DNA from: Pseudofrankia saprophytica
GTDB lineage: Bacteria > Actinomycetota > Actinomycetes > Frankiales > Frankiaceae
Direction of reading: 5' to 3'
Assembly (NCBI RefSeq): GCF_000235425.2
Contig: NZ_KI912267.1
Span: 769,097 to 833,096 of the forward strand
Length of the DNA stretch: 64,000 bases
Both the position numbers and the translations under genes were made by a program. This document shows, piece after piece, positions 1 through 64,000 of this stretch (positions are counted from its first letter, which is position 1; each line of letters starts with the position of its first letter). The notes under the pieces were generated by a model. The model ran no database searches and was not told the origin of the DNA. It saw nothing but the letters and a program-made list of their open reading frames with translations.

Positions 1-400
1 GCGGCCGGCGGCCGGCGCGGGTGCCGGCACCGCCCCGGAGGCCGAGGCCGGCGGAGTGGGTGATCTGGTCCGGCACGGTGGCCTGGTGGTGGACCGGCGG
101 ACGCGACGGATCGAGCTGGACGGGCAACGCCTCGCCATCACCGCGCGCGAGTTCGACCTGCTCGCCTTCCTCGCGGCGGATCCGGGCCGGGTACGCACCC
201 GCCGGGAGATCTTCCAGGCCGTGTGGGGGCCGTGGTTCGGTTCGACGAAGGTGCTCGACGTCCACGTGGGGTCGCTGCGGCGCAAGCTCGGCCGGCCGGA
301 GCTGATCGAGACCGTCTACGGCGTCGGCTTCCGGCTCGCCGACCCGGTCGCCGAGCCGGGACTGGCGCGCGGTCAGGGGCGGGCGGGCGGCCTGCGGTGA
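1..400 (+). CDS. Response regulator, OmpR/PhoB-type C-terminal DNA-binding domain (5' truncated by window)
   Basis: Only the C-terminal part is in the window; the reading frame is open to the left edge. The visible residues form a complete winged-helix DNA-binding domain of the OmpR/PhoB family: the ITAREFDLLAFLA helix, the TRREIFQAVWG segment, the recognition helix VLDVHVGSLRRKLG and the closing IETVYGVGFRL hairpin. The phospho-acceptor receiver domain would lie upstream of the window. Its stop codon overlaps the GTG start of the histidine kinase (GTGA), so the two are translationally coupled as a classical two-component operon. Target genes cannot be inferred from this fragment. Confidence 0.93.
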   Translation, partial: RPAAGAGAGTAPEAEAGGVGDLVRHGGLVVDRRTRRIELDGQRLAITAREFDLLAFLAADPGRVRTRREIFQAVWGPWFGSTKVLDVHVGSLRRKLGRPELIETVYGVGFRLADPVAEPGLARGQGRAGGLR

Positions 401-2085
401 GCAAGCGGATCCTGGCCATCCAGCTGCTGCTGACGGCGCTCCTGATGATCTGCGTGTGCATCCCGCTGGGAATGGACGCCGCCCGGCACGACCGGACGCT
501 GCTCGCCCTGCGGACCGCGTCCAGCGCCGACGCCTACGCGGCCGAGGTCAAGTGGCGCCGGCTGGGCACGGGCGCAGCCCAGCTGCCCGACCAGTCCGAG
601 GCCGACGACGCCGACCCCGCGGACGCCGACGACGAGCCCGGGTACGGCCATTCCGACTACAGCCAGTCCGAGGTCGTCCGGCCGGACGACGACCTCGCCC
701 TGTACAGCCCCGACGGCCACCTCACCGCGTCCTCGGGCCAGCCGATCCCGCTGACGGCCGCCCAGCTCGCCGACGCCCGGGAGAAGCGGGTCGAGCTCAC
801 GCCGTCGGGCGCCAACGGGCACCGTCAGGTCGTCGTGACGCCGGTGAACAACTCGGACGGCCTGCTCACGATCCTCGTGGTGGCCAGGTCCGACAGCGCC
901 ACCAGGGCGGAGATCCAGCACCGCTGGGTCCGGTTGATCATCGGCTTCGGCGTGGCGCACCTGGTGGCGCTCGCGCTGTCGGTGCTGCTCGCCCGCTGGG
1001 TGAGCCGGCCGCTGCGCCGGCTGGAGCGGGCGGCGGCGCGGCTCGGCGACGGCGAGCTGTCGGCCCGTGCCCGGCGGGTCGGCGGGCCCGCCGAGGTGCG
1101 CCAGCTCGCCGCCAGCTTCGACGCCATGGCCGGGCAGATCGAGGAGCTGGTCGACGGGCAGCGCGCCTTCCTCGCCGACGTCTCCCACCAGATCCGCACC
1201 CCGCTGACCGCGATGCGGCTGCGCCTGGAGCTGCTCGGTCAGGACCTCGCCGACGACCCGTCGGCCGCCGTCGAGGTGGGCGGCACGATCACCGAGGTAC
1301 ACCGGCTGTCCCGGATGGTCGACGGGCTGCTCGCGATGGCCCGCACCCAGGCCCTGCGCGGGCCGTCGGCGCGCGTGCCGGTGCACGTCGACCGGGTGGT
1401 CGCCGACCGCGTCGCCGCCTGGCGCGCGGTCGCCGCGGCCGCGCACGTCCAGCTGCTCGACGAGTCGCCGGTCGGTACCCGCGCGCTGCTCACCCCGGGC
1501 CACCTGGAGCAGATCCTGGACAACCTGCTCTCCAACGCGCTGGAGGCGGCCGGTTCGGGCGGGCGCGTGGTCGTCCGCGCGGCGCTCGCCAGCCCGAACG
1601 ACGCCACCCTCGCCGCGGCCCGCGCCGCCGGGACAGGCGAGGACGCGGTCAAGCGCCCGCCCGCCCGCGAGCCTGGCCGAGCCCTGGCGGCGGACGGCGC
1701 GACGCCGCTGAGCGACACCGGGACGATCCGGCTGACGGTCGCCGACGACGGCCCGGGGATGACCGCCGCCGCCCGCGCGGTCGCGTTCGAGCGGTTCCGC
1801 GTGGACCGTCCGGTGAACCGCATCGTGCGCGCGGACCGGCGCGGGCATGGGCTCGGCCTCGCCGTCGTTCACGCCCTGGTCACGGCCGACGGCGGCCAGG
1901 TCAGGCTCGACGAGGCGCGGTGGGGCGGCCTGCTGGTCGTACTGGATCTGCCGGCCGCGCCCGCCGGCCCGCCACGAGCCCTCGCCGGCGAGGGTGACCG
2001 GGCCGGGGTCGCCGCCTCCGCCTCCGCCGCCTCCGCCTCCGCCGCCGCCGGCGGCGGCGGCGGCGAGGCCGCCAGGGCGGGGTAG
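397..2085 (+). CDS. Sensor histidine kinase (two-component system)
   Basis: 562-residue membrane kinase, partner of the preceding response regulator. Order: TM helix 1 (about residues 5-25), an extracytoplasmic sensor region of about 145 residues rich in Asp in its first half, TM helix 2 (about 177-199), a HAMP linker, and a HisKA domain with the phospho-accepting His264 in DVSHQIRTPLT. The HATPase domain follows, with N box (QILDNLLSNALEAA), G1 box (DDGPGM) and G2 box (GHGLGLA). GTG at 397 is chosen because it overlaps the regulator stop and immediately precedes TM1. The C-terminus ends in a low-complexity Ala/Ser/Gly tail encoded by GCCTCC-type repeats (about 2008-2070). The sensed signal is unknown. 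Confidence 0.95.
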   Translation: MSKRILAIQLLLTALLMICVCIPLGMDAARHDRTLLALRTASSADAYAAEVKWRRLGTGAAQLPDQSEADDADPADADDEPGYGHSDYSQSEVVRPDDDLALYSPDGHLTASSGQPIPLTAAQLADAREKRVELTPSGANGHRQVVVTPVNNSDGLLTILVVARSDSATRAEIQHRWVRLIIGFGVAHLVALALSVLLARWVSRPLRRLERAAARLGDGELSARARRVGGPAEVRQLAASFDAMAGQIEELVDGQRAFLADVSHQIRTPLTAMRLRLELLGQDLADDPSAAVEVGGTITEVHRLSRMVDGLLAMARTQALRGPSARVPVHVDRVVADRVAAWRAVAAAAHVQLLDESPVGTRALLTPGHLEQILDNLLSNALEAAGSGGRVVVRAALASPNDATLAAARAAGTGEDAVKRPPAREPGRALAADGATPLSDTGTIRLTVADDGPGMTAAARAVAFERFRVDRPVNRIVRADRRGHGLGLAVVHALVTADGGQVRLDEARWGGLLVVLDLPAAPAGPPRALAGEGDRAGVAASASAASASAAAGGGGGEAARAG

Positions 2086-2198
2086 GCGCCCGGCACAGCG
2101 TCAAAGGCTTCCGCGGAGCCTCCGGACACGCGACAGCCTTCGGGCACGCCGCCGTGGCTAGGCCACCCGCGCGCCCGAAGGCCGTTCACCGCGCCAGG

Positions 2199-3080
2199 TC
2201 AGCGGTCCCAGTGCTCATCGGTGAACCGTTCGCCCTGGTCGCGACCGCCACCGCGGCCGGGGTCGGCGCCCCGGCCCGGGTCGGCGCCGCGCTCCGGGTA
2301 GGGCTGGTTCCCGCCGCGCTCGGCATAGCCGCCCTCCTGGTAGCCCCCGGGCTCTCTCTCGGCCCGGCGGGCCCGGTCCGAGGCGTCCGCGCCCGGCTGG
2401 GCCGGGTCCTGGCCGCTGACCCGCCTGCCACCGGGATACTCGACGCCCGAGTACTCGCGCTCGCGGTCGATGGTGCGGCCGCGCTCGGCGCCGCGGCCCG
2501 TGAAACCGCCCATGGCCGGGCCCCGCTCGCCACCGGCCAGTCGCGCTCCACCGGCATCCTTGCTCGCCTTGACGACGCGCATGGCGAGCAGCGTCATCAG
2601 GATCGACGTGATCAGGCCGAGAATCAGGCCGTAGCGCGCGCCCGACGAGATGCCGGGGTAGCCGAGGTAGCTGCCGTACACGCGGGGCAGGGTGATCCAG
2701 CGAACGGCGATCAGCACCAGCGCCACGATGCTGGCGGTCGCGATCGCGGTCGGCAGCGGGACCGAGCCGACCCCCGACATCCTGCCGCGGGTTGCCAGGT
2801 GCGCCGCGGCGAGCGCCGCGGCGATGACCATCAGCACGACCGGCACCCACGCGAGGGCGCCCGAGTGCCACGCGTTCAGGTTGGAGTGCCAGGTCTGCGG
2901 CTGGCCGTACGTGTTGTATCCGCTGTACCGGACGCCGAACCACGGCAAAAAACTGAAGATGAAGCCGAGAATCCCCAGCCCGATGATGCCGAGGTCGAAG
3001 TTCTTCAGGCCGCGGCCCTCGCGGGCCGCGAGACCTCGGCTGTCCTGGGCCGCGCGACCGCGGCCGGCCATATTCGCCAT
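2199..3080 (-). CDS. Tetraspan membrane protein with charged, Gly/Arg-rich cytoplasmic tail
   Basis: 293 residues. Four hydrophobic segments: around residues 24-45 (FDLGIIGLGILGFIFSFLPWFG), 68-90, 104-126 and 143-165. A hydrophilic tail of about 125 residues follows, rich in Arg, Glu and Gly, with a repeat of ERGADPGRGADPGRG. The topology (four helices plus a long disordered tail) resembles actinobacterial DUF5336/34-kDa-antigen-like proteins, but family membership is not certain. ATG at 3080 is preferred over ATGs at 3095 and 3071 because GAGGGTG lies 6-7 nt upstream. Function unknown; possibly envelope-related. It is divergent from the O-methyltransferase. Confidence 0.75.
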   Translation of the reverse strand: MANMAGRGRAAQDSRGLAAREGRGLKNFDLGIIGLGILGFIFSFLPWFGVRYSGYNTYGQPQTWHSNLNAWHSGALAWVPVVLMVIAAALAAAHLATRGRMSGVGSVPLPTAIATASIVALVLIAVRWITLPRVYGSYLGYPGISSGARYGLILGLITSILMTLLAMRVVKASKDAGGARLAGGERGPAMGGFTGRGAERGRTIDREREYSGVEYPGGRRVSGQDPAQPGADASDRARRAEREPGGYQEGGYAERGGNQPYPERGADPGRGADPGRGGGRDQGERFTDEHWDR

Positions 3081-3382
3081 TGGCGACACCCTCATTTCTC
3101 CCGAGCGACGGACCGGCTGCGGCCAGCTGGCCGCGTGCCGGACGAACCCGTGCGCAGAGAATCCGACTCGCGTGGCCGCCACACCTTGACACGGTGGCCG
3201 ACGGCCCCGCCAGTCAGGTTTCCGCCAGGTGTCATGGCCCGGTCCGGGCACTCACGGCGGCCCACAGTCCCGATTTAATGATCTTTACCAGTTCTTGCCG
3301 GGATGGCCGACACTGTGCGGGGTTCGCCCGGTGGCACCGGGTCTAGGGTCGGCCAGGTAAGCCGACGACCCCTGGAGACATC

Positions 3383-4129
3383 GTGAACGTACGTCAGGCA
3401 CAGAGACTTCGTGACGTCACGACGAAACGGGTAGCAGTCGTGAGACAGAACCTCCCCGGGTTCCTCCGGTCGGAAACCAAGTCCGCCTTTGTGGACGCCG
3501 GTGTCCTGCGGTATCTGCGGGCGCACAGCTCCACGCCGGACAAGGTCCGCGCCGATCTCGCCGAGACGACGGCGGCACTGGGCTCGGCCGCCGAGATGCA
3601 GGTCCCCGCCGAGCAGGGCACATTCCTGTCGATCCTCGCGGCGGCGGTGGCACCCCGTTTCGCCATCGAAATCGGCACATTTACCGGTTACTCGTCGCTG
3701 TGCATCGCCCGGGGACTGCCCCCCGAGGGGCGGCTGCTCTGCCTGGACATCAACGACGAATGGACCTCGGTCGCCCGGGAGCATTGGAAGAGGGCAGGCG
3801 TGGAGGACCGGATCGAGCTGCGGCTCGGCCCGGCGACCGAGACGCTCGCCGCCCTGCCGGCCGAGCCGACGTTCGGCCTCGCGTTCATCGACGCGGACAA
3901 GACGTCATATATCACCTACTACGAGCAGCTGATGCCGAGAATGCTGCCCGGCGGGCTGATTCTCGTGGACAACGTCCTGCAGTACGGCGAGGTCGTCCAT
4001 GAGGACAACACCTACCCAAGCGTCGTGGCGATGCGTCACTTCAACGAGCACGTGGTCGTCGACCCACGCGTCGAGACGGTCATGCTCCCGCTCGCCGACG
4101 GCCTGACAATCGCCCGCAAGCTCCCCTGA
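3383..4129 (+). CDS. SAM-dependent O-methyltransferase (caffeoyl-CoA OMT-like, Methyltransf_3)
   Basis: 248-residue class I methyltransferase of the small, metal-dependent catechol/caffeoyl-CoA type. Visible motifs: SAM-binding EIGTFTGYSSL (about residue 96), the acidic LCLDI after beta-2, and metal/catechol motif FIDADK followed by LVDNVLQYGEV. These normally methylate a vicinal diol with SAM as donor; the substrate here is unknown. GTG at 3383 follows GGAGA with a short spacing; an internal GTG at 3440 would remove an N-terminal basic stretch. A 6-bp-arm inverted repeat (CCCGGT/ACCGGG, 3327-3341) lies just upstream. It stands alone and converges with the MFS gene 10 nt downstream. Confidence 0.9.
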   Translation: MNVRQAQRLRDVTTKRVAVVRQNLPGFLRSETKSAFVDAGVLRYLRAHSSTPDKVRADLAETTAALGSAAEMQVPAEQGTFLSILAAAVAPRFAIEIGTFTGYSSLCIARGLPPEGRLLCLDINDEWTSVAREHWKRAGVEDRIELRLGPATETLAALPAEPTFGLAFIDADKTSYITYYEQLMPRMLPGGLILVDNVLQYGEVVHEDNTYPSVVAMRHFNEHVVVDPRVETVMLPLADGLTIARKLP

Positions 4130-4139
4130 GCGAACACGT

Positions 4140-5564
4140 CTACCGGGCGATGTCCGTCCCGGGCCGGTCGGCGACGGACGGTCCGGGTATGGATTGTTCG
4201 GCGGCGGGCTCCAGCTCGGCGGCCGACTCCAGCTCGGCGGCCAGCTCCTCCGCCCGGGCCAGGCCGTCGTAACGCAGGAACGAGGGCACCGCGGCCACCA
4301 GCGCGGCGAGGCCCGCGAGGCACGCCAACCCGCCGACGAACGTGGCGAGCCCCGGCGAGGTGAAGCCGGCGAACGTGCCGTGCCCGAGGTCACCAAGGCT
4401 GGGTCCGGCGGCCACGGACACCATGAAGAGCCCCGCCATCCGGCCGCGCACCGAGTCGGGCGCGGCCACCTGCTGGATCGTGATCCGCAGCACCGCGGAC
4501 ACCGTGTCGGCGGCGCCGGCGATGACCAGCAGGCCGATCGCCAGCGGCAGCGAGCCGGCCAGCCCGAACAGCGCGACCGCGCCGCCCCACACCGCGATGG
4601 CCACCGCGACCACCAGGCCCTGGCGGCGCACCCGGGACAGCCAGCCACCGGTCGCCGCGACCAGCGTGCCGCCGACGGACATCGCCGCGTAGAGCACGCC
4701 GGTGGTGCGCGGGCCGCCGTGGAACTGGGTGACGGCCATCGAGGCGAACAGCACCCGCGGCATGCCGAAGATCATCGCGTCCAGGTCGACGAGGAACGTC
4801 ATCAGCAGCACCGGCCGCTGCCACAGCAGCCGGAACCCGTCGACGACGCTCGCCAGCCCCGCCCGGGTGCCGCCGCCCTCCGGGCGCATCGACGGCAGCC
4901 GCCAGGTCGCCCAGAGCAGGCCCGCGTAGGAGACGACGTCGACGGCGTAGGCGGCCTTGAAACCGACCGTCGAGACCAGCAGGCCGGCGAGCAGTGGGCC
5001 GCCGGTGAGCGCGACCGTCATCGAGAAGCCCTCGAGCGCGCCGACCGCCGGCATCATCTCGGCGGTCAGCAGCCGGGCGGCGAAGGTCCGCCGGATCGGC
5101 GAGTCCAGCGCCGACAGCGACGCCTGCAGGCCGATCAGGATGAAAAGCAGCCACACCGGGGCGCCGAACAGCGCCTGCAGGGTGAGCGCCACCGAGGCGA
5201 GCATCATCCCGCTGGAGGTCAGCAGCGCCAGCACCCGCCGGTCGGCGGCGTCCGCGATCGTGCCGCCGGCCAGCCCGAAGATCACCAGCGAGACGAAGGT
5301 GACGGCACCGACCGCGCCGACGGCGAAGTTCGACCCGGTGTCGGCGTAGATCTGCAGGAGCACGGTGGTGACGACGACCTGGGTGCCGGTCGCGCTGACC
5401 ACCTCGCCGAGCCAGAACCGGCGAAACGCCGGTGATTCCCGCAGCGGGCGCAGGTCGGCGGTGAACAAACGGCCAAGCCGGCGCGCCCGGGAGCTGGTCT
5501 GGTCCTCGGAGCTGGCCTGATCGGCTGAGCCGGCCGCGGCGGCCGCCGCGGCCGGCTCAGCCAC
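4140..5564 (-). CDS. MFS transporter (DHA3/MFS_3-type exporter)
   Basis: 474 residues, about 12 membrane helices between long cytosolic N- and C-termini. The start of the transporter (FRRFWLGEVVSATGTQVV) and the motif-A-like loop GGTIADAADRR after TM2 match the MFS_3 group that includes enterobactin exporter EntS and macrolide exporters. Expected role is proton-driven efflux of a small molecule. Its GTG start overlaps the end of the GNAT gene by 8 nt, so translation is coupled to the toxin-antitoxin genes upstream. This is odd for a TA locus and suggests one transcript for all three. Confidence 0.9.
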   Translation of the reverse strand: MAEPAAAAAAAGSADQASSEDQTSSRARRLGRLFTADLRPLRESPAFRRFWLGEVVSATGTQVVVTTVLLQIYADTGSNFAVGAVGAVTFVSLVIFGLAGGTIADAADRRVLALLTSSGMMLASVALTLQALFGAPVWLLFILIGLQASLSALDSPIRRTFAARLLTAEMMPAVGALEGFSMTVALTGGPLLAGLLVSTVGFKAAYAVDVVSYAGLLWATWRLPSMRPEGGGTRAGLASVVDGFRLLWQRPVLLMTFLVDLDAMIFGMPRVLFASMAVTQFHGGPRTTGVLYAAMSVGGTLVAATGGWLSRVRRQGLVVAVAIAVWGGAVALFGLAGSLPLAIGLLVIAGAADTVSAVLRITIQQVAAPDSVRGRMAGLFMVSVAAGPSLGDLGHGTFAGFTSPGLATFVGGLACLAGLAALVAAVPSFLRYDGLARAEELAAELESAAELEPAAEQSIPGPSVADRPGTDIAR

Positions 5565-6099
5565 GAAGCTGCCTGCCCGGTCCTCGCCCTGGCCCCGCGG
5601 TGGCGTGCCGCAGCGCCAGCGCGACGACGTAGGGATCGAGGCGCAGTGCGGTGAAGCCGAAGTGCCGGTAGAAGGCTCTCGCCGGCGCCGTGACGGCGTA
5701 CGCGAGCAGCAGCGGCGTCCCGGCCGTCCGGTAGACGGTCGCCGCCCGCATGACCGCGTCGCGCAGCAGCCCCGCGCCGACGCCGCGGCCCTGAGCCGTC
5801 TCGTCGACCGCGAGCCGACTGATCAGGAGCGCGGGCACCGGGTCCGCCGGCCCGGCGGCCCGGCGCCCCCACCTGCGGGGCGCGGCGGCACGGGCGTGCT
5901 CGACCGCGCCGCGGGTGAGGCAGTAGTAGCCGACGGCCCGGCCGCCGTCGGTCACGACGAACGTCGTCACGCCGTCCTCGTGCTGTTCCAGCGCATGGTG
6001 GCGCAGCCAGCTGTCGAGGACGTCGTGCCCGCTGCTGAAGCCCCGGACGTCGTGCCCCGCGGTGAGCCTGATCGGCGGGCTCGCCGAGCGAGGGCTCAC
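5557..6099 (-). CDS. GNAT N-acetyltransferase, TacT-type putative toxin
   Basis: 180-residue GNAT fold protein. The acetyl-CoA-binding motif A is RLAVDETAQGRGVGAGLLRDAV, followed by the beta-5/alpha-4 region and AFYRHFGF near the C-terminus. The N-terminal layout (LTAGHDVRGFSSGHDVLDSWLRHHALEQHEDG) is that of TacT/AtaT-like toxins, which acetylate aminoacyl-tRNA and arrest translation. GTG at 6099 overlaps the stop of the DUF1778 gene (GTGA), the arrangement expected of a type II TA pair with antitoxin first. It could also be a housekeeping acetyltransferase, but gene order and the DUF1778 partner favour a toxin. Confidence 0.85.
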   Translation of the reverse strand: MSPRSASPPIRLTAGHDVRGFSSGHDVLDSWLRHHALEQHEDGVTTFVVTDGGRAVGYYCLTRGAVEHARAAAPRRWGRRAAGPADPVPALLISRLAVDETAQGRGVGAGLLRDAVMRAATVYRTAGTPLLLAYAVTAPARAFYRHFGFTALRLDPYVVALALRHATAGPGRGPGRQLRG

Positions 6100-6377
6100 C
6101 GGCCCTCCTCGTCCGGGCCGTCCGCGAGCAGGTCGCGCAACCGCGGCGCCTCGTCCGGCGCCGGCCCGCCGAGCAGCGCGGTCAGTTCCTCCCACGCGGC
6201 ATCGGTGGCGCCGAACAGCCGGCGGTCGGCCATCGTGTCGGCGGCATAGCGCCGCATCGCCTCGACGGCGAAGTCCTCCAGCGTCGCTCCGAGACTCTCG
6301 GTGGCCGAGCGGACCAGCTCCGCCGTCTCGCCCGTCAGCCGCACCACGACCTGCTCGTCCTTGTCGGTTCCACCCAC
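6096..6377 (-). CDS. DUF1778-type antitoxin (TacA-like, ribbon-helix-helix)
   Basis: 93 residues if GTG at 6377 is used. The N-terminus EQVVVRLTGETAELVRSATESLGATLEDFAVEAMRRYAADTM has the pattern of DUF1778 ribbon-helix-helix antitoxins. The C-terminal half (FGATDAAWEELTALLGGP) corresponds to the toxin-binding tail with its W-x-E/F-x-x-L motif. Such proteins repress their own operon and neutralise a GNAT toxin, which follows here with a GTGA overlap. No strong ribosome-binding site is visible, so the start could lie some codons upstream. Confidence 0.8.
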   Translation of the reverse strand: MGGTDKDEQVVVRLTGETAELVRSATESLGATLEDFAVEAMRRYAADTMADRRLFGATDAAWEELTALLGGPAPDEAPRLRDLLADGPDEEGR

Positions 6378-6645
6378 ACCCGTCAGTCTGCCTGCTCCTC
6401 GTCCCAGACCCACACCCACCCGACACCTCCGCCCCGACCCGCCGGCGTAGGCAGCCGGCGGGCCCACGCCCGGCAGACCACGAGGATCCGACCGGACACA
6501 GGCATAACGCGGTTGTCCGGCGAGGTAAGGGCACGTAGCGTCAGTGGAGACGCCGCGGCGGCGGGCACGGTCACGGTTGGTGGGTGACCAGACGGCCGCC
6601 CCGCGACGCCGTGACCGGTTGGCTGCCAGGGCAGGGGGCGGTCGG

Positions 6646-7701
6646 GTGTTCAGGTGGGTGCGGTCCCGGTGGTCCCGGCATGCCGGGTTGGGTATGGGCG
6701 CCTTCGGAGCCGGCCTCGGCCCGGACGACGGCGGACTGGTCGAGCTCGACGCCGGCCAGCTCGCGCCTGGCGGGCCCTACGACCTCGGCTTGGCACCGAG
6801 CGACGGCGTCCGCCGCCTCGACCTGGGCTCGGTGCTGGTGCCGCTGCTCGACGGGGTCGACTACCGGCTGCGCGTCGACGGCGGGCGGGTGACCGCGGTG
6901 GTCGCCCTCGCGGGCCGGTCGGCGATGGAGCTCACGGCGTTGGCGGCACCGAAGAGCCGCGGGGTCTGGGCCGAGATCCGCGCCGAGATCTGCCTCGCCG
7001 CGGCGCTGACCAGCCCGGCGGGCGGTCCCGTCGAGGTCGCCGCCGGTCACGGCCGGTTCGGCCCCGAGCTGCGGCTCGTGCCGACGAACCCGGCCACCGC
7101 GCCGGACGCGTGGCCGACGCGGACCCCGGGCGACCTCGACGCGGCGCTCACCGGCCGTGATTCGCTCACCGGCCCCGGCCCCGGCCCGCTCTCGGGCTCC
7201 GGCCCGTTCCCCGCTCTCGGCGCCGCCCTCGGGCCGGCGGCCCTCTCCGGCCTGGCGGGTCCCGTCCGGTTGGTCGGCATCGACGGGCCGCGGTGGTTCC
7301 TGCAGGCGGCGGTCACCGGCCCGGCCGCCGCCCCGCGCGCGGAGTCGCTCATGGACGACGTGCTGCGCGGCACGATCGTGATCCGCGGTGACCGCGCGAT
7401 GCCGGTGCGGGCGCCGCTCCCCCTGCGGCTGCCGACCGACACCGAGGACCCGGTCGGCCCCGACGACCTCGTCGACCCGATGGCCGTCGCGGACCCGGAC
7501 GGCCCGCCGCCGCAGGGACGCCACGCGGGCCAGCCGGCGGCGTGGCGAGCCGCCGCGCGCGGCCCGGCGTCGCCGACCGACCTGGAGTCGCTGCGCCCAA
7601 GGCCCACCGGCGCGATCAGCGCCGACCCGCGCCGGGTCAGCTACGGGCTCGTCCCGCCGCCGACCGGCGGGCTGAGCCGCAACCTCATGACCTGGGGCTA
7701 G
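6646..7701 (+). CDS. DUF3710 domain protein
   Basis: 351 residues from GTG at 6646, chosen because AGGGGG lies 7 nt upstream; GTG 6544 and ATG 6694 are alternatives. The core matches the actinobacterial DUF3710 pattern: LDLGSVLVPLLDG, an ELTALAAPKSRGVWAEIRAEI segment, VRLVGIDGPRWFLQA and a closing block with the IVIRGD..MPVRAPLPLRLP pattern. The family is of unknown function. The middle contains a Gly/Pro-rich insertion (about residues 170-205) and the C-terminal 80 residues are Pro/Ala/Arg-rich and probably disordered. It converges with the amidohydrolase: the two TAG stops share a single CTAG (7698-7701). Confidence 0.88.
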   Translation: MFRWVRSRWSRHAGLGMGAFGAGLGPDDGGLVELDAGQLAPGGPYDLGLAPSDGVRRLDLGSVLVPLLDGVDYRLRVDGGRVTAVVALAGRSAMELTALAAPKSRGVWAEIRAEICLAAALTSPAGGPVEVAAGHGRFGPELRLVPTNPATAPDAWPTRTPGDLDAALTGRDSLTGPGPGPLSGSGPFPALGAALGPAALSGLAGPVRLVGIDGPRWFLQAAVTGPAAAPRAESLMDDVLRGTIVIRGDRAMPVRAPLPLRLPTDTEDPVGPDDLVDPMAVADPDGPPPQGRHAGQPAAWRAAARGPASPTDLESLRPRPTGAISADPRRVSYGLVPPPTGGLSRNLMTWG

Positions 7702-9206
7702 CCGGCCTGGGCCTCTCCAGTCGGGTCTGGCTCGGTCTCGTCCTCCCACGGATGCCGCCGGTCCGGCGTGCGCGGCGCCCAGTCCGGCGGGCCCGCGAGC
7801 CGGGAGACGCCGGCGGCGGCGAGACCGGAGGCGATCGCGAGGCGGCGCGCGAGCGGGCGGGCCCGCTCGATCTGGTCGCGCTCGTCGACGACCACGCAGG
7901 CATGGTCGTCGACCAGCCTGCGCCCGTCGACCCAGACGTCGCGCACCGCCCGCGGTGACGCGCCGTAGACGAGCTGGCCGCACGGGTCGTGCAGCATGGA
8001 GACGCAGACCGAGTCCTGCAGCAGCACCAGGTCGGCCCGTTTCCCCGGCTCGAGGCTGCCGACCAGGTCGTCGAGACCCAGCGCCCTGGCGCCGTCGAGG
8101 GTCGCCATCCGCAGCACGGTCGGCGCGTCGATCACCGCCGGGTCGACGGCGTGGACCTTCGCCAGCAGCGCCGCCATCTTGACCGCCTGCAGCATGTCCT
8201 GGCTGTCGTTGGAGGCCGCGCCGTCGGTGCCGATCCCGACGGCGACGCCGGCGGCTCGCAGCCGGGCCACCGGGCACACCCCGGAACCGAGAATCATGTT
8301 CGCGACCGGGTTGTGGGCGATCGCGACCCCGTGGCCGGCGAGGATCTCGACGTCCGCCTCGGTGACCCACACCCCGTGGCCGGCGATGAGCGGCCGCTCG
8401 AACATGCCGAGGCGCAGCGCGTGCGGGATCGTCCGCCGGCCCCAGCGGGAGCTGGCGGCGACCAGCTCCTCGCGTACCTCGGCGAGATGGGTGTGCACCG
8501 CCCAGTTCCTGGCGCGGCAGGCGTCGACGCCCGCCTCCAGCAGCTCGTCGCTCTGCCCGAGCAGGGTGCCGACGCCGTAGCGGAAGCCGACCGGCGCGCC
8601 GCGGGCCGCCGCCAGGGCGACGGCCGCCGCCAGGTCGTCCTGCTCGTCCATGATCCGCTTGACGTCCGCCCAGGGTGACCCAGGCTCAAAGGCGTCCTCG
8701 GCGCCGAACGAGACGACGCCGCGCAGGCCGGCGCCAACCAGTCCGTCGACGACGCCGAGGCTCGCGAAATCGTCGCGGTTGCTGTGCACGAACATGTCGT
8801 TGACGGTGGTGACGCCGGTCAGCAGCAGCTCGACGGCGCGCAGCAGCGTGCCCTCCCGGGCGTCCTCCTGTGTGAGGACCGAGCCGAGCGGCCCGACGAT
8901 CCGCTCCCCCCATTCGAACAGCGTCAGCTCCGAGCCCATCCCGGTCGTCAGCGCCTCGGACAGGTGGGTGTGCGCGTTGACGAGACCCGGGATCAGCAGC
9001 CCCGTCCCGTCGCCGACGACCGGCACGTCAGGCAGGCCGGCTCGCAGCTCGTCGTAGGCACCGACCGCGACGATCTCGCCGCCGCGGATGTGAACGGCGC
9101 CGTCGGCGAGGTCGCCCTCGGGGCCGACGGTGAGCACCCACGCGGCCCGCACCAGCGTCTCCACGCGCTCCGGCAGGCCGTCCGGACGCGGCACCGTGTC
9201 GGCCAC
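7698..9206 (-). CDS. Amidohydrolase, TRZ/ATZ/MtaD-type deaminase
   Basis: 502-residue metal-dependent hydrolase of the cytosine-deaminase/chlorohydrolase branch. Metal ligands and catalytic residues are in order: NAHTHLSE (HxH), VHTHLAEVREE (His then Glu), GHGVWVTEADVEIL (His) and GTDGAASNDSQDML (Asp). The C-terminal GSLEPGKRADLVLL closes the composite beta-domain. The closest functional groups deaminate S-adenosylhomocysteine/methylthioadenosine, 8-oxoguanine or related amino-heterocycles; the substrate cannot be fixed from sequence. GTG at 9206 is preferred because GGGAGAA lies about 7 nt upstream. It stands alone, converging with the DUF3710 gene. Confidence 0.92.
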   Translation of the reverse strand: MADTVPRPDGLPERVETLVRAAWVLTVGPEGDLADGAVHIRGGEIVAVGAYDELRAGLPDVPVVGDGTGLLIPGLVNAHTHLSEALTTGMGSELTLFEWGERIVGPLGSVLTQEDAREGTLLRAVELLLTGVTTVNDMFVHSNRDDFASLGVVDGLVGAGLRGVVSFGAEDAFEPGSPWADVKRIMDEQDDLAAAVALAAARGAPVGFRYGVGTLLGQSDELLEAGVDACRARNWAVHTHLAEVREELVAASSRWGRRTIPHALRLGMFERPLIAGHGVWVTEADVEILAGHGVAIAHNPVANMILGSGVCPVARLRAAGVAVGIGTDGAASNDSQDMLQAVKMAALLAKVHAVDPAVIDAPTVLRMATLDGARALGLDDLVGSLEPGKRADLVLLQDSVCVSMLHDPCGQLVYGASPRAVRDVWVDGRRLVDDHACVVVDERDQIERARPLARRLAIASGLAAAGVSRLAGPPDWAPRTPDRRHPWEDETEPDPTGEAQAG

Positions 9207-9382
9207 AGCGCGATTCTCCCATCCGGCGCGGCTTCCCATGCGGCCCGGCCGTGCCACGACCACCCCACAACCAGCCCACATCCCCATGCCCAAACCACAC
9301 CCCCATCAACGCTCATCAACGTCGACACTCGCGAGCGGGCGGGTCCGCGGCGTGCCGTGGACCATGTGGTCAGCTGTGGAGC

Positions 9383-9592
9383 GTGGAGGCGCGGCCCGAC
9401 CGGCAGGAGATCGTCCGGTACTGCCTGGAGTGCGCCCGGCACAGCGTCCTGCTCGCTACCGGCCATGGCTCGCTGTGGGAGTGCGCCGGCTGCGGCACCT
9501 GGCTCAGGTGGCCGGCCCAGCCCGCCGTCCCCGACCTGGCAGGCGTCGTGCTCCTCGACCACCGGCGGCCCGGACGGCGCAAGGCGTCCTGA
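9383..9592 (+). CDS. Small zinc-ribbon-like protein
   Basis: 69 residues if GTG 9383 is the start (preceded by GGAG, very close). The sequence has two Cys pairs, YCLECARH and WECAGCGTW, separated by 15 residues, as in a single zinc ribbon (CxxC-15-CxxC). The reading frame has clear high-GC third positions. It stops at TGA 9590-9592, exactly where coding-like composition jumps to the +1 frame (9589 onward). It may therefore be a complete small protein or the front half of a frameshifted longer gene. No function can be assigned. Confidence 0.55.
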   Translation: MEARPDRQEIVRYCLECARHSVLLATGHGSLWECAGCGTWLRWPAQPAVPDLAGVVLLDHRRPGRRKAS

Positions 9593-9897
9593 GCGGACTC
9601 GCCCGGCTGGCCGCGCTGCGCCTCGACACCGGCGACCTCGCCTCGTTCGACGCCTTCGTCGGTGCGGTTCGGGCGACCCTCACACCGTGGGGCCGCTCGA
9701 CGCTCGACTACCTGGCCAACAGGTTGAACGCCCTCGTCAGGGCACAGGATGGATTGTGCGTCTCGTTTCACGAGAGTACGGTTCCCGGCACGAGGCAAGG
9801 CCGTTTCGACACCGAGTCGGCGGGCCGCGCGGAGTGCGGGGCCGCTGCACGCCTCGGCCGGCGACGGCCCAGCCATGAACGGGGCGTGAGCCCCTGA
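9589..9897 (+). CDS. Possible coupled ORF or displaced C-terminal half of the zinc-ribbon gene
   Basis: From CTG 9589, which overlaps the zinc-ribbon stop (CTGA), the frame encodes LSGLARLAALRLDTGDLASF and onward to a TGA at 9895-9897. Third-position GC is strongly coding-like up to about 9770 and fades afterwards. No ATG/GTG/TTG lies near the beginning, so it is either CTG-initiated by coupling (AAGG 4 nt upstream), read by frameshifting from the preceding ORF, or a decayed pseudogene. The peptide is helical-looking with no recognisable domain. Confidence 0.35.
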   Translation: MSGLARLAALRLDTGDLASFDAFVGAVRATLTPWGRSTLDYLANRLNALVRAQDGLCVSFHESTVPGTRQGRFDTESAGRAECGAAARLGRRRPSHERGVSP

Positions 9898-9914
9898 CGC
9901 CGGTGGGAGTCCGC

Positions 9915-11999
9915 ATGGCCGTGGCAGGTACAGACGTGGCGAGCGCGGGCATGGGCGCGGCGGTCACGGACGCGGCAGGCACTCACCGCGCGGGCGCCGG
10001 CGAGGCGGCCACCAGGACGGTTCGCAGCTTCTGCCGGGTGTGCACCTCGGTCTGTGGAATCCTCGTCGAGACCGCCGGAGACCAGGTCTTACGGGTGCGC
10101 GGCGACCGGGACCACCCGATGTCCGCCGGCTACACCTGCCCGAAGGGGCGGGCACTCCCCGACGTGCACCACCACCCCGACCGGTTGGAACGCCCGCTCC
10201 TGCGCGACGGCGACGGCTTCCGCCCCACCACCTGGGACGAGTGCCTCGACGACCTTGGCACCCGGGTCCGGGCGATCATCGACGAGCACGGGCCGTCGGC
10301 CGTCGGGATCTTCTTCGGCAGCGGCGTCGGGATGGACGCGGCCGGCTACAAGCTGGCGCAGTCCCTGCACCGGGCCATCGGGACGCCGGCGAAGTTCAGC
10401 CCGCTGACCATCGACGGCACGGCGAAGGTGCTCATCTCCGACCTCGTCGGCGGGACGCCGGCGCTCGCCGGCCGCCCCGACTACGACACGGCGACGTTCG
10501 TCCTGTTCGTCGGCAGCAACCCGGTCGTCTCCCACGGGCACACCGTCGCGATGCCCAACCCGATCGGGACGCTGAAGGCGCTGCGCGACCGCGGTGAGAT
10601 CTGGGTCGTCGACCCCCGCCACACCGAGACCGCGAAGCTGGCCACCGGCCACCTCGCCCCGCGCCCGGGCACGGACCACGCCGTGCTCGCCTACCTGGTC
10701 CGCGAGGTGCTGCGCGACGGCGCGCGCCGCGACGTCCTGGAGAGCCGCTGCGTCGACGCCGACGTGCTCGCCACCGCCGTCGAGCCCTTCACGCTGGCGC
10801 ACACGGCCGCGGTGTGCGACGTGCCGGCGGACGAGCTGACCGCGCTGCTCGCCGCGGTCCGCCGGGCCGAACGGGTCGCCGTCGAGACGGGCACCGGCGT
10901 CACCATGTCGGCGAGCGCGAACGTCACCCAGTGGCTCGGGTGGGCCCTGATGATCATCACCGGATCGATGAACCAGCCGGGCGGCGCCTGGTTCCACCCG
11001 GGGTTCGCCAGCCGGCTCGAGAACGTCCAGCTCCCGGTCTCGCCAGCCGACGGCTCGTTCGGCCCCGGGCCGCGCAGCCGTCCCGAGACGCATTCCTTCC
11101 TCGGCGAGTGGCCGTGCGCGGTGCTGGCCGATGAGATCGAGGCCGGCAACATCCGCGCCGTGCTGAACCTCGGCGGCCACCTCGTCACCGCCTTCCCGGA
11201 CACCGAGACGCTGGTGCCGGCGCTGCGCAAGCTCGACGTGTTCGCGACGATCGAGATCATCGCGAACGAGACGACCGCGCTGTCGACGCACGTCCTGCCG
11301 ACGAAGGACCAGCTCGAGCGGGCCGACATCACCCTCTGGGACAACCTGATGCCGCGGGTGGCCACCCAGTACACGCCGGCGGTCGTCGAACCGGTCGGCG
11401 ACCGGCGCTCCACCTGGTGGGTGCTCGCCGAGCTGGGCCGCCGCCTCGGCCACGACCTCGCGGCCACCTCCGGCGAGGCGGCCACGGACGGGGCCAGACT
11501 GGCGAAGGTCGTCCCCCGTGGCACGTTCGGCGAGGACCTGACGACCCGGCAGTGGGCCGAGACGGACCGGCAGCTACCCGCGCTGTGGGTCGAGCGGCAC
11601 CTCGACCGGCTCGGCGGCTGGCGCCTCGCGCCCCGGCTGCTCGTCGACCAGCTGGCCGGGCTGACCGAGCCCGCGCCGCTCGTCTTCGTACCGCGGCGGC
11701 AGAAGCGGCACCTGAACTCCCAGTTCGACTTCCTTGGCGCCGAGGTCGAGATCCTCGTCCACCCCGACGACGCGGCCACCGCCGGCGTGCGCGACGGCGA
11801 GCCGCTGGTCGTCCGCACCGCGCACGGCGAGATCACCGGCATCGCCCGCGTCGACCCGGCGATCCGGCGCGGCGCTGTCTCCATCCCGCACGGCCACCAG
11901 TCCGCCAACGTCAACCGCCTCACCGACAGGCTCGACCTCGACCCCGTCACCGGCATGGCCCACTACTCCGGCGTCCCCGTGACCATCAGCCCGGCGTAA
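9915..11999 (+). CDS. Molybdopterin oxidoreductase with N-terminal 4Fe-4S site (formate dehydrogenase/nitrate reductase-like)
   Basis: 694 residues from ATG 9915 (GGGAG 5 nt upstream; GTG 9903 is an alternative). The N-terminus carries the Mo/W-bis-MGD family iron-sulfur motif with Cys40, Cys43, Cys47 and Cys75 (SFCRVCTSVCG...GYTCPKG). The domain-II FFGSGVG and domain-III LFVGSNPVVSHG and VVDPRHTETAKLA regions follow. The C-terminal MPT-binding domain has HLNSQFDF, VLVHP-like EILVHPDDA and GAVSIPHGHQSANVN. It resembles the cytosolic FdhF/assimilatory-type catalytic subunits. No electron-transfer subunit, membrane anchor or Mo-cofactor gene is adjacent, so redox partner and substrate are unknown. 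No Tat signal is seen, so it is probably cytoplasmic. Confidence 0.9.
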   Translation: MAVAGTDVASAGMGAAVTDAAGTHRAGAGEAATRTVRSFCRVCTSVCGILVETAGDQVLRVRGDRDHPMSAGYTCPKGRALPDVHHHPDRLERPLLRDGDGFRPTTWDECLDDLGTRVRAIIDEHGPSAVGIFFGSGVGMDAAGYKLAQSLHRAIGTPAKFSPLTIDGTAKVLISDLVGGTPALAGRPDYDTATFVLFVGSNPVVSHGHTVAMPNPIGTLKALRDRGEIWVVDPRHTETAKLATGHLAPRPGTDHAVLAYLVREVLRDGARRDVLESRCVDADVLATAVEPFTLAHTAAVCDVPADELTALLAAVRRAERVAVETGTGVTMSASANVTQWLGWALMIITGSMNQPGGAWFHPGFASRLENVQLPVSPADGSFGPGPRSRPETHSFLGEWPCAVLADEIEAGNIRAVLNLGGHLVTAFPDTETLVPALRKLDVFATIEIIANETTALSTHVLPTKDQLERADITLWDNLMPRVATQYTPAVVEPVGDRRSTWWVLAELGRRLGHDLAATSGEAATDGARLAKVVPRGTFGEDLTTRQWAETDRQLPALWVERHLDRLGGWRLAPRLLVDQLAGLTEPAPLVFVPRRQKRHLNSQFDFLGAEVEILVHPDDAATAGVRDGEPLVVRTAHGEITGIARVDPAIRRGAVSIPHGHQSANVNRLTDRLDLDPVTGMAHYSGVPVTISPA

Positions 12000-12140
12000 G
12001 GCCGCGCCAGCCCAGGTCGCCGCCCAGGCCGTGCCGGCGGTCGTCGTGAATCCGACGGGATGTCCGGCTTCGGGCTGGCGGTGTGGCACCGTGACCAGGT
12101 GATCTTTGGACGGGCCGCGCGGTCACGGGGGTCCGTGTCC

Positions 12141-12758
12141 GTGCCAGGGGCGCGGGCCGTCGCCATGGCCGTCACACTCGCGCTCGCCGGCGCCTGCTCG
12201 CTGCTCAGGGCCGACGGCCCACCGCCGGAGCTCGTGATCGACGCCGCCTACGCCAGAGTGCTTTCCGGCAGCACGCTCGACGACTTCGACCGGCTGGCCG
12301 GAGGGCGGTCGACTCCGCTTGACCCGGCGTCGGCCCGCCTGGTCGGGCCGACGTTCGGCGTGCACCTCGACGCCACGGCGGTCACGACCTCGGTGGACGA
12401 CGGCCTGCTCTTCGAAAGCCTCGCGCGCCACCTCCACCCGGACGACGTGTCGGCACGGCTGCGCGGCACGCACCGGACCAGCCCCGGCCACGAGCTGGTG
12501 CTCGCCCACGTGCCCGTCGGCCAGCACCTGCCGGAGCCGGACCTCGGCTATCCCAGCGACGGGCTCTTCACCGGCTGGCAGGTCATGGTCGACGGCCGGC
12601 CCCTCGCCCTCACCGACAACGGCGACCCGCCCTCGCTCGGCACGGGGTCGGTCCTCGCGGTCAGCGTGCCCGTCGGCTCGGACCCCTACCTGTACGCCAC
12701 CGCCGACGGCCGAACCCAGATGATCAGCATGCGTACCGGCCGGCCACCGGCGGCCTAG
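12141..12758 (+). CDS. Putative lipoprotein of unknown function
   Basis: 205 residues from GTG 12141 (CACGGGGG about 9 nt upstream; GTG 12135 and ATG 12060 are alternatives). The N-terminus VPGARAVAMAVTLALAGACS is a short lipoprotein signal with lipobox LAGA-C at Cys19, so the product is probably anchored to the outer face of the membrane. The mature part is soluble, with no recognised domain; it contains a DFDRLAGG segment and a beta-rich C-terminal half (FTGWQVMVDGRPLALTDNG). It follows the molybdo-enzyme by about 140 nt. No functional link can be claimed. Confidence 0.65.
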   Translation: MPGARAVAMAVTLALAGACSLLRADGPPPELVIDAAYARVLSGSTLDDFDRLAGGRSTPLDPASARLVGPTFGVHLDATAVTTSVDDGLLFESLARHLHPDDVSARLRGTHRTSPGHELVLAHVPVGQHLPEPDLGYPSDGLFTGWQVMVDGRPLALTDNGDPPSLGTGSVLAVSVPVGSDPYLYATADGRTQMISMRTGRPPAA

Positions 12759-12863
12759 CGGCCTGGCGCCAGTCGCGATCTTTACGTTCCGCGGTGCGCG
12801 CCGCGTCGGCGCCCAGCCCTAGCAGGCGGCAGCTCTGACGACCTGGGCAGCGACGGTCCTCGC

Positions 12864-12901
12864 TTGCGACAGATACAACGAAATCGTATAGTCCGAAATC
12901 G
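12864..12901 (+). promoter_or_regulatory. Candidate leaderless promoter and operator of the MarR gene
   Basis: A -35-like TTGCGA (12864-12869) lies exactly 17 nt from a -10-like TATAGT (12887-12892). That places the transcription start at about 12899-12901, on the GTG start codon, so the mRNA would be leaderless; no Shine-Dalgarno is present. A 9-bp direct repeat CGAAATCGT (12879-12887 and 12894-12902) and an imperfect ATAC...GTAT dyad (12873-12889) overlap the -10 and start site, a likely autoregulatory MarR operator. Confidence 0.6.
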
Positions 12902-13335
12902 TGGAGTTCGAATCCGAGCCCTCTGGGTGGTCGGCGCTGCTGGCCTTGCAGCGGGCCACTCATGCCACTCTGCAGGCGCTCTCCGCGCAGCTCGTGGACC
13001 TGGACCTGACCGCCTCCGAGATCAACGTGCTGGCGAACCTGGCCGACGGCCGAGGCCGGACCGTGTCCGAGCTCGGCGCGGACGTGGGCACCCGCCCCAC
13101 CACGCTGACCAGCGTGCTGGACCGCCTGGAACGACGCGGCCACATCACCCGCGGTACCCGCCCCGGAGACCGCCGGGCGGTACTCGTCGAACTCACCTCG
13201 TCCGGACGACTGGCCGCCACCGCGATCCGACGGGCCATCGCCGACCTGGAGCACCGAGCGCTCCACAGCCTGCCAGCCGACGCGATCGCCCACCTGCGTG
13301 CCGCTCTGCAAGCCCTGGCGGAGGTGCCCCAGTGA
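12901..13335 (+). CDS. MarR-family transcriptional regulator
   Basis: 144 residues, typical MarR length. The central winged helix shows LTASEINVLANLADG, TVSELGADVGTRPTTLTSVLDRLERRGHITR and the wing PGDRRAVLVELTSSGR. Flanking N- and C-terminal helices form the dimer interface. The GTG start has no ribosome-binding site but sits at the predicted transcription start, indicating leaderless expression. Its stop overlaps the GTG of the next gene (GTGA), so the two are co-translated. The regulator probably controls its own small operon; the ligand is unknown. Confidence 0.92.
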   Translation: MEFESEPSGWSALLALQRATHATLQALSAQLVDLDLTASEINVLANLADGRGRTVSELGADVGTRPTTLTSVLDRLERRGHITRGTRPGDRRAVLVELTSSGRLAATAIRRAIADLEHRALHSLPADAIAHLRAALQALAEVPQ

Positions 13336-13766
13336 CCATGCATCCCCCCGACGAGCACGGCGTCACCGCCCCCGACTTCGATGCGTTGATGGCGGAGGCG
13401 ACGGCGACCACTGAGCAGTTCGGCCACCGGGAACATGTCCATCTGACGTGGCTGGCCGTGCGACGGGTCGGCGTGTCCGCGGCGGTCGGCCTGGTCAGCG
13501 ATGGTCTCCGGCGCACCGCCCGCCAGGCGGGGGTGCCGCAGAAGTACCACGCGACCATCAGCCGGGCCTGGGTGGAGCTGGTTGGCCACCACGCGGCCGA
13601 AGACGGCGAGGGCGACTTCAACGCGTTCGCGAACCACCACCGCGCCCTGCTCGACAAACGCCTCCTGGCCCGTTTCTACCGTCCGGCGACGCTGGCCTCT
13701 TCCCAGGCCAGGACCAGCTGGGTCGAACCCGACCTCGCTCCATTCCCGTGGGCTCACCAGGGCTGA
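13332..13766 (+). CDS. Conserved hypothetical protein with HREH and KYH motifs, coupled to MarR
   Basis: 144 residues from GTG 13332 (overlapping the MarR stop; ATG 13338 is also possible). Striking motifs are FGHREHVHLTWLAVRR near residue 38 and QKYHATISRAWVELVGHH near residue 70. The C-terminus is LLARFYRPATLASSQART. This matches a widespread uncharacterised bacterial family with an HREH-x-LAW signature and KYHxTI, whose clustered histidines suggest metal binding or hydrolase-like chemistry. It is mostly helical with no membrane segment. Translational coupling to MarR suggests it is the effector or enzyme that MarR controls. Confidence 0.7.
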   Translation: MTMHPPDEHGVTAPDFDALMAEATATTEQFGHREHVHLTWLAVRRVGVSAAVGLVSDGLRRTARQAGVPQKYHATISRAWVELVGHHAAEDGEGDFNAFANHHRALLDKRLLARFYRPATLASSQARTSWVEPDLAPFPWAHQG

Positions 13767-13842
13767 GCCGGGCGGTCGGAGCGGACGCCGGGCGGTCGGA
13801 GCGGACGCCGGGCAGCGCCGCGGTGTCGCGGCGCGGTCGACA

Positions 13843-14613
13843 ATGGCGTGTGTGCGAATCCGGCGGATCAAGGCGTGTCTGAACGGCGGCCGCGGGCGCT
13901 CCGAGCATGCGGCGGTGCCGGTGACCCCGACGGAGCTGGCCGTCGCCGCGGCCGGAGCGGCCGCGGCCGGAGCGGAGGCGGTGCATCTGCACCCGCGCGA
14001 CGAAGCCGGTGCCGAGTCGCTCGCCGCGGTGGACATCGGGGCGGCGGTGCGTGCCGTGCGCCAGCGCTGCCCGGGGACACAGGTCGGCGTAAGCACCGGC
14101 CTGTGGATCGCCGGTGGTGACCCGAAGGTTCGGCTGGCGGCCGTCGGGACGTGGGCGAGGCTGCCGGTCCCCGAGCGGCCGGGGTTCGCGTCCGTGAACG
14201 TGAGCGAACCCGGTTTCGAGGCGGTCGTCGAGTCGTTGCTGGCGTCCGGGATCGAGGTCGAGGCGGGCGTCTGGTCGGTCGCCGACGCGGACGCGCTGGC
14301 CGCGTCGGGGCTCGCCGGCCGGTGCGTCCGACTGCTGGTGGAGATCATCGATGTTCCGGCGGCCGACGCCGAGAACGCCGCGACGGCCGTCCTTGCCCGG
14401 CTCGACGCCCTGGGCGTACCCGGGCCCCGGCTGTTGCACGGTGAGGGCGAGGCCACCTGGCCGCTGGTCGCCCTGGCGGGGCGGCTCGGCCTTGCGACCC
14501 GCATCGGGCTGGAGGACACCGTCACAGACCCCGCCGGGCGCCCCGCCGCCGACAACGCCAGTCTTGTTCGCGCCGCCCTGGCGCTCTGGACGTCGCCAGA
14601 CCCACGTGCATGA
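13843..14613 (+). CDS. BKACE-family enzyme (DUF849, beta-keto acid cleavage type)
   Basis: 256 residues, a TIM-barrel zinc enzyme of the DUF849/BKACE family. Family members condense acetyl-CoA with a beta-keto acid such as 3-keto-5-aminohexanoate and release an aminoacyl-CoA plus acetoacetate. Visible signatures: KACLNGGRGRSEH near the N-terminus, AEAVHLHPRDEAG (metal-binding HxH), VGVSTGLWI and, late, RIGLEDTVTDPAGR. It is slightly shorter than the usual 270-310 residues, with a compact C-terminus. ATG 13843 is the natural start. No lysine-fermentation or carnitine genes are adjacent, so the keto acid substrate is unknown. Confidence 0.85.
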   Translation: MACVRIRRIKACLNGGRGRSEHAAVPVTPTELAVAAAGAAAAGAEAVHLHPRDEAGAESLAAVDIGAAVRAVRQRCPGTQVGVSTGLWIAGGDPKVRLAAVGTWARLPVPERPGFASVNVSEPGFEAVVESLLASGIEVEAGVWSVADADALAASGLAGRCVRLLVEIIDVPAADAENAATAVLARLDALGVPGPRLLHGEGEATWPLVALAGRLGLATRIGLEDTVTDPAGRPAADNASLVRAALALWTSPDPRA

Positions 14614-14675
14614 ACGGAACCTCGTGACCGTCGTTCGCAACGCCGCCGACGATCCCGCCGGATCATGGATCAGCT

Positions 14676-14736
14676 CATGATCTGGTGGGATCCTCGGCGT
14701 CAGAGCGAGGAAATGAAATTACTCAACTGATCGGCG
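14676..14736 (+). repeat. Dispersed repeat family 1, copy A
   Basis: Begins CATGATCTGGTGGGA and contains the conserved core AGGAAATGAAATTACTCA followed by ACTGATCGGCG. The core and flanks recur in degenerate form at 16204-16264 (copy B) and 17487-17536 (copy C), all on the same strand. No ORF is encoded. Confidence 0.6.
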
Positions 14737-14962
14737 TGATGTGGGTGCCGCCTGAGGCGAGGTCCGCCCGGTCGACGGGCAGAGCGGAACGGCGGCCCGG
14801 TTGCTTCTCTCCCGCGTCGTGGCAGGTGCCCGGGAGATCCCGGGCGTCGCGTCAGACGCCAGGGGCACGAAACAGCGCTGGTCTTGACTCTGACGTCTGA
14901 CACGATTCCCCGTGACGTCGGACAGGATGAGCACGGGCTGCCCGGGCGCCCGGGCGGCGCCC

Positions 14963-15058
14963 GGCCCGGGCTCCAGACGGGGTTGACTCCGTGATCGCCA
15001 AGACGTTCCCAGCATGATTGCGTTCTTGCGTGCCAGGGCAAGGAACCGAAACTATTCA
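14963..15058 (+). repeat. Dispersed repeat family 2, copy D
   Basis: Runs from GGCCCGGGCTCC through GATCGCCA and GCGTTCTTGCGTGCCAGG to a degenerate family-1 core (AGGAACCGAAACTATTCA). The same order of blocks recurs at 17780-17862. The two families therefore appear joined in this copy. Confidence 0.5.
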
Positions 15059-15349
15059 GGTCTCGACGCCGGCGAAGCCGACGCGCGAAGCGTTCCCTTG
15101 ATCCTGTCGCCAGGCCGTTAGAATATTCGGCACCACGGGAACGCTGCTACCGCCACCGTCCAGCGTCCACCTTCACTGGGCCGTGATCGGTACCGTAGTT
15201 GCCCGGTCGCCTTCCACGGAGGCGCCTCGCGCTGCGCGTTGATGCCTTCGTCGTCTCGTAAGACCATCGGCGCTACGGTATGGGGACTGCGTAATCGGTC
15301 ACGGCGAATGCGCTGTGCGCCGCTGGCCAATGGCTGCTGGAGGCGGGCG

Positions 15350-16078
15350 ATGCGACACGGTGCACCGGGACCGGATGAGTCCACGGAGTTGAAGGCGTAC
15401 TGGTTCGTGATCCGCAAACCCCGGGTGGTGTGCGACGGCGGCGCCATGCAGATGATCTTGCCAGGCTACTTCGGTGGTCGATCGTGGGCGATACCTGCGC
15501 GCCACGTTGCTGTACAGGATCTGTCCGCTACGCCGCCGATGGCAGGGGCTCAGGAGCCGGAGCCGGTGCTTGCCCATGAGTTGATCGTCCCCTACCTGTT
15601 CACCACGGGGCCGATGACCAGACCGAACCTGCTGTTGATGTTCACCGAGCCGCAGCGCGTCCCGCCGCTGCGACTCGTGACCGCGCTCGCACCGAACACG
15701 GACCTGCCATTCGGTTACCGCTCGACGCGATCGGAGAAGGGAGCGCATGTCGACGGAATTCTTTTGCGGGCCGACAACCCCGCGGCACTGCGTGAGTCCG
15801 TTCTCACCGCAGGGGGCAGCGCCCTCGACGATCCGGTCGGCTGGCTATACGAGCACCGTGACACCGTCACGGATGTCGTCGAACAGGCAAGCCTCGCAAG
15901 ACGGCGGCGCGCGGGACGGCGCATCCAGCTCGCAGCGCTGCTGCTGTTCGTGGCAACATCCATCGGCGGGCCACGGCTCGTCGCTGACGACGGCCCATGG
16001 TGGCCCCTGTTCCTCTTCCTGGCCGTGCTGGCTGCATTGTTCGGGTTGGGCGCCTTCGGCCGTCGTCTGGCTCGCTGA
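15350..16078 (+). CDS. Membrane protein with N-terminal PH-like region
   Basis: 242 residues. ATG 15350 is supported by GGAGG 6 nt upstream. The N-terminal 150 residues are soluble and begin TELKAYWFVIRKPRVVCDGG...ILPGYFGGRSWAIPARHVAVQDL, which looks like the beta-sandwich of a bacterial PH-like domain. Two closely spaced membrane helices occupy the C-terminus (about 190-210 and 218-238), preceded by an Arg-rich stop-transfer (LARRRRAGRRIQ). No enzyme motif is present. It sits alone in a gene-poor, repeat-bearing interval, which suggests an accessory, possibly transferred gene. Function unknown. Confidence 0.7.
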   Translation: MRHGAPGPDESTELKAYWFVIRKPRVVCDGGAMQMILPGYFGGRSWAIPARHVAVQDLSATPPMAGAQEPEPVLAHELIVPYLFTTGPMTRPNLLLMFTEPQRVPPLRLVTALAPNTDLPFGYRSTRSEKGAHVDGILLRADNPAALRESVLTAGGSALDDPVGWLYEHRDTVTDVVEQASLARRRRAGRRIQLAALLLFVATSIGGPRLVADDGPWWPLFLFLAVLAALFGLGAFGRRLAR

Positions 16079-16879
16079 CCGATGGCGTCCCGCCCGTCGC
16101 GGCGATACCTCGACAGCCGCAGATACCGCCAGATCGGTCGCGTGCCCGGCCGGACTGCTGTCCCGGCCAGCGATCGGCGTTGGAGATCGCGGACGGTTGT
16201 GGCCATGATCTGGTGGAGTCGTCCGTGCCAGAGCCAGGAAACGAAATTACTCAAAAATCTGCGCGGGGAGCAGGTGACGCCGGCCACTTGAAACCTGCCA
16301 GTCAAGACATCCCCATCAGCCGATCATCGCGGCTGCAAGCCAGGCGCTGACGGCTGCGGCGGTCCAGGGCACTGGCCGAATCGCGTGCGACTGGAGCGCC
16401 ATCGCCTACGCAGCTAGAACGTCATAGCGACGTCTGACCCATGCCTTCTGCATGCTGCTACAAGCAGGCTTTGCGTGGTTGGGAACTTGAGTTGGTTATG
16501 TCGGGTCAGCGCATCCGCTAGTGCTGTCAGCGCTGCAGGTGGCGAGGGGTACGCCCGTCCGCCGTGAACTGCGGGACGGGCATGGGGGAACCCACGGGGC
16601 GGCGGAACCGCGGGCCGCCCGGGCGCGTCGATTCTGGGAGGCTGACGGTCGGTGGGACGGGAGACCGCATGATCCGGCTACGAAGCCCGCGTGTATGGCC
16701 TCTCGGGTATCCCCGAGCCCACCCTGGTCACCGTCCGTCTCGTGGCCCGTTGATCCTCGCGGACCAAACGGTCGGCCAGCGGCGTGTCGGGGGCCAGCGA
16801 CGCGCGCAGCGCGCCCCTGATGCTGGCGTCGATCCGAGCATGCTTCGCACAGCCCTGCTGGCGGATCCGCGGCGGCCAG
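16079..16879 (+). other. Gene-poor accessory interval
   Basis: About 800 nt without a supportable gene. Short ORFs here (for example 16521-16820) lack codon bias and domain signals. It contains repeat copy B and a relatively AT-rich patch around 16390-16510. It may be decayed DNA. Confidence 0.55.
16204..16264 (+). repeat. Dispersed repeat family 1, copy B
   Basis: Starts CATGATCTGGTGGA like copy A, then GTGCCAGAGCCAGG and core AAACGAAATTACTCA followed by AAAAATCTGCG. Same orientation as copies A and C. Confidence 0.6.
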
Positions 16880-17362
16880 TCAGTGCCCGAGTCGCTGCCG
16901 GATGGCATTGCGGAGCGCATCAAGGTCAGCGGCCGATCGGCTGACTGAGGCACCACGTGGATCGATGGGACCTCCGACGAACGGGTCGTCGGCGTGCCGT
17001 GGGTAGAGATGCAGATGGAGATGGGGCAGGGTGTTGCCGTGAACCTCGTAGTTCATCTTGATCGGCGTGGCGACGGAGGCGACCGCTTCGGCAACGAGCA
17101 TTGAATCGAGCCAGAACTGGGCCTGTTCGTCGCGGCTGAGTTCGTACGGCTCGTTCACATGCCGGCGAGCAACGACGCAGACATAACCCCGCAGGGGAGC
17201 CTGCGGCGGCGCCGTGACCCACACCCCCGTCAACTCGGCAATGACGTGAAGCGGGCCCGACGCACAGATGACGCATCCATGTGGGGTACGCCGCCGTGCC
17301 CACTCGTCGGGCCGCGTCCAGAGCATCCCGCCGGTTGGCCCCAGGCCAGAGGGATCAGTCAT
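16880..17362 (-). CDS. HIT-family hydrolase/transferase
   Basis: 160 residues. The histidine triad is LPHLHLHLYPRH (HxHxH) near residue 108, preceded by GNT and an aligned MNYEVHGN segment; an N-terminal CVIC may bind zinc. HIT proteins act on nucleotide phosphoramidates or dinucleotides (AMP-lysine, Ap4A). ATG 17362 is taken as start; a purine-rich GGGGG is very close upstream, and ATG 17326 is possible. It lies isolated in the repeat-rich accessory interval on the opposite strand to its neighbours. Confidence 0.85.
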   Translation of the reverse strand: MTDPSGLGPTGGMLWTRPDEWARRRTPHGCVICASGPLHVIAELTGVWVTAPPQAPLRGYVCVVARRHVNEPYELSRDEQAQFWLDSMLVAEAVASVATPIKMNYEVHGNTLPHLHLHLYPRHADDPFVGGPIDPRGASVSRSAADLDALRNAIRQRLGH

Positions 17363-17486
17363 GCCCCCATCTTCGCCGCGGTAGCAGAGCGACGGGCCGG
17401 GCTCCCGACACACGCGGCCGGTCGGCCGCGCGGGGCGAGGACAACCGCCAGTAGCGGTCCGACCAACGCCTTCCCGCGACCCAGCG

Positions 17487-17536
17487 AGATCATCGAGACC
17501 AGAGCGGCGAAACGCAATTACTCACCAGATCAGCGC
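17487..17536 (+). repeat. Dispersed repeat family 1, copy C
   Basis: Contains CAGAGCGGCGAAACG and then CAATTACTCA followed by CCAGATCAGCG, aligning with copies A and B through the core and the ATC-GCG tail. Confidence 0.55.
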
Positions 17537-17779
17537 CAGGCGAGTGTGGCACCGATCACCCAAGCAGGGCCTGGCCACCATCATGAGGGTGATCGCGCGG
17601 GCCCCTCTACCGGCTGGCGCCCTTCCCGACAATGTTCGCCCACCCCACCCCCGAAGATCGCCAGTACCGTACCGAAATCCGAACTCCGCATCCCCGTCAG
17701 TTCGGATCCGGGCACAGTCCTGACGATCAAGCTCGCGACATGGCGATGCACCGTACCGACCTTGCCTAAGCGGCAGGCC

Positions 17780-17862
17780 GGCCCGGGCTCCGAACGGGCG
17801 ACGCTGGGATCGCCAGGCGTTCGCAGAGCAATTGGGTTCTTGCGTGTCAGGACTCCGAAAAT
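17780..17862 (+). repeat. Dispersed repeat family 2, copy E
   Basis: GGCCCGGGCTCC, then GGGATCGCCAGGCGTTCGCA and GGGTTCTTGCGTGTCAGG, aligning block by block with 14963-15050. It ends in CTCCGAAAATC where copy D continues into a family-1 core. Confidence 0.5.
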
Positions 17863-17993
17863 CCCACCGGATCACCGCGGCCTCTCCGCGCTGCCGACGC
17901 CGGCGACAATCCGTCGCCGCCTGTGGCCGCGGCCCGGCCAGCCCTGATCACCAACGAGCAGTGGACGGCTGGTGGCCGCTGGCCCTGCCGGCG

Positions 17994-18449
17994 TCAGGAC
18001 CGGTCGGCCGACCTGAGTGGTGCCGTCCAGTCGATGTCAGCGCCCGTGGTCAGCATGCGGACGAGGTGGAAGGAGCGGCTGCTGATGCGCCAGCCGTCGG
18101 CGGTGCGGACGAGGACGTCGTCGTAGCTGCCGATGACGTCGATGAAGGCGTTCGGGTCATCGGGGCGGATCATGAGGACGGCGTGTACGTAGGAGCGGGC
18201 GGTCGCCCGGTCGCCGGTCACGTCGATGACCAGGTTCGACAGTTGGTGACGGGTGTCGCCCATGTCCCGGTGCGCCGTGGTCATGTAGTCCGTGATCGCC
18301 TCGGCGCCGGACAGGCGCAGCCCGTAGTCCGCCTCCACGTCGTCGGTCCAGCAGGTCCGGAACAGCTTCCAGTCCCGCTGGTCGATTCCGGTCGCGTACC
18401 GGATCAGCACCTCGCTGATCTGCGCCTGGTCCTCGCGTAACCCGTCCAC
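17994..18449 (-). CDS. SnoaL/NTF2-like protein
   Basis: 151 residues from GTG 18449, favoured over ATG 18500 by AAGGAG about 9-10 nt upstream. The sequence is a SnoaL_4-type NTF2-like fold: N-terminal helix ISEVLIRYATGIDQRDWKLFRTCWTDDVEADY, then HRDMGDTRHQLSNLVIDVTGDRATARSYVHAVLM and the final strands GSYDDVLVRTADGWRISSRSFHLVR. The family includes small isomerases, dehydratases, polyketide cyclases and ring-hydroxylating dioxygenase beta-like subunits. No partner gene is adjacent, so its reaction is unknown. Confidence 0.87.
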   Translation of the reverse strand: MDGLREDQAQISEVLIRYATGIDQRDWKLFRTCWTDDVEADYGLRLSGAEAITDYMTTAHRDMGDTRHQLSNLVIDVTGDRATARSYVHAVLMIRPDDPNAFIDVIGSYDDVLVRTADGWRISSRSFHLVRMLTTGADIDWTAPLRSADRS

Positions 18450-18684
18450 TGCCGGCTCTCCTTCGGTTCGTGGGCCCGCTCGCCCGGCCCGTTCGTCCAT
18501 CGCGTCGGCCCATCACGTTCCGCGAGTCACCGCGCCGGTCGCAACCGATAGCGGGACCGGGGCCAAGGTCGGCGACCCACGTGCGCGAGTGGTGGCGGTC
18601 CGCGGTCCGCGGGCCACGGGCCGTCCCGGCCACCCGTCTGGCAACGGCGTGGCCGGGACGACGCGGCGCCGGGTCAGGGCGTGG

Positions 18685-19689
18685 TCAGCCGCCGACGGCG
18701 GGGAGGACCGGGACGCAGATCAGTGGCCTCGGATGCTGGGGGTCCAGCGCGTTCTGGACGTAGCGCAGCGCCACCCGGTCGTAGGCGACCGAGATGTGGT
18801 CCGAGCCGTCCAGGAGGCAGCTGTCCTGGAGGGTGATGTTCCGGACGTTCGCGCCGGGCAGGAACGCCGAGGTGTACGGGGTGACGATCTCGTCGTAACG
18901 GGTCTCGATCACGGTGTAGCGCACGCCGGGCCGGGTGCCGCCGCCGGCGTTGAGGGCGGTGAGGAACGGCGAGCCGGCGATCTGCTGGGCACATGACTGG
19001 CAGATCGACTCGATCGGCCCGGTGAGGCCGAAGACTCCGGCGAGGGTCGCCAGGCCCAGGAGGGTCGTGCCGTGGTTGGAAGGCGCGAGCCCGACCAGGG
19101 CGTTGACCTTCGCGTCCCCGCCCAGGTTGTTGATGTAGTAGCGGGGCAGCATCCCGCCCTGGGAGTGGCCGACGATGTCGACCTTCGACGCGCCCGTGGC
19201 GGCGAGCACCTGGTCGACGAAGGTGGCGAGCTGCGCGGAGCTCTCCTCGATGGGCCTCGTCCCCTGGAGGTAGTCGGTCGGCGATGCGCCGCCGATGTTC
19301 GGGGCGAAGACGCAGTAGCCGTCGTTCTTCAGCAGCGGCGCCAGCGCCTGCCACTCATTGGTCTTGTCCGCCAGCGTTCCGTGGACGAGTACCACAGGTC
19401 GTGGGTGCGCGGCGCTGGGCCGGCAGGAGAAGTCGTTCGCGCCGGGAGGGTCGGCGTTCGGGTGCGCCAGCGAGATGGCGACCGCCGCGGGGAAGTTGTA
19501 GAGGACCGGGAGGGGCGCCGCGGCCGAGGCGGGGGCGGCCGTCGAGAGAGCGCCGGCCAGCAGGCCGCCCGCCAGCAGGACCGGCAGCGCGGCGAGCGCG
19601 ATGCCGCGAGTCGGGGCGGTGGGGCGCGCGGTGGGGCGGGTCAACGCGGTGGGGCGGGTTAATCGGTGGCGGAGACGGGTGAGCCGCAT
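18685..19689 (-). CDS. Secreted triacylglycerol lipase/esterase (lipase class 2-like)
   Basis: 334 residues. A perfect AAGGAGGT lies 6 nt before ATG 19689. The long n-region contains a TRPTALTRPTARPTAPT repeat; a hydrophobic signal follows, with likely cleavage after ASA near residue 57. The mature alpha/beta hydrolase has oxyanion/lid start PVVLVHGTLADKTNEW, nucleophile Ser176 in VGHSQGG, an acid in ETRYDEIVTPY and a His in GSDHISVAYD. Two Cys pairs suggest disulfides. Expected to hydrolyse esters outside the cell. A TetR-type palindrome (19781-19796) lies about 90 nt upstream and is a likely operator. Confidence 0.9.
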   Translation of the reverse strand: MRLTRLRHRLTRPTALTRPTARPTAPTRGIALAALPVLLAGGLLAGALSTAAPASAAAPLPVLYNFPAAVAISLAHPNADPPGANDFSCRPSAAHPRPVVLVHGTLADKTNEWQALAPLLKNDGYCVFAPNIGGASPTDYLQGTRPIEESSAQLATFVDQVLAATGASKVDIVGHSQGGMLPRYYINNLGGDAKVNALVGLAPSNHGTTLLGLATLAGVFGLTGPIESICQSCAQQIAGSPFLTALNAGGGTRPGVRYTVIETRYDEIVTPYTSAFLPGANVRNITLQDSCLLDGSDHISVAYDRVALRYVQNALDPQHPRPLICVPVLPAVGG

Positions 19690-19780
19690 GGGACTACCTC
19701 CTTGGTGCCGCCGCCGGGTCTGCTCCGTGGACCTGCCGGGCCTGGGTCCGGCGGAGATCGGAGAGGGCGGTGGAGATAGT

Positions 19781-19796
19781 TACCTACTGGTAGGTA
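19781..19796 (-). promoter_or_regulatory. Candidate TetR-type operator upstream of the lipase
   Basis: TACCTACTGGTAGGTA: 7-bp perfect arms with a 2-bp centre, a form typical of TetR-family operators. It lies in an AT-richer patch 92-107 nt upstream of the lipase start. No TetR gene is nearby, so the regulator would act in trans. Confidence 0.5.
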
Positions 19797-19839
19797 GGAA
19801 ATGCGACAGAAACCTCGCCGTTACGACTCAGCTCTTGAT

Positions 19840-19854
19840 CGTGGTGACACCACG
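19840..19854. promoter_or_regulatory. Perfect 7-bp-arm palindrome CGTGGTG-A-CACCACG
   Basis: A second perfect dyad between the lipase and the glycosyltransferase. It may be a second operator for the lipase or a small hairpin; no further support is visible. Confidence 0.3.
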
Positions 19855-19937
19855 CGCTAGCAAGGTCCGCGACCAGGTAGACAGCCACGCGACGCGACCA
19901 CGCCTCGCGTCTCGTGACAAGCCATCGACGGGTTGAT

Positions 19938-19965
19938 GGCACCTCGGTGTCGGCACCAAGGTGCC
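19938..19965 (-). terminator. Candidate hairpin downstream of the glycosyltransferase
   Basis: GGCACCT (19938-19944) and AGGTGCC (19959-19965) form a 7-bp stem with a 14-nt loop, 21 nt past the stop of the minus-strand glycosyltransferase. There is no U-tract, as is usual in high-GC actinobacteria, so the assignment is tentative. Confidence 0.35.
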
Positions 19966-19985
19966 AAACGGGCCGCGGCTACCCG

Positions 19986-21569
19986 CTATCCGCCGTCCGG
20001 TGGCGGCCACCGCGCCGGGGCTCGGTGGAACGGCACGGACGCGGTTTCCCCACCGCCGACGCCGGCCGCCCAGGGGCTGGTGAGGCGGTGCGGTCCGGTC
20101 GACGGGAACGGCGGCCGCTCGTCGTCGACGGGGAGGACCCGCTCGGCGGCGCTGGCCCCGTCGCGGCCGTCGCGGTCGCCATGAACGTCAGGGACGTCAG
20201 GGACGCGGCGCGCCCGGCGGCCGACCAGAGCGCCGACGGCCACGGCCGCGAGCAGGACGACGCTGGGCTCGCCCACGGCGCGGAACCTCGTGGTGCCGTA
20301 GATCATCGCCGAGGCGACCGACAGCGCCAGCGGCGCCGCCACCAGCGGCAGCACCGGCACCCGGCGTCGGCGCAGCACCACCAGCCCGCCGACCCCGGTG
20401 GCGGTCAGGCACCACAGCGACACCGTGGCGATCTCGCTGAGGACGAGCGGGCGCTCCTCGATGACGTCGAGCCTGGCCTGCTGCCACGGCCGGTACACCG
20501 CCCAGGTGCGGCCCAGCCGGGCCGCGGCGACGACGGGCAGCCGTTTCTCGTGGCTCCCGATGTAGGCGAACGCGATGTCCTGGTAGAACAGGTCGCTCTC
20601 GGACGCCTCCTTCGGCGGGGGCCCGAACGGGTCCGTGCAGGAGAGCATCCACCAGCCGAGCAGGTCGCCGTAGTACGTATCGTCACACTGAGTGACAGCC
20701 AGGGTCACGCCGAGGCCGTTCTCGATGTACACCGGATGCTCGAACCGCGACAGGTTGTAGCCCACCCACGGGCCGATCGCCACCGCGCTGGTCGCGGCGG
20801 CCAGGCCCAGGTACCCGAAGCGGCGGCGCCAGGACAGCGCAGGTAACCGCAGCAGGAACGGTGTGACCAGGATGAGGGCGAGCAGCGCCAGCTCCGCGCG
20901 CGTCAGCATCGTCGCGGCGAGCGCCAGCCCCACCCAGACGACGTCGAGCGGGCGGCGCCGGTCGTAGAGCCGGTAGGTGGCCAGGACGAGCAGGGCGCAC
21001 GTCAGGATGCCGGGAGTCTCGGACATCACCAGCGGGTCGGGCAGCCACATGCCCGGGTACACGGCGGCGATGGCGGCGGCGACCAGGCCGGTCACCGGGC
21101 CCGCGATCCGCCTGCCCGCCAGCCCGACGACCAGCACCGACAGGGCACCGATCCCACACAGGAAGACCTGGTGGTCGGCGAAGCCGCCGCGCCCGAGCAC
21201 CGACGGGATCGCGAGCAGCATGCTGGTCATCGGCGGATGCTGCGCGTACGGCACGTACTCGCCGTCGTTCAGCAGCGCGCTCGGCAGCGGCCAGCCGCGG
21301 CCGTCGGCGAACATGTTCGCCGCGTGGTGGTAGTAGTACGCGTCCCCGGCGATCTTCATCGGGTACAGCCAGTGGAACAGGTACCACAGTCGCACCCCGA
21401 GCGCCGCCAGGACGATCAGCGCCAGCACGACCCACCACAGCCGCCGGTTCCCGGTCCGCAGGGGGTCGGTACCCGCGCCGGCCGCGCGCGGATGGGGGCG
21501 GGGCGCGTGCCGGCCACGTGGGCGGGCCATGATCACCCGGCGCCGCTGGTCGTCTCCCCCGGCCGGCAT
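19986..21569 (-). CDS. Polytopic GT39-like glycosyltransferase/mannosyltransferase
   Basis: 527 residues with about 11-12 membrane helices. ATG 21569 is preceded by AGGAGGGA with ideal spacing; an internal ATG at 21530 is weaker. After TM1 comes LYPMKIAGDAYYYHHAANMFADGRGWPLPS, the first periplasmic loop of the GT39/ArnT/PMT superfamily, with the DAYYY acidic site that usually binds the lipid-phosphate sugar donor. The cytosolic C-terminus of about 80 residues is charged and Pro-rich. Expected to transfer a sugar from polyprenyl phosphate to an envelope acceptor. It stands alone, with a MATE exporter upstream on the same strand. Confidence 0.85.
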   Translation of the reverse strand: MPAGGDDQRRRVIMARPRGRHAPRPHPRAAGAGTDPLRTGNRRLWWVVLALIVLAALGVRLWYLFHWLYPMKIAGDAYYYHHAANMFADGRGWPLPSALLNDGEYVPYAQHPPMTSMLLAIPSVLGRGGFADHQVFLCGIGALSVLVVGLAGRRIAGPVTGLVAAAIAAVYPGMWLPDPLVMSETPGILTCALLVLATYRLYDRRRPLDVVWVGLALAATMLTRAELALLALILVTPFLLRLPALSWRRRFGYLGLAAATSAVAIGPWVGYNLSRFEHPVYIENGLGVTLAVTQCDDTYYGDLLGWWMLSCTDPFGPPPKEASESDLFYQDIAFAYIGSHEKRLPVVAAARLGRTWAVYRPWQQARLDVIEERPLVLSEIATVSLWCLTATGVGGLVVLRRRRVPVLPLVAAPLALSVASAMIYGTTRFRAVGEPSVVLLAAVAVGALVGRRARRVPDVPDVHGDRDGRDGASAAERVLPVDDERPPFPSTGPHRLTSPWAAGVGGGETASVPFHRAPARWPPPDGG

Positions 21570-21778
21570 CCGTCCCTCCTGAGGACGAATCGGTGGGCAC
21601 TCGCGCAACGCCATGGCCGCGTATTGGCACGACCAGACCGGACGAATACCCCAGGACGCCGTAATAGTAGGCGATTGGGTACGACCGGCTACACCCGGCC
21701 CAACCGGCGGCCGGCCGCGGCCCTCCGGCGGGATCGACCGGCGCGAAGGCTGACCGGGAGCCGGGCCGGGATGGGCCG

Positions 21779-23140
21779 TCAGCGGGTGGCGCCGACGACG
21801 AGCCAGGCGCTGCCGCGAACGCGCAGGCCGAGCGTCGCGGCGCGGGCGGCGAGGAAGCCGCCGGCGAACGCGCCCATGAGCCAGCCGACACCGGTCGCCC
21901 CGCTCGGCCGCCACAGCAGGATTGCCTCCGCCAGCCCCGCGAACACGGCCAGGTTGAGCAGACCGGTCCAGGCCAGGTAGCGGTTGTCGCCCGCGCCGAT
22001 GAGCACGCCGTCGAGCACGAAGACCAGCCCGCCCAGCGGCACGGTGGCGGCGAGCACGAGGACCGCGGGCACGACCAGCTCGGCGACGTCGGCCGCGTTG
22101 GTGAAGACCGGGCCGATCACCCAGGCCAGCGCCGCGAGCACGACTCCCAGCACGCCGCCGCCGCCGACGCCCCAGGCGACGCAGCGGCGCAGCACGACGC
22201 GCGCGGCGGCCGGGTCGCCGGCACCAAGCCGGTCGCCGACGAGCACCTGGGCGGCGACGGCGAGGGCGTCGAGGGCGAAGCCCGCGGTGAAGAACAGCGT
22301 CATCGCGATCTGGAACGCGGCGAGCTCGTTCGAGCCGAGCGCGGTCGCGACATAGGTGACGAGCAACAGGGCCGCGCGCAGGCTCGCCGTGCGCAGCAGC
22401 AGCCAGAATCCGGTGTGCGCGCCGCGCAGCACGCCGACCGGCCGGGGCGCCCCGCTCGCCCCGACGCGCCGGGCGTGGCGGGCGACCATCCCCAGGTAGG
22501 CGGCGGCCATGCCCCACTGGGCGAGGACCGTGCCCGCGGCGGAGCCCGCTATGCCCCAGCCCGCACCGTAGATGAGGCCGCCGTTGAGCGCGGCGTTGGC
22601 CGCGAAGCCCACCCCCGCGACGACGAGCGGGGTGCGGGTGTCGTGCAGGCCGCGCAGCAGCCCGGCCGAGGCGTAGACCAGCAGCATCGCCGGCAGGCCG
22701 GCCATCGAGATCCGCAGATAGACGGCCGCCTCGTGCGCCACGAGCGCGTCCGCCCCGAAGGCGCGCGGCAGCGCCGGTGTCAACCACCAGCCGAGCGCGG
22801 CGAGGGCCACCCCCAGCGCCGCGGCGAGCCACAACCCGTCGATGCCCGCGGACACGGCGCCGCGCAGGTCGCCCGCACCGCGCAGCCGGGCGACGGTCGG
22901 CGTGGTCGCGTAGGCAAGGAAGATCATGAGGCCGACGGCGGTCTGCAGCACCGACGCCGCGAGGCTCAGGCCACCCAGGGCGGAGGCGCCGAGATGGCCG
23001 ACCATCGCGGTGTCGGCGAGCAGGAACAGTGGCTCGGCCACCAGCGCGCCGAGCGCCGGGGCGGCGAGCACGAGGATCGCTCGGTCGAGGCTCCGGTCCC
23101 CTCGCCCCTCGAGGACGCTCACGGAGCCCTCCGACGTCAC
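21779..23140 (-). CDS. MATE-family efflux transporter (DinF-like)
   Basis: 453 residues, 12 predicted membrane helices in two 6-helix halves. Characteristic segments: APALGALVAEPLFLLADTAMVGHLG in TM1-2, YLRISMAGLPAMLL in TM5 and, in the second half, NELAAFQIAMTLFFTAGFALDALAVAAQVLVGDRLGAGD. It matches the DinF branch, which exports drugs or metabolites using a cation gradient. GTG 23140 is favoured over GTG 23143 because GGAGGT is then 6 nt away. It is divergent from the membrane esterase across a gap holding a 16-bp palindrome. Confidence 0.9.
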   Translation of the reverse strand: MTSEGSVSVLEGRGDRSLDRAILVLAAPALGALVAEPLFLLADTAMVGHLGASALGGLSLAASVLQTAVGLMIFLAYATTPTVARLRGAGDLRGAVSAGIDGLWLAAALGVALAALGWWLTPALPRAFGADALVAHEAAVYLRISMAGLPAMLLVYASAGLLRGLHDTRTPLVVAGVGFAANAALNGGLIYGAGWGIAGSAAGTVLAQWGMAAAYLGMVARHARRVGASGAPRPVGVLRGAHTGFWLLLRTASLRAALLLVTYVATALGSNELAAFQIAMTLFFTAGFALDALAVAAQVLVGDRLGAGDPAAARVVLRRCVAWGVGGGGVLGVVLAALAWVIGPVFTNAADVAELVVPAVLVLAATVPLGGLVFVLDGVLIGAGDNRYLAWTGLLNLAVFAGLAEAILLWRPSGATGVGWLMGAFAGGFLAARAATLGLRVRGSAWLVVGATR

Positions 23141-23345
23141 CACCGCACCTCCGCCCGGCGTCGCCGCCGTTGCCGACGAGGTCCGGGGATCGGGACCCCG
23201 GGCCCGCGCACGTCCCGTCGGAGCGGTCTCGGCCGCCGCGGCGGTCCGGCACGCCGCCCGCGAATGTAGCTCCGCTCGCCGGGACGATGCCCGTAATGTC
23301 CGTCACCCGGCCAGCGCCGGAGAACGAGATCGCCACCGGCGACAA

Positions 23346-23361
23346 AAAGTGATATCACTTT
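23346..23361. promoter_or_regulatory. Perfect 16-bp palindromic operator AAAGTGATATCACTTT
   Basis: Self-complementary over all 16 bases and 75% AT in a roughly 72% GC genome. It lies 59 nt before the esterase ATG and about 205 nt before the MATE start. Position and symmetry are those of a repressor operator, most likely for the esterase gene. The regulator is not in the window. Confidence 0.6.
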
Positions 23362-23420
23362 AGTGCGGTGGTACGGGCAGCCAGTCCGGCCGGCCGGCCG
23401 CCTGACGAAGGGACCACGCG

Positions 23421-24590
23421 ATGCCGGTCGGGTACGTGATTGCCGTGGTCGCGGTCGGGTGCGCGGCGCTGGTCGCGCTCGCTCCGCCGCGACGGCCGCG
23501 GAGCCTGGCCATGGTGAGCTACCTGTGGGGCATCGCCTTCACCGAGCTGCCAGGGCTGGCGATCCTCTACCTGCTCGTCACGACACTGGTCGCCTTCGAC
23601 GCGGGCGACGTCGACTCGGTCGGCGGCTGGGTGACGTTCGCGGCCGCGGTGATGATCGCCTGCGGGCTGGCCGTCGTCGCCTGGCGCGGCACCCGGGCGA
23701 GGCCGGCGGTCCAGCGGGCGCTCGACCAGGGCCTGGGCGCGGGCTGGCGCGCCCGGCTCGACGCCGACACCGCGGCCAGGCACCGGCGCCGCCGGTACGC
23801 CCGGATCCTGCTCGGCCCGTTCCCCATTCCCGGGCCTGGCATCAGGCGGGTCAAGAACATCCGTTACGGCGATGCGGGCCGGCGCAACCAGCTCGACGTG
23901 TATCACGGCCGTTCTCGGCCGGCCGGCGGGCCGGTGCTGATCCACCTTCACGGCGGGCGGTACTCCGGCGGACGCAAGAGCACCCAGTCGCTGCCCCTGC
24001 TGCACCGGCTGGCGGGCCAGGGCTGGGTGTGCGTCAGCGCGAACTACCGGCTTCGCCCGGCCGCGGGGCTGCGCGACCACCTGGTCGACGCGAAGAAGCT
24101 GATCGCCTGGGCGCGGGAGCACGGCGCCGAGTACGGCGCCAACCCGTCGACGGTCTTCGTGGCCGGCAGCTCCGCCGGGGCGCACCTGATGTCCCTGGCC
24201 GCGCTGACCGCCGACGACCCCGCGCACCAGCCCGGCTTCGAGACGGCGGACACCTCGGTCACCGCCGTCGTCTGCCTGGGCGGGTACTACGGCGACTACG
24301 GCGCCGACCCGGGCTGGCCGGCGGCCTCCTCGCCCCGGGCCTATGCCCGGCCCGACGCACCGCCGTTCTTCGTGGCGCACGGCGACCGGGACAACATCGT
24401 CCCCGTCGCGGCTGCCCGGGAGTTCGTCGCGGAGCTACGCGCCGTGTCGTCGGACCCGGTCGTCTATGCCGAGCTGCCGGGCGGCCAGCACGCGTTCGAC
24501 CTGTTCCACTCGCCGCGTTTCGAGGCCGTCGTCGACGGGATCGAGGCGTTCGCCGCCTGGGTGCGCTCGCGGGAGAGCACGCCCGCCTAG
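23421..24590 (+). CDS. Membrane-anchored alpha/beta hydrolase (HSL/BD-FAE-like esterase)
   Basis: 389 residues. Two N-terminal membrane helices (about 3-22 and 33-60; a third hydrophobic span at 68-88) tether a cytosolic catalytic domain starting near residue 145 (NIRYGDAGRRNQLDVYHG). Catalytic features: oxyanion HGG in LIHLHGGRYSGG, nucleophile Ser in VAGSSAGAHL, Asp in HGDRDNIVPV and His in GGQHAFD. These are the hormone-sensitive-lipase-like marks of carboxylesterases. AAGGGA precedes ATG 23421. The 16-bp palindrome just upstream probably controls it. Physiological ester unknown. Confidence 0.88.
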   Translation: MPVGYVIAVVAVGCAALVALAPPRRPRSLAMVSYLWGIAFTELPGLAILYLLVTTLVAFDAGDVDSVGGWVTFAAAVMIACGLAVVAWRGTRARPAVQRALDQGLGAGWRARLDADTAARHRRRRYARILLGPFPIPGPGIRRVKNIRYGDAGRRNQLDVYHGRSRPAGGPVLIHLHGGRYSGGRKSTQSLPLLHRLAGQGWVCVSANYRLRPAAGLRDHLVDAKKLIAWAREHGAEYGANPSTVFVAGSSAGAHLMSLAALTADDPAHQPGFETADTSVTAVVCLGGYYGDYGADPGWPAASSPRAYARPDAPPFFVAHGDRDNIVPVAAAREFVAELRAVSSDPVVYAELPGGQHAFDLFHSPRFEAVVDGIEAFAAWVRSRESTPA

Positions 24591-24645
24591 ACCGCCTGGA
24601 CGGCGGCTCGACCCGCATCCCGTCGGCTGGGAGACCTCCGCGGGC

Positions 24646-26286
24646 CTACCGCCGCGTGGGGGCCACGGTGATGGTGCCGTCGCCGGAGTGGGCGCGGACG
24701 GTGCGTGGGGCGGAGGGGGCCGTGGGGACCGTGACCCGGGTGCGGCCATCGCCGGTGGTCGCGTCGACGCGGTAGGGGCCGTCCCCGGGCAGGGTGATCG
24801 TGATGCCGCCGTCGCCGGTGGTGGCGGACACGTCCGACGGGGCGGTGTCGAAGGCGAGCGCGATCCCGCCGTCGCCCGTGCGCACGGTGGCCGACGGCGA
24901 GGTCAGGCCGTCGCCGGCAATGCGCCCGTCGCCGGTGCGCAGGTCCAGCGAGCCGCTGGCCCCGGAGACCGCGATCCCGCCGTCGCCGGTCCGCGCCGTG
25001 ACGGGACCGGCGGTGTCGATGACGCGGACGGAGCCGTCGCCGGTCCGGATGGAGACGGGACCTGCCTGGCCGGAGACGCCGACGGAACCGTCGCCGGTGC
25101 GCAGCGTCAGTCGGGCCCCGCGCGGGACCGTCAGCACGTAGTTGACCGCGCACTGGTCGAAGATTCCACCTCGGCAACGGGCGGTGAGCGCCACGCCGCC
25201 GTCCGCGGTGGCCTCGCCGGCGACAGCCGGGGTGCGCAGCGCGTAGTGCTCGGTGTATTCGACGCCCACGTGCGTGTCGTCGCCGGTCACGACGTGGATG
25301 TCACCGGCACTCGTGGTCAGCGTGATCGGCCCGTCGTTCCAGGAGTAGCGCGCCGTGTGGTGCTCGCTGGTCCGGGCCATCAGCCCGACGGCGTCGGCCG
25401 CGTTGAAGGACGCCGCCGCGAGCACGACCGGAAGGCCGACGGCGAGTACCGCCACTCGACCGGCGGTCAGCCGCATCGGCACGCCGCCCGGGCGGCCGGC
25501 GCCGACGGGCGTCTCGCCGCGGCCGTCCCACCCGTCCTGGCCGCCGGCCGGCCGGGGCAGGAGGCCTCGGCCCATCGCGGCGGCCACGGCGCCGAAGCCG
25601 TACGCCAGCGCCAGGCCGACGACGCCCACGACGACGCCGGCGGCGCACAGAAGCCAGGCCGTCGGCATGTCGGTGACGTGCAGCAGGAGGAGGTCCGCCC
25701 GCTCGCCGGGGACGCGGTGCAGCCAGGCGGGCATCGACAGCAGCGCGAGCGACACCCCCCACGCGGCCGTCGTCAGCGCGAACGACAGCGTCCCGACCAC
25801 CCACCGGACCAGCAGGTAGCCGACCGCCCGCCAGGTGGCGGCGTCCCGCAGCCGGGCCCTGAACCCGCGTGGCGCCGACGGCGGCGGCCCGAGCTCGACC
25901 CCGAGGAAGAGCCCCAGCCGGTGCCGCTCGAACCCGGCCAGGCCACGAGCGACGACACCGAGCAGCAGCAGGAACGGCAACGCGAGCCAGATGAGCGGCA
26001 CCAGGCCGACCGACAACGCCAGCAACGGCACCGTCACGACGAACCCGACGAGGCCCATCACGAGGTCGACCGGAGGCAGAACGATCCGCAGCGCCAGCCG
26101 CAGCAGGCCGCTTCCCCACGGCCGGTCATGGTTCTCCCGCGGCCAGTCGTCGTTGTCCGGCGGCCAGTCGTCGCTTCCCAGCGGTCGGTGGTCCCATTCC
26201 GTCGTCTCCGCGAGGCCAGCGGGACCAGCGAGGCCGGCGGGACCAGCGAGGCCAGTTGGTGCCACGTGATCGTCCACAACGATCAC
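24646..26286 (-). CDS. Sensor-domain (PF13796-like)/DUF4097 fusion membrane protein
   Basis: About 546 residues from GTG 26286 (no clear ribosome-binding site; start uncertain). The N-terminus has a collagen-like GLAGPAGLAGPAG repeat. A membrane region follows, with the pattern of the PF13796 Sensor domain usually found in front of histidine kinases (LPFLLLLGVVARGLAGFERHR...DAATWRAVGYLLVRWVVGTLSFAL). After a further helix, the C-terminal half is an extracytoplasmic DUF4097 beta-helix made of RTGDGSV/RTGDGGI-type repeats about every 17-18 residues. There is no kinase or HTH. The function is unknown; a surface sensor or scaffold is an inference. Confidence 0.75.
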   Translation of the reverse strand: MIVVDDHVAPTGLAGPAGLAGPAGLAETTEWDHRPLGSDDWPPDNDDWPRENHDRPWGSGLLRLALRIVLPPVDLVMGLVGFVVTVPLLALSVGLVPLIWLALPFLLLLGVVARGLAGFERHRLGLFLGVELGPPPSAPRGFRARLRDAATWRAVGYLLVRWVVGTLSFALTTAAWGVSLALLSMPAWLHRVPGERADLLLLHVTDMPTAWLLCAAGVVVGVVGLALAYGFGAVAAAMGRGLLPRPAGGQDGWDGRGETPVGAGRPGGVPMRLTAGRVAVLAVGLPVVLAAASFNAADAVGLMARTSEHHTARYSWNDGPITLTTSAGDIHVVTGDDTHVGVEYTEHYALRTPAVAGEATADGGVALTARCRGGIFDQCAVNYVLTVPRGARLTLRTGDGSVGVSGQAGPVSIRTGDGSVRVIDTAGPVTARTGDGGIAVSGASGSLDLRTGDGRIAGDGLTSPSATVRTGDGGIALAFDTAPSDVSATTGDGGITITLPGDGPYRVDATTGDGRTRVTVPTAPSAPRTVRAHSGDGTITVAPTRR

Positions 26287-26428
26287 GCTAGGCGGGAGGC
26301 GACCGCCATCCCATCCAGCCGCCCCCCGAACCGGAACGGGGTCTAGGCCCACCTTCGCCAGCCGGCTCCGACCGCCCACCAGTGGCGGGGCTGGCGGTCC
26401 CGCCGCCCCGACGACAGACCCCCTTCCG

Positions 26429-26456
26429 AAATCTACCCTTACGTAAGGGTAGATTT
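26429..26456. promoter_or_regulatory. Perfect 28-bp palindrome, TetR-type operator
   Basis: Left half AAATCTACCCTTAC is followed directly by its exact reverse complement, with no spacer and no mismatch. The centre CTTACGTAAG is typical of TetR-family operators. It lies in the divergent gap, 57 nt before the SDR ATG at 26513 and about 143 nt from the Sensor/DUF4097 start, so it could regulate both. No TetR gene is in the window. Confidence 0.65.
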
Positions 26457-26512
26457 GCCGGCACCAGGCTCGACGAGAGTCCGTGGAGCGCGAGCGGGAG
26501 GTTGCGACCAGG

Positions 26513-27415
26513 ATGGTTGGAGATCGGCGCGGCGCCGGCGCCGGCACTGGCAGGGCAGCCAGGCCGGCGACGGCGGGCAGGCGGGCTCCGACGGGCACGC
26601 GGGAGGCCGCGAACGCGGCCAAGACGGCGACCACGACGTCCGGCGGCCATCCACCGCTCGGGCCCGGCCTCGCCGGACCCGGCCTCGCCGGACCCGGCCT
26701 CGCCGGGCGCGGGGCGCTGGTGACCGGAGCCTCCAGCGGGATCGGGCGGGCGATCTCGCTGCGGCTCGCGCGGGACGGCGCCCGGGTACTGGCGACCGGC
26801 CGCAACGAGCAGGCGCTGGAGAGCCTGGTGAAGGAGGCGGACAGCGTCGGCCTCACGCTGGACCACTTTCCCGCCGACCTGACCGACCCGGACGAGCGGG
26901 CCGGCCTGCTCGACGCGGCCCACGGCAGCCTCGGCGCGGTGTCGGTGCTCGTGCACTCGGCGGGCGCCTACCGGCGCGGCCAGCTGGCCCAGGCACGGAT
27001 CACCGACCTGGACCTGCAGTTCGCCGTGAACGTCCACGCTCCCTACACGCTCACCCAGGGACTGATCCCCGACCTGGTCCGCACCAACGGCGACGTCGTC
27101 TTCGTCAACTCGACCCAGGGCCTCGCCGCGAGCGCCGGCGTCGGCCAGTACGCCGCCACCAAACACGCCCTGCGCGCCGTGGCGGACAGCCTGCGGGCCG
27201 AGATGTCCAACGCCGGGGTACGGGTATGCAGCATCTTCCCCGGCCGCACCGCGACCCCGATGCAGGAGAGGATCTTCCAGGCCGAGGACAGGGCCTGGCG
27301 GCCGGACTGCCTCCTGTGGCCCGACGACCTCGCCGACGTCGTCGCCCACGCCCTCGCGCTGCCCGCCCGTGCCCAGGTCACCGAGCTCACCGTCTGGCCG
27401 ACCCACCGCCCCTGA
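26513..27415 (+). CDS. Short-chain dehydrogenase/reductase (classical SDR)
   Basis: About 300 residues from ATG 26513 (GGGAGG about 11 nt upstream; GTG 26483 is an alternative). A low-complexity N-terminal extension includes GPGLAGPGLAGPGLAG, encoded by three 15-bp repeats at 26663-26707. The Rossmann core has ALVTGASSGIGRAI for NAD(P) binding, VHSAG (NAG-like motif), catalytic Ser in VNSTQG and YAATK (YxxxK). ATGRNE after beta-2 suggests NADP preference. The substrate is unknown. It is likely controlled by the 28-bp palindrome just upstream. Confidence 0.88.
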   Translation: MVGDRRGAGAGTGRAARPATAGRRAPTGTREAANAAKTATTTSGGHPPLGPGLAGPGLAGPGLAGRGALVTGASSGIGRAISLRLARDGARVLATGRNEQALESLVKEADSVGLTLDHFPADLTDPDERAGLLDAAHGSLGAVSVLVHSAGAYRRGQLAQARITDLDLQFAVNVHAPYTLTQGLIPDLVRTNGDVVFVNSTQGLAASAGVGQYAATKHALRAVADSLRAEMSNAGVRVCSIFPGRTATPMQERIFQAEDRAWRPDCLLWPDDLADVVAHALALPARAQVTELTVWPTHRP

Positions 27416-27516
27416 ACCACGCCGCAAGGCCCACGGTTGGTCCGGAACCGGATATCCACCCGCGCCGCCGCGGAGGACGCCCGAAGGTCGGACGGCGCCG
27501 AAAATGCCTTGCCCGG

Positions 27517-28833
27517 ATGATCGGGGGCTTCAACACTGACCCGGTGACGCGAGGCCGGACGTTCAGCGCGGTGGTGACCGCGGGCGACGACTGCCTCGGG
27601 TGGTGCGGTCCCTTTCAGGCACGGACCCCATGGTGGGCCGACGTCGAACCGGTCGTCGCCCAGCTGCGCCAGGAGCTCGGCACGCCGGTGATGGTGCTGC
27701 GCCTGCTGGGCGTGGACGGCGGTGACGGCGCCCGCGACGGGCATGTCCGCTACCACGTCGAAGCCCTCGGCCGGCCGAGGGCCCGGCGGCTCGCGCCCTG
27801 GCCGGGCGACCAGGACGACCTCGCCGGGCCCGTCGCGCTGCGGGCGAGCTGGGCGACGCCCGACGGCCTCGCCGAGATCCTGGGCTGGGCGCGGGCGGCG
27901 CTGGGCGCCGCGGGCCGGCCGGCGACCGGGCCGGCGGAGCAGGTCAAGACCTGGAACCTGGCGGGGCTGTTCCGGTTCCCGACCGCGCGAGGGCCGGTCT
28001 GGCTGAAGACCACTCCCCCGTTCGCCGCTCCCGAGGCCGCCGTGATCGGCGCCTTCGGGAAGGTGGACCCCCAGCTGGTACCGCGCGTGATCGCGGCGGA
28101 CCCCGCGGCCGGCCGCATGCTGCTGGAACACGTGCCCGGCACCGACGAGTGGGAGGCGTCGCCGGCCGCCATCCACGCGGCCGTCGGCCAGCTGGTGGCT
28201 GCCCAGGCCGCGCTGGCCCGCGACCCCGCGGCGATGCCCCGCGGCCTGCCGGACCGGACCATGCCCGCGCTGGTCGACCAGGTCGCGGAGCTGCTCGACG
28301 GCGAGGCGGCTGCCGAGCTCGACCCGGCCGATCTCACCGCCGCCCGCGGCCTCGCCGGGCGCCTGCCCGACCTGGTGGCGCAGCTGGCCGCCTGCGGACT
28401 GCCGGACACCCTCGTCCACGGCGACCTGCACCCTGGGAACTGGAGATCGGACGGGCGGCGCACGACGATCCTTGACTTCGCCGACAGCCACCTGGGCAAC
28501 CCGGTCCTGGACGGCCTGCGCGTCCGCGGCTTCCTGACCGACCACGAGTCGCGGGCGTACGCCACCGACACGTGGGTGACGGCGTGGGAGAGCGCCCTGC
28601 CCGGCAGCGACCCGGCCCGCGCGCTGGCCGTCGCCGCGCCCCTCGGCCAGCTGTCCTACGCGGTCAGGTACCAGGAGTTCCTGGACAACATCGAGCCCAG
28701 TGAGCGCGTCTACCACGCCGGCGACCCGGCCGCCACCGTCCGCGCCGCGCTGCGCGAGGCCTCCGCCGTCGCCTCCGCCGCCAGCACCAGCACCAGCACC
28801 AGCACCAGCACCAGCACCGCGACCGAAGCATGA
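27517..28833 (+). CDS. APH-family phosphotransferase
   Basis: 438 residues. The C-terminal two-thirds is an aminoglycoside-phosphotransferase/choline-kinase-like fold: VWLKTTPPFAAPEAAVI for the ATP-binding lobe, catalytic LVHGDLHPGNW (Asp as base) and TILDFADSHLGNP (DFG-like metal Asp). The N-terminal 130 residues (FNTDPVTRGRTFSAVVTAGDDCLGWCGPF...) are a separate, unrecognised domain. The tail is a Ser-Thr repeat encoded by AGCACC repeats at about 28782-28817. The stop overlaps the ATG of the methyltransferase (ATGA). The phosphorylated substrate is unknown; antibiotic resistance is possible but not shown. Confidence 0.85.
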   Translation: MIGGFNTDPVTRGRTFSAVVTAGDDCLGWCGPFQARTPWWADVEPVVAQLRQELGTPVMVLRLLGVDGGDGARDGHVRYHVEALGRPRARRLAPWPGDQDDLAGPVALRASWATPDGLAEILGWARAALGAAGRPATGPAEQVKTWNLAGLFRFPTARGPVWLKTTPPFAAPEAAVIGAFGKVDPQLVPRVIAADPAAGRMLLEHVPGTDEWEASPAAIHAAVGQLVAAQAALARDPAAMPRGLPDRTMPALVDQVAELLDGEAAAELDPADLTAARGLAGRLPDLVAQLAACGLPDTLVHGDLHPGNWRSDGRRTTILDFADSHLGNPVLDGLRVRGFLTDHESRAYATDTWVTAWESALPGSDPARALAVAAPLGQLSYAVRYQEFLDNIEPSERVYHAGDPAATVRAALREASAVASAASTSTSTSTSTSTATEA

Positions 28834-29612
28834 CCGGCGAGCGGAAAGGGGCGGACGGCCCACCCGGGGCGTCCTCGGACTACGGTCCGCTCTGTTCACT
28901 GGTATATGAGCTCGACAAGCCGGTCGGGACGTCCTTCGGCGATGTCGAGTTCTACCGGGACCTGCTGGCCGGAACTTCGGGCGAAATCCTGGAACCGGCG
29001 GTCGGAACGGGCCGGATACTCATTCCGCTGCTTCAGGCGGGCCTGCGGGTACGCGGGTTCGACTCGTCACCGGCCATGCTGACGATCTGTCGCGACAACT
29101 GCGCCGAGCACGGACTGCGGCCCGTGTTGTTCGAAGCGGACATGGCGACTTTCAAGGAACCGGCCGCCTTCGCCGCGGTCGTGGTCCCGACCGGGTCGTT
29201 CGCGCTGGTGACCGGCCGTGAACGTGCCGTTCAGACGCTGCGTAACTTCCGGGAAAGCCTGCTGCCGGGCGGGCGGCTGCTCGTCGACGTCGAGCCGCTC
29301 GAACAGTCCACCAGCCCGGGGCCGTTGCGGCACTGGTGGTTCGGCGGCGACCTGCTGACGCTCAGCTCCCTTCCCCCGGCACAGCCGGAGGAGGATGCCG
29401 TGGCCACCTGGCTGCGCTACGAGCGCTGGCGCGACGGCCGCCTGGTCGAGACCGAGCTGCAGCACTTCAGGCTCCAGCGGCACGACCTGGACGGGTTCGC
29501 CGCCCTGCTCCGGGAGGTCGGCTTCACCGCGGTCGCCGTGCACGCCGACTACCAGGCAGGACTACCGCCCACACCGGACTCCCAGGTCTGGACGTTCGTC
29601 GCGACCGCCTGA
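28830..29612 (+). CDS. Class I SAM-dependent methyltransferase
   Basis: 260 residues, coupled to the phosphotransferase by an ATGA overlap. SAM-binding motif I is ILEPAVGTGRILIPLL, with GFDSSPAMLTICRDN as the acidic loop, FEADMATF as motif III and VVVPTGSF in the position of the post-I beta-4 strand. The C-terminus (GFTAVAVHADYQ...SQVWTFVATA) is standard for the Methyltransf_25 type. The pairing implies sequential modification of one small-molecule substrate by phosphorylation and methylation; this is an inference. Confidence 0.88.
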   Translation: MTGERKGADGPPGASSDYGPLCSLVYELDKPVGTSFGDVEFYRDLLAGTSGEILEPAVGTGRILIPLLQAGLRVRGFDSSPAMLTICRDNCAEHGLRPVLFEADMATFKEPAAFAAVVVPTGSFALVTGRERAVQTLRNFRESLLPGGRLLVDVEPLEQSTSPGPLRHWWFGGDLLTLSSLPPAQPEEDAVATWLRYERWRDGRLVETELQHFRLQRHDLDGFAALLREVGFTAVAVHADYQAGLPPTPDSQVWTFVATA

Positions 29613-29648
29613 TCACCCGGGCACCCTGATCACCCACGCACCGAGCGT

Positions 29649-29702
29649 GGCTCGACGCCGCACGCCGCACGCCGCGCACGAGTGAGCGGGCGGCGTCGAG
29701 CC
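29649..29702. terminator. Bidirectional terminator-like hairpin
   Basis: GGCTCGACGCCGC (29649-29661) pairs perfectly with GCGGCGTCGAGCC (29690-29702), a 13-bp stem with a 28-nt loop. It sits between the converging methyltransferase and zinc-ribbon genes (103-nt gap), as expected for a shared terminator. There is no U-tract. Confidence 0.6.
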
Positions 29703-29715
29703 CGTTCGAATGCCG

Positions 29716-30846
29716 CTAACCGGAGCTCGCCCCGGCGCCGCCGGAGCTGCCTCCGTGACGGGTGAAGAAGAAGACGACGACCGCGATGACGATCAGCGCG
29801 GCGATCACCGCGAGAGCGATCTTCAGCCTGCTCCACGGGCGTTCGCCGTGGACCTCGCCGGTGAGGCCGTTGACGAGGATCTGCCAGTTCTTGCCCGCGT
29901 AGATGAAGGTGGCGATCCACACCGGCAGCAGCATCAGCTTGAAGGTGACGTCGTTGTGCCGGGTGTTGACTGAGGAGACCCGCTGCTCGTCACCGCCGAT
30001 GTCGTGGCGGCAGTCCTGCTCGATGACGGGCGCCATCCGGCCGCGCGCCTCGGTGAAACCGTTCTCCGGCTCGACGTCGTAACGCAGCGCGTAGTGGCCG
30101 GAGAGGAACTCCGGCTGATAGGGCTGTGCCTGCTGGAGTGGCCACGGTGCCAGGTCGTCGACCTTCTTGACCGGCAGTACGCCGCTCGCTGGCACCAGCA
30201 CGTCGTCGAACGCGCGATGGACCGTGCCACCGGCCGGGTACCAGCGGGTCTTCTGCACACGGCGCGTCTGGGACTTTCCTTCGCTGTCCGTGTACGTCTC
30301 GGTTACCCAGTAGTGCTCGCCGCGCTGACCCCTGTAGTCGGAGACCGTCTGCGAGTCGAACGTCCAGTGCGGGACGTACGTGCTCTTCATCGACTCGGTC
30401 TCGCTGACCTTCTTCAGGCCCGACGGCGCGAACCACCGCGACTTCACCCAGGTACGCATCGCGTCCCGGACCTTGGCCCGGTCGAGGGCGAACGGCAGGA
30501 CGCCCTCGGGCACGATCTGCCCGGACGCCGCCGCGTCGATCACCAGCGGCGCCCCGCAGAACTGGCAGACGCTGGCGGTCTCGTTCGTCTCGGTGCGCGC
30601 GGCGCAGCGCTGGCAGACGAAGACGTAGGCCCCGATGCTGCCGACCGGCTTGCGGGGCAGCGTCGCCAGGTCCCCGTAGGCGATCTCGCGGATCTCCCGG
30701 TCACCCGCGGTGATCTCCTGGCGGAACCCGCAGTACGGGCACTGCATGCTGGTCGAGCCGGGCGCGAACTCCAGGCGCGCCCCGCAGCCCCCGCACGGGT
30801 AGGTCGTCGCGGAGACCGGAGCCCGCTGGTACGTCGGTTCAGTCAT
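29716..30846 (-). CDS. TFIIB-type zinc-ribbon membrane protein
   Basis: 376 residues. Two zinc ribbons sit at the N-terminus: YPCGGCGARLEF...MQCPYCG (residues about 17-39) and FVCQRCAARTET...SVCQFCG (about 75-97). A central domain follows with a WVKSRWFAPSGLKK signature and the strand-rich STYVPHWTFD. Two C-terminal hydrophobic stretches (about 300-318 and 340-358) precede a Gly/Ser tail. It is transcribed 24 nt after the SPFH-GYF gene, a pairing that suggests a membrane-associated complex. The zinc ribbons may bind protein or nucleic acid; the biochemical role is unknown. Confidence 0.82.
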   Translation of the reverse strand: MTEPTYQRAPVSATTYPCGGCGARLEFAPGSTSMQCPYCGFRQEITAGDREIREIAYGDLATLPRKPVGSIGAYVFVCQRCAARTETNETASVCQFCGAPLVIDAAASGQIVPEGVLPFALDRAKVRDAMRTWVKSRWFAPSGLKKVSETESMKSTYVPHWTFDSQTVSDYRGQRGEHYWVTETYTDSEGKSQTRRVQKTRWYPAGGTVHRAFDDVLVPASGVLPVKKVDDLAPWPLQQAQPYQPEFLSGHYALRYDVEPENGFTEARGRMAPVIEQDCRHDIGGDEQRVSSVNTRHNDVTFKLMLLPVWIATFIYAGKNWQILVNGLTGEVHGERPWSRLKIALAVIAALIVIAVVVFFFTRHGGSSGGAGASSG

Positions 30847-30870
30847 GATGTCGTCCCCACGCCGCCCCGG

Positions 30871-32016
30871 TCAGGACTGCGGCGGCAGCGGCGGCGGGAC
30901 ACTGGCGAGCAGCGGCGCGACCTCGGGCACCTGGCCGGCCGCCGTCCAGGCCGCCATGCCGGTCTTCCAGATCAGCGTGTCGTGGCGCAGCTCGCCGGCC
31001 GCGACCCGCTGCCGCAGCGCGGCCTCGTCGAACGGGCCCTGCTGCTGGCCGCCCACGCCGACGAACCACTGCGCGGCCTGCGGCAGCGGCGGCGGCGTGC
31101 CAGGGCCACCCGGCCCGCCGGGCGGCTGCCCGTAGCCGGGCTGCCCCTGGGGCTGGTAGCCGGGCTGGGGCATGCCGCCGGCGGCGCGCTGGCCCAGCGC
31201 CATGCCGAGGCCGATGCCCAGGCCCTCGCCCGCGCCGCCCTGGTTGTTGGCGGCCGCCTCGATGGCCTGCGCGGTCTGGAACTGGGTGTACTGGTTGAGG
31301 TTCCCGAGAATGCCCATCTGGCTGCGCTTGTCGATGGCCTCCTCGACCTCGGGCGGCAGCGAGATGTTCTCGATGACGAACTTCGGGATGGCGATGCCGA
31401 CCGCGGCGAGCTCCTTGGTCAGCGCCTGGCCGAGCGTCTCGCCGATCACGTCCTGGCGGGTGGCGATGTCGAGGACCGGCACCCCGGAGGTCGCCAGCGC
31501 GTTGCCGAGCCGGCCGACGATGAGCTGGCGCAGGAACTCGGAGACCTCCTCGGTGCGGAACTGCGGGTCGGTGCCCGCGAGCTCGCGCAGCAGTGCCGGC
31601 GGGTCGACCACCCGGATCGAGTAGGCGCCGAACGCCCGCAGCCGGACCATGCCGAACTCGGCGTCCCGGACGATCACCGGGTTCTGCGTGCCCCACTTGA
31701 GGTCGGTGAACTGCCGGGTGTTGACGAAGTACACCTCGGCCTTGAACGGCGAGTGGAAGCCGTACTTCCAGCCCTTGATGGTGGACAGGATGGGCATGTT
31801 CTGCGTCTCGAGGGTGTACATGCCCGGCCCGAAGGCGTCGGCGACCTGCCCCTCGTTGACGAACACCGCCGCCTGCGACTCGCGGACGGTGAGCTTGGCG
31901 CCCATCTTGATCTCGTTCTCGTAGCGCGGGAAGCGCCACACGATCGTGTCCCGGCTGTCATCGGTCCATTCGATGATGTCGATGAACTCGCCGCGGACCC
32001 GGTCCATCAGCCCCAC
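30871..32016 (-). CDS. SPFH/band-7 domain protein with C-terminal GYF_2 domain
   Basis: 381 residues from GTG 32016, chosen because AGAGGGTGG lies about 8 nt upstream and the product then begins GLMDRVRGEFIDIIEWTDDSRDTIVWRFPRYENEI, the typical start of this virion-core-like SPFH subgroup. The SPFH core includes LRAFGAYSIRVVDPPALLREL and a coiled region EVEEAIDKRSQMGILGNLNQY. A Gly/Pro/Gln-rich linker leads to a GYF_2 domain (WFVGVGGQQQGPFDEAALRQ...LIWKTGMAAW) that usually binds proline-rich peptides. There is no transmembrane helix. It probably forms oligomers at the membrane with the zinc-ribbon partner. Confidence 0.9.
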   Translation of the reverse strand: MGLMDRVRGEFIDIIEWTDDSRDTIVWRFPRYENEIKMGAKLTVRESQAAVFVNEGQVADAFGPGMYTLETQNMPILSTIKGWKYGFHSPFKAEVYFVNTRQFTDLKWGTQNPVIVRDAEFGMVRLRAFGAYSIRVVDPPALLRELAGTDPQFRTEEVSEFLRQLIVGRLGNALATSGVPVLDIATRQDVIGETLGQALTKELAAVGIAIPKFVIENISLPPEVEEAIDKRSQMGILGNLNQYTQFQTAQAIEAAANNQGGAGEGLGIGLGMALGQRAAGGMPQPGYQPQGQPGYGQPPGGPGGPGTPPPLPQAAQWFVGVGGQQQGPFDEAALRQRVAAGELRHDTLIWKTGMAAWTAAGQVPEVAPLLASVPPPLPPQS

Positions 32017-32250
32017 GTCTGCCGCCACCCTCTAGCTCCGGCCAGCCGGCGGCGCTGTCCCACCGGCGGCGCTGTCGCACCAGTCGCCACGCCTGATGCG
32101 TGCACGTTCGTGGCGAAACCCTAGCCGCCCCGCGCCGGGCCGGTCGCGACGTGTCCTGCTCCGGACAGCGCGCCCGGCCACGGCTGGTCCGCGCGGGGCC
32201 GCCCGCGCCATCGTGCCTGGCCAGCGGCCATGACGCGCGGGTCGCCCCCG

Positions 32251-32763
32251 TCAGCGGCTGACTGAGCCGACCGTGGGCAGCGCGTGCTGGTTGCGCTCGA
32301 GCCACTGGTCGAGGATCTCGTCGAGCCGGGGCAGCTCGTCCGTCAGGAAGCTCAGCCCCTGGGTGGGGACGCTCGCGCCGAGCTCGACCAGCAACGGCCG
32401 CAGGGTGAACTCGACCGCGAGCGTGTGCGCCGGCGAGCCGATGGTGAACACGGGGAACGCGGTCACCCCCCGCAGCCCGGCGGTGGGGTAGCGGTCCAGG
32501 AACGCCTTGAGCAGCCCCGTGTAGGCCGCCTTGTAGGTGGGGCTCGCGACGACGAGGTAGTCGCTGGCGGCCACCTGCTCGGTCAGGGCGTCGAGCTCGG
32601 CGTGCGGCCAGGTGAAGACGTCGCCCGCGTGCTCGGCGAGGTCGAGGCGTAGCCCCTTCTCGGCGCCGAGCAGCGGGCGGAGCCGGTCGGCGAGCGCCTC
32701 GGCGATCGCCAGCGTCCGCGACTCGGCCTTCGGGTTGCCCACCACGACACTCAGCGTCGTCAT
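32251..32763 (-). CDS. NADPH-dependent FMN reductase (SsuE/MsuE-like)
   Basis: 170-residue flavodoxin-fold reductase. FMN-binding motif GNPKAESRTLAIAEAL is at the N-terminus and the P-loop-like ASPTYKAAYTGLLKAFLDRYP near residue 73 is diagnostic of SsuE/MsuE-type enzymes. They supply reduced FMN to two-component sulfonate monooxygenases. GAGAGGAC precedes ATG 32763. It is the last gene of the minus-strand organosulfur cluster, after a flavin reductase and the LLM enzymes that need FMNH2. The 5' leader contains a block of 13-nt tandem repeats. Confidence 0.9.
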   Translation of the reverse strand: MTTLSVVVGNPKAESRTLAIAEALADRLRPLLGAEKGLRLDLAEHAGDVFTWPHAELDALTEQVAASDYLVVASPTYKAAYTGLLKAFLDRYPTAGLRGVTAFPVFTIGSPAHTLAVEFTLRPLLVELGASVPTQGLSFLTDELPRLDEILDQWLERNQHALPTVGSVSR

Positions 32764-32775
32764 CTCGGTAGTCCT

Positions 32776-32881
32776 CTCTGGTCGTCAGCTCTGTGGTCGT
32801 CAGCTCTGGTCATCAGATCTGGTCGTCAGGTCTGGTCGTCAGGTCTGGTCGTCAGGTCTGGTCGTCCGCTGGCCGGCGGAA
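32776..32881 (-). repeat. 13-nt tandem repeat (8 units) in an intercistronic gap
   Basis: Plus-strand unit is (c/a/g)TCTGGTCGTCAG; eight tandem units fill most of the gap between the flavin reductase stop and the FMN reductase start. One unit is 15 nt, the others 13 nt. The period is not a multiple of three, so it is not coding. It ends 13 nt before the FMN reductase ATG, across the ribosome-binding region. Confidence 0.85.
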
Positions 32882-32934
32882 CCATCCTGATACCTCGTGC
32901 CGTGGGCCGGCCACGGTTGCGGGAGTCGGCGGGC

Positions 32935-33456
32935 TCAGGTGTCCGGGTGCTCGGCCAGCCCGTGGTAGCGGGACCGGTAGTAGAGCAGCGGGCGCGCCGT
33001 CTCGTGGGTGGCGTGCCCGAGCCCGACCACGTGCGCCGTGACGATCACGTGGTCGCCGCCGTCGTACTCGGCCGCGAGCTCGCACTCCAGGTGCGCCAGG
33101 CTGCCGGCGATCACGGGGTGGCCGGTCCTGGCCGCGCCTTCCCAGCAGACGCCGGCCCACTTGTCGGCGCCCCTGCGGCCCATGGCCGCGCTGACGTCTC
33201 GCTGGTCGGCGCTGAGCACGTTGACCACGAAGCTGCCGGCCCGCCTGATCGCCGGATAGGACGTCGAGGTCCGCGCGGCCGAGAACGCGATCATCGGCGG
33301 GTCGACGGACAGGCTGAAGAACGACTGGCAGGTCAGGCCTACGGGCCGCCCGTCGGCGGTGGAGCTGATGATGGTGATGCCGGAGGCGAACCGGCCCAGA
33401 ACGGCGGTGAACGAGGGGACGTCGGTGACCGATCCGGTCGCGTCGCGGACAGCCAT
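32935..33456 (-). CDS. Flavin reductase (HpaC/DszD-like FMN-binding split barrel)
   Basis: 173 residues; ATG 33456 has AGGAG 6-7 nt upstream. The split-barrel core reads VLGRFASGITIISSTADGRPVGLTCQSFFSLSVDPPMIAFSA, with the RAGSFVVNVLSADQ segment and C-terminal HYxG-like YRSRYHGL. This family uses NAD(P)H to make free reduced flavin for partner monooxygenases. It lies directly downstream of an LLM monooxygenase in the organosulfur cluster, so it is most likely that enzyme's reductase. Having both this and the SsuE-type reductase in one locus fits two LLM enzymes plus a DszC-like oxygenase. Confidence 0.92.
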   Translation of the reverse strand: MAVRDATGSVTDVPSFTAVLGRFASGITIISSTADGRPVGLTCQSFFSLSVDPPMIAFSAARTSTSYPAIRRAGSFVVNVLSADQRDVSAAMGRRGADKWAGVCWEGAARTGHPVIAGSLAHLECELAAEYDGGDHVIVTAHVVGLGHATHETARPLLYYRSRYHGLAEHPDT

Positions 33457-33528
33457 GGTCTCTCCTGTCGAGAAGGCGCGAGCACACAGAGGGAGTCGAG
33501 GAACGCGCTCCCGCGCGGGACCGGACGC

Positions 33529-33592
33529 GGAAGGCCAGCGATACGGAAGGTCAGTGGCGCAGAAGGTCAGCGGTACGGAAGGCCAGCGGTAC
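33529..33592 (-). repeat. 16-nt tandem repeat (4 units) in an intercistronic gap
   Basis: Plus-strand unit is close to GGAAGGTCAGCGGTAC; four contiguous 16-nt units with 1-4 substitutions each lie immediately after the LLM monooxygenase stop and before the flavin reductase. Period is not a multiple of three. It is unrelated in sequence to the 13-nt array 650 nt away. Confidence 0.8.
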
Positions 33593-33599
33593 GGGGTGC

Positions 33600-34691
33600 T
33601 CACCCGGCGGGTGTCCACCCCAGCGCCGGCGCGACCGTGCGCGCCAGGTCGGTCAGCAGCCGGACGTTCTGCGCGAGGCCGAAGGCCGGCGGCGGGAAGA
33701 GCACCAGCTCGTCGGCGGCCGAGAGCCCCGGATCTGCCAGGACGGCCTCGGCGACGGCCTCCGGGTCACCGTGGTAGACCGGGCTCATCAGGAAGCCCGC
33801 GGGCAGCTCGGCCGACAGGGCCGGGCGCAGGGCCCCCTTCGGCCGGGACGCGGCCGGTCCCTCGGTGCGCCGCTGCAGGTCGTAGGACGCGTAGGTCTCG
33901 CGCAGCGCGGGCGTCGTCCCGGGCAGGATCGAGGCCGCGACCGCGACCGGCGGCGGCGGTGTGCCGTGCGCGGCCGTCCAGGCGGCGCGGTACTCCCCGA
34001 TCAGCCTGGCCTGGTAGACGGGGAACGACTCGTCGGTCACCTCGTGCAGGATCGTGCCGGTGATGAGGCGCAGCCCCTGGCGGGCGGCCTGGATGGCCGA
34101 GGCGACGTGGCCCGACCCGTACCAGATCCGGTCACGAAGGCCGGGGCTGTGCGGGGTCACCCTCAGCTCGGTGCCGGGCGCCGGCCCGGCGGGGCCGCGC
34201 GGCTCGGTGACGGTGTGCAGGGTCTCGCCGGCGACGCCGGCGAGGAACCGGGCGAGGCGCCGCTGCCCCTCGGTGCGGGCGTCGGTCGCGACATCCCCGA
34301 AGACGTCGTCCCAGGCGTCGGTGCCGCTGGAGAAGGCCAGCTGCAGCCGCCCGCCGGTGAGCAGGTCGGCGGTGCCGGCGGCCTCGGCCAGCAGGATCGG
34401 GTCCTGGTAGCGCATCGGGATGACCGCGCTGCCCAGGGTGATGCGCGTGGTGTGCTGGCCGGCGGCCGCGAAGAACGGCAGCGGCGACGAGAGGTAGTTG
34501 TCGAAGTGCCGCTGGTAGGCCCACCCGGACTGGTACCCGAGCGCCTCGGCGACCTTGAACAGCTCGATGCCCTCGCGCAGGCCGCGGGCCGCCTCGCCGG
34601 TGAGGAAGGAGACGCGGGTGTTGAACCCGAGCCGCCGCGTCGGGCGGCGGTCCCGCGTCGCGGCCGGCTCGGGGCTGATGAGCGTGGTCAT
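33600..34691 (-). CDS. LLM class flavin-dependent monooxygenase
   Basis: 363 residues, bacterial luciferase-like TIM barrel. Recognisable stretches: LFKVAEALGYQSGWAYQRHF near residue 45, TRITLGSAVIPMRYQDPILLAEAAGTADLLTGGRLQLAFSSG (the typical LLM core) and the FMN-phosphate-binding region WYGSGHVASAIQAARQGL. Uses FMNH2 and O2 from the flavin reductases just downstream. ATG 34691 overlaps the stop of the ABC exporter subunit (ATGA). Its cognate substrate is unknown but cluster context suggests a sulfur- or nitrogen-containing organic molecule. Confidence 0.9.
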   Translation of the reverse strand: MTTLISPEPAATRDRRPTRRLGFNTRVSFLTGEAARGLREGIELFKVAEALGYQSGWAYQRHFDNYLSSPLPFFAAAGQHTTRITLGSAVIPMRYQDPILLAEAAGTADLLTGGRLQLAFSSGTDAWDDVFGDVATDARTEGQRRLARFLAGVAGETLHTVTEPRGPAGPAPGTELRVTPHSPGLRDRIWYGSGHVASAIQAARQGLRLITGTILHEVTDESFPVYQARLIGEYRAAWTAAHGTPPPPVAVAASILPGTTPALRETYASYDLQRRTEGPAASRPKGALRPALSAELPAGFLMSPVYHGDPEAVAEAVLADPGLSAADELVLFPPPAFGLAQNVRLLTDLARTVAPALGWTPAG

Positions 34692-36571
34692 CCGATCCTC
34701 CGGTCGTACAGGTCGGGGCTGGGGCGATCGGGGCTGGGGCGTTGGTTCCAGGCGGCGACGAGGCCGAGGTACGGGCCCTCCTGGCCGATCAGCTCGCGGT
34801 GCGCGCCGGACTGGACGATCCGGCCGCCGGCGAAGACGAGCACCCGGTCGGCCGACGCGGCGGTGGTCATCCGGTGGGCGATCGAGACGGTGGTGCGGTC
34901 GCGGGTGAGCACGCCCAGCGCCCGCTGGACGGCCACGTCGGTCGCCGGGTCGACGCCGGACGTCGCCTCGTCGAGGACGACCAGGTCGGGGCCGGCCAGC
35001 GCGGTGCGGGCCAGGGCGACGAGCTGGCGCTCCCCGACCGACAGGCGGTCGCCGCGCAGCCCCACCGGGGTGTCCAGGCCGTCCGGCAGCGCGGCGAACC
35101 ACTCCGTCAGCCCCAGCTCGTCGAGCACGCCCAGCACGTCGGTGTCGGTCGCGCCCGGGTGGCCGAGCGCGATGTTCGCCCGCAGCGTGCCGTCGAACAG
35201 GAACGGGTCCTGCGGGACGATGACGACCCGGCCCGGCAGCGAGGCGTCGGCGATCTCGTCGAGCGGGACGCCGGACAGCGTGATCGTCCCGGCGGCCGGC
35301 TCGATCCGGCGGGTGAGCAGCTTGGCGAACGTCGACTTGCCGGAGCCGGTGCGCCCGACGACGGCGACGTGCTCGCCGGGCGCGATCCGGACGTTCAGGT
35401 CGCGCAGCACCAGCGCGCCGTCGCCGTAGCGCGCCGAGACGCGCTCCAGGCCGACGCCGACGGGCCCCGGTGGCAGCGCGACGCCGTCACGCACCTCGGC
35501 GCTCGGGGTGGTGACGAGCTCCAGCGCGCGCCGCCAGCCGGTGAGGGCGTTCTGCGCCTCCCCCAGGCTCTGGACGAGGAACTGCAGCGGGCGGACGAAG
35601 AACGTCACCAGGAACACCATCGCGACCAGCTCGCCGGCCGTCAGCCGCGGCGTCGCCGGGCCGCCGGCGCGCGCCCACCAGACCCCGCCGAGGATGACCG
35701 CCACCGTCATGGTCGAGATGGCCAGCTCGCCGATCGAGGTGTTGGCGTGCAGCGGCACCAGGGTCCGCACCAGGCTGTCCCTGGCCCGGTCGACGGCGTC
35801 GTCGAGCCTGGCCCTGGTCCGCTGGCCGGTCCCGGTGGAGCGGATCACCGGCGCGCCGATGACCGACTCGGCCACGGCGCTCTGCATCGTCGACAGGTCG
35901 CGGCGCGCCCGGTCGAACCGGCCCGCGATCACCCGCTGGACGCGAACCATGGTGACGACGAGCAGCACGGCCAGGACCAGCACCGGCAGCGACAGCTCCC
36001 AGCTGTAGACGAGCATGATGACCATCGCGATCAGCAGCTGGGCGGCGTTGGTGACGGACTGGATCCCGCCGCCCTGCAGGAACGTCGTCACCTGGTCGAG
36101 GTCGCTGGTCAGCCGGGCGACCAGGTCGGCGCTGGGCACGCCCTCGGCCGTCGTCGCCGCCATGTCGTGGACGCGGCGCAGCCCGGCCCGGCGCAGGCCG
36201 GCGAGCGCCCGCTCGATCCGGGTCTGCAGCCGCCGGTTGAGCAGTACCGACGAGACGCCGGCGACGACCAGCGCCCCCGCCCCGACCGCGGCCGCGGGGG
36301 CGGCCGTGTCCGGGGTGAGGCCCGCGTCGATCGCCCGCTGCACCGTGAGCGGCGCGACGATCCGCCCGGCGCCGGCGAGCAGCGCCAGCAGGCCCGTACC
36401 GGCCAGCCCCTCGCGCAGCGCCGGCGAGGCGCGCAGGGCGAGGGCGACGAGGCGCCGCGGGCCGACGCCGGAGAGATCCGCGAGGCCGTACCGGCCCGGT
36501 GCGGGCGCCGGGCCGGCGGACACGGACACGGGGTCAGCGAACACAGGGTCAGCGGACGTGGGCAGGCTCAT
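34688..36571 (-). CDS. ABC exporter subunit A (TMD-NBD, catalytic Glu present, atypical signature)
   Basis: 627 residues: six-helix type-I exporter membrane domain (about 45-330) followed by an NBD. Walker A is GRTGSGKST, Walker B LVVLDEATSGVD with the catalytic Glu, and the switch His is in SIAHRMTT. The signature is LSVGERQ rather than LSGGQ. GGGGAGGTGG precedes ATG 36571, which overlaps the end of subunit B by 23 nt. The degenerate signature pairs with the degenerate Walker B and H-loop of subunit B, the pattern of heterodimeric exporters such as BmrCD or TM287/288. It is inside the organosulfur cluster, so it may export the product or a toxic intermediate. Confidence 0.92.
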   Translation of the reverse strand: MSLPTSADPVFADPVSVSAGPAPAPGRYGLADLSGVGPRRLVALALRASPALREGLAGTGLLALLAGAGRIVAPLTVQRAIDAGLTPDTAAPAAAVGAGALVVAGVSSVLLNRRLQTRIERALAGLRRAGLRRVHDMAATTAEGVPSADLVARLTSDLDQVTTFLQGGGIQSVTNAAQLLIAMVIMLVYSWELSLPVLVLAVLLVVTMVRVQRVIAGRFDRARRDLSTMQSAVAESVIGAPVIRSTGTGQRTRARLDDAVDRARDSLVRTLVPLHANTSIGELAISTMTVAVILGGVWWARAGGPATPRLTAGELVAMVFLVTFFVRPLQFLVQSLGEAQNALTGWRRALELVTTPSAEVRDGVALPPGPVGVGLERVSARYGDGALVLRDLNVRIAPGEHVAVVGRTGSGKSTFAKLLTRRIEPAAGTITLSGVPLDEIADASLPGRVVIVPQDPFLFDGTLRANIALGHPGATDTDVLGVLDELGLTEWFAALPDGLDTPVGLRGDRLSVGERQLVALARTALAGPDLVVLDEATSGVDPATDVAVQRALGVLTRDRTTVSIAHRMTTAASADRVLVFAGGRIVQSGAHRELIGQEGPYLGLVAAWNQRPSPDRPSPDLYDRRIG

Positions 36572-38381
36572 CGTCGTCCACCTCCCCGGCGCGGTCGTAC
36601 GCGGTCACGATGCGGCGGTACTCCTCGACCGCCAGCAGCTGCTCGTGGCTGCCGGTCGCGGCCACCCGCCCGGCGCGCAGCAGCACCACCTGGTCGGCGA
36701 GCGCCACGGTCGCCGGCCGGTTCGCGACGACGACCACGGTCGGGCCGCCGGCGGCGACCAGCTCGGCCAGCCCGGTGAGCACCTGCCGCTCCACCCGCGG
36801 GTCCAGCGCCGAGGTGGCGTCGTCGAGCACGAGCAGGCGTGGCTCGCGCACGACCGCCCTGGCCAGGCAGATCCGCTGCCGCTGGCCGCCCGACAGCGTC
36901 GCGCCGCGCTCGCCGACGACGGTGTCGAGGCCGTCCGGCAGCTCCCGGACGAACTCGTCGGCGGCCGCGAACCGCAGGGCGCGCCACAGCTCGTCGTCGG
37001 TGTAGTCGCGCCGCGCGCGAGGATGGCCGGACAGCGCCAGGTTGTCCCGGATCGACTCGGCGAACAGGAACGGGCTCTGCGAGACGACGGCGACGTCAGC
37101 CGGCACGACGCCCCTGGCCAGCTCCCGCCCGTCCACCCCGTCGAGGCACACCGTGCCGCGCGACGGGTGGCTCTGGCCGGCGACGAGGTCGACCAGCGTG
37201 GTCTTGCCGGCGCCGACCGCGCCGACCACGGCAGTGATCGTGCCCGGCTCGCAGACCAGGTCGACGCCGTCGAGCAGCCAGTGGCCCGTTGCTGGCCCGA
37301 GCTGACCGGGCCCCGCCCGGACGACGCCGACGCCGCGCAGCTCGACCAGTGCCGGGCGCCGCGCCGTCAGGCGCCGCTGGCCGAACCGGGCCACGTCCGG
37401 ATCACTCAGCACCGAGCGGACCCGGTCGCGGCCCGCGCTCGACATCGGCAGCATCGAGAGGAACCGGCTGATCACCGCGAGCGGGATGGAGATGGTCAGC
37501 AGCAGGTAGACGACGCCGACGAGGTCGCCGACGGTCAGCTCGCCGCGCGCCACCCGCGGGGCACCCACCACGAGCACGGCGAGCACCGCGGCCGTCGGCA
37601 GCAGCTCCAGCAGCGGGTCGAACAGGCTGCTGACCGTCGCCATCCGGGTGTCGGCCACCCGCAGCCGCTCCACGCCGGGGGCGAACCGGGCGTCCTCGAC
37701 GTCGGCGAGCCCCAGGGCGCGCACCACCGGCCCGCCCTCGATCGACTCGTGCGCGACCCCGGCGACACCGCCGCGCGCGGACTGCGCGTCACGGGCGCGC
37801 GGCGCGAGCAGGCGCTGGTAGAGCACGTTGAGACCCAGCACGCCGACGACGAGCGCGAGACCGACGAGCCCGAGGGCCGCGTCGCGCCAGAACAGCTCTG
37901 TCAGCGCCAGCAGCAGCATGAAGACCATGCCGAACGCGAAGTAGGCCCACTGCATCGGCGACCACAGCGCGTCCACGTCGGAGACCGCGCGGGCGAGCAG
38001 CTGGCCGGGCGGATGCCGGCGGTGCCAGTGCGTGTCGAGCTCGAGGTAGCGGCGCACCACGGCGCGCCGGGTCTCGGCCTGCGCCCGGTACTGCACCCGG
38101 CCGGTCGCGACGCCGCGGACGAAGATCGTGCTCCATCGGACGGTGGAGATGCCGACGATGAGCAGCGCGCTGACCCACCACGCGCTCGCCGGCACGTGCC
38201 CCCCGGACAGCGCCGGCACGACGAGGTGGTCGGTGGACCACCCGACGGCGGCCGCGCCGGCGACCATGGTGGCGCCGTTGAGCAGCCCGCTGGCGGTGGC
38301 GACCAGCGCCGGCCCCGGGTTCGCCCGCGCGCCGGCGAGCTGCGCGGCGAGCCCCGAGGCGCGGCGGCCGTCAGGAGCCAT
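36549..38381 (-). CDS. ABC exporter subunit B (TMD-NBD, degenerate ATPase site)
   Basis: 610 residues. The exporter membrane domain (about 30-310) is followed by an NBD with Walker A GAVGAGKTT, a canonical LSGGQRQ signature, Walker B LLVLDDATSALD in which Asp replaces the catalytic Glu, and VVVVANRPATV in which Asn replaces the switch His. The site formed with subunit A's LSVGE signature should therefore hydrolyse ATP poorly, while the other site is intact. This asymmetry supports obligate A/B heterodimerisation. Its start lies inside the end of the peptide-type ATPase gene (11-nt overlap), so import and export genes share a transcript. Confidence 0.92.
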   Translation of the reverse strand: MAPDGRRASGLAAQLAGARANPGPALVATASGLLNGATMVAGAAAVGWSTDHLVVPALSGGHVPASAWWVSALLIVGISTVRWSTIFVRGVATGRVQYRAQAETRRAVVRRYLELDTHWHRRHPPGQLLARAVSDVDALWSPMQWAYFAFGMVFMLLLALTELFWRDAALGLVGLALVVGVLGLNVLYQRLLAPRARDAQSARGGVAGVAHESIEGGPVVRALGLADVEDARFAPGVERLRVADTRMATVSSLFDPLLELLPTAAVLAVLVVGAPRVARGELTVGDLVGVVYLLLTISIPLAVISRFLSMLPMSSAGRDRVRSVLSDPDVARFGQRRLTARRPALVELRGVGVVRAGPGQLGPATGHWLLDGVDLVCEPGTITAVVGAVGAGKTTLVDLVAGQSHPSRGTVCLDGVDGRELARGVVPADVAVVSQSPFLFAESIRDNLALSGHPRARRDYTDDELWRALRFAAADEFVRELPDGLDTVVGERGATLSGGQRQRICLARAVVREPRLLVLDDATSALDPRVERQVLTGLAELVAAGGPTVVVVANRPATVALADQVVLLRAGRVAATGSHEQLLAVEEYRRIVTAYDRAGEVDDDEPAHVR

Positions 38382-40146
38382 CGGCTGCCAGGAGCGTGTC
38401 CTTCCCCAGCCGCTGGTGGGCGGCCCGCGCGCCGTCGACCGGCTCGGCCACGGGCTCGGCCACGGCCCGCGCGAGCGCGAGCGCCGCGGTGCGCTGGCCG
38501 GGGATCGCGTCGATGAGCTCGCGGGTGTGCGGACTTCGCGGACTGGTGAACACCTCGGCGACCGGGCCCTGCTCGACGACGCGGCCCTGGCTCATCACCG
38601 AGACGGTGTGCGAGATCTCCGCGACGACCGCCAGGTCGTGGGAGACGAACAGGTAGGACAGGCCGAGCTCGGCCTGCAGCTCGGTGAGCAGCCGCAGGAT
38701 CTGCTCCTGGACCGAGACGTCGAGGGCCGAGACAGGCTCGTCGAGCATGAGCAGGTCGGGGCGCGGCGCCAGCGCCCTGGCGATGGCGACCCGCTGGCGC
38801 TGGCCGCCGGACAGCTCGGTCGGCAGCCGGTCGAGGTAGGACCCGGGCAGCGCCACCTGGTCGAGCAGCTCCAGGGCCCGCAGGTGCCGGCTGCGCCGGT
38901 CGCCGATCCGGAACGCCACCAGCGGCTCGATGATCGACTGTTTGATCGTGAACTTCGGGTCGAGCGCCGCGAACGGGTTCTGGTGCACGATCTGGGCCTT
39001 GCGCCGCAGCGGCCGCAGCCGGCCCCACGACAACCCGGCCAGCTCCGTGCCGTCGAGGAGGACCGAGCCGCTGGTCGGCGTCTCGAGGCCGAGGGCGATC
39101 CGCAGCGTGGTCGTCTTCCCGCAGCCGGACTCGCCGACCAGGGCGTGGGTCTGCCCGCGCGGCACGGCGAGCGAGACGCCGTCGAGCGCGTTGAAGCCGC
39201 GCTGGCCGCGGCGGGCGTCGCCGGCCGCGAACGTCTTGCGGACGTCGGTGAGGGTCAGGACGGGCTCGGGTGCCGGCTCGCCCCGGACGTCGAAGCGCGG
39301 GACGACCCGGCCACCGTGCGCGAGCCCCGGGGCGGCGGCGATGAGCGCCCGGGTGTACGCCTGCTGGGGCGAGACCAGGATCGTGCGCGGGTCGCCCTGT
39401 TCGACGACGCGGCCGTCGCGCATGACGAGGACCCGGTCGGCCCGGTCGGCGGCCACGGCCAGGTCGTGCGTGATGAGCAGCAGCGAGATGCCCTGCTCGC
39501 GGACCAGGCCGGTCAGGTGGTCGAGGATCCTGCGCTCGACGGTGACGTCGAGGGCGCTGGTCGGCTCGTCGGCGATGATCAGCCTCGGCCTGCCGGCGAG
39601 CGCGATCGCGATGAGCACCCGCTGGCGCAGGCCGCCGGACAGTTCGTGCGGGTACTGGCGGGCCCGCAGCTCCGGGTCGGGCACGCCCGCCTGGCCGAGC
39701 AGCTCGAGGACCTCGGCGTCGAGAGCGGGGCCGGTGACGCCGCGCAGTCTCACCGCCTCGGCGATCTGGGCGCCGACCCGCCGGGTCGGGTTGAGGCCGA
39801 CCATCGGGTCCTGCGGGACCAGGCCGACGACCCGGCCGCGCAGCGGGCGCAGCGTCCCCTCCTTCGCCCCCGCCGTCTCGATCCCGTTGACGAGGACCGA
39901 GCCGGCGGTGATCCGGCCGCTGTCGGGCAGCAGGCCGATGACGGCGCTGGCGGTCGTCGTCTTGCCCGAGCCGGACTCGCCGACGATCGCGACGATCTCC
40001 CCGCGGCCGATGGTCAGGTCGAGTCCGACTACGGCCGGTGTCACCCGGCGGTGGCGGACGTAGCCGACGTCGAGGCCGCTGATCTCGACGATCGGGCCTT
40101 CCTCGGTGGACGGGGTGGTGGCCGGGGCGAGGGTGGTGGCCGTCAT
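38371..40146 (-). CDS. Fused DppD-DppF-type ATPase of an oligopeptide-class ABC importer
   Basis: 591 residues containing two complete NBDs. First: Walker [10 protein letters not shown] (about residue 55), signature LSGGLRQR, Walker [14 protein letters not shown]-loop LLITHD. Second: GESGCGKTT (about 347), [25 protein letters not shown]. Each is followed by the oligopeptide-ATPase C-terminal motif (e.g. [16 protein letters not shown]). The fusion replaces separate DppD and DppF subunits. ATG 40146 overlaps the permease stop (ATGA). It powers uptake through the two adjacent permeases. Confidence 0.94.
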
Positions 40147-41120
40147 CGGTCCAGTTCCTGGAGCGTCTTGGAGATGTGGTTGAGGGCGAGCACCAGCAGC
40201 GCGACGAACAGGCCCGGCAGGAGGCTCAGCCAGGACGCGGTGACCAGGTAGCTGCGCCCGTCGGAGATCAGGGTTCCCCACTCCGCGGCCGGCGGCTTGG
40301 CCCCGAAGCCGAGGAAGCTCAGCGACGCGATCGCGATGATCGCGACCCCGGCGTCCAGCACCACGAGGACCGCGACCGGGCCCCACGAGTTGGGCAGGAT
40401 GTGACGGACCAGCACCCGTCCCCAGGAGGCGCCGCCGGCGCGCGCGGCCTCCACGTACGGCAGCGTCCTGACCCGCAGCACCTCGGCCCGGGTCGTACGG
40501 GCGAACCCGGGGATGATGCCGACCCCGACCGCGACCGCGACCGGCACGGTGCCGTAGCCGAGCGCCGTGACGATGGACAGCGCGAGCAGCAGGCCGGGGA
40601 TCGCCAGCTGCACGTCGACGATCCGCATGAGCAGCGCGTCGACGAACCCGCCCACGAAACCGGCGACGACGCCGAGCGCGAGGCCGGCGACGACCGCGAT
40701 GCCCAGCGCGATCAGGGTCGCCTTGATGGTCAGCGCCGAGCCGTGCAGCATCCGGCTCCACAGGTCGCGGCCGTAGACGTCGGTGCCGAACAGGTGGTGG
40801 CGGCTTGGCGGGGCGACCGCCAGCTCGGGATGGGTGTCGAAGGGGCTCTGATGGGCGAACAGGCCGGGTGCGAAGGCCGAGACGACCACGAAGAGCACGT
40901 AGAGCAGCGCCACCAGGAACACCGGCTTGCGGGCGAGCTGCGCGAGGTTCGCGCGCACGCCGGCCCAGCGCCCGCCGCCCCGCTCGGCGCGGTCCACGCC
41001 GCCGCGGACCGCGTCGGCTCCGGTCGTGGCGGTGGCCTCGGTCGTGGCGGTGGCACCGGGCTTGGCGGTGGGCACGAGGGCCGGGTTCCGCTCGAAGATC
41101 AGTTGGATGTCCGCGGTCAC
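40143..41120 (-). CDS. Oligopeptide-class ABC permease (DppC-like)
   Basis: 325 residues. A cytosolic N-terminus with an Ala/Thr-rich stretch is followed by TM1 (about 68-90) and five further helices. The FGTDVYGRDLWSRMLHGSALTI motif after TM1 is diagnostic of DppC/OppC. The EAA loop is YVEAARAGGASWGRVLVRHILPN, where the ATPase docks, and SFLGFGAKPPAAEWG follows the penultimate helix. GTG 41120 overlaps the stop of the DppB-like gene (GTGA). Confidence 0.94.
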   Translation of the reverse strand: MTADIQLIFERNPALVPTAKPGATATTEATATTGADAVRGGVDRAERGGGRWAGVRANLAQLARKPVFLVALLYVLFVVVSAFAPGLFAHQSPFDTHPELAVAPPSRHHLFGTDVYGRDLWSRMLHGSALTIKATLIALGIAVVAGLALGVVAGFVGGFVDALLMRIVDVQLAIPGLLLALSIVTALGYGTVPVAVAVGVGIIPGFARTTRAEVLRVRTLPYVEAARAGGASWGRVLVRHILPNSWGPVAVLVVLDAGVAIIAIASLSFLGFGAKPPAAEWGTLISDGRSYLVTASWLSLLPGLFVALLVLALNHISKTLQELDR

Positions 41121-42106
41121 AGGGAACCGACCTCCACCGGGGCGTCGGGGGCACGCACCTTGCCGCCGCGGGCGTGCGAGATCCGCGGGTCGAGCAGCGG
41201 GTAGAGCAGGTCGACGACGAGGTTGACGAGGACGAACAGGGCGGCCGCGACGGTGACGATGCCGAGGACCACGGGCACGTCCTGGGAGAGCACGGCCTGC
41301 TGGGCGAGCCGGCCGATGCCCTCGCGGGTGAAGACCGTCTCGACGACGATCGACTGGGTGACCGTGAGGCCGACGAGGACGCCGAGGATCGTCATCGCGG
41401 GCAGCGCGGCGTTGCGGAACGCGTGCCGCAGGTGGACCGCCGAGCGGGACAGCCCCTTGGCGCGCGCGGTGACGATGTAGGGCTGGCGCAGCGTCTCCTC
41501 GAAGCTCTTGATGAGCACCTGCGCGAGCAGCGCCGAGGTGAGCAGCGAGATCGTCACGACCGGCATCACCAGCGAGCCGAAGCCCTGCGTGCCGGTGGCC
41601 GGGAAGAGACCCAGGTTGAACGAGAAGAACTGGATGAGCAGCAGCGCGATGAAGAACTGCGGGAACGACGCGCCCAGCGCCGGCAGCCGGGACAGCAAGG
41701 CCCGCAGCGGGTTGAACCGCACGAACGTCGCGACGTAGGCCAGCAGGGCGCCGGCGACGAGCGAGACGACCGCGGCGCCCGCGGACAGCAGCAGGGTCTG
41801 GCCGACCCGTTGGCTGATCAGCTCGGTGACCGGGACGTGCTGGGTCAGCGAGGTGCCGAAGTCACCGTGCAGCGCGCCCGCGAGGTGGTGCCAGTACTGC
41901 GCCCAGATGGACTCGTCGAGGCCGAACTGGTGCTTGAGCGCGGCCACCTGTTCGGCGCTGAGGCTGTCCTCGTCGATGCCGGCGGCGCCGAGCTGCAGCT
42001 TCACCGGGTCGCTCGGCAGCAGATAGAGGATCATGAACGTGACCGTGAACGCGGCCCACAGCACGGCGATCGCCTGCAGGACGCGTCCGACGATGTATCT
42101 GGTCAT
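41117..42106 (-). CDS. Oligopeptide-class ABC permease (DppB-like)
   Basis: 329 residues; ATG 42106 follows CGGAGT with good spacing. TM1 is YIVGRVLQAIAVLWAAFTVTFMILYLLPSDPV, as in DppB/OppB. GDFGTSLTQHVPVTELISQRV is the periplasmic motif and YIVTARAKGLSRSAVHLRHAFRNA is the EAA loop for ATPase docking. Six membrane helices. It lies 139 nt after the binding-protein gene, with a strong hairpin in that gap that may lower its expression relative to the binding protein. Confidence 0.94.
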   Translation of the reverse strand: MTRYIVGRVLQAIAVLWAAFTVTFMILYLLPSDPVKLQLGAAGIDEDSLSAEQVAALKHQFGLDESIWAQYWHHLAGALHGDFGTSLTQHVPVTELISQRVGQTLLLSAGAAVVSLVAGALLAYVATFVRFNPLRALLSRLPALGASFPQFFIALLLIQFFSFNLGLFPATGTQGFGSLVMPVVTISLLTSALLAQVLIKSFEETLRQPYIVTARAKGLSRSAVHLRHAFRNAALPAMTILGVLVGLTVTQSIVVETVFTREGIGRLAQQAVLSQDVPVVLGIVTVAAALFVLVNLVVDLLYPLLDPRISHARGGKVRAPDAPVEVGSL

Positions 42107-42203
42107 ATTTACTCCGGGAATGAGGCCGCCGGGCGCGCGGCTGCGCCATGATCGCGCACCCCTTGGCCCGTGCTTGGGCTCCCTCACGAGGGTCCGCGGC
42201 GTA

Positions 42204-42239
42204 CCGCCGCCCGCCCGGGGAAGGCCGGGCGGGCGGCGG
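42204..42239 (-). promoter_or_regulatory. Strong intercistronic stem-loop after the binding-protein gene
   Basis: CCGCCGCCCGCCCGG (42204-42218) and its exact complement (42225-42239) form a 15-bp all-GC stem with a 6-nt loop, 7 nt after the binding-protein stop. Stable hairpins in this position often protect the upstream mRNA or partly terminate, giving more binding protein than permease. It could also be a full terminator. Confidence 0.7.
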
Positions 42240-42245
42240 CGGGAA

Positions 42246-43931
42246 CTAGCTGTTGTCCTTCCACACGTCGTTGAGCCGCAGGAAGCTCTCCGAGGTGAAC
42301 GCGAAGCCGTGGAGGTGGCTGGAGACGCCGGCGGTCTGCACCCGCTCGAACAGCGGGAAGGAGATGCCCTCGTCGATCAGGTAGTCCTGCAGGTCGGCGT
42401 AGGCCTTGGCGGTCTTGGTCTCGTCAGTGGTCTGCAGGGCCTGCCTGAACAGCTCCTGGAGGTGGGCGATGGCCACGGGCGACGCCGACTGGTTCGCCAA
42501 CGCCTTGGAGTTGGCCACGTCCGGGTTCAGGATGAACTGCAGCGCGCCGGGGTTCGCCCGGGTGAAGTAGGTGCTCGTCAGGTCGTAGTCGCCGTTCGCG
42601 ACATACGTCGACTGCTGCGCCGGCGTGAGCTGGCGCAGGGCCAGGTTGATGCCGACCTTCTTCAGCTGCGCCTGCAGCAGCTCGCCGCCGACGCTGCCCT
42701 GGGCGAGCGGGTAGTCGACCGTCAGCTCCTTGCCGTCCTTGAACCGGAACCCGTCCTTGCCGACCGCCCAGCCGGCCGCGTCGAGGATCTTCTGCGCGCC
42801 CGCCGGGTCGTAGGCCAGCTTCGCCGCCTCGGACCTGAAGTACGGCGTCGTCGAGTCGAAGACGCCCTGCACCACCGGGTGGTCCGGGCCGAAGACCGTC
42901 GAGGCGAAGGTCTTCAGGTCGATCGCCTTGACGAACGCCCTGCGGACCTGCGGGTCGGACAGCGGGTGCCCGGCCGCGGTGTTCGGGAACAGGGTGGCCG
43001 CGACGCCCGGCAGCGGGCGCTTCTCGACGACGTCACCCGACTTCTCGATCAGCTTGGTGTCCTGGACCGTGAACGGGTTGCGCGGCCAGGCGATGTCGAT
43101 CGCCCCGCTGACCAGGTTCCCGGTACGGACGCTGTCCTCGGCGACGTAGGTGAAGACGACCTTGTCCAGGTAGGCGCCGCCCTTGTTCTGGACGAGCTCT
43201 GACGGCCAGCTGTACGGCGTCGGCCGCTTGGTCAGGACCGTCTCGACCTTCGGGGTGTAGTGGTCGAGGACGAACTGGCCCGACCCGACGACCCCCTTGC
43301 CGGTGCAGCGGTCCTTGGGCGCGAGCTGATACTCGGCCGGGTCAGTGATCGCCAGGTTCGTCGTCGACGTGGCCTGCAGGAACGCCGAGTTCGGCTGGCT
43401 CAGGCGCAGCTGCACGGTCAGCGGGTCGACGACGGTCGCGCCGGTCAGGCCCTGGATGTAGGAGGCGCCGTAAGCCGCGCCCTTGGTCGCCGCCACGGTG
43501 GCGATCCAGCCCGCCGTGTCGTCGGCGACGAGCTGGGCGTCGACCTTCTTGCCGTTGCTGAGGGTGACGCCGTCGCGCAGGTGGAAGGTGTAGGTCAGGC
43601 CGTCCGAGCTGATCTCCCAGCTCTTGGCGAGCCAGGGCACGATCTTCCCTGTCTTCGGGTCCTGGTCGGTCAGGGAGTCCGCGAAGTTGCGGATGATCGT
43701 GCGGTGCTCGATCCAGTAGACCTGGAACGGGTCGATGCAGGACAGGACCGGGTTGTCAGGGAAGAACGAGACCTTCAGGGTCCCGCCGGTCCTGGGCTCG
43801 CTCCCGGCCGGTGTCGCCGCCTGGTTGTTCCCACCGCCGCAGGCGGCCAGGGCGAGGAGCCCAGCGGTGGCGGCGGCGGCGAGGGGAAGGCGGCGCCCGG
43901 CCCTTGGGGCCAGACGTCTCAGGATGGTCAT
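42246..43931 (-). CDS. Extracellular solute-binding lipoprotein, family 5 (oligopeptide/nickel class)
   Basis: 561 residues from ATG 43931 (AAAGGG 7 nt upstream). Signal MTILRRLAPRAGRRL, hydrophobic core and lipobox LALAA-C give Cys31 as the lipidated residue. The mature protein follows SBP_bac_5: GGTLKVSFFPD, IVPWLAKSWEISSDGLTYTFHLRDGVTLSNGKKV (diagnostic), and a C-terminal lobe with LRQLTPAQQSTYVANGDYDL. Binds the import substrate outside the membrane for the adjacent DppBC-DppDF transporter. Family-5 proteins bind peptides, glutathione or opines; the pocket ligand is not predictable here, but the oxidative genes suggest an organosulfur compound. Confidence 0.93.
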   Translation of the reverse strand: MTILRRLAPRAGRRLPLAAAATAGLLALAACGGGNNQAATPAGSEPRTGGTLKVSFFPDNPVLSCIDPFQVYWIEHRTIIRNFADSLTDQDPKTGKIVPWLAKSWEISSDGLTYTFHLRDGVTLSNGKKVDAQLVADDTAGWIATVAATKGAAYGASYIQGLTGATVVDPLTVQLRLSQPNSAFLQATSTTNLAITDPAEYQLAPKDRCTGKGVVGSGQFVLDHYTPKVETVLTKRPTPYSWPSELVQNKGGAYLDKVVFTYVAEDSVRTGNLVSGAIDIAWPRNPFTVQDTKLIEKSGDVVEKRPLPGVAATLFPNTAAGHPLSDPQVRRAFVKAIDLKTFASTVFGPDHPVVQGVFDSTTPYFRSEAAKLAYDPAGAQKILDAAGWAVGKDGFRFKDGKELTVDYPLAQGSVGGELLQAQLKKVGINLALRQLTPAQQSTYVANGDYDLTSTYFTRANPGALQFILNPDVANSKALANQSASPVAIAHLQELFRQALQTTDETKTAKAYADLQDYLIDEGISFPLFERVQTAGVSSHLHGFAFTSESFLRLNDVWKDNS

Positions 43932-44093
43932 GCGGGTGCCCTTTCGGAACCAGGTGCGCGGCACGTCGGATGAGGTGCGCGGCAGGGACGGACGCGGTGC
44001 GCTGAGGGTGGGTGGTGCGGGGGTCGAGCACGCGCGGGGCCAGGGACGCGGGGGGCTTGGGGACGCGGACCGTCGAGGGCGCGCAGGTCGCGC

Positions 44094-45314
44094 TCAGGCG
44101 CCGAGGACGCGGCGGCCGCTCGCGAGCAGGGCGGCGTCCTCCTGCGGCGGGTGCACCCGGATACAGAGCGCGTCGCGCAGGTGGCGCTCCAGCGGGTGGT
44201 GCCGGGACAGCCCCGGGTTACCGAGGGCCGCGACCGCGGTCTGGGTCGCGGCGATCACCGAGCGGGCGATCGCGGCCTTCAGGACGGACAGCTCGGGCAC
44301 GAGTGCGGCGTCGCCGGCCTCGAGCCGCAGCAGCGCGCCGTGCAGCAGCGTCTCCGCCTGGACGACCTGCAGGTCGATCTCGCCGGCGACCGACTGGATC
44401 CGCTCGGTCGTCGCGATCGGCCGGCCGAGCGCGGACGGCACCCGCGAGCGGGCGAACTCGGCGAACGCCGCGCGGGCCGCCCTGGCGACGCCGACGTAGA
44501 GCGCCGGGTGGCCGAAGCCGCCCGGCCCGGCCATCGCCGCCGGGTCCCGGTACACCCCGTCGGCCCCGCGGGGGATCTCGACGAACGCGTCGGCGGGAAG
44601 CTCCACGTTCTCGTAGATCACGTCGTCGGTGTGGGTGGCGCGCAGGCCCAGGTGGTCCCAGGTCCCGACCCAGCGGATGCCGGGAAGGCCGCCCGGGACG
44701 ATCACGTGGCCGACGCGGGGCCGCGCGGGGTCGCCGCCCGACTCGTCGGCGACCGCCCAGACGACGTGGTAGGCCAGCGCCTCGCCGCCGCTGCCGTAGG
44801 CCTTGTGCCCGCGCAGCACCCAGCCGTCGGCCGTGCGGGTCGCGGTGGTCTTCGGGATGCCGCCGCGGGCCGGGGCACCCAGCTCCGGCTCGGCGCGGAT
44901 CGCGTTGACCAGCGCCGGGCCGTCCAGGGAACGGCGCAGCAGGTCGTCGTAGTACGCCACCGGCCAGTGCGGGTGGATGGCCTGGCCAGCGTGGCTCATC
45001 AGCAGGTTGGACGCGAGCAGGCCAACCGAGGCGTCGCCCTCGCCGATGGCCGTGAGGATCCGGACCAGGTCGCGCTGGCCGACCTCCGGGCCGCCGTACC
45101 GCCGGCCGACGGTGGCGGTGAGCAGGCCCGCGCGGTACGCGACGTCGAGCCCCTTCCACGGCGTCTCGCCCGTGCGGTCGTACTCCGCGGCCGTCTCGGC
45201 GATCTCGGCGGTCACCGCGGCGAGCGCCTCCGCCGACAGGTCGGGGACCGGGAGGTCATACACCGCCGGCTCGGCCGAGCTCTCGACCCGCACGCCGCTG
45301 GTGGCCGTGGTCAT
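44094..45314 (-). CDS. Acyl-CoA dehydrogenase-like flavin oxygenase (DszC/SfnB-type)
   Basis: 406 residues with the acyl-CoA dehydrogenase fold. N-terminal helices (TPWKGLDVAYRAGLLTATVGRRYGG) and flavin-binding strands (GWVLRGHKAYGSGGEALAYHVVWAV) are followed by a C-terminal helical domain with HHPLERHLRDALCIRVHPPQEDAALLASGRRVLG. That His-rich end resembles SfnB/DszC proteins, which use FMNH2 to oxidise sulfur compounds rather than dehydrogenating acyl-CoA. ATG 45314 overlaps the stop of the SsuD-like gene (ATGA). It likely acts sequentially with that enzyme. Confidence 0.88.
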   Translation of the reverse strand: MTTATSGVRVESSAEPAVYDLPVPDLSAEALAAVTAEIAETAAEYDRTGETPWKGLDVAYRAGLLTATVGRRYGGPEVGQRDLVRILTAIGEGDASVGLLASNLLMSHAGQAIHPHWPVAYYDDLLRRSLDGPALVNAIRAEPELGAPARGGIPKTTATRTADGWVLRGHKAYGSGGEALAYHVVWAVADESGGDPARPRVGHVIVPGGLPGIRWVGTWDHLGLRATHTDDVIYENVELPADAFVEIPRGADGVYRDPAAMAGPGGFGHPALYVGVARAARAAFAEFARSRVPSALGRPIATTERIQSVAGEIDLQVVQAETLLHGALLRLEAGDAALVPELSVLKAAIARSVIAATQTAVAALGNPGLSRHHPLERHLRDALCIRVHPPQEDAALLASGRRVLGA

Positions 45315-46519
45315 GCCTGGCCCGCCGTCGCGTACTGGGAGTACTCCGCGCCGTAGTTGCCGAGATGCTCGGCCTGCAGGGCGCCGCGGCGGCCGGTCGC
45401 CTTGCGGTGGGCGATCTCCTCGCGGACCAGCGGCAGCACGTACCGGCCGTAGTCCACCGCGTCGGCGAGGGTGTCGTACCCCCGGATCGAGACGAGCGAC
45501 GCGCCGCGGTCGACATAGTCGACGATCGCGGCGGCGACGGTCTCGGGCGACCCGACCAGCGCGGTCGAGGCGCCGGCGGCGCCCGTGACGGCGGCGGTCT
45601 TGGTCCACAGCGCGCGGTCGTAGAGCTCGGAGCGGTCCGCGAACGCGAGCGCGCGCTTCGAGCCGACGTTCTGCGGCGCCCCCTTGCCGATCATCCGCCC
45701 GGCGTACTTCTGGAAGCTGTCGGCGACCTTGGCGACGTAGTCGTGCGCCTTCTCCCAGGCCAGCTGGTCGGTCCTCGCGATGATCGGGCGGAAGGTCACC
45801 CAGATCCGCGGCAGGGTCGTCCGCCCGGAGGCGCGGGCGATCGCGTTCACCCGCTCGATCTCGGCGCGCAGGTCGTCGAGCGGCTCACCCCAGAAGCTGA
45901 AGATGTCCGCCTTCTCGCCGCCCACCTGGAACGCCTCGTCGGACTGGCCGCCGATCGAGATCGGGATCGGCGACTCGTAGGGCGCGAAGCCCGGCCCGAA
46001 GTCGTCGAACCGGTAGAACTCGCCGTCGTGGCTGAAGGGCGCGGGCTCGGTCCACGACCGGCGCAGGACGTCGATGTACTCCGAGGTGCGGGCGTAGCGC
46101 CGTTCCTTCGGCAGGTAGTCGCCCTGGCGGGCCTGCTCCGCGTCGTTGCCGCCGGAGATGAGGTGCACGACGGCGCGCCCCTCGGTCAGCTGGTCGAGGG
46201 TGGCGAGCTTCTGCGCGCCGACGGTCGGGAACGTGGTGTTCGGCCGCAGCGCGACGATGGGGCGGATCCGCTCGGTGAGCTGGCCGACCGCGCTGGCGAC
46301 GACGAACGAGTCGGCGCTGCTCGAGCCGTAGGGCAGCAGCGTGTAGTCGTAGCCACCGTCCTCCAGGGCGGCGACGTAGCGGCGGAAGTACGCCAGGTCG
46401 ACGCCGCGGGTCGGGATCGGGTTCAGCTCCGTCGACGGGTTCAGGTGCGAGAGGCTGATGAACTCCACCTCGGGCGCGGCGGTGACGGGGATGGCCGAGT
46501 CGAAGTCGGGCACGGTCAT
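45311..46519 (-). CDS. LLM flavin-dependent sulfonate/sulfone monooxygenase (SsuD-like)
   Basis: 402 residues; GAGAGGAC precedes ATG 46519. The SsuD-subfamily marks are EFISLSHLNPSTELNP, LLPYGSSSADSFVVASAVGQLTERIRPIVALRP and the diagnostic LISGGNDAEQARQGDYLPKERRYARTSEYIDVLRR. PISIGGQSDEAFQVGGEKADIFSFWGEPLDDL and RTTLPRIWVTFRPIIARTDQLAWEKA follow. This is close to alkanesulfonate monooxygenases, which release sulfite from R-SO3H using FMNH2. It is coupled to the DszC/SfnB-like gene, which supports a desulfurisation role. Confidence 0.92.
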   Translation of the reverse strand: MTVPDFDSAIPVTAAPEVEFISLSHLNPSTELNPIPTRGVDLAYFRRYVAALEDGGYDYTLLPYGSSSADSFVVASAVGQLTERIRPIVALRPNTTFPTVGAQKLATLDQLTEGRAVVHLISGGNDAEQARQGDYLPKERRYARTSEYIDVLRRSWTEPAPFSHDGEFYRFDDFGPGFAPYESPIPISIGGQSDEAFQVGGEKADIFSFWGEPLDDLRAEIERVNAIARASGRTTLPRIWVTFRPIIARTDQLAWEKAHDYVAKVADSFQKYAGRMIGKGAPQNVGSKRALAFADRSELYDRALWTKTAAVTGAAGASTALVGSPETVAAAIVDYVDRGASLVSIRGYDTLADAVDYGRYVLPLVREEIAHRKATGRRGALQAEHLGNYGAEYSQYATAGQA

Positions 46520-46623
46520 GGAAGGTCCTCTCGACGTTCGGAGTCTCAGCGAGGTCACGACGGCGCGGGTCAGGGCGGGCGAGCGTTGGCCAGGTTCGAA
46601 GGCGTCGGGCGGCGCCGGGCCGG

Positions 46624-47397
46624 TCAGGCGCCGGTCTCGCCGCGCGTGACCAGCTCGTCCAGCGGCTCGGCCACCGCGATCGGGGCCAGTCCGGCACCCC
46701 CGCGCAGCCGCTCGAGGAACTGCACGACGACGGCGGCGACGGTCCGGTGCGTCTGGTCGTTGAGCGCGTCGTGCAGGCCGCCGACGATGGTCACCAGCTC
46801 GGCCGACGGCGCGGACGCGTACCAGCGACGCGCCTCCACGACCGGGCTGAGCAGGTCGTTGCGGCCATGCAGGCCCAGCACGGGCAGGTGGAGCTTGCCG
46901 GGGGTGGCCGGGTCGAACCAGTCGGCGGGCAGGTCGGCGAACAGCGCCGCCCGGCGCACCCCGGCCTCGCTGATCCGTCCCCGGTGGGTTCCGCAGGCGG
47001 TGCGGACCGCCAGCTCCTCGTCCCAGTCGCGGGCCGGCTGCGCGGCGGACCCCGTCGGCAGGCCGGCGAGCACCAGCGCGGCCACCCCGTCGAGCTGTCC
47101 GCTCGCCGCCAGGTGGGCGGCGTAGGCCGCGCCGGCGTCCGAGCCGACGACGACCCGGGGCGCGTCGGCGTCCGCGGCCTCGAGCACGCCGAGCAGCTCG
47201 TCGCGTGCCCTGTCCGGGTCGTCGCCCGGGGCCGTCACCGCGTGCACGCGGTAGCTGTCGGTGGCCAGGCGGAGGCCGAACCGGTCGTACACCCGCGGGG
47301 ACTCGCCCCGTCCCGGCAGCACGACCAGCGTGCCGCGCAGCGCCGGCCCGCTGGGCTCGTGCCAGCTGAGAACCGTGGCCTCCTGGGCGAGGGTCAT
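46624..47397 (-). CDS. Alpha/beta hydrolase with Asp at the nucleophile position
   Basis: 257 residues; AAAGG is 6 nt before ATG 47397. Compact fold: LVVLPGRGESPRVYDRFGLRLA provides the oxyanion region, LGLHGRNDLLSP the catalytic acid and VGGLHDALND the catalytic His. The nucleophile elbow reads VVVGSDAGAAYAAH, so the residue usually Ser is Asp (G-x-D-x-G), as in haloalkane dehalogenases and epoxide hydrolases. First gene of the organosulfur cluster, 104 nt before the SsuD-like gene. It may hydrolyse an oxygenation product or an ester/halide bond; the substrate is unknown. Confidence 0.85.
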   Translation of the reverse strand: MTLAQEATVLSWHEPSGPALRGTLVVLPGRGESPRVYDRFGLRLATDSYRVHAVTAPGDDPDRARDELLGVLEAADADAPRVVVGSDAGAAYAAHLAASGQLDGVAALVLAGLPTGSAAQPARDWDEELAVRTACGTHRGRISEAGVRRAALFADLPADWFDPATPGKLHLPVLGLHGRNDLLSPVVEARRWYASAPSAELVTIVGGLHDALNDQTHRTVAAVVVQFLERLRGGAGLAPIAVAEPLDELVTRGETGA

Positions 47398-48021
47398 GAC
47401 GAACCTTTCGTCGAGAGTGGCGGCGGCATGCGACACCGCGCCGCGGAACGGCGTCGGGCATGGCAGTGGGCATCGGCCACGGCGATGGGCATGGCAGTGG
47501 CATGGCATGGCAGTGGCATCGGGCAAGGCCGGGGAAGCGGCCGCCGCGAGAACGGCGGGCGCGGGGCAGCGCACCGACCGCCTGGCTCGGTGGCGAGGCG
47601 GTCTAGGGGCGGTAGCGGAACTGGCCGCGCGCCGGCGCGGCAGACGTCCGACCTCCCAGATCGGCTCCGCCGATCCGGCAGGAACCCGGGGCGTCAGCTG
47701 TCAGTGACAGCACATGGTGCCGCAGCGCATGAAGTCGATCACGCGCCGGCGGGTGAGGCGTCCCTGGGACGCGCAGACAGACATGGCCGGGCCCACAGCG
47801 GCAGGCCGCGGCACCGCGCGGCGCTCGCTGCCAATCTCGACCATGCCGGTAAACATAATTGGTATTTGCCCGTCTGGCCAGCGACGATTCGCGATCGCAC
47901 CGATCGCACCCGCTTATCACCGGCGCCGGCGGCGTCGCGGCGGCCGACCGACGGCCACGAACGAGTCCCTCGACGCGCGGTCCGCCGACGCGCGGTCCGC
48001 CGACGCCCGGGCGGGCCGAGG
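47398..48021 (-). other. Non-coding leader/promoter region of the organosulfur cluster
   Basis: No supportable gene. Contents: three copies of GGCATGGCAGTGG (47457-47516), an AT-rich patch around 47850-47870 (CATAATTGGTATTTG) that could hold the minus-strand promoter, and a perfect 15-nt tandem duplication CGACGCGCGGTCCGC (47971-48000) just past the FAD-oxidase stop. The position makes it the likely control region for the downstream 15-kb cluster. Confidence 0.5.
47457..47516 (-). repeat. 13-nt repeat GGCATGGCAGTGG, three copies
   Basis: Exact copies at 47457-47469, 47488-47500 and 47504-47516, 60-120 nt upstream of the first gene of the cluster on the minus strand. Spacing is irregular (18 and 3 nt between copies), more like repeated protein-binding sites than slippage. 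Confidence 0.65.
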
Positions 48022-49380
48022 TCAGATGGCCTTGCCCGGGTTGAGGATGCCCTTCGGGTCGAAGACGCTCTTGATCTGGCGCTGTATCGCGTCGACGTCC
48101 TCGCCCAGCTCGGCGTGCATCCAGCGGCGCTTGAGCACTCCCACGCCGTGCTCGCCACTCACCGTCCCGCCCAGGTCGAGCGCGGCGCGGAAGATGCTGT
48201 CCGCGGCCTCCTGGACGGCCGGGTCGAACGGTTCCTGGCCCTCGGCCAGGACGATGATCGGGTGCAGGTTGCCGTCCGCGGCGTGCGCGAACGTGTGGAT
48301 CGACGTCCCGGTCGCCGCCGCGGCGGCGCGCACCGCCTCCACCGCCGCGGGCAGCCGGGAGCGAGGGACGCTGATGTCCTCGATCAGCACCCGCCCGACG
48401 CGCTCCAGCGCGGGCAGCGCCGCGCGGCGCACCGCGGTCATCCGCGCGCCCTCGACCGGGTCGTTGCTGATCTCGAGGTCGGTCGCGTACCCGCGCAGCT
48501 CCCGCGCGGCCCGCTCGGCCTCCACCTCGGCCGCCGCGCCGTCGGTCTGCATCAGCAGGAACGCGGCGCCCCTGGCTCGCAGGCTGGTGCCCAGATGCTC
48601 GTCGATACGCTCGAGCGTCGCCGCGTCGATGAACTCGGCGACCGCCGGCACCACCCCGGCCGCACGGACCGCGCGGACGGCCGCGAAGGCGCTGGCCGCG
48701 TCGGGCAGGTAGGCGCAGATCGTGGCGGTGGCGGCCGGGATGGGCCGCAGCCGCAGGGTGGCACCGACGATCACCCCGAGCGTCCCCTCCGAGCCCACGA
48801 ACAGGCTGGTCAGGTCGTAGCCGGTGACACCCTTGATCGCGCGGCGCCCGGTGTGGATGAGGCGCCCGTCGGCGAGGACCACGTCGAGGCCGAGGACGGC
48901 GTCGCGGGTGACGCCGTACTTCGCGCACCGCAGACCGCCGGCGTTGGTGGCGATGTTGCCGCCGATGGTCGAGATCTCGACGCTGGCGGGGTCCGGCGCG
49001 TAGCGCAGCCCGTGGCGCTGCGCCTCCCGGTCGAGGTCGGCGGTCAGCACGCCCGGTTCGACGATCGCGAGCTCGTCCTGCTCGATGACGTCCACGACGC
49101 GGTTCAGGCGGGTCAGGTCGAGCACGATCCCGCCGTCGGCGGCCGTCGCCGCCCCGGCGAGCCCGGTCCCCGCGCCGCGGGCCACCACCGGCGTCGCGGT
49201 CCGGTGCGCGAGGCGCAGGACGTGCTGAACGCCGGCGACGCCGCGCACGGACGCCACCACGGCCGGGCGGACCTCGGGCGTCCAGCCCGACCGGTCGAAG
49301 CGGTGCGCGTCGAGCACCGCCGGGTCCGTCCGCCAGTCGACGTCGTCATGCGGGGGCAGGCCGTCCAGCCAGGCCGTCAT
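48022..49380 (-). CDS. FAD-linked oxidase, glycolate oxidase GlcD/D-lactate dehydrogenase-like
   Basis: 452 residues. FAD_binding_4 domain with VVARGAGTGLAGAA, the PP-loop DPASVEISTIGGNIATNAGGLRCAKYG (diagnostic of GlcD) and KGVTGYDLTSLFVGSEGTLGVI. The C-terminal cap ends HTFAHAADGNLHPII (metal-binding HxxxDGNxHP) and SGEHGVGVLKRRWM. Oxidises a 2-hydroxy acid such as glycolate or D-lactate. ATG 49380. GlcE/GlcF subunits are absent, so it is probably a single-subunit enzyme. Divergent from a LysR gene, which probably regulates it. Confidence 0.92.
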   Translation of the reverse strand: MTAWLDGLPPHDDVDWRTDPAVLDAHRFDRSGWTPEVRPAVVASVRGVAGVQHVLRLAHRTATPVVARGAGTGLAGAATAADGGIVLDLTRLNRVVDVIEQDELAIVEPGVLTADLDREAQRHGLRYAPDPASVEISTIGGNIATNAGGLRCAKYGVTRDAVLGLDVVLADGRLIHTGRRAIKGVTGYDLTSLFVGSEGTLGVIVGATLRLRPIPAATATICAYLPDAASAFAAVRAVRAAGVVPAVAEFIDAATLERIDEHLGTSLRARGAAFLLMQTDGAAAEVEAERAARELRGYATDLEISNDPVEGARMTAVRRAALPALERVGRVLIEDISVPRSRLPAAVEAVRAAAAATGTSIHTFAHAADGNLHPIIVLAEGQEPFDPAVQEAADSIFRAALDLGGTVSGEHGVGVLKRRWMHAELGEDVDAIQRQIKSVFDPKGILNPGKAI

Positions 49381-49437
49381 CGCGCCCCCGCGGACCCGGC
49401 AGTCGCCGGACGGGCACGATCAACATCCACATCACAC

Positions 49438-49456
49438 TGATTACAAAACAGAATCA
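49438..49456. promoter_or_regulatory. Candidate LysR-type box between the FAD oxidase and LysR genes
   Basis: Inverted repeat TGATT-N9-AATCA, containing an ATT-N9-AAT (T-N11-A) core, in an AT-rich patch of the 92-nt divergent gap. It ends 16 nt before the LysR ATG and lies about 58 nt before the oxidase start. A -10-like TACCCT (49461-49466) would place the LysR transcript start at its ATG. Confidence 0.55.
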
Positions 49457-49472
49457 CAGCTACCCTATCGGC

Positions 49473-50318
49473 ATGGTCGGGATACTGGACATAATCGCAC
49501 TGCGCAGCCTCACGTCCATTGCCGACTCGGGCGGCTTCCGCCGCGCCGCCGACAGCCTGCACCTGTCCCAGTCGGCGGTCAGCCAGCACGTCCGGCGCCT
49601 CGAGCAGGTGTGCGGACGCCCGCTGGTGCGCCGCGACGGCAACAGCGCCCGCTTCACCTCCGACGGCGAGCTGCTCCTCGCGGAGGCCCGCAAGATCCTC
49701 GCCGCGCACGACGACGCCCTCGAGCGCCTGCGCAGGGCCGACGACGCCGAGCGCACCCTCGTCATCGGCTCGACGGAGCACGCCGCCGACCTGCTGCTCC
49801 CCTCGATCACCGCCCGGCTGCGGTCAGGCTTCCCCGACCACGCGGTGCGCTTCCGCATCGACCGCGGCAGGCAGCTCAACGACCGGCTCGACGAGGGTGC
49901 CATCGACGCCTCGCTGTTCATCGGCGACGTCCGGGGGCGCGACGGCCACCCGGCCGGCGCGCTGCCGCTGGCCTGGTACGCGGCGCCGGAGTGGCAGCCG
50001 CCGCGCGGCGCCGTACCGCTCGTCGTCATCGACGAGCCGTGCACCATCCGCCGCCGGGCCCTCCAGATCCTGCGCGACAACCGGATGGAGGCCTCGGTCG
50101 TCTGCGAGGCCGGCCACCTGGCCGGTGTCCTGCACGCCGCCCGGGCGGGGCTCGGCGTCGCCCTGCTCGCCCACGTCGGCACCCCGCCCGAGGGCCTGCG
50201 CCAGCGCGACGACCTCCCCACGGTCGAGCCCGAGCCCCTGCACGTCCGGGGCCGGCGCGGCGCCCCGGCCACGCTGGTGACGGCCGTCGCCGAGGCGGCG
50301 AACGCCCTGCTGTCCTAG
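49473..50318 (+). CDS. LysR-family transcriptional regulator
   Basis: 281 residues. Winged HTH at residues 5-62: ALRSLTSIADSGGFRRAADSLHLSQSAVSQHVRRLEQVCGRPLVRRDG. The effector domain starts near residue 92 (TLVIGSTEHAADLLLPSITARL) with the usual two lobes. The ATG lacks a ribosome-binding site and sits 7 nt after a -10-like hexamer, so it may be leaderless. A LysR box upstream suggests autoregulation and control of the divergent 2-hydroxyacid oxidase. The stop shares CTAG with the converging DinB-like gene. Confidence 0.93.
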   Translation: MVGILDIIALRSLTSIADSGGFRRAADSLHLSQSAVSQHVRRLEQVCGRPLVRRDGNSARFTSDGELLLAEARKILAAHDDALERLRRADDAERTLVIGSTEHAADLLLPSITARLRSGFPDHAVRFRIDRGRQLNDRLDEGAIDASLFIGDVRGRDGHPAGALPLAWYAAPEWQPPRGAVPLVVIDEPCTIRRRALQILRDNRMEASVVCEAGHLAGVLHAARAGLGVALLAHVGTPPEGLRQRDDLPTVEPEPLHVRGRRGAPATLVTAVAEAANALLS

Positions 50319-50941
50319 AGGGGCTGGCCGGCCAGGCGAGAGTGCGGGAGGCGCCGGCCGCTGAGCACGAGGGCGAGGTCCTCGGCCGGGCCGCGCAGCG
50401 GCGGGCCGGCGCCGGATGACCAGTCGAGATCGGTGGCGCTCAGCGAGCGGCCGGCGGCGTCGACGCCGAAATGGCGGGAGCCGCCGTCCTTGGCGAGGGC
50501 GTCGAGCACGACGGCCATGGCCTCGTCCGGGAACCGCCGCGGCACGTCCAGCGGCACCGTCACGTCAAGCCCGTGGATGACCACATGGGTCAACGCGCCG
50601 AGACTGCCGCCGCCCGGTGGCGTCCAGTGGCGCATGACGTCGGAACGCAAATTCGCGACGAGTTCGGCGGTGGGCAGCGCGGCGTCACGGCCGGCGAGCT
50701 CGTCGGACAGGCGCGGGAAGTCGAAGTCACGGACCCGTAGCTCGGCCAGGAACGCGTCCGGGGAGTACCGGGCCGCCATGGTCAGGTGCGCCACGACCTC
50801 TCGGACACGCCAGCCCGCGCACAGTGACGGCGTCTCCCACGCCTCCTCGGGTACCGAGCCGAGCAGATCGGCCAGTGTCAGGTAACCATCAGCCACGAGT
50901 AGTTGCAGATTGCCATCGTCCGTCATCACGGGGCCCTTCAT
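50315..50941 (-). CDS. DinB-like/TIGR03083-type maleylpyruvate isomerase family protein
   Basis: 208 residues; AAGGAG 6 nt before ATG 50941. Helical-bundle fold with metal-binding histidines in VREVVAHLTMAARYSP and LTHVVIHGLDVTVPL, and the family marker WETPSLCAGWRVREV. Members include mycothiol-dependent maleylpyruvate isomerase and mycothiol transferases. Expected to use mycothiol or bind a metal; the substrate is unknown. Transcribed 57 nt after the VOC protein, so probably in one operon with it and the AraC regulator. Confidence 0.85.
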   Translation of the reverse strand: MKGPVMTDDGNLQLLVADGYLTLADLLGSVPEEAWETPSLCAGWRVREVVAHLTMAARYSPDAFLAELRVRDFDFPRLSDELAGRDAALPTAELVANLRSDVMRHWTPPGGGSLGALTHVVIHGLDVTVPLDVPRRFPDEAMAVVLDALAKDGGSRHFGVDAAGRSLSATDLDWSSGAGPPLRGPAEDLALVLSGRRLPHSRLAGQPL

Positions 50942-50997
50942 TCGAGTCTCCTTCGCTGCGCCCGTTCCTTCATGCGGCGCCCCCTTCGTGGGGCGTC

Positions 50998-51429
50998 TCA
51001 GTGGCGGTCCGGGGAGAACTCGAGGACCTGGGTGAGTCGGACGTTGTTGCCCGACGGGTCACGGAACGACGTGTCGATGCCGTACGGCTGCGGCGTCGGC
51101 GGGTCGTTGAAGGCGACGCCCCGGGCGGACAGCTCGTCGTAGGCGGCCTGGCAGTCGTCGGTCTCCAGGAACAGGGTGCCGCCGGCGCCCTTGGCGACCA
51201 GGTCCGCGAGTGCCTCGCTGCTGGCCGCGTCGATCATCGGCGGCCCGGGGACGGGCATCAGGACGAGCCCGACCTCTGGCTGGTCGCGTGGCCCGACGAG
51301 GAGCCAGCGGAATGACCACTCCGCCATGGTGACGTCCGCCCGCACCTCCCAGCCGAGCTTCTTCGTGTAGAAGGCGAGCGCCTCGTCCTGGTCATGCACC
51401 CAGAACTGCGCGTTGGCTATCTTGATCAT
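50998..51429 (-). CDS. VOC (glyoxalase/dioxygenase) family protein
   Basis: 143 residues; GGGAG precedes ATG 51429. Two beta-alpha-beta-beta-beta modules: IANAQFWVHDQDEALAFYTKKLGWEVRAD and, second, TLFLETDDCQAAYDELSARGVAFNDPP...YGIDTSFRDPSGNNVRLTQ. This is the standard actinobacterial VOC pattern (metal ligands His/Glu are only partly evident). May be a detoxifying lyase or a binding protein. It lies between AraC and DinB-like genes in one apparent operon. Confidence 0.9.
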   Translation of the reverse strand: MIKIANAQFWVHDQDEALAFYTKKLGWEVRADVTMAEWSFRWLLVGPRDQPEVGLVLMPVPGPPMIDAASSEALADLVAKGAGGTLFLETDDCQAAYDELSARGVAFNDPPTPQPYGIDTSFRDPSGNNVRLTQVLEFSPDRH

Positions 51430-51478
51430 CGGAACTCCCTGGTCGCACGTCGGCTGGGCGCGACGCTATGTGCGGGAG

Positions 51479-51895
51479 TCAGGTCTCGACTTCTCCAAAC
51501 GTGCGGTGTCCGGGCCGTCCGTAGGCCCGGGCGACGCAGTCCGGAATCCGGATGTGGCGGCGCGCGGGCGGGAAGCTGGCGCGGTATGCCGACGGCGCCG
51601 CGCCGTACACCCGCCGGAAACTGGTGATGAACGAGCCGACGCTGGTGAGCCCGACGTCGAAGCAGATGTCCGTCACGGGACGGTCCGTGTTGCGCAGCAG
51701 CGCCGCCGCGCGTTCCAGGCGGCGGGTCAGCAGGTACTGGTGCGGCGACTCGCCGAACACCCGCCGAAACTCACGGCTGAAGTAGGCGGGTGACAGTCCG
51801 GCGGCCCGCGCCAGGTCCGCCACGGTGAGCTCCTCGAAGTACCGGCCGTCGGCAAGATCCCTGGCCCGCAGCAGATGACGGGAACGCGGCACCAC
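51479..51895 (-). CDS. Short AraC-family regulator (DNA-binding domain only)
   Basis: 138 residues. Two HTH motifs: LTVADLARAAGLSPAYFSREFRRVFGESPHQYLLTRRLERAAALL and DICFDVGLTSVGSFITSFRRVYGAAPSAYR. There is no N-terminal ligand-binding domain, so it is an AraC/MarA-SoxS-like stand-alone DNA-binding protein. GTG 51895 or 51892 is the start. It is followed at 49 nt by the VOC gene, which it likely regulates. Divergent from the CruF-like gene. Confidence 0.9.
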   Translation of the reverse strand: MVPRSRHLLRARDLADGRYFEELTVADLARAAGLSPAYFSREFRRVFGESPHQYLLTRRLERAAALLRNTDRPVTDICFDVGLTSVGSFITSFRRVYGAAPSAYRASFPPARRHIRIPDCVARAYGRPGHRTFGEVET

Positions 51896-52008
51896 ACCCG
51901 AAGTATCACCCGGCGGGCCATCGACCCTCGACCACCGGCCGTCGCCACACCGACCTCGGAACGTATAAAATATGTATATCTATCGAGGTTCAGGAGAGGC
52001 GACTACGG

Positions 52009-52941
52009 ATGACTGACGCGGGCATCGACGCGGCCTCGGGAGCGGGCGGCGGTAGCCCCGCGGGACGTGTGCGCGCCCTGATCCTCTGGGTCGTCGCGCT
52101 GATCGCGCTGGTGATCGCCGTCGGTGGGGCGGTGGGGGCGGGTGGAGCGGTCGGCGACGCGGCCATGGACGCGCTGCCCGGCGTCGCGTTGCTGTTCAGC
52201 GTGGTGCACGGTTCGCTGTGGGTGGGCTGGCGTGGTGTCGGCACGTACTTTCTGATCAGCTATGTCGTGGCGTTCGCCTTGGAGGCGAGCAGCGTCGCGT
52301 CCGGGTTCCCCTTCGGGCACTACGAGCACTTCACCGGCGGGCCGCGCCTTCTCGATATTCCACTCGTGGTGCCGTCGGCCTATTTCGCCTATGGCTGGAT
52401 CGCGTGGGTGCTGGCCTGCGTCATCGTGCGCGGCGACCCACATCGGCCGGCGGGCGCCGAGCGCCTCACCACGCCGCTCGTCGCGACGGTGATCCTCACC
52501 GGCTGGGACTTCACGTTCGACGCGGTGTTCGCCACGGTGAGGTCCCAGTACCGGTACGACGATCCCGGTGGCTACTTCGGAGTGCCCGTCTCGAACTTCC
52601 TCGGGTGGCTCCTCACCGGCTGGATCATCTCCCAGGTCTTCGCGCTCGTCGAACCGAGGGTTTCCGCGGCGGCACCGCCGGCCGGCCGAGCCTGCCGGGT
52701 GCTCCCGAGCGTGGTGTGGGCGCTGCCCGTCCTTCCGCTGCTCGGGTTGTGCCTGTCCCGGCCTCCCGGCGAGGTGACGGTGGGTGGCCGGACCTTCGTG
52801 ATCGCCGACATCTACGGGTCCGCGTTCGTGACGGGCCTGATGACATTGGGATTCACCGCCACCCTGGCCCTGGTCAGAGCGACCGCCACCGCCAGAGCGA
52901 CCGCCACCGTCAGAGCGACCGCCGCGATCAGCCGAAGGTGA
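52009..52941 (+). CDS. Carotenoid biosynthesis protein (CruF/DUF422-like)
   Basis: 310 residues, seven predicted membrane helices. FALEASSVASGFPFGHYEHF and WDFTFDAVFA with GGYFGVPVSNFLGWLLTGW are marks of the CruF/carotenoid 1,2-hydratase-like (PF04240) family. AGGAGAGG precedes ATG 52009 and an AT-rich promoter patch (51963-51980) precedes that. The C-terminus has an RATAT-type repeat encoded by three 18-nt units (52873-52926). It ends 14 nt inside the converging DipZ gene. No other carotenoid gene is near, so the exact step is uncertain. Confidence 0.85.
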   Translation: MTDAGIDAASGAGGGSPAGRVRALILWVVALIALVIAVGGAVGAGGAVGDAAMDALPGVALLFSVVHGSLWVGWRGVGTYFLISYVVAFALEASSVASGFPFGHYEHFTGGPRLLDIPLVVPSAYFAYGWIAWVLACVIVRGDPHRPAGAERLTTPLVATVILTGWDFTFDAVFATVRSQYRYDDPGGYFGVPVSNFLGWLLTGWIISQVFALVEPRVSAAAPPAGRACRVLPSVVWALPVLPLLGLCLSRPPGEVTVGGRTFVIADIYGSAFVTGLMTLGFTATLALVRATATARATATVRATAAISRR

Positions 52942-54661
52942 AGGAGTAGGCGGTCAGGCCCGGCGACAGGGTGACCGTCACGGTGTCATTCCGCGGCGAC
53001 GGGTTCTCGACCAGCGTGTAGATGTTGGGTGCGCCCGAGACCTGGTGGGTGGTTGTCCTCCCGTCCACGGAGGTGGTGATCGTGCCGGTGCCGCCGACGT
53101 CGAGGTAGACGGCGCTGGCGAAGAAGCTCAGCTTGATGCCGGCGTCCTTCTCGGCGGTGATGGATTCCTCGTCGACGGTCCAGGTGCCCGTGAGCGCGAA
53201 CATGTCGTCGGGGACGGCCCCCGGGTAGGTGAAGGTTCTGGAACCTGAGCCCAGTGGATCCTGGACGCCGTTGTTCGCCCGTGCCGTACCGAGGTAGGTC
53301 TCGGGCGTCTGGTGCGGATTGTCGGGTGTGGTGTCGGCGACCTCGGTGCCGGTTGGCAGGGCGACTCCGGGGTGGGCGGCGGTGAGGAGCTGGCGGATCA
53401 GCGACTCGGTGGTGGAGTAATCCCCCTCCCCGATCGCGACGTGCCGCACCTGACCGGTCGCGTCGATGAGGTACTCGGCGGGCCAGGCATTGTTGCCGAA
53501 GTTGTTCCAGGTCGTGTAGTCGTTGTCCAACGCGACCGGATAGGTGATGTGCAGTCTCCTCGCACCGGCGGCCACATTCGCCCCGACCTGCTCGAAGGCG
53601 TACTCCGGGGTGTGTACGCCGATCACCACCAGGCCGTCCTTCTGGTAGTCGGAATACCAGGACTGGACGTGGGAGATCGCACGCTGGCAGTTGATGCAGG
53701 AGTATGCCCAGAAGTCGACCAGAACCACCTTGCCGGCCAGATCGCTCGCGTTCACCGGCGCACCGGCCGGGGTGTTCAGCCATTGCTGGATTCCGGCGAT
53801 CTCCGGTGCCTTGCCGCAGTCCTGCAGGGTCGGCTCCGGACTGCGCGCACAGACCGCCAGCCCCTCGGACTGGCCGGACCCGAGCAGCCCCGAGGCGCCG
53901 GAGCCGCCGAGATCATCGTTCAGGCTGGCCGTGTAGTCGGGGACCGTTCGCTGCAACGCGTCGGTGACGTTGAACGTCAGCGCCACCGCCAGCGCGATCA
54001 TCACCGCGCCGGCGGCGATCCGGATGCCGCGTTCGCGGTCCCGGAAGGCACGGACGCGCTCGGCGACCCCGCGGCCGGCCAGCGCGAACCCGAGCAGCGG
54101 CAACGCGGTCCCGCAGGCGAAGGCCACGGTGAGCGCCACCGTGCGCACCCCGATCATGCCGGTGGCGCCGGCGACGGTGATCGCCGCGAGCACCGGGCCG
54201 GCGCACGGCACGTAGACGGCCCCGAGCGCCAGGCCGAGGGCGAACCCGCCGCGCTCGCCGGTGACCTGGCGTTGACCGATCCGGGAGAACGGCCGTTCGA
54301 GCAGGTGCTGCACGGTCGGGAACATCATGGCGACGCCGAGCAGGATGAGGGCGACGAGCCCGGCCCAGCGCACGATGTCCTTCGGAAGGGGCAGGGCGCT
54401 GAGCACCAGCGTTCCCAGGAGCGTGAAGGCGCTGAAACTGAGAGCGAGCCCGGCGACCACGAAGTAGGGCCGTCGGCTCGCGCGCCGCGCGGCCCTGTCC
54501 GGCTCTTCCGCCGTGGTCTCTTCCGCCGCGGTAACGGGTTGCCCGGGTCGTGTGCCCTGGACGCCGCCGGCGAGGAAGACCACCGGCAGGACGGGCAGGA
54601 CGCAGGGCGAGATGCCGGTGATGATCCCGCCGACGACCCCGATCAGAACGAGCGTGATCAG
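52928..54661 (-). CDS. dipZ: DipZ-like thiol:disulfide protein (CcdA-thioredoxin-CBM-like), CTG start
   Basis: 577 residues if read from CTG 54661. N-terminal CcdA domain with Cys20 in GISPCVLPVLPVVFL and Cys153 in YVPCAGPV, six membrane helices. Then a thioredoxin/TlpA domain with Cys322 and Cys325 in WAYSCINCQRA, and a beta-sandwich C-terminal domain (SVDGRTTTHQVSGAPN). This is the architecture of mycobacterial DipZ, which passes reducing power across the membrane to extracytoplasmic proteins. The codons for the essential ISPC motif lie upstream of the first GTG (54583). In that frame there is no ATG/GTG/TTG back to a TAG at 54728-54730, whereas GGGAGG sits 6 nt before CTG 54661. Confidence 0.85.
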   Translation of the reverse strand: MITLVLIGVVGGIITGISPCVLPVLPVVFLAGGVQGTRPGQPVTAAEETTAEEPDRAARRASRRPYFVVAGLALSFSAFTLLGTLVLSALPLPKDIVRWAGLVALILLGVAMMFPTVQHLLERPFSRIGQRQVTGERGGFALGLALGAVYVPCAGPVLAAITVAGATGMIGVRTVALTVAFACGTALPLLGFALAGRGVAERVRAFRDRERGIRIAAGAVMIALAVALTFNVTDALQRTVPDYTASLNDDLGGSGASGLLGSGQSEGLAVCARSPEPTLQDCGKAPEIAGIQQWLNTPAGAPVNASDLAGKVVLVDFWAYSCINCQRAISHVQSWYSDYQKDGLVVIGVHTPEYAFEQVGANVAAGARRLHITYPVALDNDYTTWNNFGNNAWPAEYLIDATGQVRHVAIGEGDYSTTESLIRQLLTAAHPGVALPTGTEVADTTPDNPHQTPETYLGTARANNGVQDPLGSGSRTFTYPGAVPDDMFALTGTWTVDEESITAEKDAGIKLSFFASAVYLDVGGTGTITTSVDGRTTTHQVSGAPNIYTLVENPSPRNDTVTVTLSPGLTAYSFTFG

Positions 54662-54831
54662 CGCAGACCTCCCACCCGGCAGCCTGCCCGCGAGACCCCG
54701 CGGCGACGTCCTCGCCGCGTCGCGATGCTAGATCCCGACTCTGAGCACGACGTTAAGCCCGCCGCGTCAGGTCCTGGTCTGGGGTGGGCCATCGCCAGGC
54801 GGGCCCGCCTGGTGTTCCACGCCTGGCTCGA

Positions 54832-55458
54832 TCAGCTCGACGCGGCGCCACCGCGGGCGTTGTAGACGATGACGTCGTCGCGGTTGCCATAGTCCGCGAA
54901 GACCTCCAGGGCCTCGTCGCGCAGGATGCCGGAACGCACGGTGATGCCGCGGTCGGCGAACTGCTGGGCCCAGTCGTCGCGCATGGGTCCCTCGTCGAAG
55001 CCGGTGAGCTGCTCGATCTCGTCGCCCTCGCCGGCGATGGTGAGGAGCTGGACGCCGGACCACATGGTGGCGCCGTAGCACATGACGCAGGGACGCCAGT
55101 TGACGACGAGCTCGACCGGGGAGCCGACGGCGCTGAGGTCCCAGAGCCCGAGCCTGGTCTGCGCGAAGGAGAGGGCGACGACCTCGGCGTGCATCGTGGA
55201 CAGGCCGGTGGCCAGGACGAGGTTCACCCCGGCGGCGTAGATCTCGCCGGTGCCGGGGTTGGCGACGACGGCCGCGAACGGGCCGCCGTGGCCTTCCTGG
55301 TGGTTGCGGGCCGCGAGACGGTGCACGAGGTGCATCCGCTCCTCGACGTCGGGGAGCACGCCACCGGTCGCCCGGACCTCCTCGTCGACCCAGGCGGGCA
55401 GGGCGACATCGAGCGCGGTGGCGGCGCGGCTGGTGGGCGACGCGGGGGTGGGGTTCAT
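54832..55458 (-). CDS. Nucleoside/cytidine deaminase-like zinc protein
   Basis: 208 residues. Zinc-binding motifs STMHAEVVALSFAQ (HxE) and WRPCVMCYGATMWSG (PCxxC) are those of the cytidine/deoxycytidylate/guanine deaminase superfamily. AGGAAG precedes ATG 55458 by about 8 nt. Compared with tRNA adenosine deaminase TadA it has a longer N-terminus. It lies 52 nt after the Rieske oxygenase gene, with a 9-nt tandem repeat at the junction; the pair could act on a purine-like ring. Confidence 0.87.
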   Translation of the reverse strand: MNPTPASPTSRAATALDVALPAWVDEEVRATGGVLPDVEERMHLVHRLAARNHQEGHGGPFAAVVANPGTGEIYAAGVNLVLATGLSTMHAEVVALSFAQTRLGLWDLSAVGSPVELVVNWRPCVMCYGATMWSGVQLLTIAGEGDEIEQLTGFDEGPMRDDWAQQFADRGITVRSGILRDEALEVFADYGNRDDVIVYNARGGAASS

Positions 55459-55473
55459 CCGGGGGGCTTCCTA

Positions 55474-55518
55474 TTCAGGCGGTTTAAGCATTTCAGGCGG
55501 TTCAGGCGGTTCAGGCGG
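55474..55518 (-). repeat. 9-nt tandem repeat TTCAGGCGG at the Rieske/deaminase junction
   Basis: Four exact copies of TTCAGGCGG in register (55474, 55492, 55501, 55510), with one variant unit TTTAAGCAT in between. The array covers the Rieske stop codon and the start of the intercistronic gap. Confidence 0.75.
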
Positions 55519-56593
55519 TGAAGAAGTGGCTCAGGCCAAGTGCGCGCAGGCCGCGCCTATAGGCGACCGAGCTGCGGTCGGCGGCGATGTTGACCTCGAT
55601 GCGGGGGTCGAGCGGGAGGTTCTCGGGCCGCTGCGCCTCGACGATGGCCCGGTCCTCCTCGAAGATCCGCAGATTGAAGTCGTAGATCTCCTGGTCGGGC
55701 TGGTGGATGTTGAAGTTCTTCGCGATCGGGGCGAACATCCTGGTCTGCCGGGCGGAGACGGGCGACGCGGCGTTCATGATCACGAGGCGGCCCTCGCCCG
55801 GAAAATGCACGACGAGCGTGCCGGTGAACGGCAGGTGCGCCTCGAAGTGACGCAGCCAGCGGAAATCGGGATCGCCCTGCGGGCCGCCGCGCGGGTAGTT
55901 CCCGACAGTGCTCCAGTAGTCGGCGGTGAAGCCGCTCTCGGTCGGGGTGAGCGAGTAGTCGGGCACCTCGCTGTTGTTCGGGTCCGCGAAAGTCGCGGTG
56001 TGCACGAACGCGAAGTGCGCGACGTCCAGGAAGCCCTCCAGCTGGCGGCCGGCGAACGCGGCGACCTCGAAGGCGGGGCAGGTCACCTGCTGGAAGCCGG
56101 GCTCGTCCCAGTGCGGCATCCGCGGGATGGCCGCCGCCGAACCGTCGGGAGCCGAACCGCCGGGAGCGAGCTCCTGGCCCGGGCGTAGGCAGGTCCAGAC
56201 CAGCCCGTACCGCTCGACGGCGGGGTAGGTCAGCAGGGTCATCCGAGCGGGAATCTTCGCGGCCGGTTGCGCCGGGATGGCGACGCAACGTCCCGACTCG
56301 CCGAACCGCAGCCCGTGGTAGGCGCAGGCGATGGTCTCGCCGTTGCCGGTGCCCAGAGTCAGCGGGACGCCGCGGTGGGGACAGATGTCGCGGGCGACGA
56401 CGACCGCGTCGCCGGCGCGGTAGACGACGAGCCGCTCATCGAGCAGCCGGGCGGCGACCGGCTGGTCGCGGACCTCGCGGGACAGCGCGACCGGGTACCA
56501 GTGCCGGGCGAGGATCGCCCAGTCGTCCGGGTCGAAGGAGCAGTCGGTAGGAAGCGCCGCCGGAGCGGCGAGCGCGGCGGGTGTGTCAGCCAT
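55511..56593 (-). CDS. Rieske aromatic-ring oxygenase, VanA/phthalate-type
   Basis: 360 residues; GAGG is 6 nt before ATG 56593. Rieske cluster motif: CPHRGVPLTLGTGNGETIACAYHG (CxH-16-CxxH). The catalytic domain carries the mononuclear iron site in LEGFLDVAHFAFVH (D-x2-H-x4-H). Single-component alpha subunits of this type demethylate or hydroxylate aromatics or heterocycles (vanillate, phthalate, urate HpxD). Neither reductase nor ferredoxin is adjacent. The following gene is a nucleoside deaminase, making a heterocycle such as a purine a reasonable but unproven substrate. Confidence 0.9.
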   Translation of the reverse strand: MADTPAALAAPAALPTDCSFDPDDWAILARHWYPVALSREVRDQPVAARLLDERLVVYRAGDAVVVARDICPHRGVPLTLGTGNGETIACAYHGLRFGESGRCVAIPAQPAAKIPARMTLLTYPAVERYGLVWTCLRPGQELAPGGSAPDGSAAAIPRMPHWDEPGFQQVTCPAFEVAAFAGRQLEGFLDVAHFAFVHTATFADPNNSEVPDYSLTPTESGFTADYWSTVGNYPRGGPQGDPDFRWLRHFEAHLPFTGTLVVHFPGEGRLVIMNAASPVSARQTRMFAPIAKNFNIHQPDQEIYDFNLRIFEEDRAIVEAQRPENLPLDPRIEVNIAADRSSVAYRRGLRALGLSHFFTA

Positions 56594-57146
56594 CGGAATC
56601 CTCGGAAGGGTTCGGAAGGGTCGGGATCGCGCGCAACGGAGGCACGCGACAAAGGACTGGCGGGCTTTCTTCGGATGCGGCCCGACGAGGCGCCGGCCGT
56701 GGGGGTCCGCCCGCAGGGCAGGGGTCCAGCCGCAGGGCTCAGCCGTCCAAAGGGCCTGGGGACGGATGTCTTGGGCGCGGACGCCGCGGGCGTCAGGCGC
56801 CGTGCGCGATCCGGCCGCGGGTCCAGGCATGCCGGTGGACCTGGCGGCGCACGTCGACACGACGGTCCTGCCTCATCCGGCACACCTCCTTCCGCCCGTG
56901 TGGCCTCCCGACTATCCGCTGCCGCCGTTACGGGCCGATGGCGCCCGTCGAACAACGACGTGACTCCGGCGACCACCGGCGGCGGCCGGCCGTCCTGGTG
57001 GGGCAGGCTCGGGACCGCATCGCCCGGGCCGTCGGGCCGACGGGATATGCCGGCGAAGGACAGATTCCCGACCCGGCGCCGTCGATCCGCCGTCTCCGTC
57101 TACTGTGTCCACTGCGTGGTCAAGCAGGGCGCCGAGGGGGGTGGGC
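56594..57146. other. Divergent non-coding region, Rieske oxygenase to Ser/Thr kinase
   Basis: About 550 nt without a supportable gene; the ORFs here lack codon bias. It should hold both promoters. No clear operator, riboswitch or hairpin pair was identified. Confidence 0.45.
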
Positions 57147-58436
57147 GTGTCGTCTTCCGTGTTGGCCATCACGCTCATCGTGGTGCTTATCGTCGGCGCT
57201 GTCGTCTTCGTCGTGCTGTCGTCCCGCTCTGGCCGCGCAGCCAAAGAATTCCGCGTGCCCCGCGGTCCCCGAGCCGGCCAGTGGTCTAGGGAACTGACCG
57301 ATGACGCGGAGACCGGACTGGCGCCGGGTTTCCGTCCGCGTTTCACGCCCAGGTATCCGACAAACGAAGATCAGTGGGCCGATAACTTTCCCAGCGGATT
57401 TGACGCCGGTGTCACCGGTCCCGATGTGAACCGTGAGACAGAGGAGATAGCACCCCCGACGTCCCTCGCGGAGCATCCGCTTCGCCCGAATACTCCAGGG
57501 CAGGTCGTCCGCCCAGGCCGGTCGGAGCCGGCCGGAGATCCGGATCTCGCGCCGTCCGGACCTCCAATTCCTGGCTCATCCGGGTTGATCGCCGCGAGCC
57601 ACGGGCGGGCCGGGCCGGCGTCGCTCCCGCCGCTCGAATCGTACGAACCCCGACAGCTGGGCGTATACCGAATTCTTGGACGCCTCGGCCAGGGCGGGTA
57701 TGGAAACGTCTATCTTGGCGTGGATCCCGCCGGGCGAAAGGTGGCAATCAAAACCATCAGGGCCGAGTTCGCCGCGGCGGGTGACTACCGGGAGAGGTTC
57801 CGGAGGGAAGCTCTCGCGGCGAGCCGTGTCGCACGGCACTCGACCGCCGAGATCCTCGACTTCGACGGCCAAGGGCCGCTGCCATATCTGGTGACGGAGT
57901 ACATCGAGGGCCCGACGCTGTCGGCGTGGGTGCGCGGCAACGGCCCCCTGCACGGTTCGACGCTGGAGCAGCTCGCCGTGGCGGTGGCCTCGGCTCTTGC
58001 CGCGATCCACCAGGCGGGCATCATCCACCGCGACCTCAAGCCCCAGAATGTCCTGATGTCGCATACCGGGCCCAGGGTGGTCGATTTCGGCATCGCCCGG
58101 GCGACGGACGCCAGCGAGGTGTTCAGCCGCGGCACGACGACGGTGGGCACTCCGGGTTTCATGGCACCCGAGCAGTTCCGGGGCCAGCCACCCGCGAGCC
58201 CGAAGACCGACATCTTCGCCTGGGGCGCGCTCGTCGCCTTCGCCGGCACGGGTGCTCCGCCGTTCGGTGGCGGCGACATCGCGACCATCATGTACCGGAC
58301 GCTCGACGCCGAACCGGTGCTGGAGGGACTGGACGCAGCGCTGAGCCACCTCGTCCGGCGGGCGCTCGCCAAGGACCCGGCCGCTCGTCCCGACGTTTCC
58401 ATGGTGCTGGAGCACCTGAACAAACGACGCGGCTGA
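57147..58436 (+). CDS. Membrane-tethered Ser/Thr protein kinase
   Basis: 429 residues from GTG 57147 (GAGGGGG 6 nt upstream). A single membrane helix at residues 5-25 (VLAITLIVVLIVGAVVFVVLS) is followed by about 150 polar residues and a C-terminal Hanks kinase. Motifs: GQGGYGNVYLG (P-loop), VAIKTI (Lys), IIHRDLKPQNVL, VVDFGIAR and GTPGFMAPEQF, all intact, so it is expected to be active. Typical actinobacterial PknB has the kinase first and a TM after it; here the order is reversed and no extracellular sensor (PASTA etc.) exists. It follows a 550-nt non-coding gap. Substrates are unknown. Confidence 0.9.
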   Translation: MSSSVLAITLIVVLIVGAVVFVVLSSRSGRAAKEFRVPRGPRAGQWSRELTDDAETGLAPGFRPRFTPRYPTNEDQWADNFPSGFDAGVTGPDVNRETEEIAPPTSLAEHPLRPNTPGQVVRPGRSEPAGDPDLAPSGPPIPGSSGLIAASHGRAGPASLPPLESYEPRQLGVYRILGRLGQGGYGNVYLGVDPAGRKVAIKTIRAEFAAAGDYRERFRREALAASRVARHSTAEILDFDGQGPLPYLVTEYIEGPTLSAWVRGNGPLHGSTLEQLAVAVASALAAIHQAGIIHRDLKPQNVLMSHTGPRVVDFGIARATDASEVFSRGTTTVGTPGFMAPEQFRGQPPASPKTDIFAWGALVAFAGTGAPPFGGGDIATIMYRTLDAEPVLEGLDAALSHLVRRALAKDPAARPDVSMVLEHLNKRRG

Positions 58437-58441
58437 CCGGC

Positions 58442-58479
58442 GATCTTCCAGCGGCATATGGCGCCGGGAAGATCTTCCA
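58442..58479 (+). promoter_or_regulatory. Repeated GATCTTCCA element with 12-bp palindrome
   Basis: GATCTTCCA occurs at 58442-58450 and again at 58471-58479, where it forms the palindrome GGAAGATCTTCC (58467-58478). The two can also pair into an 8-bp stem. It lies just after the kinase stop and 121 nt before DrrA-like, so could be an operator for the ABC genes or part of a terminator. Confidence 0.4.
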
Positions 58480-58599
58480 CCACTCACCCTCGATCAGTAC
58501 TGAGGGCCGAGGCGCCGGATCAGGAGATGCCCACGGCGCACTCGCGCGTGAAACCGCGCTGATACCGCCGTAATCCGGCCAGGCCGCACGCTTCGCCGC

Positions 58600-59562
58600 A
58601 TGTCACCTCACAGCTTCGCGCCGGCCATCTCGGCGACCGGGCTGCGCAAGGCGTTCGGCGAACAGGTCGTGCTGGCCGGCATCGACCTGGACGTGCAAGC
58701 CGGAACGATCTTCGCGCTGCTGGGACCGAACGGCGCCGGCAAGACGACCGCCGTACGGATCCTGTCGACCCTGATCCGCCCGGACGCCGGGCGGGTGTCC
58801 GTCGCCGGGCACGATCTGGCGACGGAACCGGACGCCATCCGCGCCGCCATCGGCGTCACCGGCCAGTTCTCCGCGGTGGACGGCCTCCTCACCGGTGAGG
58901 AGAACCTGATCCTGATGGCGGACCTGCACCATCTGGGCCGCCGCGAGGGCCGGCGCCGGGCGGCCGAGCTGCTCGGCCGGTTCGACCTCACCGGCGCGGC
59001 TCGCAAGACGGCGGCCACCTACTCGGGCGGGATGCGCCGTCGGCTCGACCTCGCGATGAGCCTGGTCGGCGACCCGTCGGTGCTCTTCCTGGACGAGCCG
59101 ACCACCGGCCTCGACCCCAGCGGCCGGCGCACCGTCTGGGAGATCGTTCGAGACCTCTCGTCGACCGGGGTCACGGTCTTCCTCACCACCCAGTACCTGG
59201 AGGAGGCCGACCAGCTCGCCGACCGGATCGCCCTGCTCGACCACGGCCGGCTCGTCGCCGACGGGACCGCGGCCGAGCTCAAGCGACTCGTTCCCGGCGG
59301 GCATGTCCTCCTGCGGTTCGCGGACGGCGCCAGCCTGGGCGAGGCGGCCGAGCTGCTCGGCGCCGCGGAGCGGCGAGACGATCGCGAGCTCACGTTGCAG
59401 GTCCCGAGCGACGGCGGCGTCCGCTCCCTGAAGGCGCTGCTGGACCAGCTCGACGGCGCCCGCGTCGACGTCACCGAACTGTCCGTCCACACCCCCGACC
59501 TCGACGACGTGTTCCTCGCCCTCACCGGCCGCACCGACTCCGCGAAGGTGGCGTCAGAATGA
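58600..59562 (+). CDS. DrrA-type ABC transporter ATPase
   Basis: 320 residues. Walker A LLGPNGAGKTT, signature YSGGMRRRLD, Walker B LFLDEPTTGLD, H-loop FLTTQYLEEADQL. The Q in place of the usual H is characteristic of the daunorubicin-type DrrA family (LTTQYLEEAD). The C-terminal extension with DLDDVFLALTGR is also DrrA-like. It exports drugs, lipids or antibiotics together with the DrrB-like permease, whose ATG overlaps its stop (ATGA). Confidence 0.94.
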   Translation: MSPHSFAPAISATGLRKAFGEQVVLAGIDLDVQAGTIFALLGPNGAGKTTAVRILSTLIRPDAGRVSVAGHDLATEPDAIRAAIGVTGQFSAVDGLLTGEENLILMADLHHLGRREGRRRAAELLGRFDLTGAARKTAATYSGGMRRRLDLAMSLVGDPSVLFLDEPTTGLDPSGRRTVWEIVRDLSSTGVTVFLTTQYLEEADQLADRIALLDHGRLVADGTAAELKRLVPGGHVLLRFADGASLGEAAELLGAAERRDDRELTLQVPSDGGVRSLKALLDQLDGARVDVTELSVHTPDLDDVFLALTGRTDSAKVASE

Positions 59563-60362
59563 CCAGCCCGGCCCTCGCCCTGACCGACTCGGCGACGATG
59601 CTGCGCCGCAACCTGCGACACCTGCTGCGCTACCCGAGCCTGCCGCTGTTCATGGCCGGGATTCCGATCATCTTCCTGTTGCTGTTCGTCTACGTCTTCG
59701 GCGGCACGCTGGGAGACGGACTCGCCGGTGCCACGCCGTCCGGCGGCGGCGGACGCACGGCGTACGTCAACTTCGTCGCGCCGGGGATTCTCCTGATGAC
59801 CATCGCGACCGCCCCCCAGGGCACGGCGATCGCGGTCGCGATGGACATGACCGAGGGCATCGTCGCCCGCTTCCGCACGATGGCGATCTCCCGCGCCTCG
59901 GTGCTCACCGGCCACGTCGTCGGCAGCCTGATCCAGACGATGATCAGCCTGGTGATCGTGCTCGCCGCCGCGCTGCTGGTGGGCTTCCGGCCCGATGCCA
60001 GCGCGCTCGAGTGGCTCGCCGCGGCGGGCGTCCTGGCCATGATCGCCTTTGCGGTCACCTGGCTGTCGGTCGCTCTCGGCATGGTGCCGAAGACCGTCGA
60101 GGCCGCGAGCAACCTACCCATGCCGCTGACGCTGCTGCCGTTCCTGGGCAGCGGCTTCGTGCCGACCGACTCGCTGCCCGCCGGGCTGCGGGCCTTCGCC
60201 GAGTACCAGCCCTTCACCCCGTTCATCGACACGATCCGGGGACTGCTGACCGGCACGCCGATCGGCGACGCCGCGATCATCACGTCGGCCTGGTGCGCCG
60301 GCATCGCACTGGTCGGCTACCTGTGGGCGAGGAGGTTGTTCGACCGGGACCCCTCGAGCTGA
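59559..60362 (+). CDS. DrrB-type ABC-2 permease
   Basis: 267 residues, six membrane helices. ABC-2 marks: LRHLLRYPSLPLFMAGIPIIFLLLFVYVFGG at the start, VNFVAPGILLMTIATAPQGTAIAVAMDMTEGIVARFRTMAISR and FVPTDSLPAGLRAFAEYQPFTPFIDTIRGLLTG near the end. Partner of the preceding ATPase. Its last 46 nt overlap the end of the converging AfsR-type regulator gene. Confidence 0.93.
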   Translation: MTSPALALTDSATMLRRNLRHLLRYPSLPLFMAGIPIIFLLLFVYVFGGTLGDGLAGATPSGGGGRTAYVNFVAPGILLMTIATAPQGTAIAVAMDMTEGIVARFRTMAISRASVLTGHVVGSLIQTMISLVIVLAAALLVGFRPDASALEWLAAAGVLAMIAFAVTWLSVALGMVPKTVEAASNLPMPLTLLPFLGSGFVPTDSLPAGLRAFAEYQPFTPFIDTIRGLLTGTPIGDAAIITSAWCAGIALVGYLWARRLFDRDPSS

Positions 60363-63300
60363 GGCGACGCCCGCGGCCGGTCGAACGCATGCGCGGCGAG
60401 CACGGCGGCCAGAGCGGCCACGCGCAGCTCGGCGGGGCCCAGGTCGGCGTACGAGGTGACCGCGTCCTCGTACGCCGACCGGTCGGCCGCCAGCACCACG
60501 TCCCGGGCGGCGGCCAAGGACATGGTCGGCTGGAACTGCCGGAGATACCCGAAGCGCTCGGCCAACGCCACCAGCCGCGCTCCCGACCCGGCGGCCTCGG
60601 CGTCACCGTCGCGCCGGCCCCGGTCCAGCGTCACCATCGCCAGCGCCAACGCCAACGCCCCGCACAGCGGCGCGCCGGTGAGGTAGGACGGCTCGAAGCT
60701 TTCGGGGTGGGTCAGCAGGTCCGGCAGCAGCTGGACCACCTCGTCGGTGGCCTCCGGGAGAAGGCCAAGCTGGCCGTGGCGCGCGTGCGCGACCACGGCC
60801 ACCGCCTTGATCTCCAATGCCCACGGGGACAGGCCCGGGTCGGCATGGACGCCGGGCAGGCTGGTGCTGTTCGCGGCGTCGACGGCGAGCCGCCAGGCCG
60901 CGAGCGCCGCGTCGATCTCACCGCGGGCGAACAGGAACTCGCCTCGCACCGCGTGGTCGAACGAGCGGTAGGCCGCCGTGTCGGCGTCGGGGGCCGCTCG
61001 TGCCCGCGCGGGCAGCAGGCAGCGCTCCGCGTCGTCGACGGCCCCGGCCTGCAGGTGGGCGAGCGCCATCGCCCGTCCGACCCCGAAGGCGTCCGCGAGG
61101 TCCTCGATGCCGTCGGGGATCCCCGACGCCGCCCGAAGATGGGACAGGGCCTCGTCGCCCCGGCCGGAGTTCATCGCCAGCTCGGCCAGCCGCCCGTGGG
61201 CCATCATGCGGGCCCAGGGCAGCTCACCGACCCGGACCAGCTGGAGCGCTCCCCGGCCGGCGTCCTCCGCGCCGGCCAGGTCACCGTCACGCTCCAGGAC
61301 ATAACTGAGGACGATCCGGGCGATCCCCGCGACGAGCGGCTCCGCGCTGGCGCACAGCGCGGCCAGCCCCGCGGCGTCCAGCCGTGGCGCTGCCCGCAGC
61401 ACCGCCGCGGCGGCGCGGCCGACCGTGTCCGCCGGCGCGGCGGGCAGCCGGCGCAGCACGACGAGGGAGCGGACCGCGCACGGGCCGTGGAACGAGAACA
61501 GATAGGCGGTGGCCAACGCCGCCGCCGCCCGGGTGACCTCCACGAGCGCGGGCTCGGGCCGGTAGTGCGACAGCAGCCAGGAGGTGTCGTCGATCAGCGC
61601 GGCGAGCGGCGTGTAGTTCGACTCGATCGTCCACAGCGCCGCGAGCACGCCCGCCGTCGCGGCGACCGTGGCCCCGTCGCCTGCCGCCAGCCCCAGGCGC
61701 AGCGCCCGCAGCAGGTTGTCCTGCTCGTCCCGGATCCGTCCGACGGCCGGCGCCGGCTCCGCGCCGAACGGGTCGGCATGGTGCGCGACCCCGAAGGCGC
61801 GGGCCCAGGCCAGGAACTCCGCGACCACCCGCTCGGTCTCCCCCGCGGCGTTCCGCCTGGCCTCGCCGAACTCCCGCACCGTCTCCAGCATGCGGAACCG
61901 GGTGCCCGACGGCGCGTCGTCGACCTTCAGCAGGGACTGGTCGACGAGGTGCTCCACCACGGCCGGGACCGCGTCGCCGCCCTCGCTCTCGCCGAGCAGG
62001 CGGGCCGCCGTCTCGGCCGTGAACCCGCCGGGGAAGACCGACAGCGTGCGCATCGCCGCCCGGGCGGGCGGTTCGAGCAGGTTCCAGCTCCACTCGACCA
62101 CCGCCGAGAGGGTGTGGTGGCGCTCGGGCGCGTCCCGGGCCGTCCCGCGCAGCAACGCGAACCGGTCGTCGAGCCGGCGGCTGATCTCGGCGACGGACAT
62201 GACGCGGACCCGGGCGGCGGCCAGCTCGACGGCGAGCGGCAGCCCGTCCAGGCGGCGGCACAGCTCCTCGACCGCCGCGGTCGACAGGTCGAGCCCGGGA
62301 CGGGCGGCCCGGGCGCGCTGGCCGAACAGCTCGGCCGAGGTCGCCGGGTCCAGCTCGGGCAGCGGGTAGACCGACTCCGAGGACAGGCCCAGCGGCGCCC
62401 GGCTCGTGGTGAGCACCCGCAGGTTGGGGCTCGCGGAGACCAGCGCCCGCGCCAGGTCGGCGACTCCGGCGACGACGTGCTCGCAGTTGTCCAGGACGAG
62501 CAGCACGGTGCCGGAGCCGAGGGCGCGTGCGATCGCCGCCGCGGTGCCCGCCGGACCGACGGCGGCGGCGGTGGCGGTGGAGCTGCCGGCGGTGGCGGTG
62601 GAGCTGCCGGCGGTACCAGCGGTGCCGGAGCGGCCCGGCGACGTCCTGGGGTTCTCCGCGATGCCGAGAACGGAGGCGACCGCGGCGGCGACCTCGTCGT
62701 CGCCGCTGATCGCGGCCAGTTCGACGACGTGCACGACCCGCTGCTCGGCGAGGCGGCTCACGGCGTGCGCCAGGCGCGTCTTGCCCAGGCCGCCGGGGCC
62801 GACGATCGACGTCACCCGCGAGGTCGCGAGCAGGCGCGTCACCGCCCGCACGTCCGCGTCCCGGCCGAGCAGGGGGTTCGGCTCGTTGCGGACACCGCGC
62901 CGGACGGGGGGCGCGGCCTGCCCGAGCAGCTGGTCGTAGGCCGCGCGCAGCGCCGCGCCCGGGTCGACGCCGAGCTCCGCGCGCAGCGCGCGCCGGTGCT
63001 CCTCGTAGCGGGCCAGCGCCGCCGCCGGGCCCAGCACCGCCACCTCGCAGCGCAGCAGCTCCAGCAGCACCTCCTCGTCGCGCGGCCGGCGGCCGTACAG
63101 CTGCGCCAGCGGCCGGGCGGCGTCCGACAGACGGTCGAGCCGGGACAACGCCAGGGCGCGGGCGCGCGTGAGCGACCAGTACTCCGGTGCCCGCAGCGCC
63201 CGCAGCGCCGCCAACGGGTCATCCAGCCCGGCGTCGTCCTCCTCCGGAACCCCGTCCCACAGCGCGAGCCCCGCCTCCGCGTCGGCCAGCGCGGCGGCAT

Positions 63301-63637
63301 GGTCGCCGGCGCGGGTATGACGTTCGCAGGCGGCGACGCGCAGCGGCACCACGGCCGCGTCCACCTGGTCGCTGCGTAACGTCAGGCAGTAGCCGGTGGG
63401 AGTGCGGACGACGGCCTCCGCGCCCAGTTGCCGCCGGGCCCGCGAGACCAGGATCTGCAACGCCTTGGCGGGGTTCTCCGGCGGTTCGTCCGGCCAGATC
63501 CCGTCCACGAGCCGGGCGAGGCCGCAGCCCGCCGCCAGGTCGCCGGCCAGCAACGCGAGCAGGCTGCGCAGCCGGCGGCCGCTGACCTCCCGATCACGGT
63601 AGGCAACCCGTGACAGCAGTGTCAGCTCGATGCTCAC
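60317..63637 (-). CDS. Large BTAD/AfsR-type transcriptional regulator with NB-ARC ATPase and TPR-like region
   Basis: 1106 residues. Order: short OmpR-like winged helix (about 1-85, IWPDEPPENPAKALQILVSRARRQLG), BTAD bacterial transcriptional activator domain (about 90-235), NB-ARC/P-loop ATPase starting GPGGLGKTRLA near residue 278 with Walker B VLLVLDNCEH, and a long helical TPR-like C-terminus. A low-complexity SSTATAGSSTATA insert, encoded by a 21-nt duplication (about 62568-62609), interrupts the ATPase. Such regulators activate secondary metabolism or transport genes. It converges with DrrB, overlapping by 46 nt, so it may regulate DrrAB or a downstream target. Confidence 0.93.
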   Translation of the reverse strand: MSIELTLLSRVAYRDREVSGRRLRSLLALLAGDLAAGCGLARLVDGIWPDEPPENPAKALQILVSRARRQLGAEAVVRTPTGYCLTLRSDQVDAAVVPLRVAACERHTRAGDHAAALADAEAGLALWDGVPEEDDAGLDDPLAALRALRAPEYWSLTRARALALSRLDRLSDAARPLAQLYGRRPRDEEVLLELLRCEVAVLGPAAALARYEEHRRALRAELGVDPGAALRAAYDQLLGQAAPPVRRGVRNEPNPLLGRDADVRAVTRLLATSRVTSIVGPGGLGKTRLAHAVSRLAEQRVVHVVELAAISGDDEVAAAVASVLGIAENPRTSPGRSGTAGTAGSSTATAGSSTATAAAVGPAGTAAAIARALGSGTVLLVLDNCEHVVAGVADLARALVSASPNLRVLTTSRAPLGLSSESVYPLPELDPATSAELFGQRARAARPGLDLSTAAVEELCRRLDGLPLAVELAAARVRVMSVAEISRRLDDRFALLRGTARDAPERHHTLSAVVEWSWNLLEPPARAAMRTLSVFPGGFTAETAARLLGESEGGDAVPAVVEHLVDQSLLKVDDAPSGTRFRMLETVREFGEARRNAAGETERVVAEFLAWARAFGVAHHADPFGAEPAPAVGRIRDEQDNLLRALRLGLAAGDGATVAATAGVLAALWTIESNYTPLAALIDDTSWLLSHYRPEPALVEVTRAAAALATAYLFSFHGPCAVRSLVVLRRLPAAPADTVGRAAAAVLRAAPRLDAAGLAALCASAEPLVAGIARIVLSYVLERDGDLAGAEDAGRGALQLVRVGELPWARMMAHGRLAELAMNSGRGDEALSHLRAASGIPDGIEDLADAFGVGRAMALAHLQAGAVDDAERCLLPARARAAPDADTAAYRSFDHAVRGEFLFARGEIDAALAAWRLAVDAANSTSLPGVHADPGLSPWALEIKAVAVVAHARHGQLGLLPEATDEVVQLLPDLLTHPESFEPSYLTGAPLCGALALALAMVTLDRGRRDGDAEAAGSGARLVALAERFGYLRQFQPTMSLAAARDVVLAADRSAYEDAVTSYADLGPAELRVAALAAVLAAHAFDRPRASPQLEGSRSNNLLAHR

Positions 63638-63864
63638 CCAGGCAGACTAACCCGGCCGCGGGAGCCCGACGATCACGATCCGGGCACCGGGAGAGCTGCC
63701 CGCAAAGCCGGCCTGTGACGAACCGAACAGATACGATTCCACCCTTCGGGTGATCGTCAGACGCGGCGGACAGAGCGCATGGGAGCGGGCGGGAGGTCAC
63801 CTCGGACTCGGCGGAGCTGCTGGCCCCGGCCGACGACACGCGATTCCGAGACAGGAGCATGCTG

Positions 63865-64000
63865 ATGTTAGGGCGCTCTCCCCAGCCCCAGCCGCGGGCA
63901 ACCACCGGGGCAACCATCACCAGTCGGGAGAGGGTGCTGGCTCTCGCCCTCGTCACCGGCCTGACCGAGACGGGTGCGGGCGTCGGCGGCCAGCCGGAGA
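63865..64000 (+). CDS. N-terminal fragment of an unknown protein (truncated by window)
   Basis: AGGAG 6 nt before ATG 63865 marks a likely start; ATG 63859 is too close to it. The frame encodes MLGRSPQPQPRATTGATITS and continues RERVLALALVTGLTETGAGV, open to the right edge. The SRERVLALAL segment could be the first helix of a regulator or an enzyme but is too short to classify. It is divergent from the AfsR-type gene across a 227-nt gap. Confidence 0.5.
   Translation, partial: MLGRSPQPQPRATTGATITSRERVLALALVTGLTETGAGVGGQPE

Follow-up and report, generated by a model that had tools for sequence, protein, structure and literature searches.

Where does translation of the dipZ gene begin in the window, the whole 64,000-nucleotide stretch of Pseudofrankia saprophytica DNA that was analyzed? 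A mechanical ORF list enters the gene as 52928..54583, with a GTG start and 551 amino acids. A sequence-only reading had placed the start upstream of it, at a CTG codon preceded by GGGAGG, and had claimed that standard gene callers would truncate the protein. The ORF list does begin at the GTG; standard callers in general may be expected to do the same. When the minus strand was read codon by codon, no ATG, GTG, or TTG was found in the dipZ frame from the TAG at 54730-54728 to the GTG at 54583, just as had been stated. The hexamer GGGAGG was located at 54673-54668, leaving the claimed spacer of 6 nucleotides to the CTG at 54661. The motif that had been described as ISPC also lies upstream of the first GTG, the TGC codon of its cysteine (Cys20) being at 54604-54602.

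Both strands of an 800-kb part of the genome were counted as a measure of chance: GGAGG precedes 249 of 31,083 CTG triplets (0.8%) at a spacer of 4 to 9 nucleotides, while an exact GGGAGG at a spacer of 6 precedes 7 of the 31,083. As argued below from sequence comparison, dipZ is very probably translated from CTG 54661 to give a DipZ of 577 residues. The features of the locus are collected in Table 1. The second in-frame CTG (54682), which like the ATC after the proposed start had gone unmentioned in the earlier reading, was judged not to be the start on the two grounds given there.

Table 1. Features of the dipZ locus (coordinates of the window)
Feature	Position	Strand	Evidence or remark
dipZ CDS from the proposed CTG start	52928..54661	-	577 amino acids and stop; Pfam and structure matches
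GTG, first canonical in-frame codon (codon 27 of the proposed protein)	54581..54583	-	sequence, ORF list
Cys20 codon TGC of the SPC motif (Ser18-Pro19-Cys20)	54602..54604	-	invariant column; lost if the start is 54583
ATC, rival non-canonical start (codon 2)	54656..54658	-	directly after the CTG
Proposed CTG start codon	54659..54661	-	CTG in 6/6 genus loci; canonical starts in the same column elsewhere
Shine-Dalgarno (SD) site GGGAGGT	54667..54673	-	invariant in 6 genus loci; pairs with the 16S 3′ end
Second in-frame CTG	54680..54682	-	no GGAGG-type site before it; not in all genus loci
TAGCAT, -10-like element	54725..54730	-	CTANNMT in all six genus loci; leader alignments
In-frame TAG, upstream frame closure	54728..54730	-	sequence

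Domain organization of the protein read from the CTG

A Pfam search of the translation from the CTG matched DsbD_TM at residues 5-229 (57.7 bits, profile positions 4-215 of 219), an AhpC-TSA/thioredoxin-like domain at residues 297-407, and Thioredoxin_10 at residues 452-577 (115.8 bits). Residues 262-577 resemble the structures 2hyx (E 6e-98) and 5cyy (E 4e-98) over nearly the whole solved region; both entries are titled 'Protein DipZ', and their species is presumably Mycobacterium tuberculosis. Compared with the M. tuberculosis DipZ, the window protein shares this solved region and has DsbD_TM in front of it, whereas the gene differs in that it appears to start at CTG. In an alignment of seven rows, which represent six distinct genes because rows L005 and L013 are one gene, the two membrane cysteines C20 (SPC) and C153 (VPC) and the CxxC of the thioredoxin-like domain (C322-I-N-C325) are invariant. 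By its sequence, the window gene encodes a DipZ-type protein, with a full-length CcdA/DsbD-type membrane domain carrying the Cys pair, a thioredoxin-like domain carrying the CxxC, and a C-terminal domain. A structure prediction of the full protein, made with the same alignment, had a helix at residues 2-17, but its confidence was too low (pLDDT 40.8) and it was set aside.

In CcdA proteins, the two membrane cysteines pair with each other, here presumably Cys153 of VPC with Cys20 of SPC. As the earlier reading had pointed out, a start at 54583 deletes a cysteine, which was found to be the invariant Cys20; Cys153 would thus be left without a partner. The DsbD_TM match would then cover profile positions 51-215 and no longer begin at position 4. 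An annotation from the first canonical codon would therefore drop an alignment-invariant Cys from a conserved redox membrane protein, and the CTG corrects the N-terminus. The gene upstream of dipZ (54832-55458, minus strand) encodes a 208-amino-acid protein of the cytidine/deoxycytidylate deaminase type (Pfam dCMP_cyt_deam_1).

Conservation of the CTG in the genus Pseudofrankia

Is the CTG kept in related species? Eight genomes of the genus were analyzed, including the own genome and that of Pseudofrankia asymbiotica, whose locus L013 is the same contig as G001. The 5′ end of dipZ was found in six of the eight, and all six read GGGAGGTCTGC[G/A]-CTG-ATCACG, with an invariant ATC codon after the CTG. 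A wider block, GGGAGGTCTGC[G/A]CTGATCACG, and the block from the leader to the start, GGGAGGTCTGC[G/A]CTGATCACGCT, are likewise present in all six loci. The CTG of G005 (L009) was missed by the script that reads loci by their SPC motif and was taken from the alignments. The window gene and that of G001 have no canonical in-frame start before the conserved N-terminus. G002 has a GTG and an ATG upstream, at codons -52 and -36, neither of which is conserved; this ATG was rejected as a start, and the stretch following it does not behave as coding sequence.

An intact dipZ gene remains in four of the six (own, G001, G002, and G006). With dN/dS values of 0.25-0.35 among these genes, the four proteins are judged to be under purifying selection. 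In G004 (L011 and L008), the matches cover no more than residues 1-35 and, in a different frame, residues 450-577, so that approximately residues 36-449 have been lost. In G005, the match ends at residue 96, and the next 530 bases of the contig in this draft assembly have no match; dipZ is probably disrupted there. A search of the genus genomes gave no dipZ match in G003 and G007. Thus, dipZ is not needed throughout the genus.

The position at which conservation begins was assessed by comparing the own locus with the five other genus loci. In gapped alignments, there are 13-18 changes per 71-74 aligned bases before the CTG, without third-position preference, versus 2-3 changes in 61 bases from the CTG, none of them at second positions. 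The whole six-species alignment has 2-4 indel columns per comparison. In ungapped comparisons scored with log-odds trained on the survey pairs described below, the 26 codons from the CTG gave +33.3 to +34.8, and the 20 codons before it scored +5.3 against G005 and between -8.3 and -2.3 against the other four loci. The ungapped upstream comparison overstates the differences at indels, and the gapped count gives the same outcome. Against L030, a locus from another genus of the family, the scores were +17.8 after the CTG and -22.2 before it, with 8, 0, and 8 changes at the first, second, and third codon positions after the start. In the leader of the genus loci, 13 of 13 columns are invariant in 54675-54663, compared with 27 of 60 in 54735-54676. 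In these alignments, conservation climbs sharply at the CTG, and the SD block also stands out from the rest of the leader.

Probable start codons of orthologs outside the genus

What do other actinobacterial dipZ genes have at this position? Of 345 genomes of the class, 31 had a match at 1e-60, and the best 30 rows were taken as loci. From this class search and two further searches, 28 loci outside the genus were examined, 20 of which could be read by the SPC motif script; the other eight are L129, L130, L132-L135, L137, and L138. In each of the 20 readable loci, an ATG or GTG stands no further from the CTG column than two codons upstream or one downstream (-2 to +1). It lies exactly in the column in 15 loci and within two codons of it in five (four at +1 and one at -2). 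Several of the outside loci have additional canonical codons upstream, and the aligned ATG or GTG codons are probably the true starts. Two of the 20, L136 and L139, have stops within the matched frame.

The orthologs, including L030 and the Kutzneria loci L014 and L015, share the N-terminal SPC segment with the window gene wherever a locus could be read (20 loci), and in the rows aligned the protein is the same overall. The difference lies in the start column: ATG or GTG at or beside it in the 20 readable orthologs, whereas CTG was seen only in the window's genus. Kutzneria has ATG in this column and L030 has GTG. L030 reads CGGGAGGCACCA-GTG-ATC where the window reads GGGAGGTCTGCG-CTG-ATC, ATC being codon 2 in L030. 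This one relative suggests that the ancestor had GTG and that one G-to-C substitution, before the genus diversified, made it CTG. The comparison of start codons among orthologs, which had been proposed as a check, thus came out in favor of the CTG both within the genus, where all six loci with a 5′ end keep the upstream segment and the CTG, and among the outgroups, where canonical codons lie nearby in 20 of 20 readable loci. The finding that had been named as a refutation, orthologs without the upstream segment, did not turn up among these loci. The gene offers a natural case for studying CUG use, with CTG in one genus and ATG or GTG at the same column or next to it in the 20 readable outside orthologs.

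Initiation signals and the leader

The 3′ tail of the own-genome 16S rRNA, GGATCACCTCCTTTC, can form six Watson-Crick pairs and one G-U pair with GGGAGGT, and the spacer from GGAGG to the CTG is 6 nucleotides. This strong SD would place the 30S subunit, and the initiator tRNA, mismatched to CUG at the first codon position, would then start the protein with Met. Is the initiator tRNA adapted to such use? Its copies found in G000 (the own genome), G001, G002, G006, and G022 have a normal GGG/CCC anticodon stem. A relaxed initiator tRNA was therefore rejected; the codon would be expected to be used by the ordinary initiation pathway, with the mismatch at its first position. Two initiator tRNA genes were found in the own genome: L144 (G000:C1 ~2525000) lacks an encoded CCA, and the other has it.

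TAGCAT contains the TAG that closes the frame of the window gene, and the CTANNMT element may be the -10 box of the promoter. If so, the leader would be about 55-60 nucleotides long, and any canonical codon further upstream in frame would be off the message. In a consensus fold of the leader, 1 of 41 pairs has a two-sided change, and the single-strand leader RNA has a structure z-score of -1.91; no regulatory structure is claimed. Rfam gave nothing at the gathering level in 54400-55000. A frame of five codons, GTG-GGA-GGT-CTG-C[G/A]C-TGA (54675-54658, minus strand), overlaps the SD in the six genus loci and is absent from L030. Two bases of its stop codon also belong to the CTG.

Alternative explanations

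The strongest competitor of the CTG as exact start is the adjacent ATC (54658), a near-cognate codon whose use would make the CTG the last untranslated triplet. The ATC is invariant in the six genus loci, an ATG or GTG stands in its column in 4 of the 20 readable outside loci, and its spacer of 9 from GGAGG is found in 3 of 19 agreed starts. Moreover, according to PMC4633059, behind a consensus SD in M. smegmatis ATC is slightly above background (0.2%) and CTG is not enriched (0.03%). Against it, 15 of the 20 readable outside loci, L030 among them, have their ATG or GTG in the CTG column, and L030 uses ATC as its second codon; a start at the ATC is improbable. The alignment together with the SD spacing points to the CTG as the exact start, although the spacing by itself decides nothing between the two codons, since a 6-nucleotide spacer is just as frequent among the agreed starts (3 of 19). 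The shortened protein of the automatic annotation, starting at GTG 54583, has in its favor that this is the first canonical codon in frame. It would leave out Cys20 and shorten the DsbD_TM match by its first 47 positions, the deleted stretch is far better conserved than the sequence before the CTG, and the column is GTC, a non-start, in G002 and G006, all of which makes this start highly improbable. Several points count against the CTG as well: CUG is a poor bacterial start; dipZ is broken or was not found in part of the genus; in G002, G004, and G006, a GTG at codon +4 might be used, although it is 18 nucleotides from the SD; L030 differs after the start at first as well as third positions; and the initiator tRNA has no special relaxation. 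That the CTG is a mistake of sequencing or assembly is extremely unlikely since six assemblies of six species have the same codon; nothing was found in support of such an error.

With the CTG taken as the start, is the gene still of use to the cell? The CTG gene could be decaying, its protein unneeded and its expression negligible. This reading fits the disruption in G004 and probably G005, the failure to find the gene in G003 and G007, and a published CUG efficiency of about 1% of AUG in the source cited below. The four intact genes with their low dN/dS and the invariant SD block in an otherwise variable leader speak against it, and I consider it rather unlikely. Conversely, the CTG might be held as a throttle, in which a very strong SD and a very weak codon would give a low or initiation-factor-responsive output; in a bolder version, the five-codon frame would hand terminating ribosomes to the CTG. 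The four intact genes agree at 182 of their 295 fourfold sites; common descent is thus enough to account for one shared C, which is no proof of selection on the CTG. As for the coupling, the GTG of the five-codon frame has no clear SD, and the frame could be no more than a by-product of conservation of the SD block. The throttle is an unlikely proposal, slightly more so than decay.

Rarity of CTG start codons

CTG is a listed start of translation table 11. PMC11497404 cites CUG as about 0.024% of bacterial start codons, with an output of 0.86% of that of AUG. Given this low efficiency, the CTG start would likely keep DipZ output low. Bacterial genes with rare CUG starts are likewise led by an SD and lack a canonical in-frame start; the window dipZ differs in being one gene whose codon is kept in six species of a genus. 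The literature search, including passages of PMC2897130, gave nothing on the start of this dipZ gene. The CTG is a rare yet known kind of start codon; what it offers is a corrected annotation and a useful test case, and not a new mechanism.

Are there other conserved CTG starts in this genome? I compared 800 kb of the own genome with 800 kb of G002, a region without dipZ. Among 311 gene pairs, 301 had third-position bias; after the removal of 98 shadow ORFs, 203 were tested. Eleven of them scored at least 10 upstream of the first canonical start, and eight of these, which lack third-position-led change, were set aside. By eye, the other three (a300, a615, and a544) seem to be either a leader that is conserved or a frame that is probably antisense. 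One of the eight, a440, was also viewed, and all 11 candidates were judged on two genomes. The sensitivity of the survey is about 46%, as hiding the agreed start flagged 92 of 202 genes. At this sensitivity, no second conserved CTG start like that of dipZ was recognized among the 203 gene pairs (0.8 Mb, two genomes). This suggests that such starts account for at most a few percent of genes, a bound that does not measure the true rate. An 860-codon frame (G000:C1 ~1651171, minus strand, L068) is preceded, directly before its first ATG, by 72 nucleotides that the own genome and G002 share without a difference, which suggests that this leader is constrained; the N-terminus of the encoded protein resembles ClpC.
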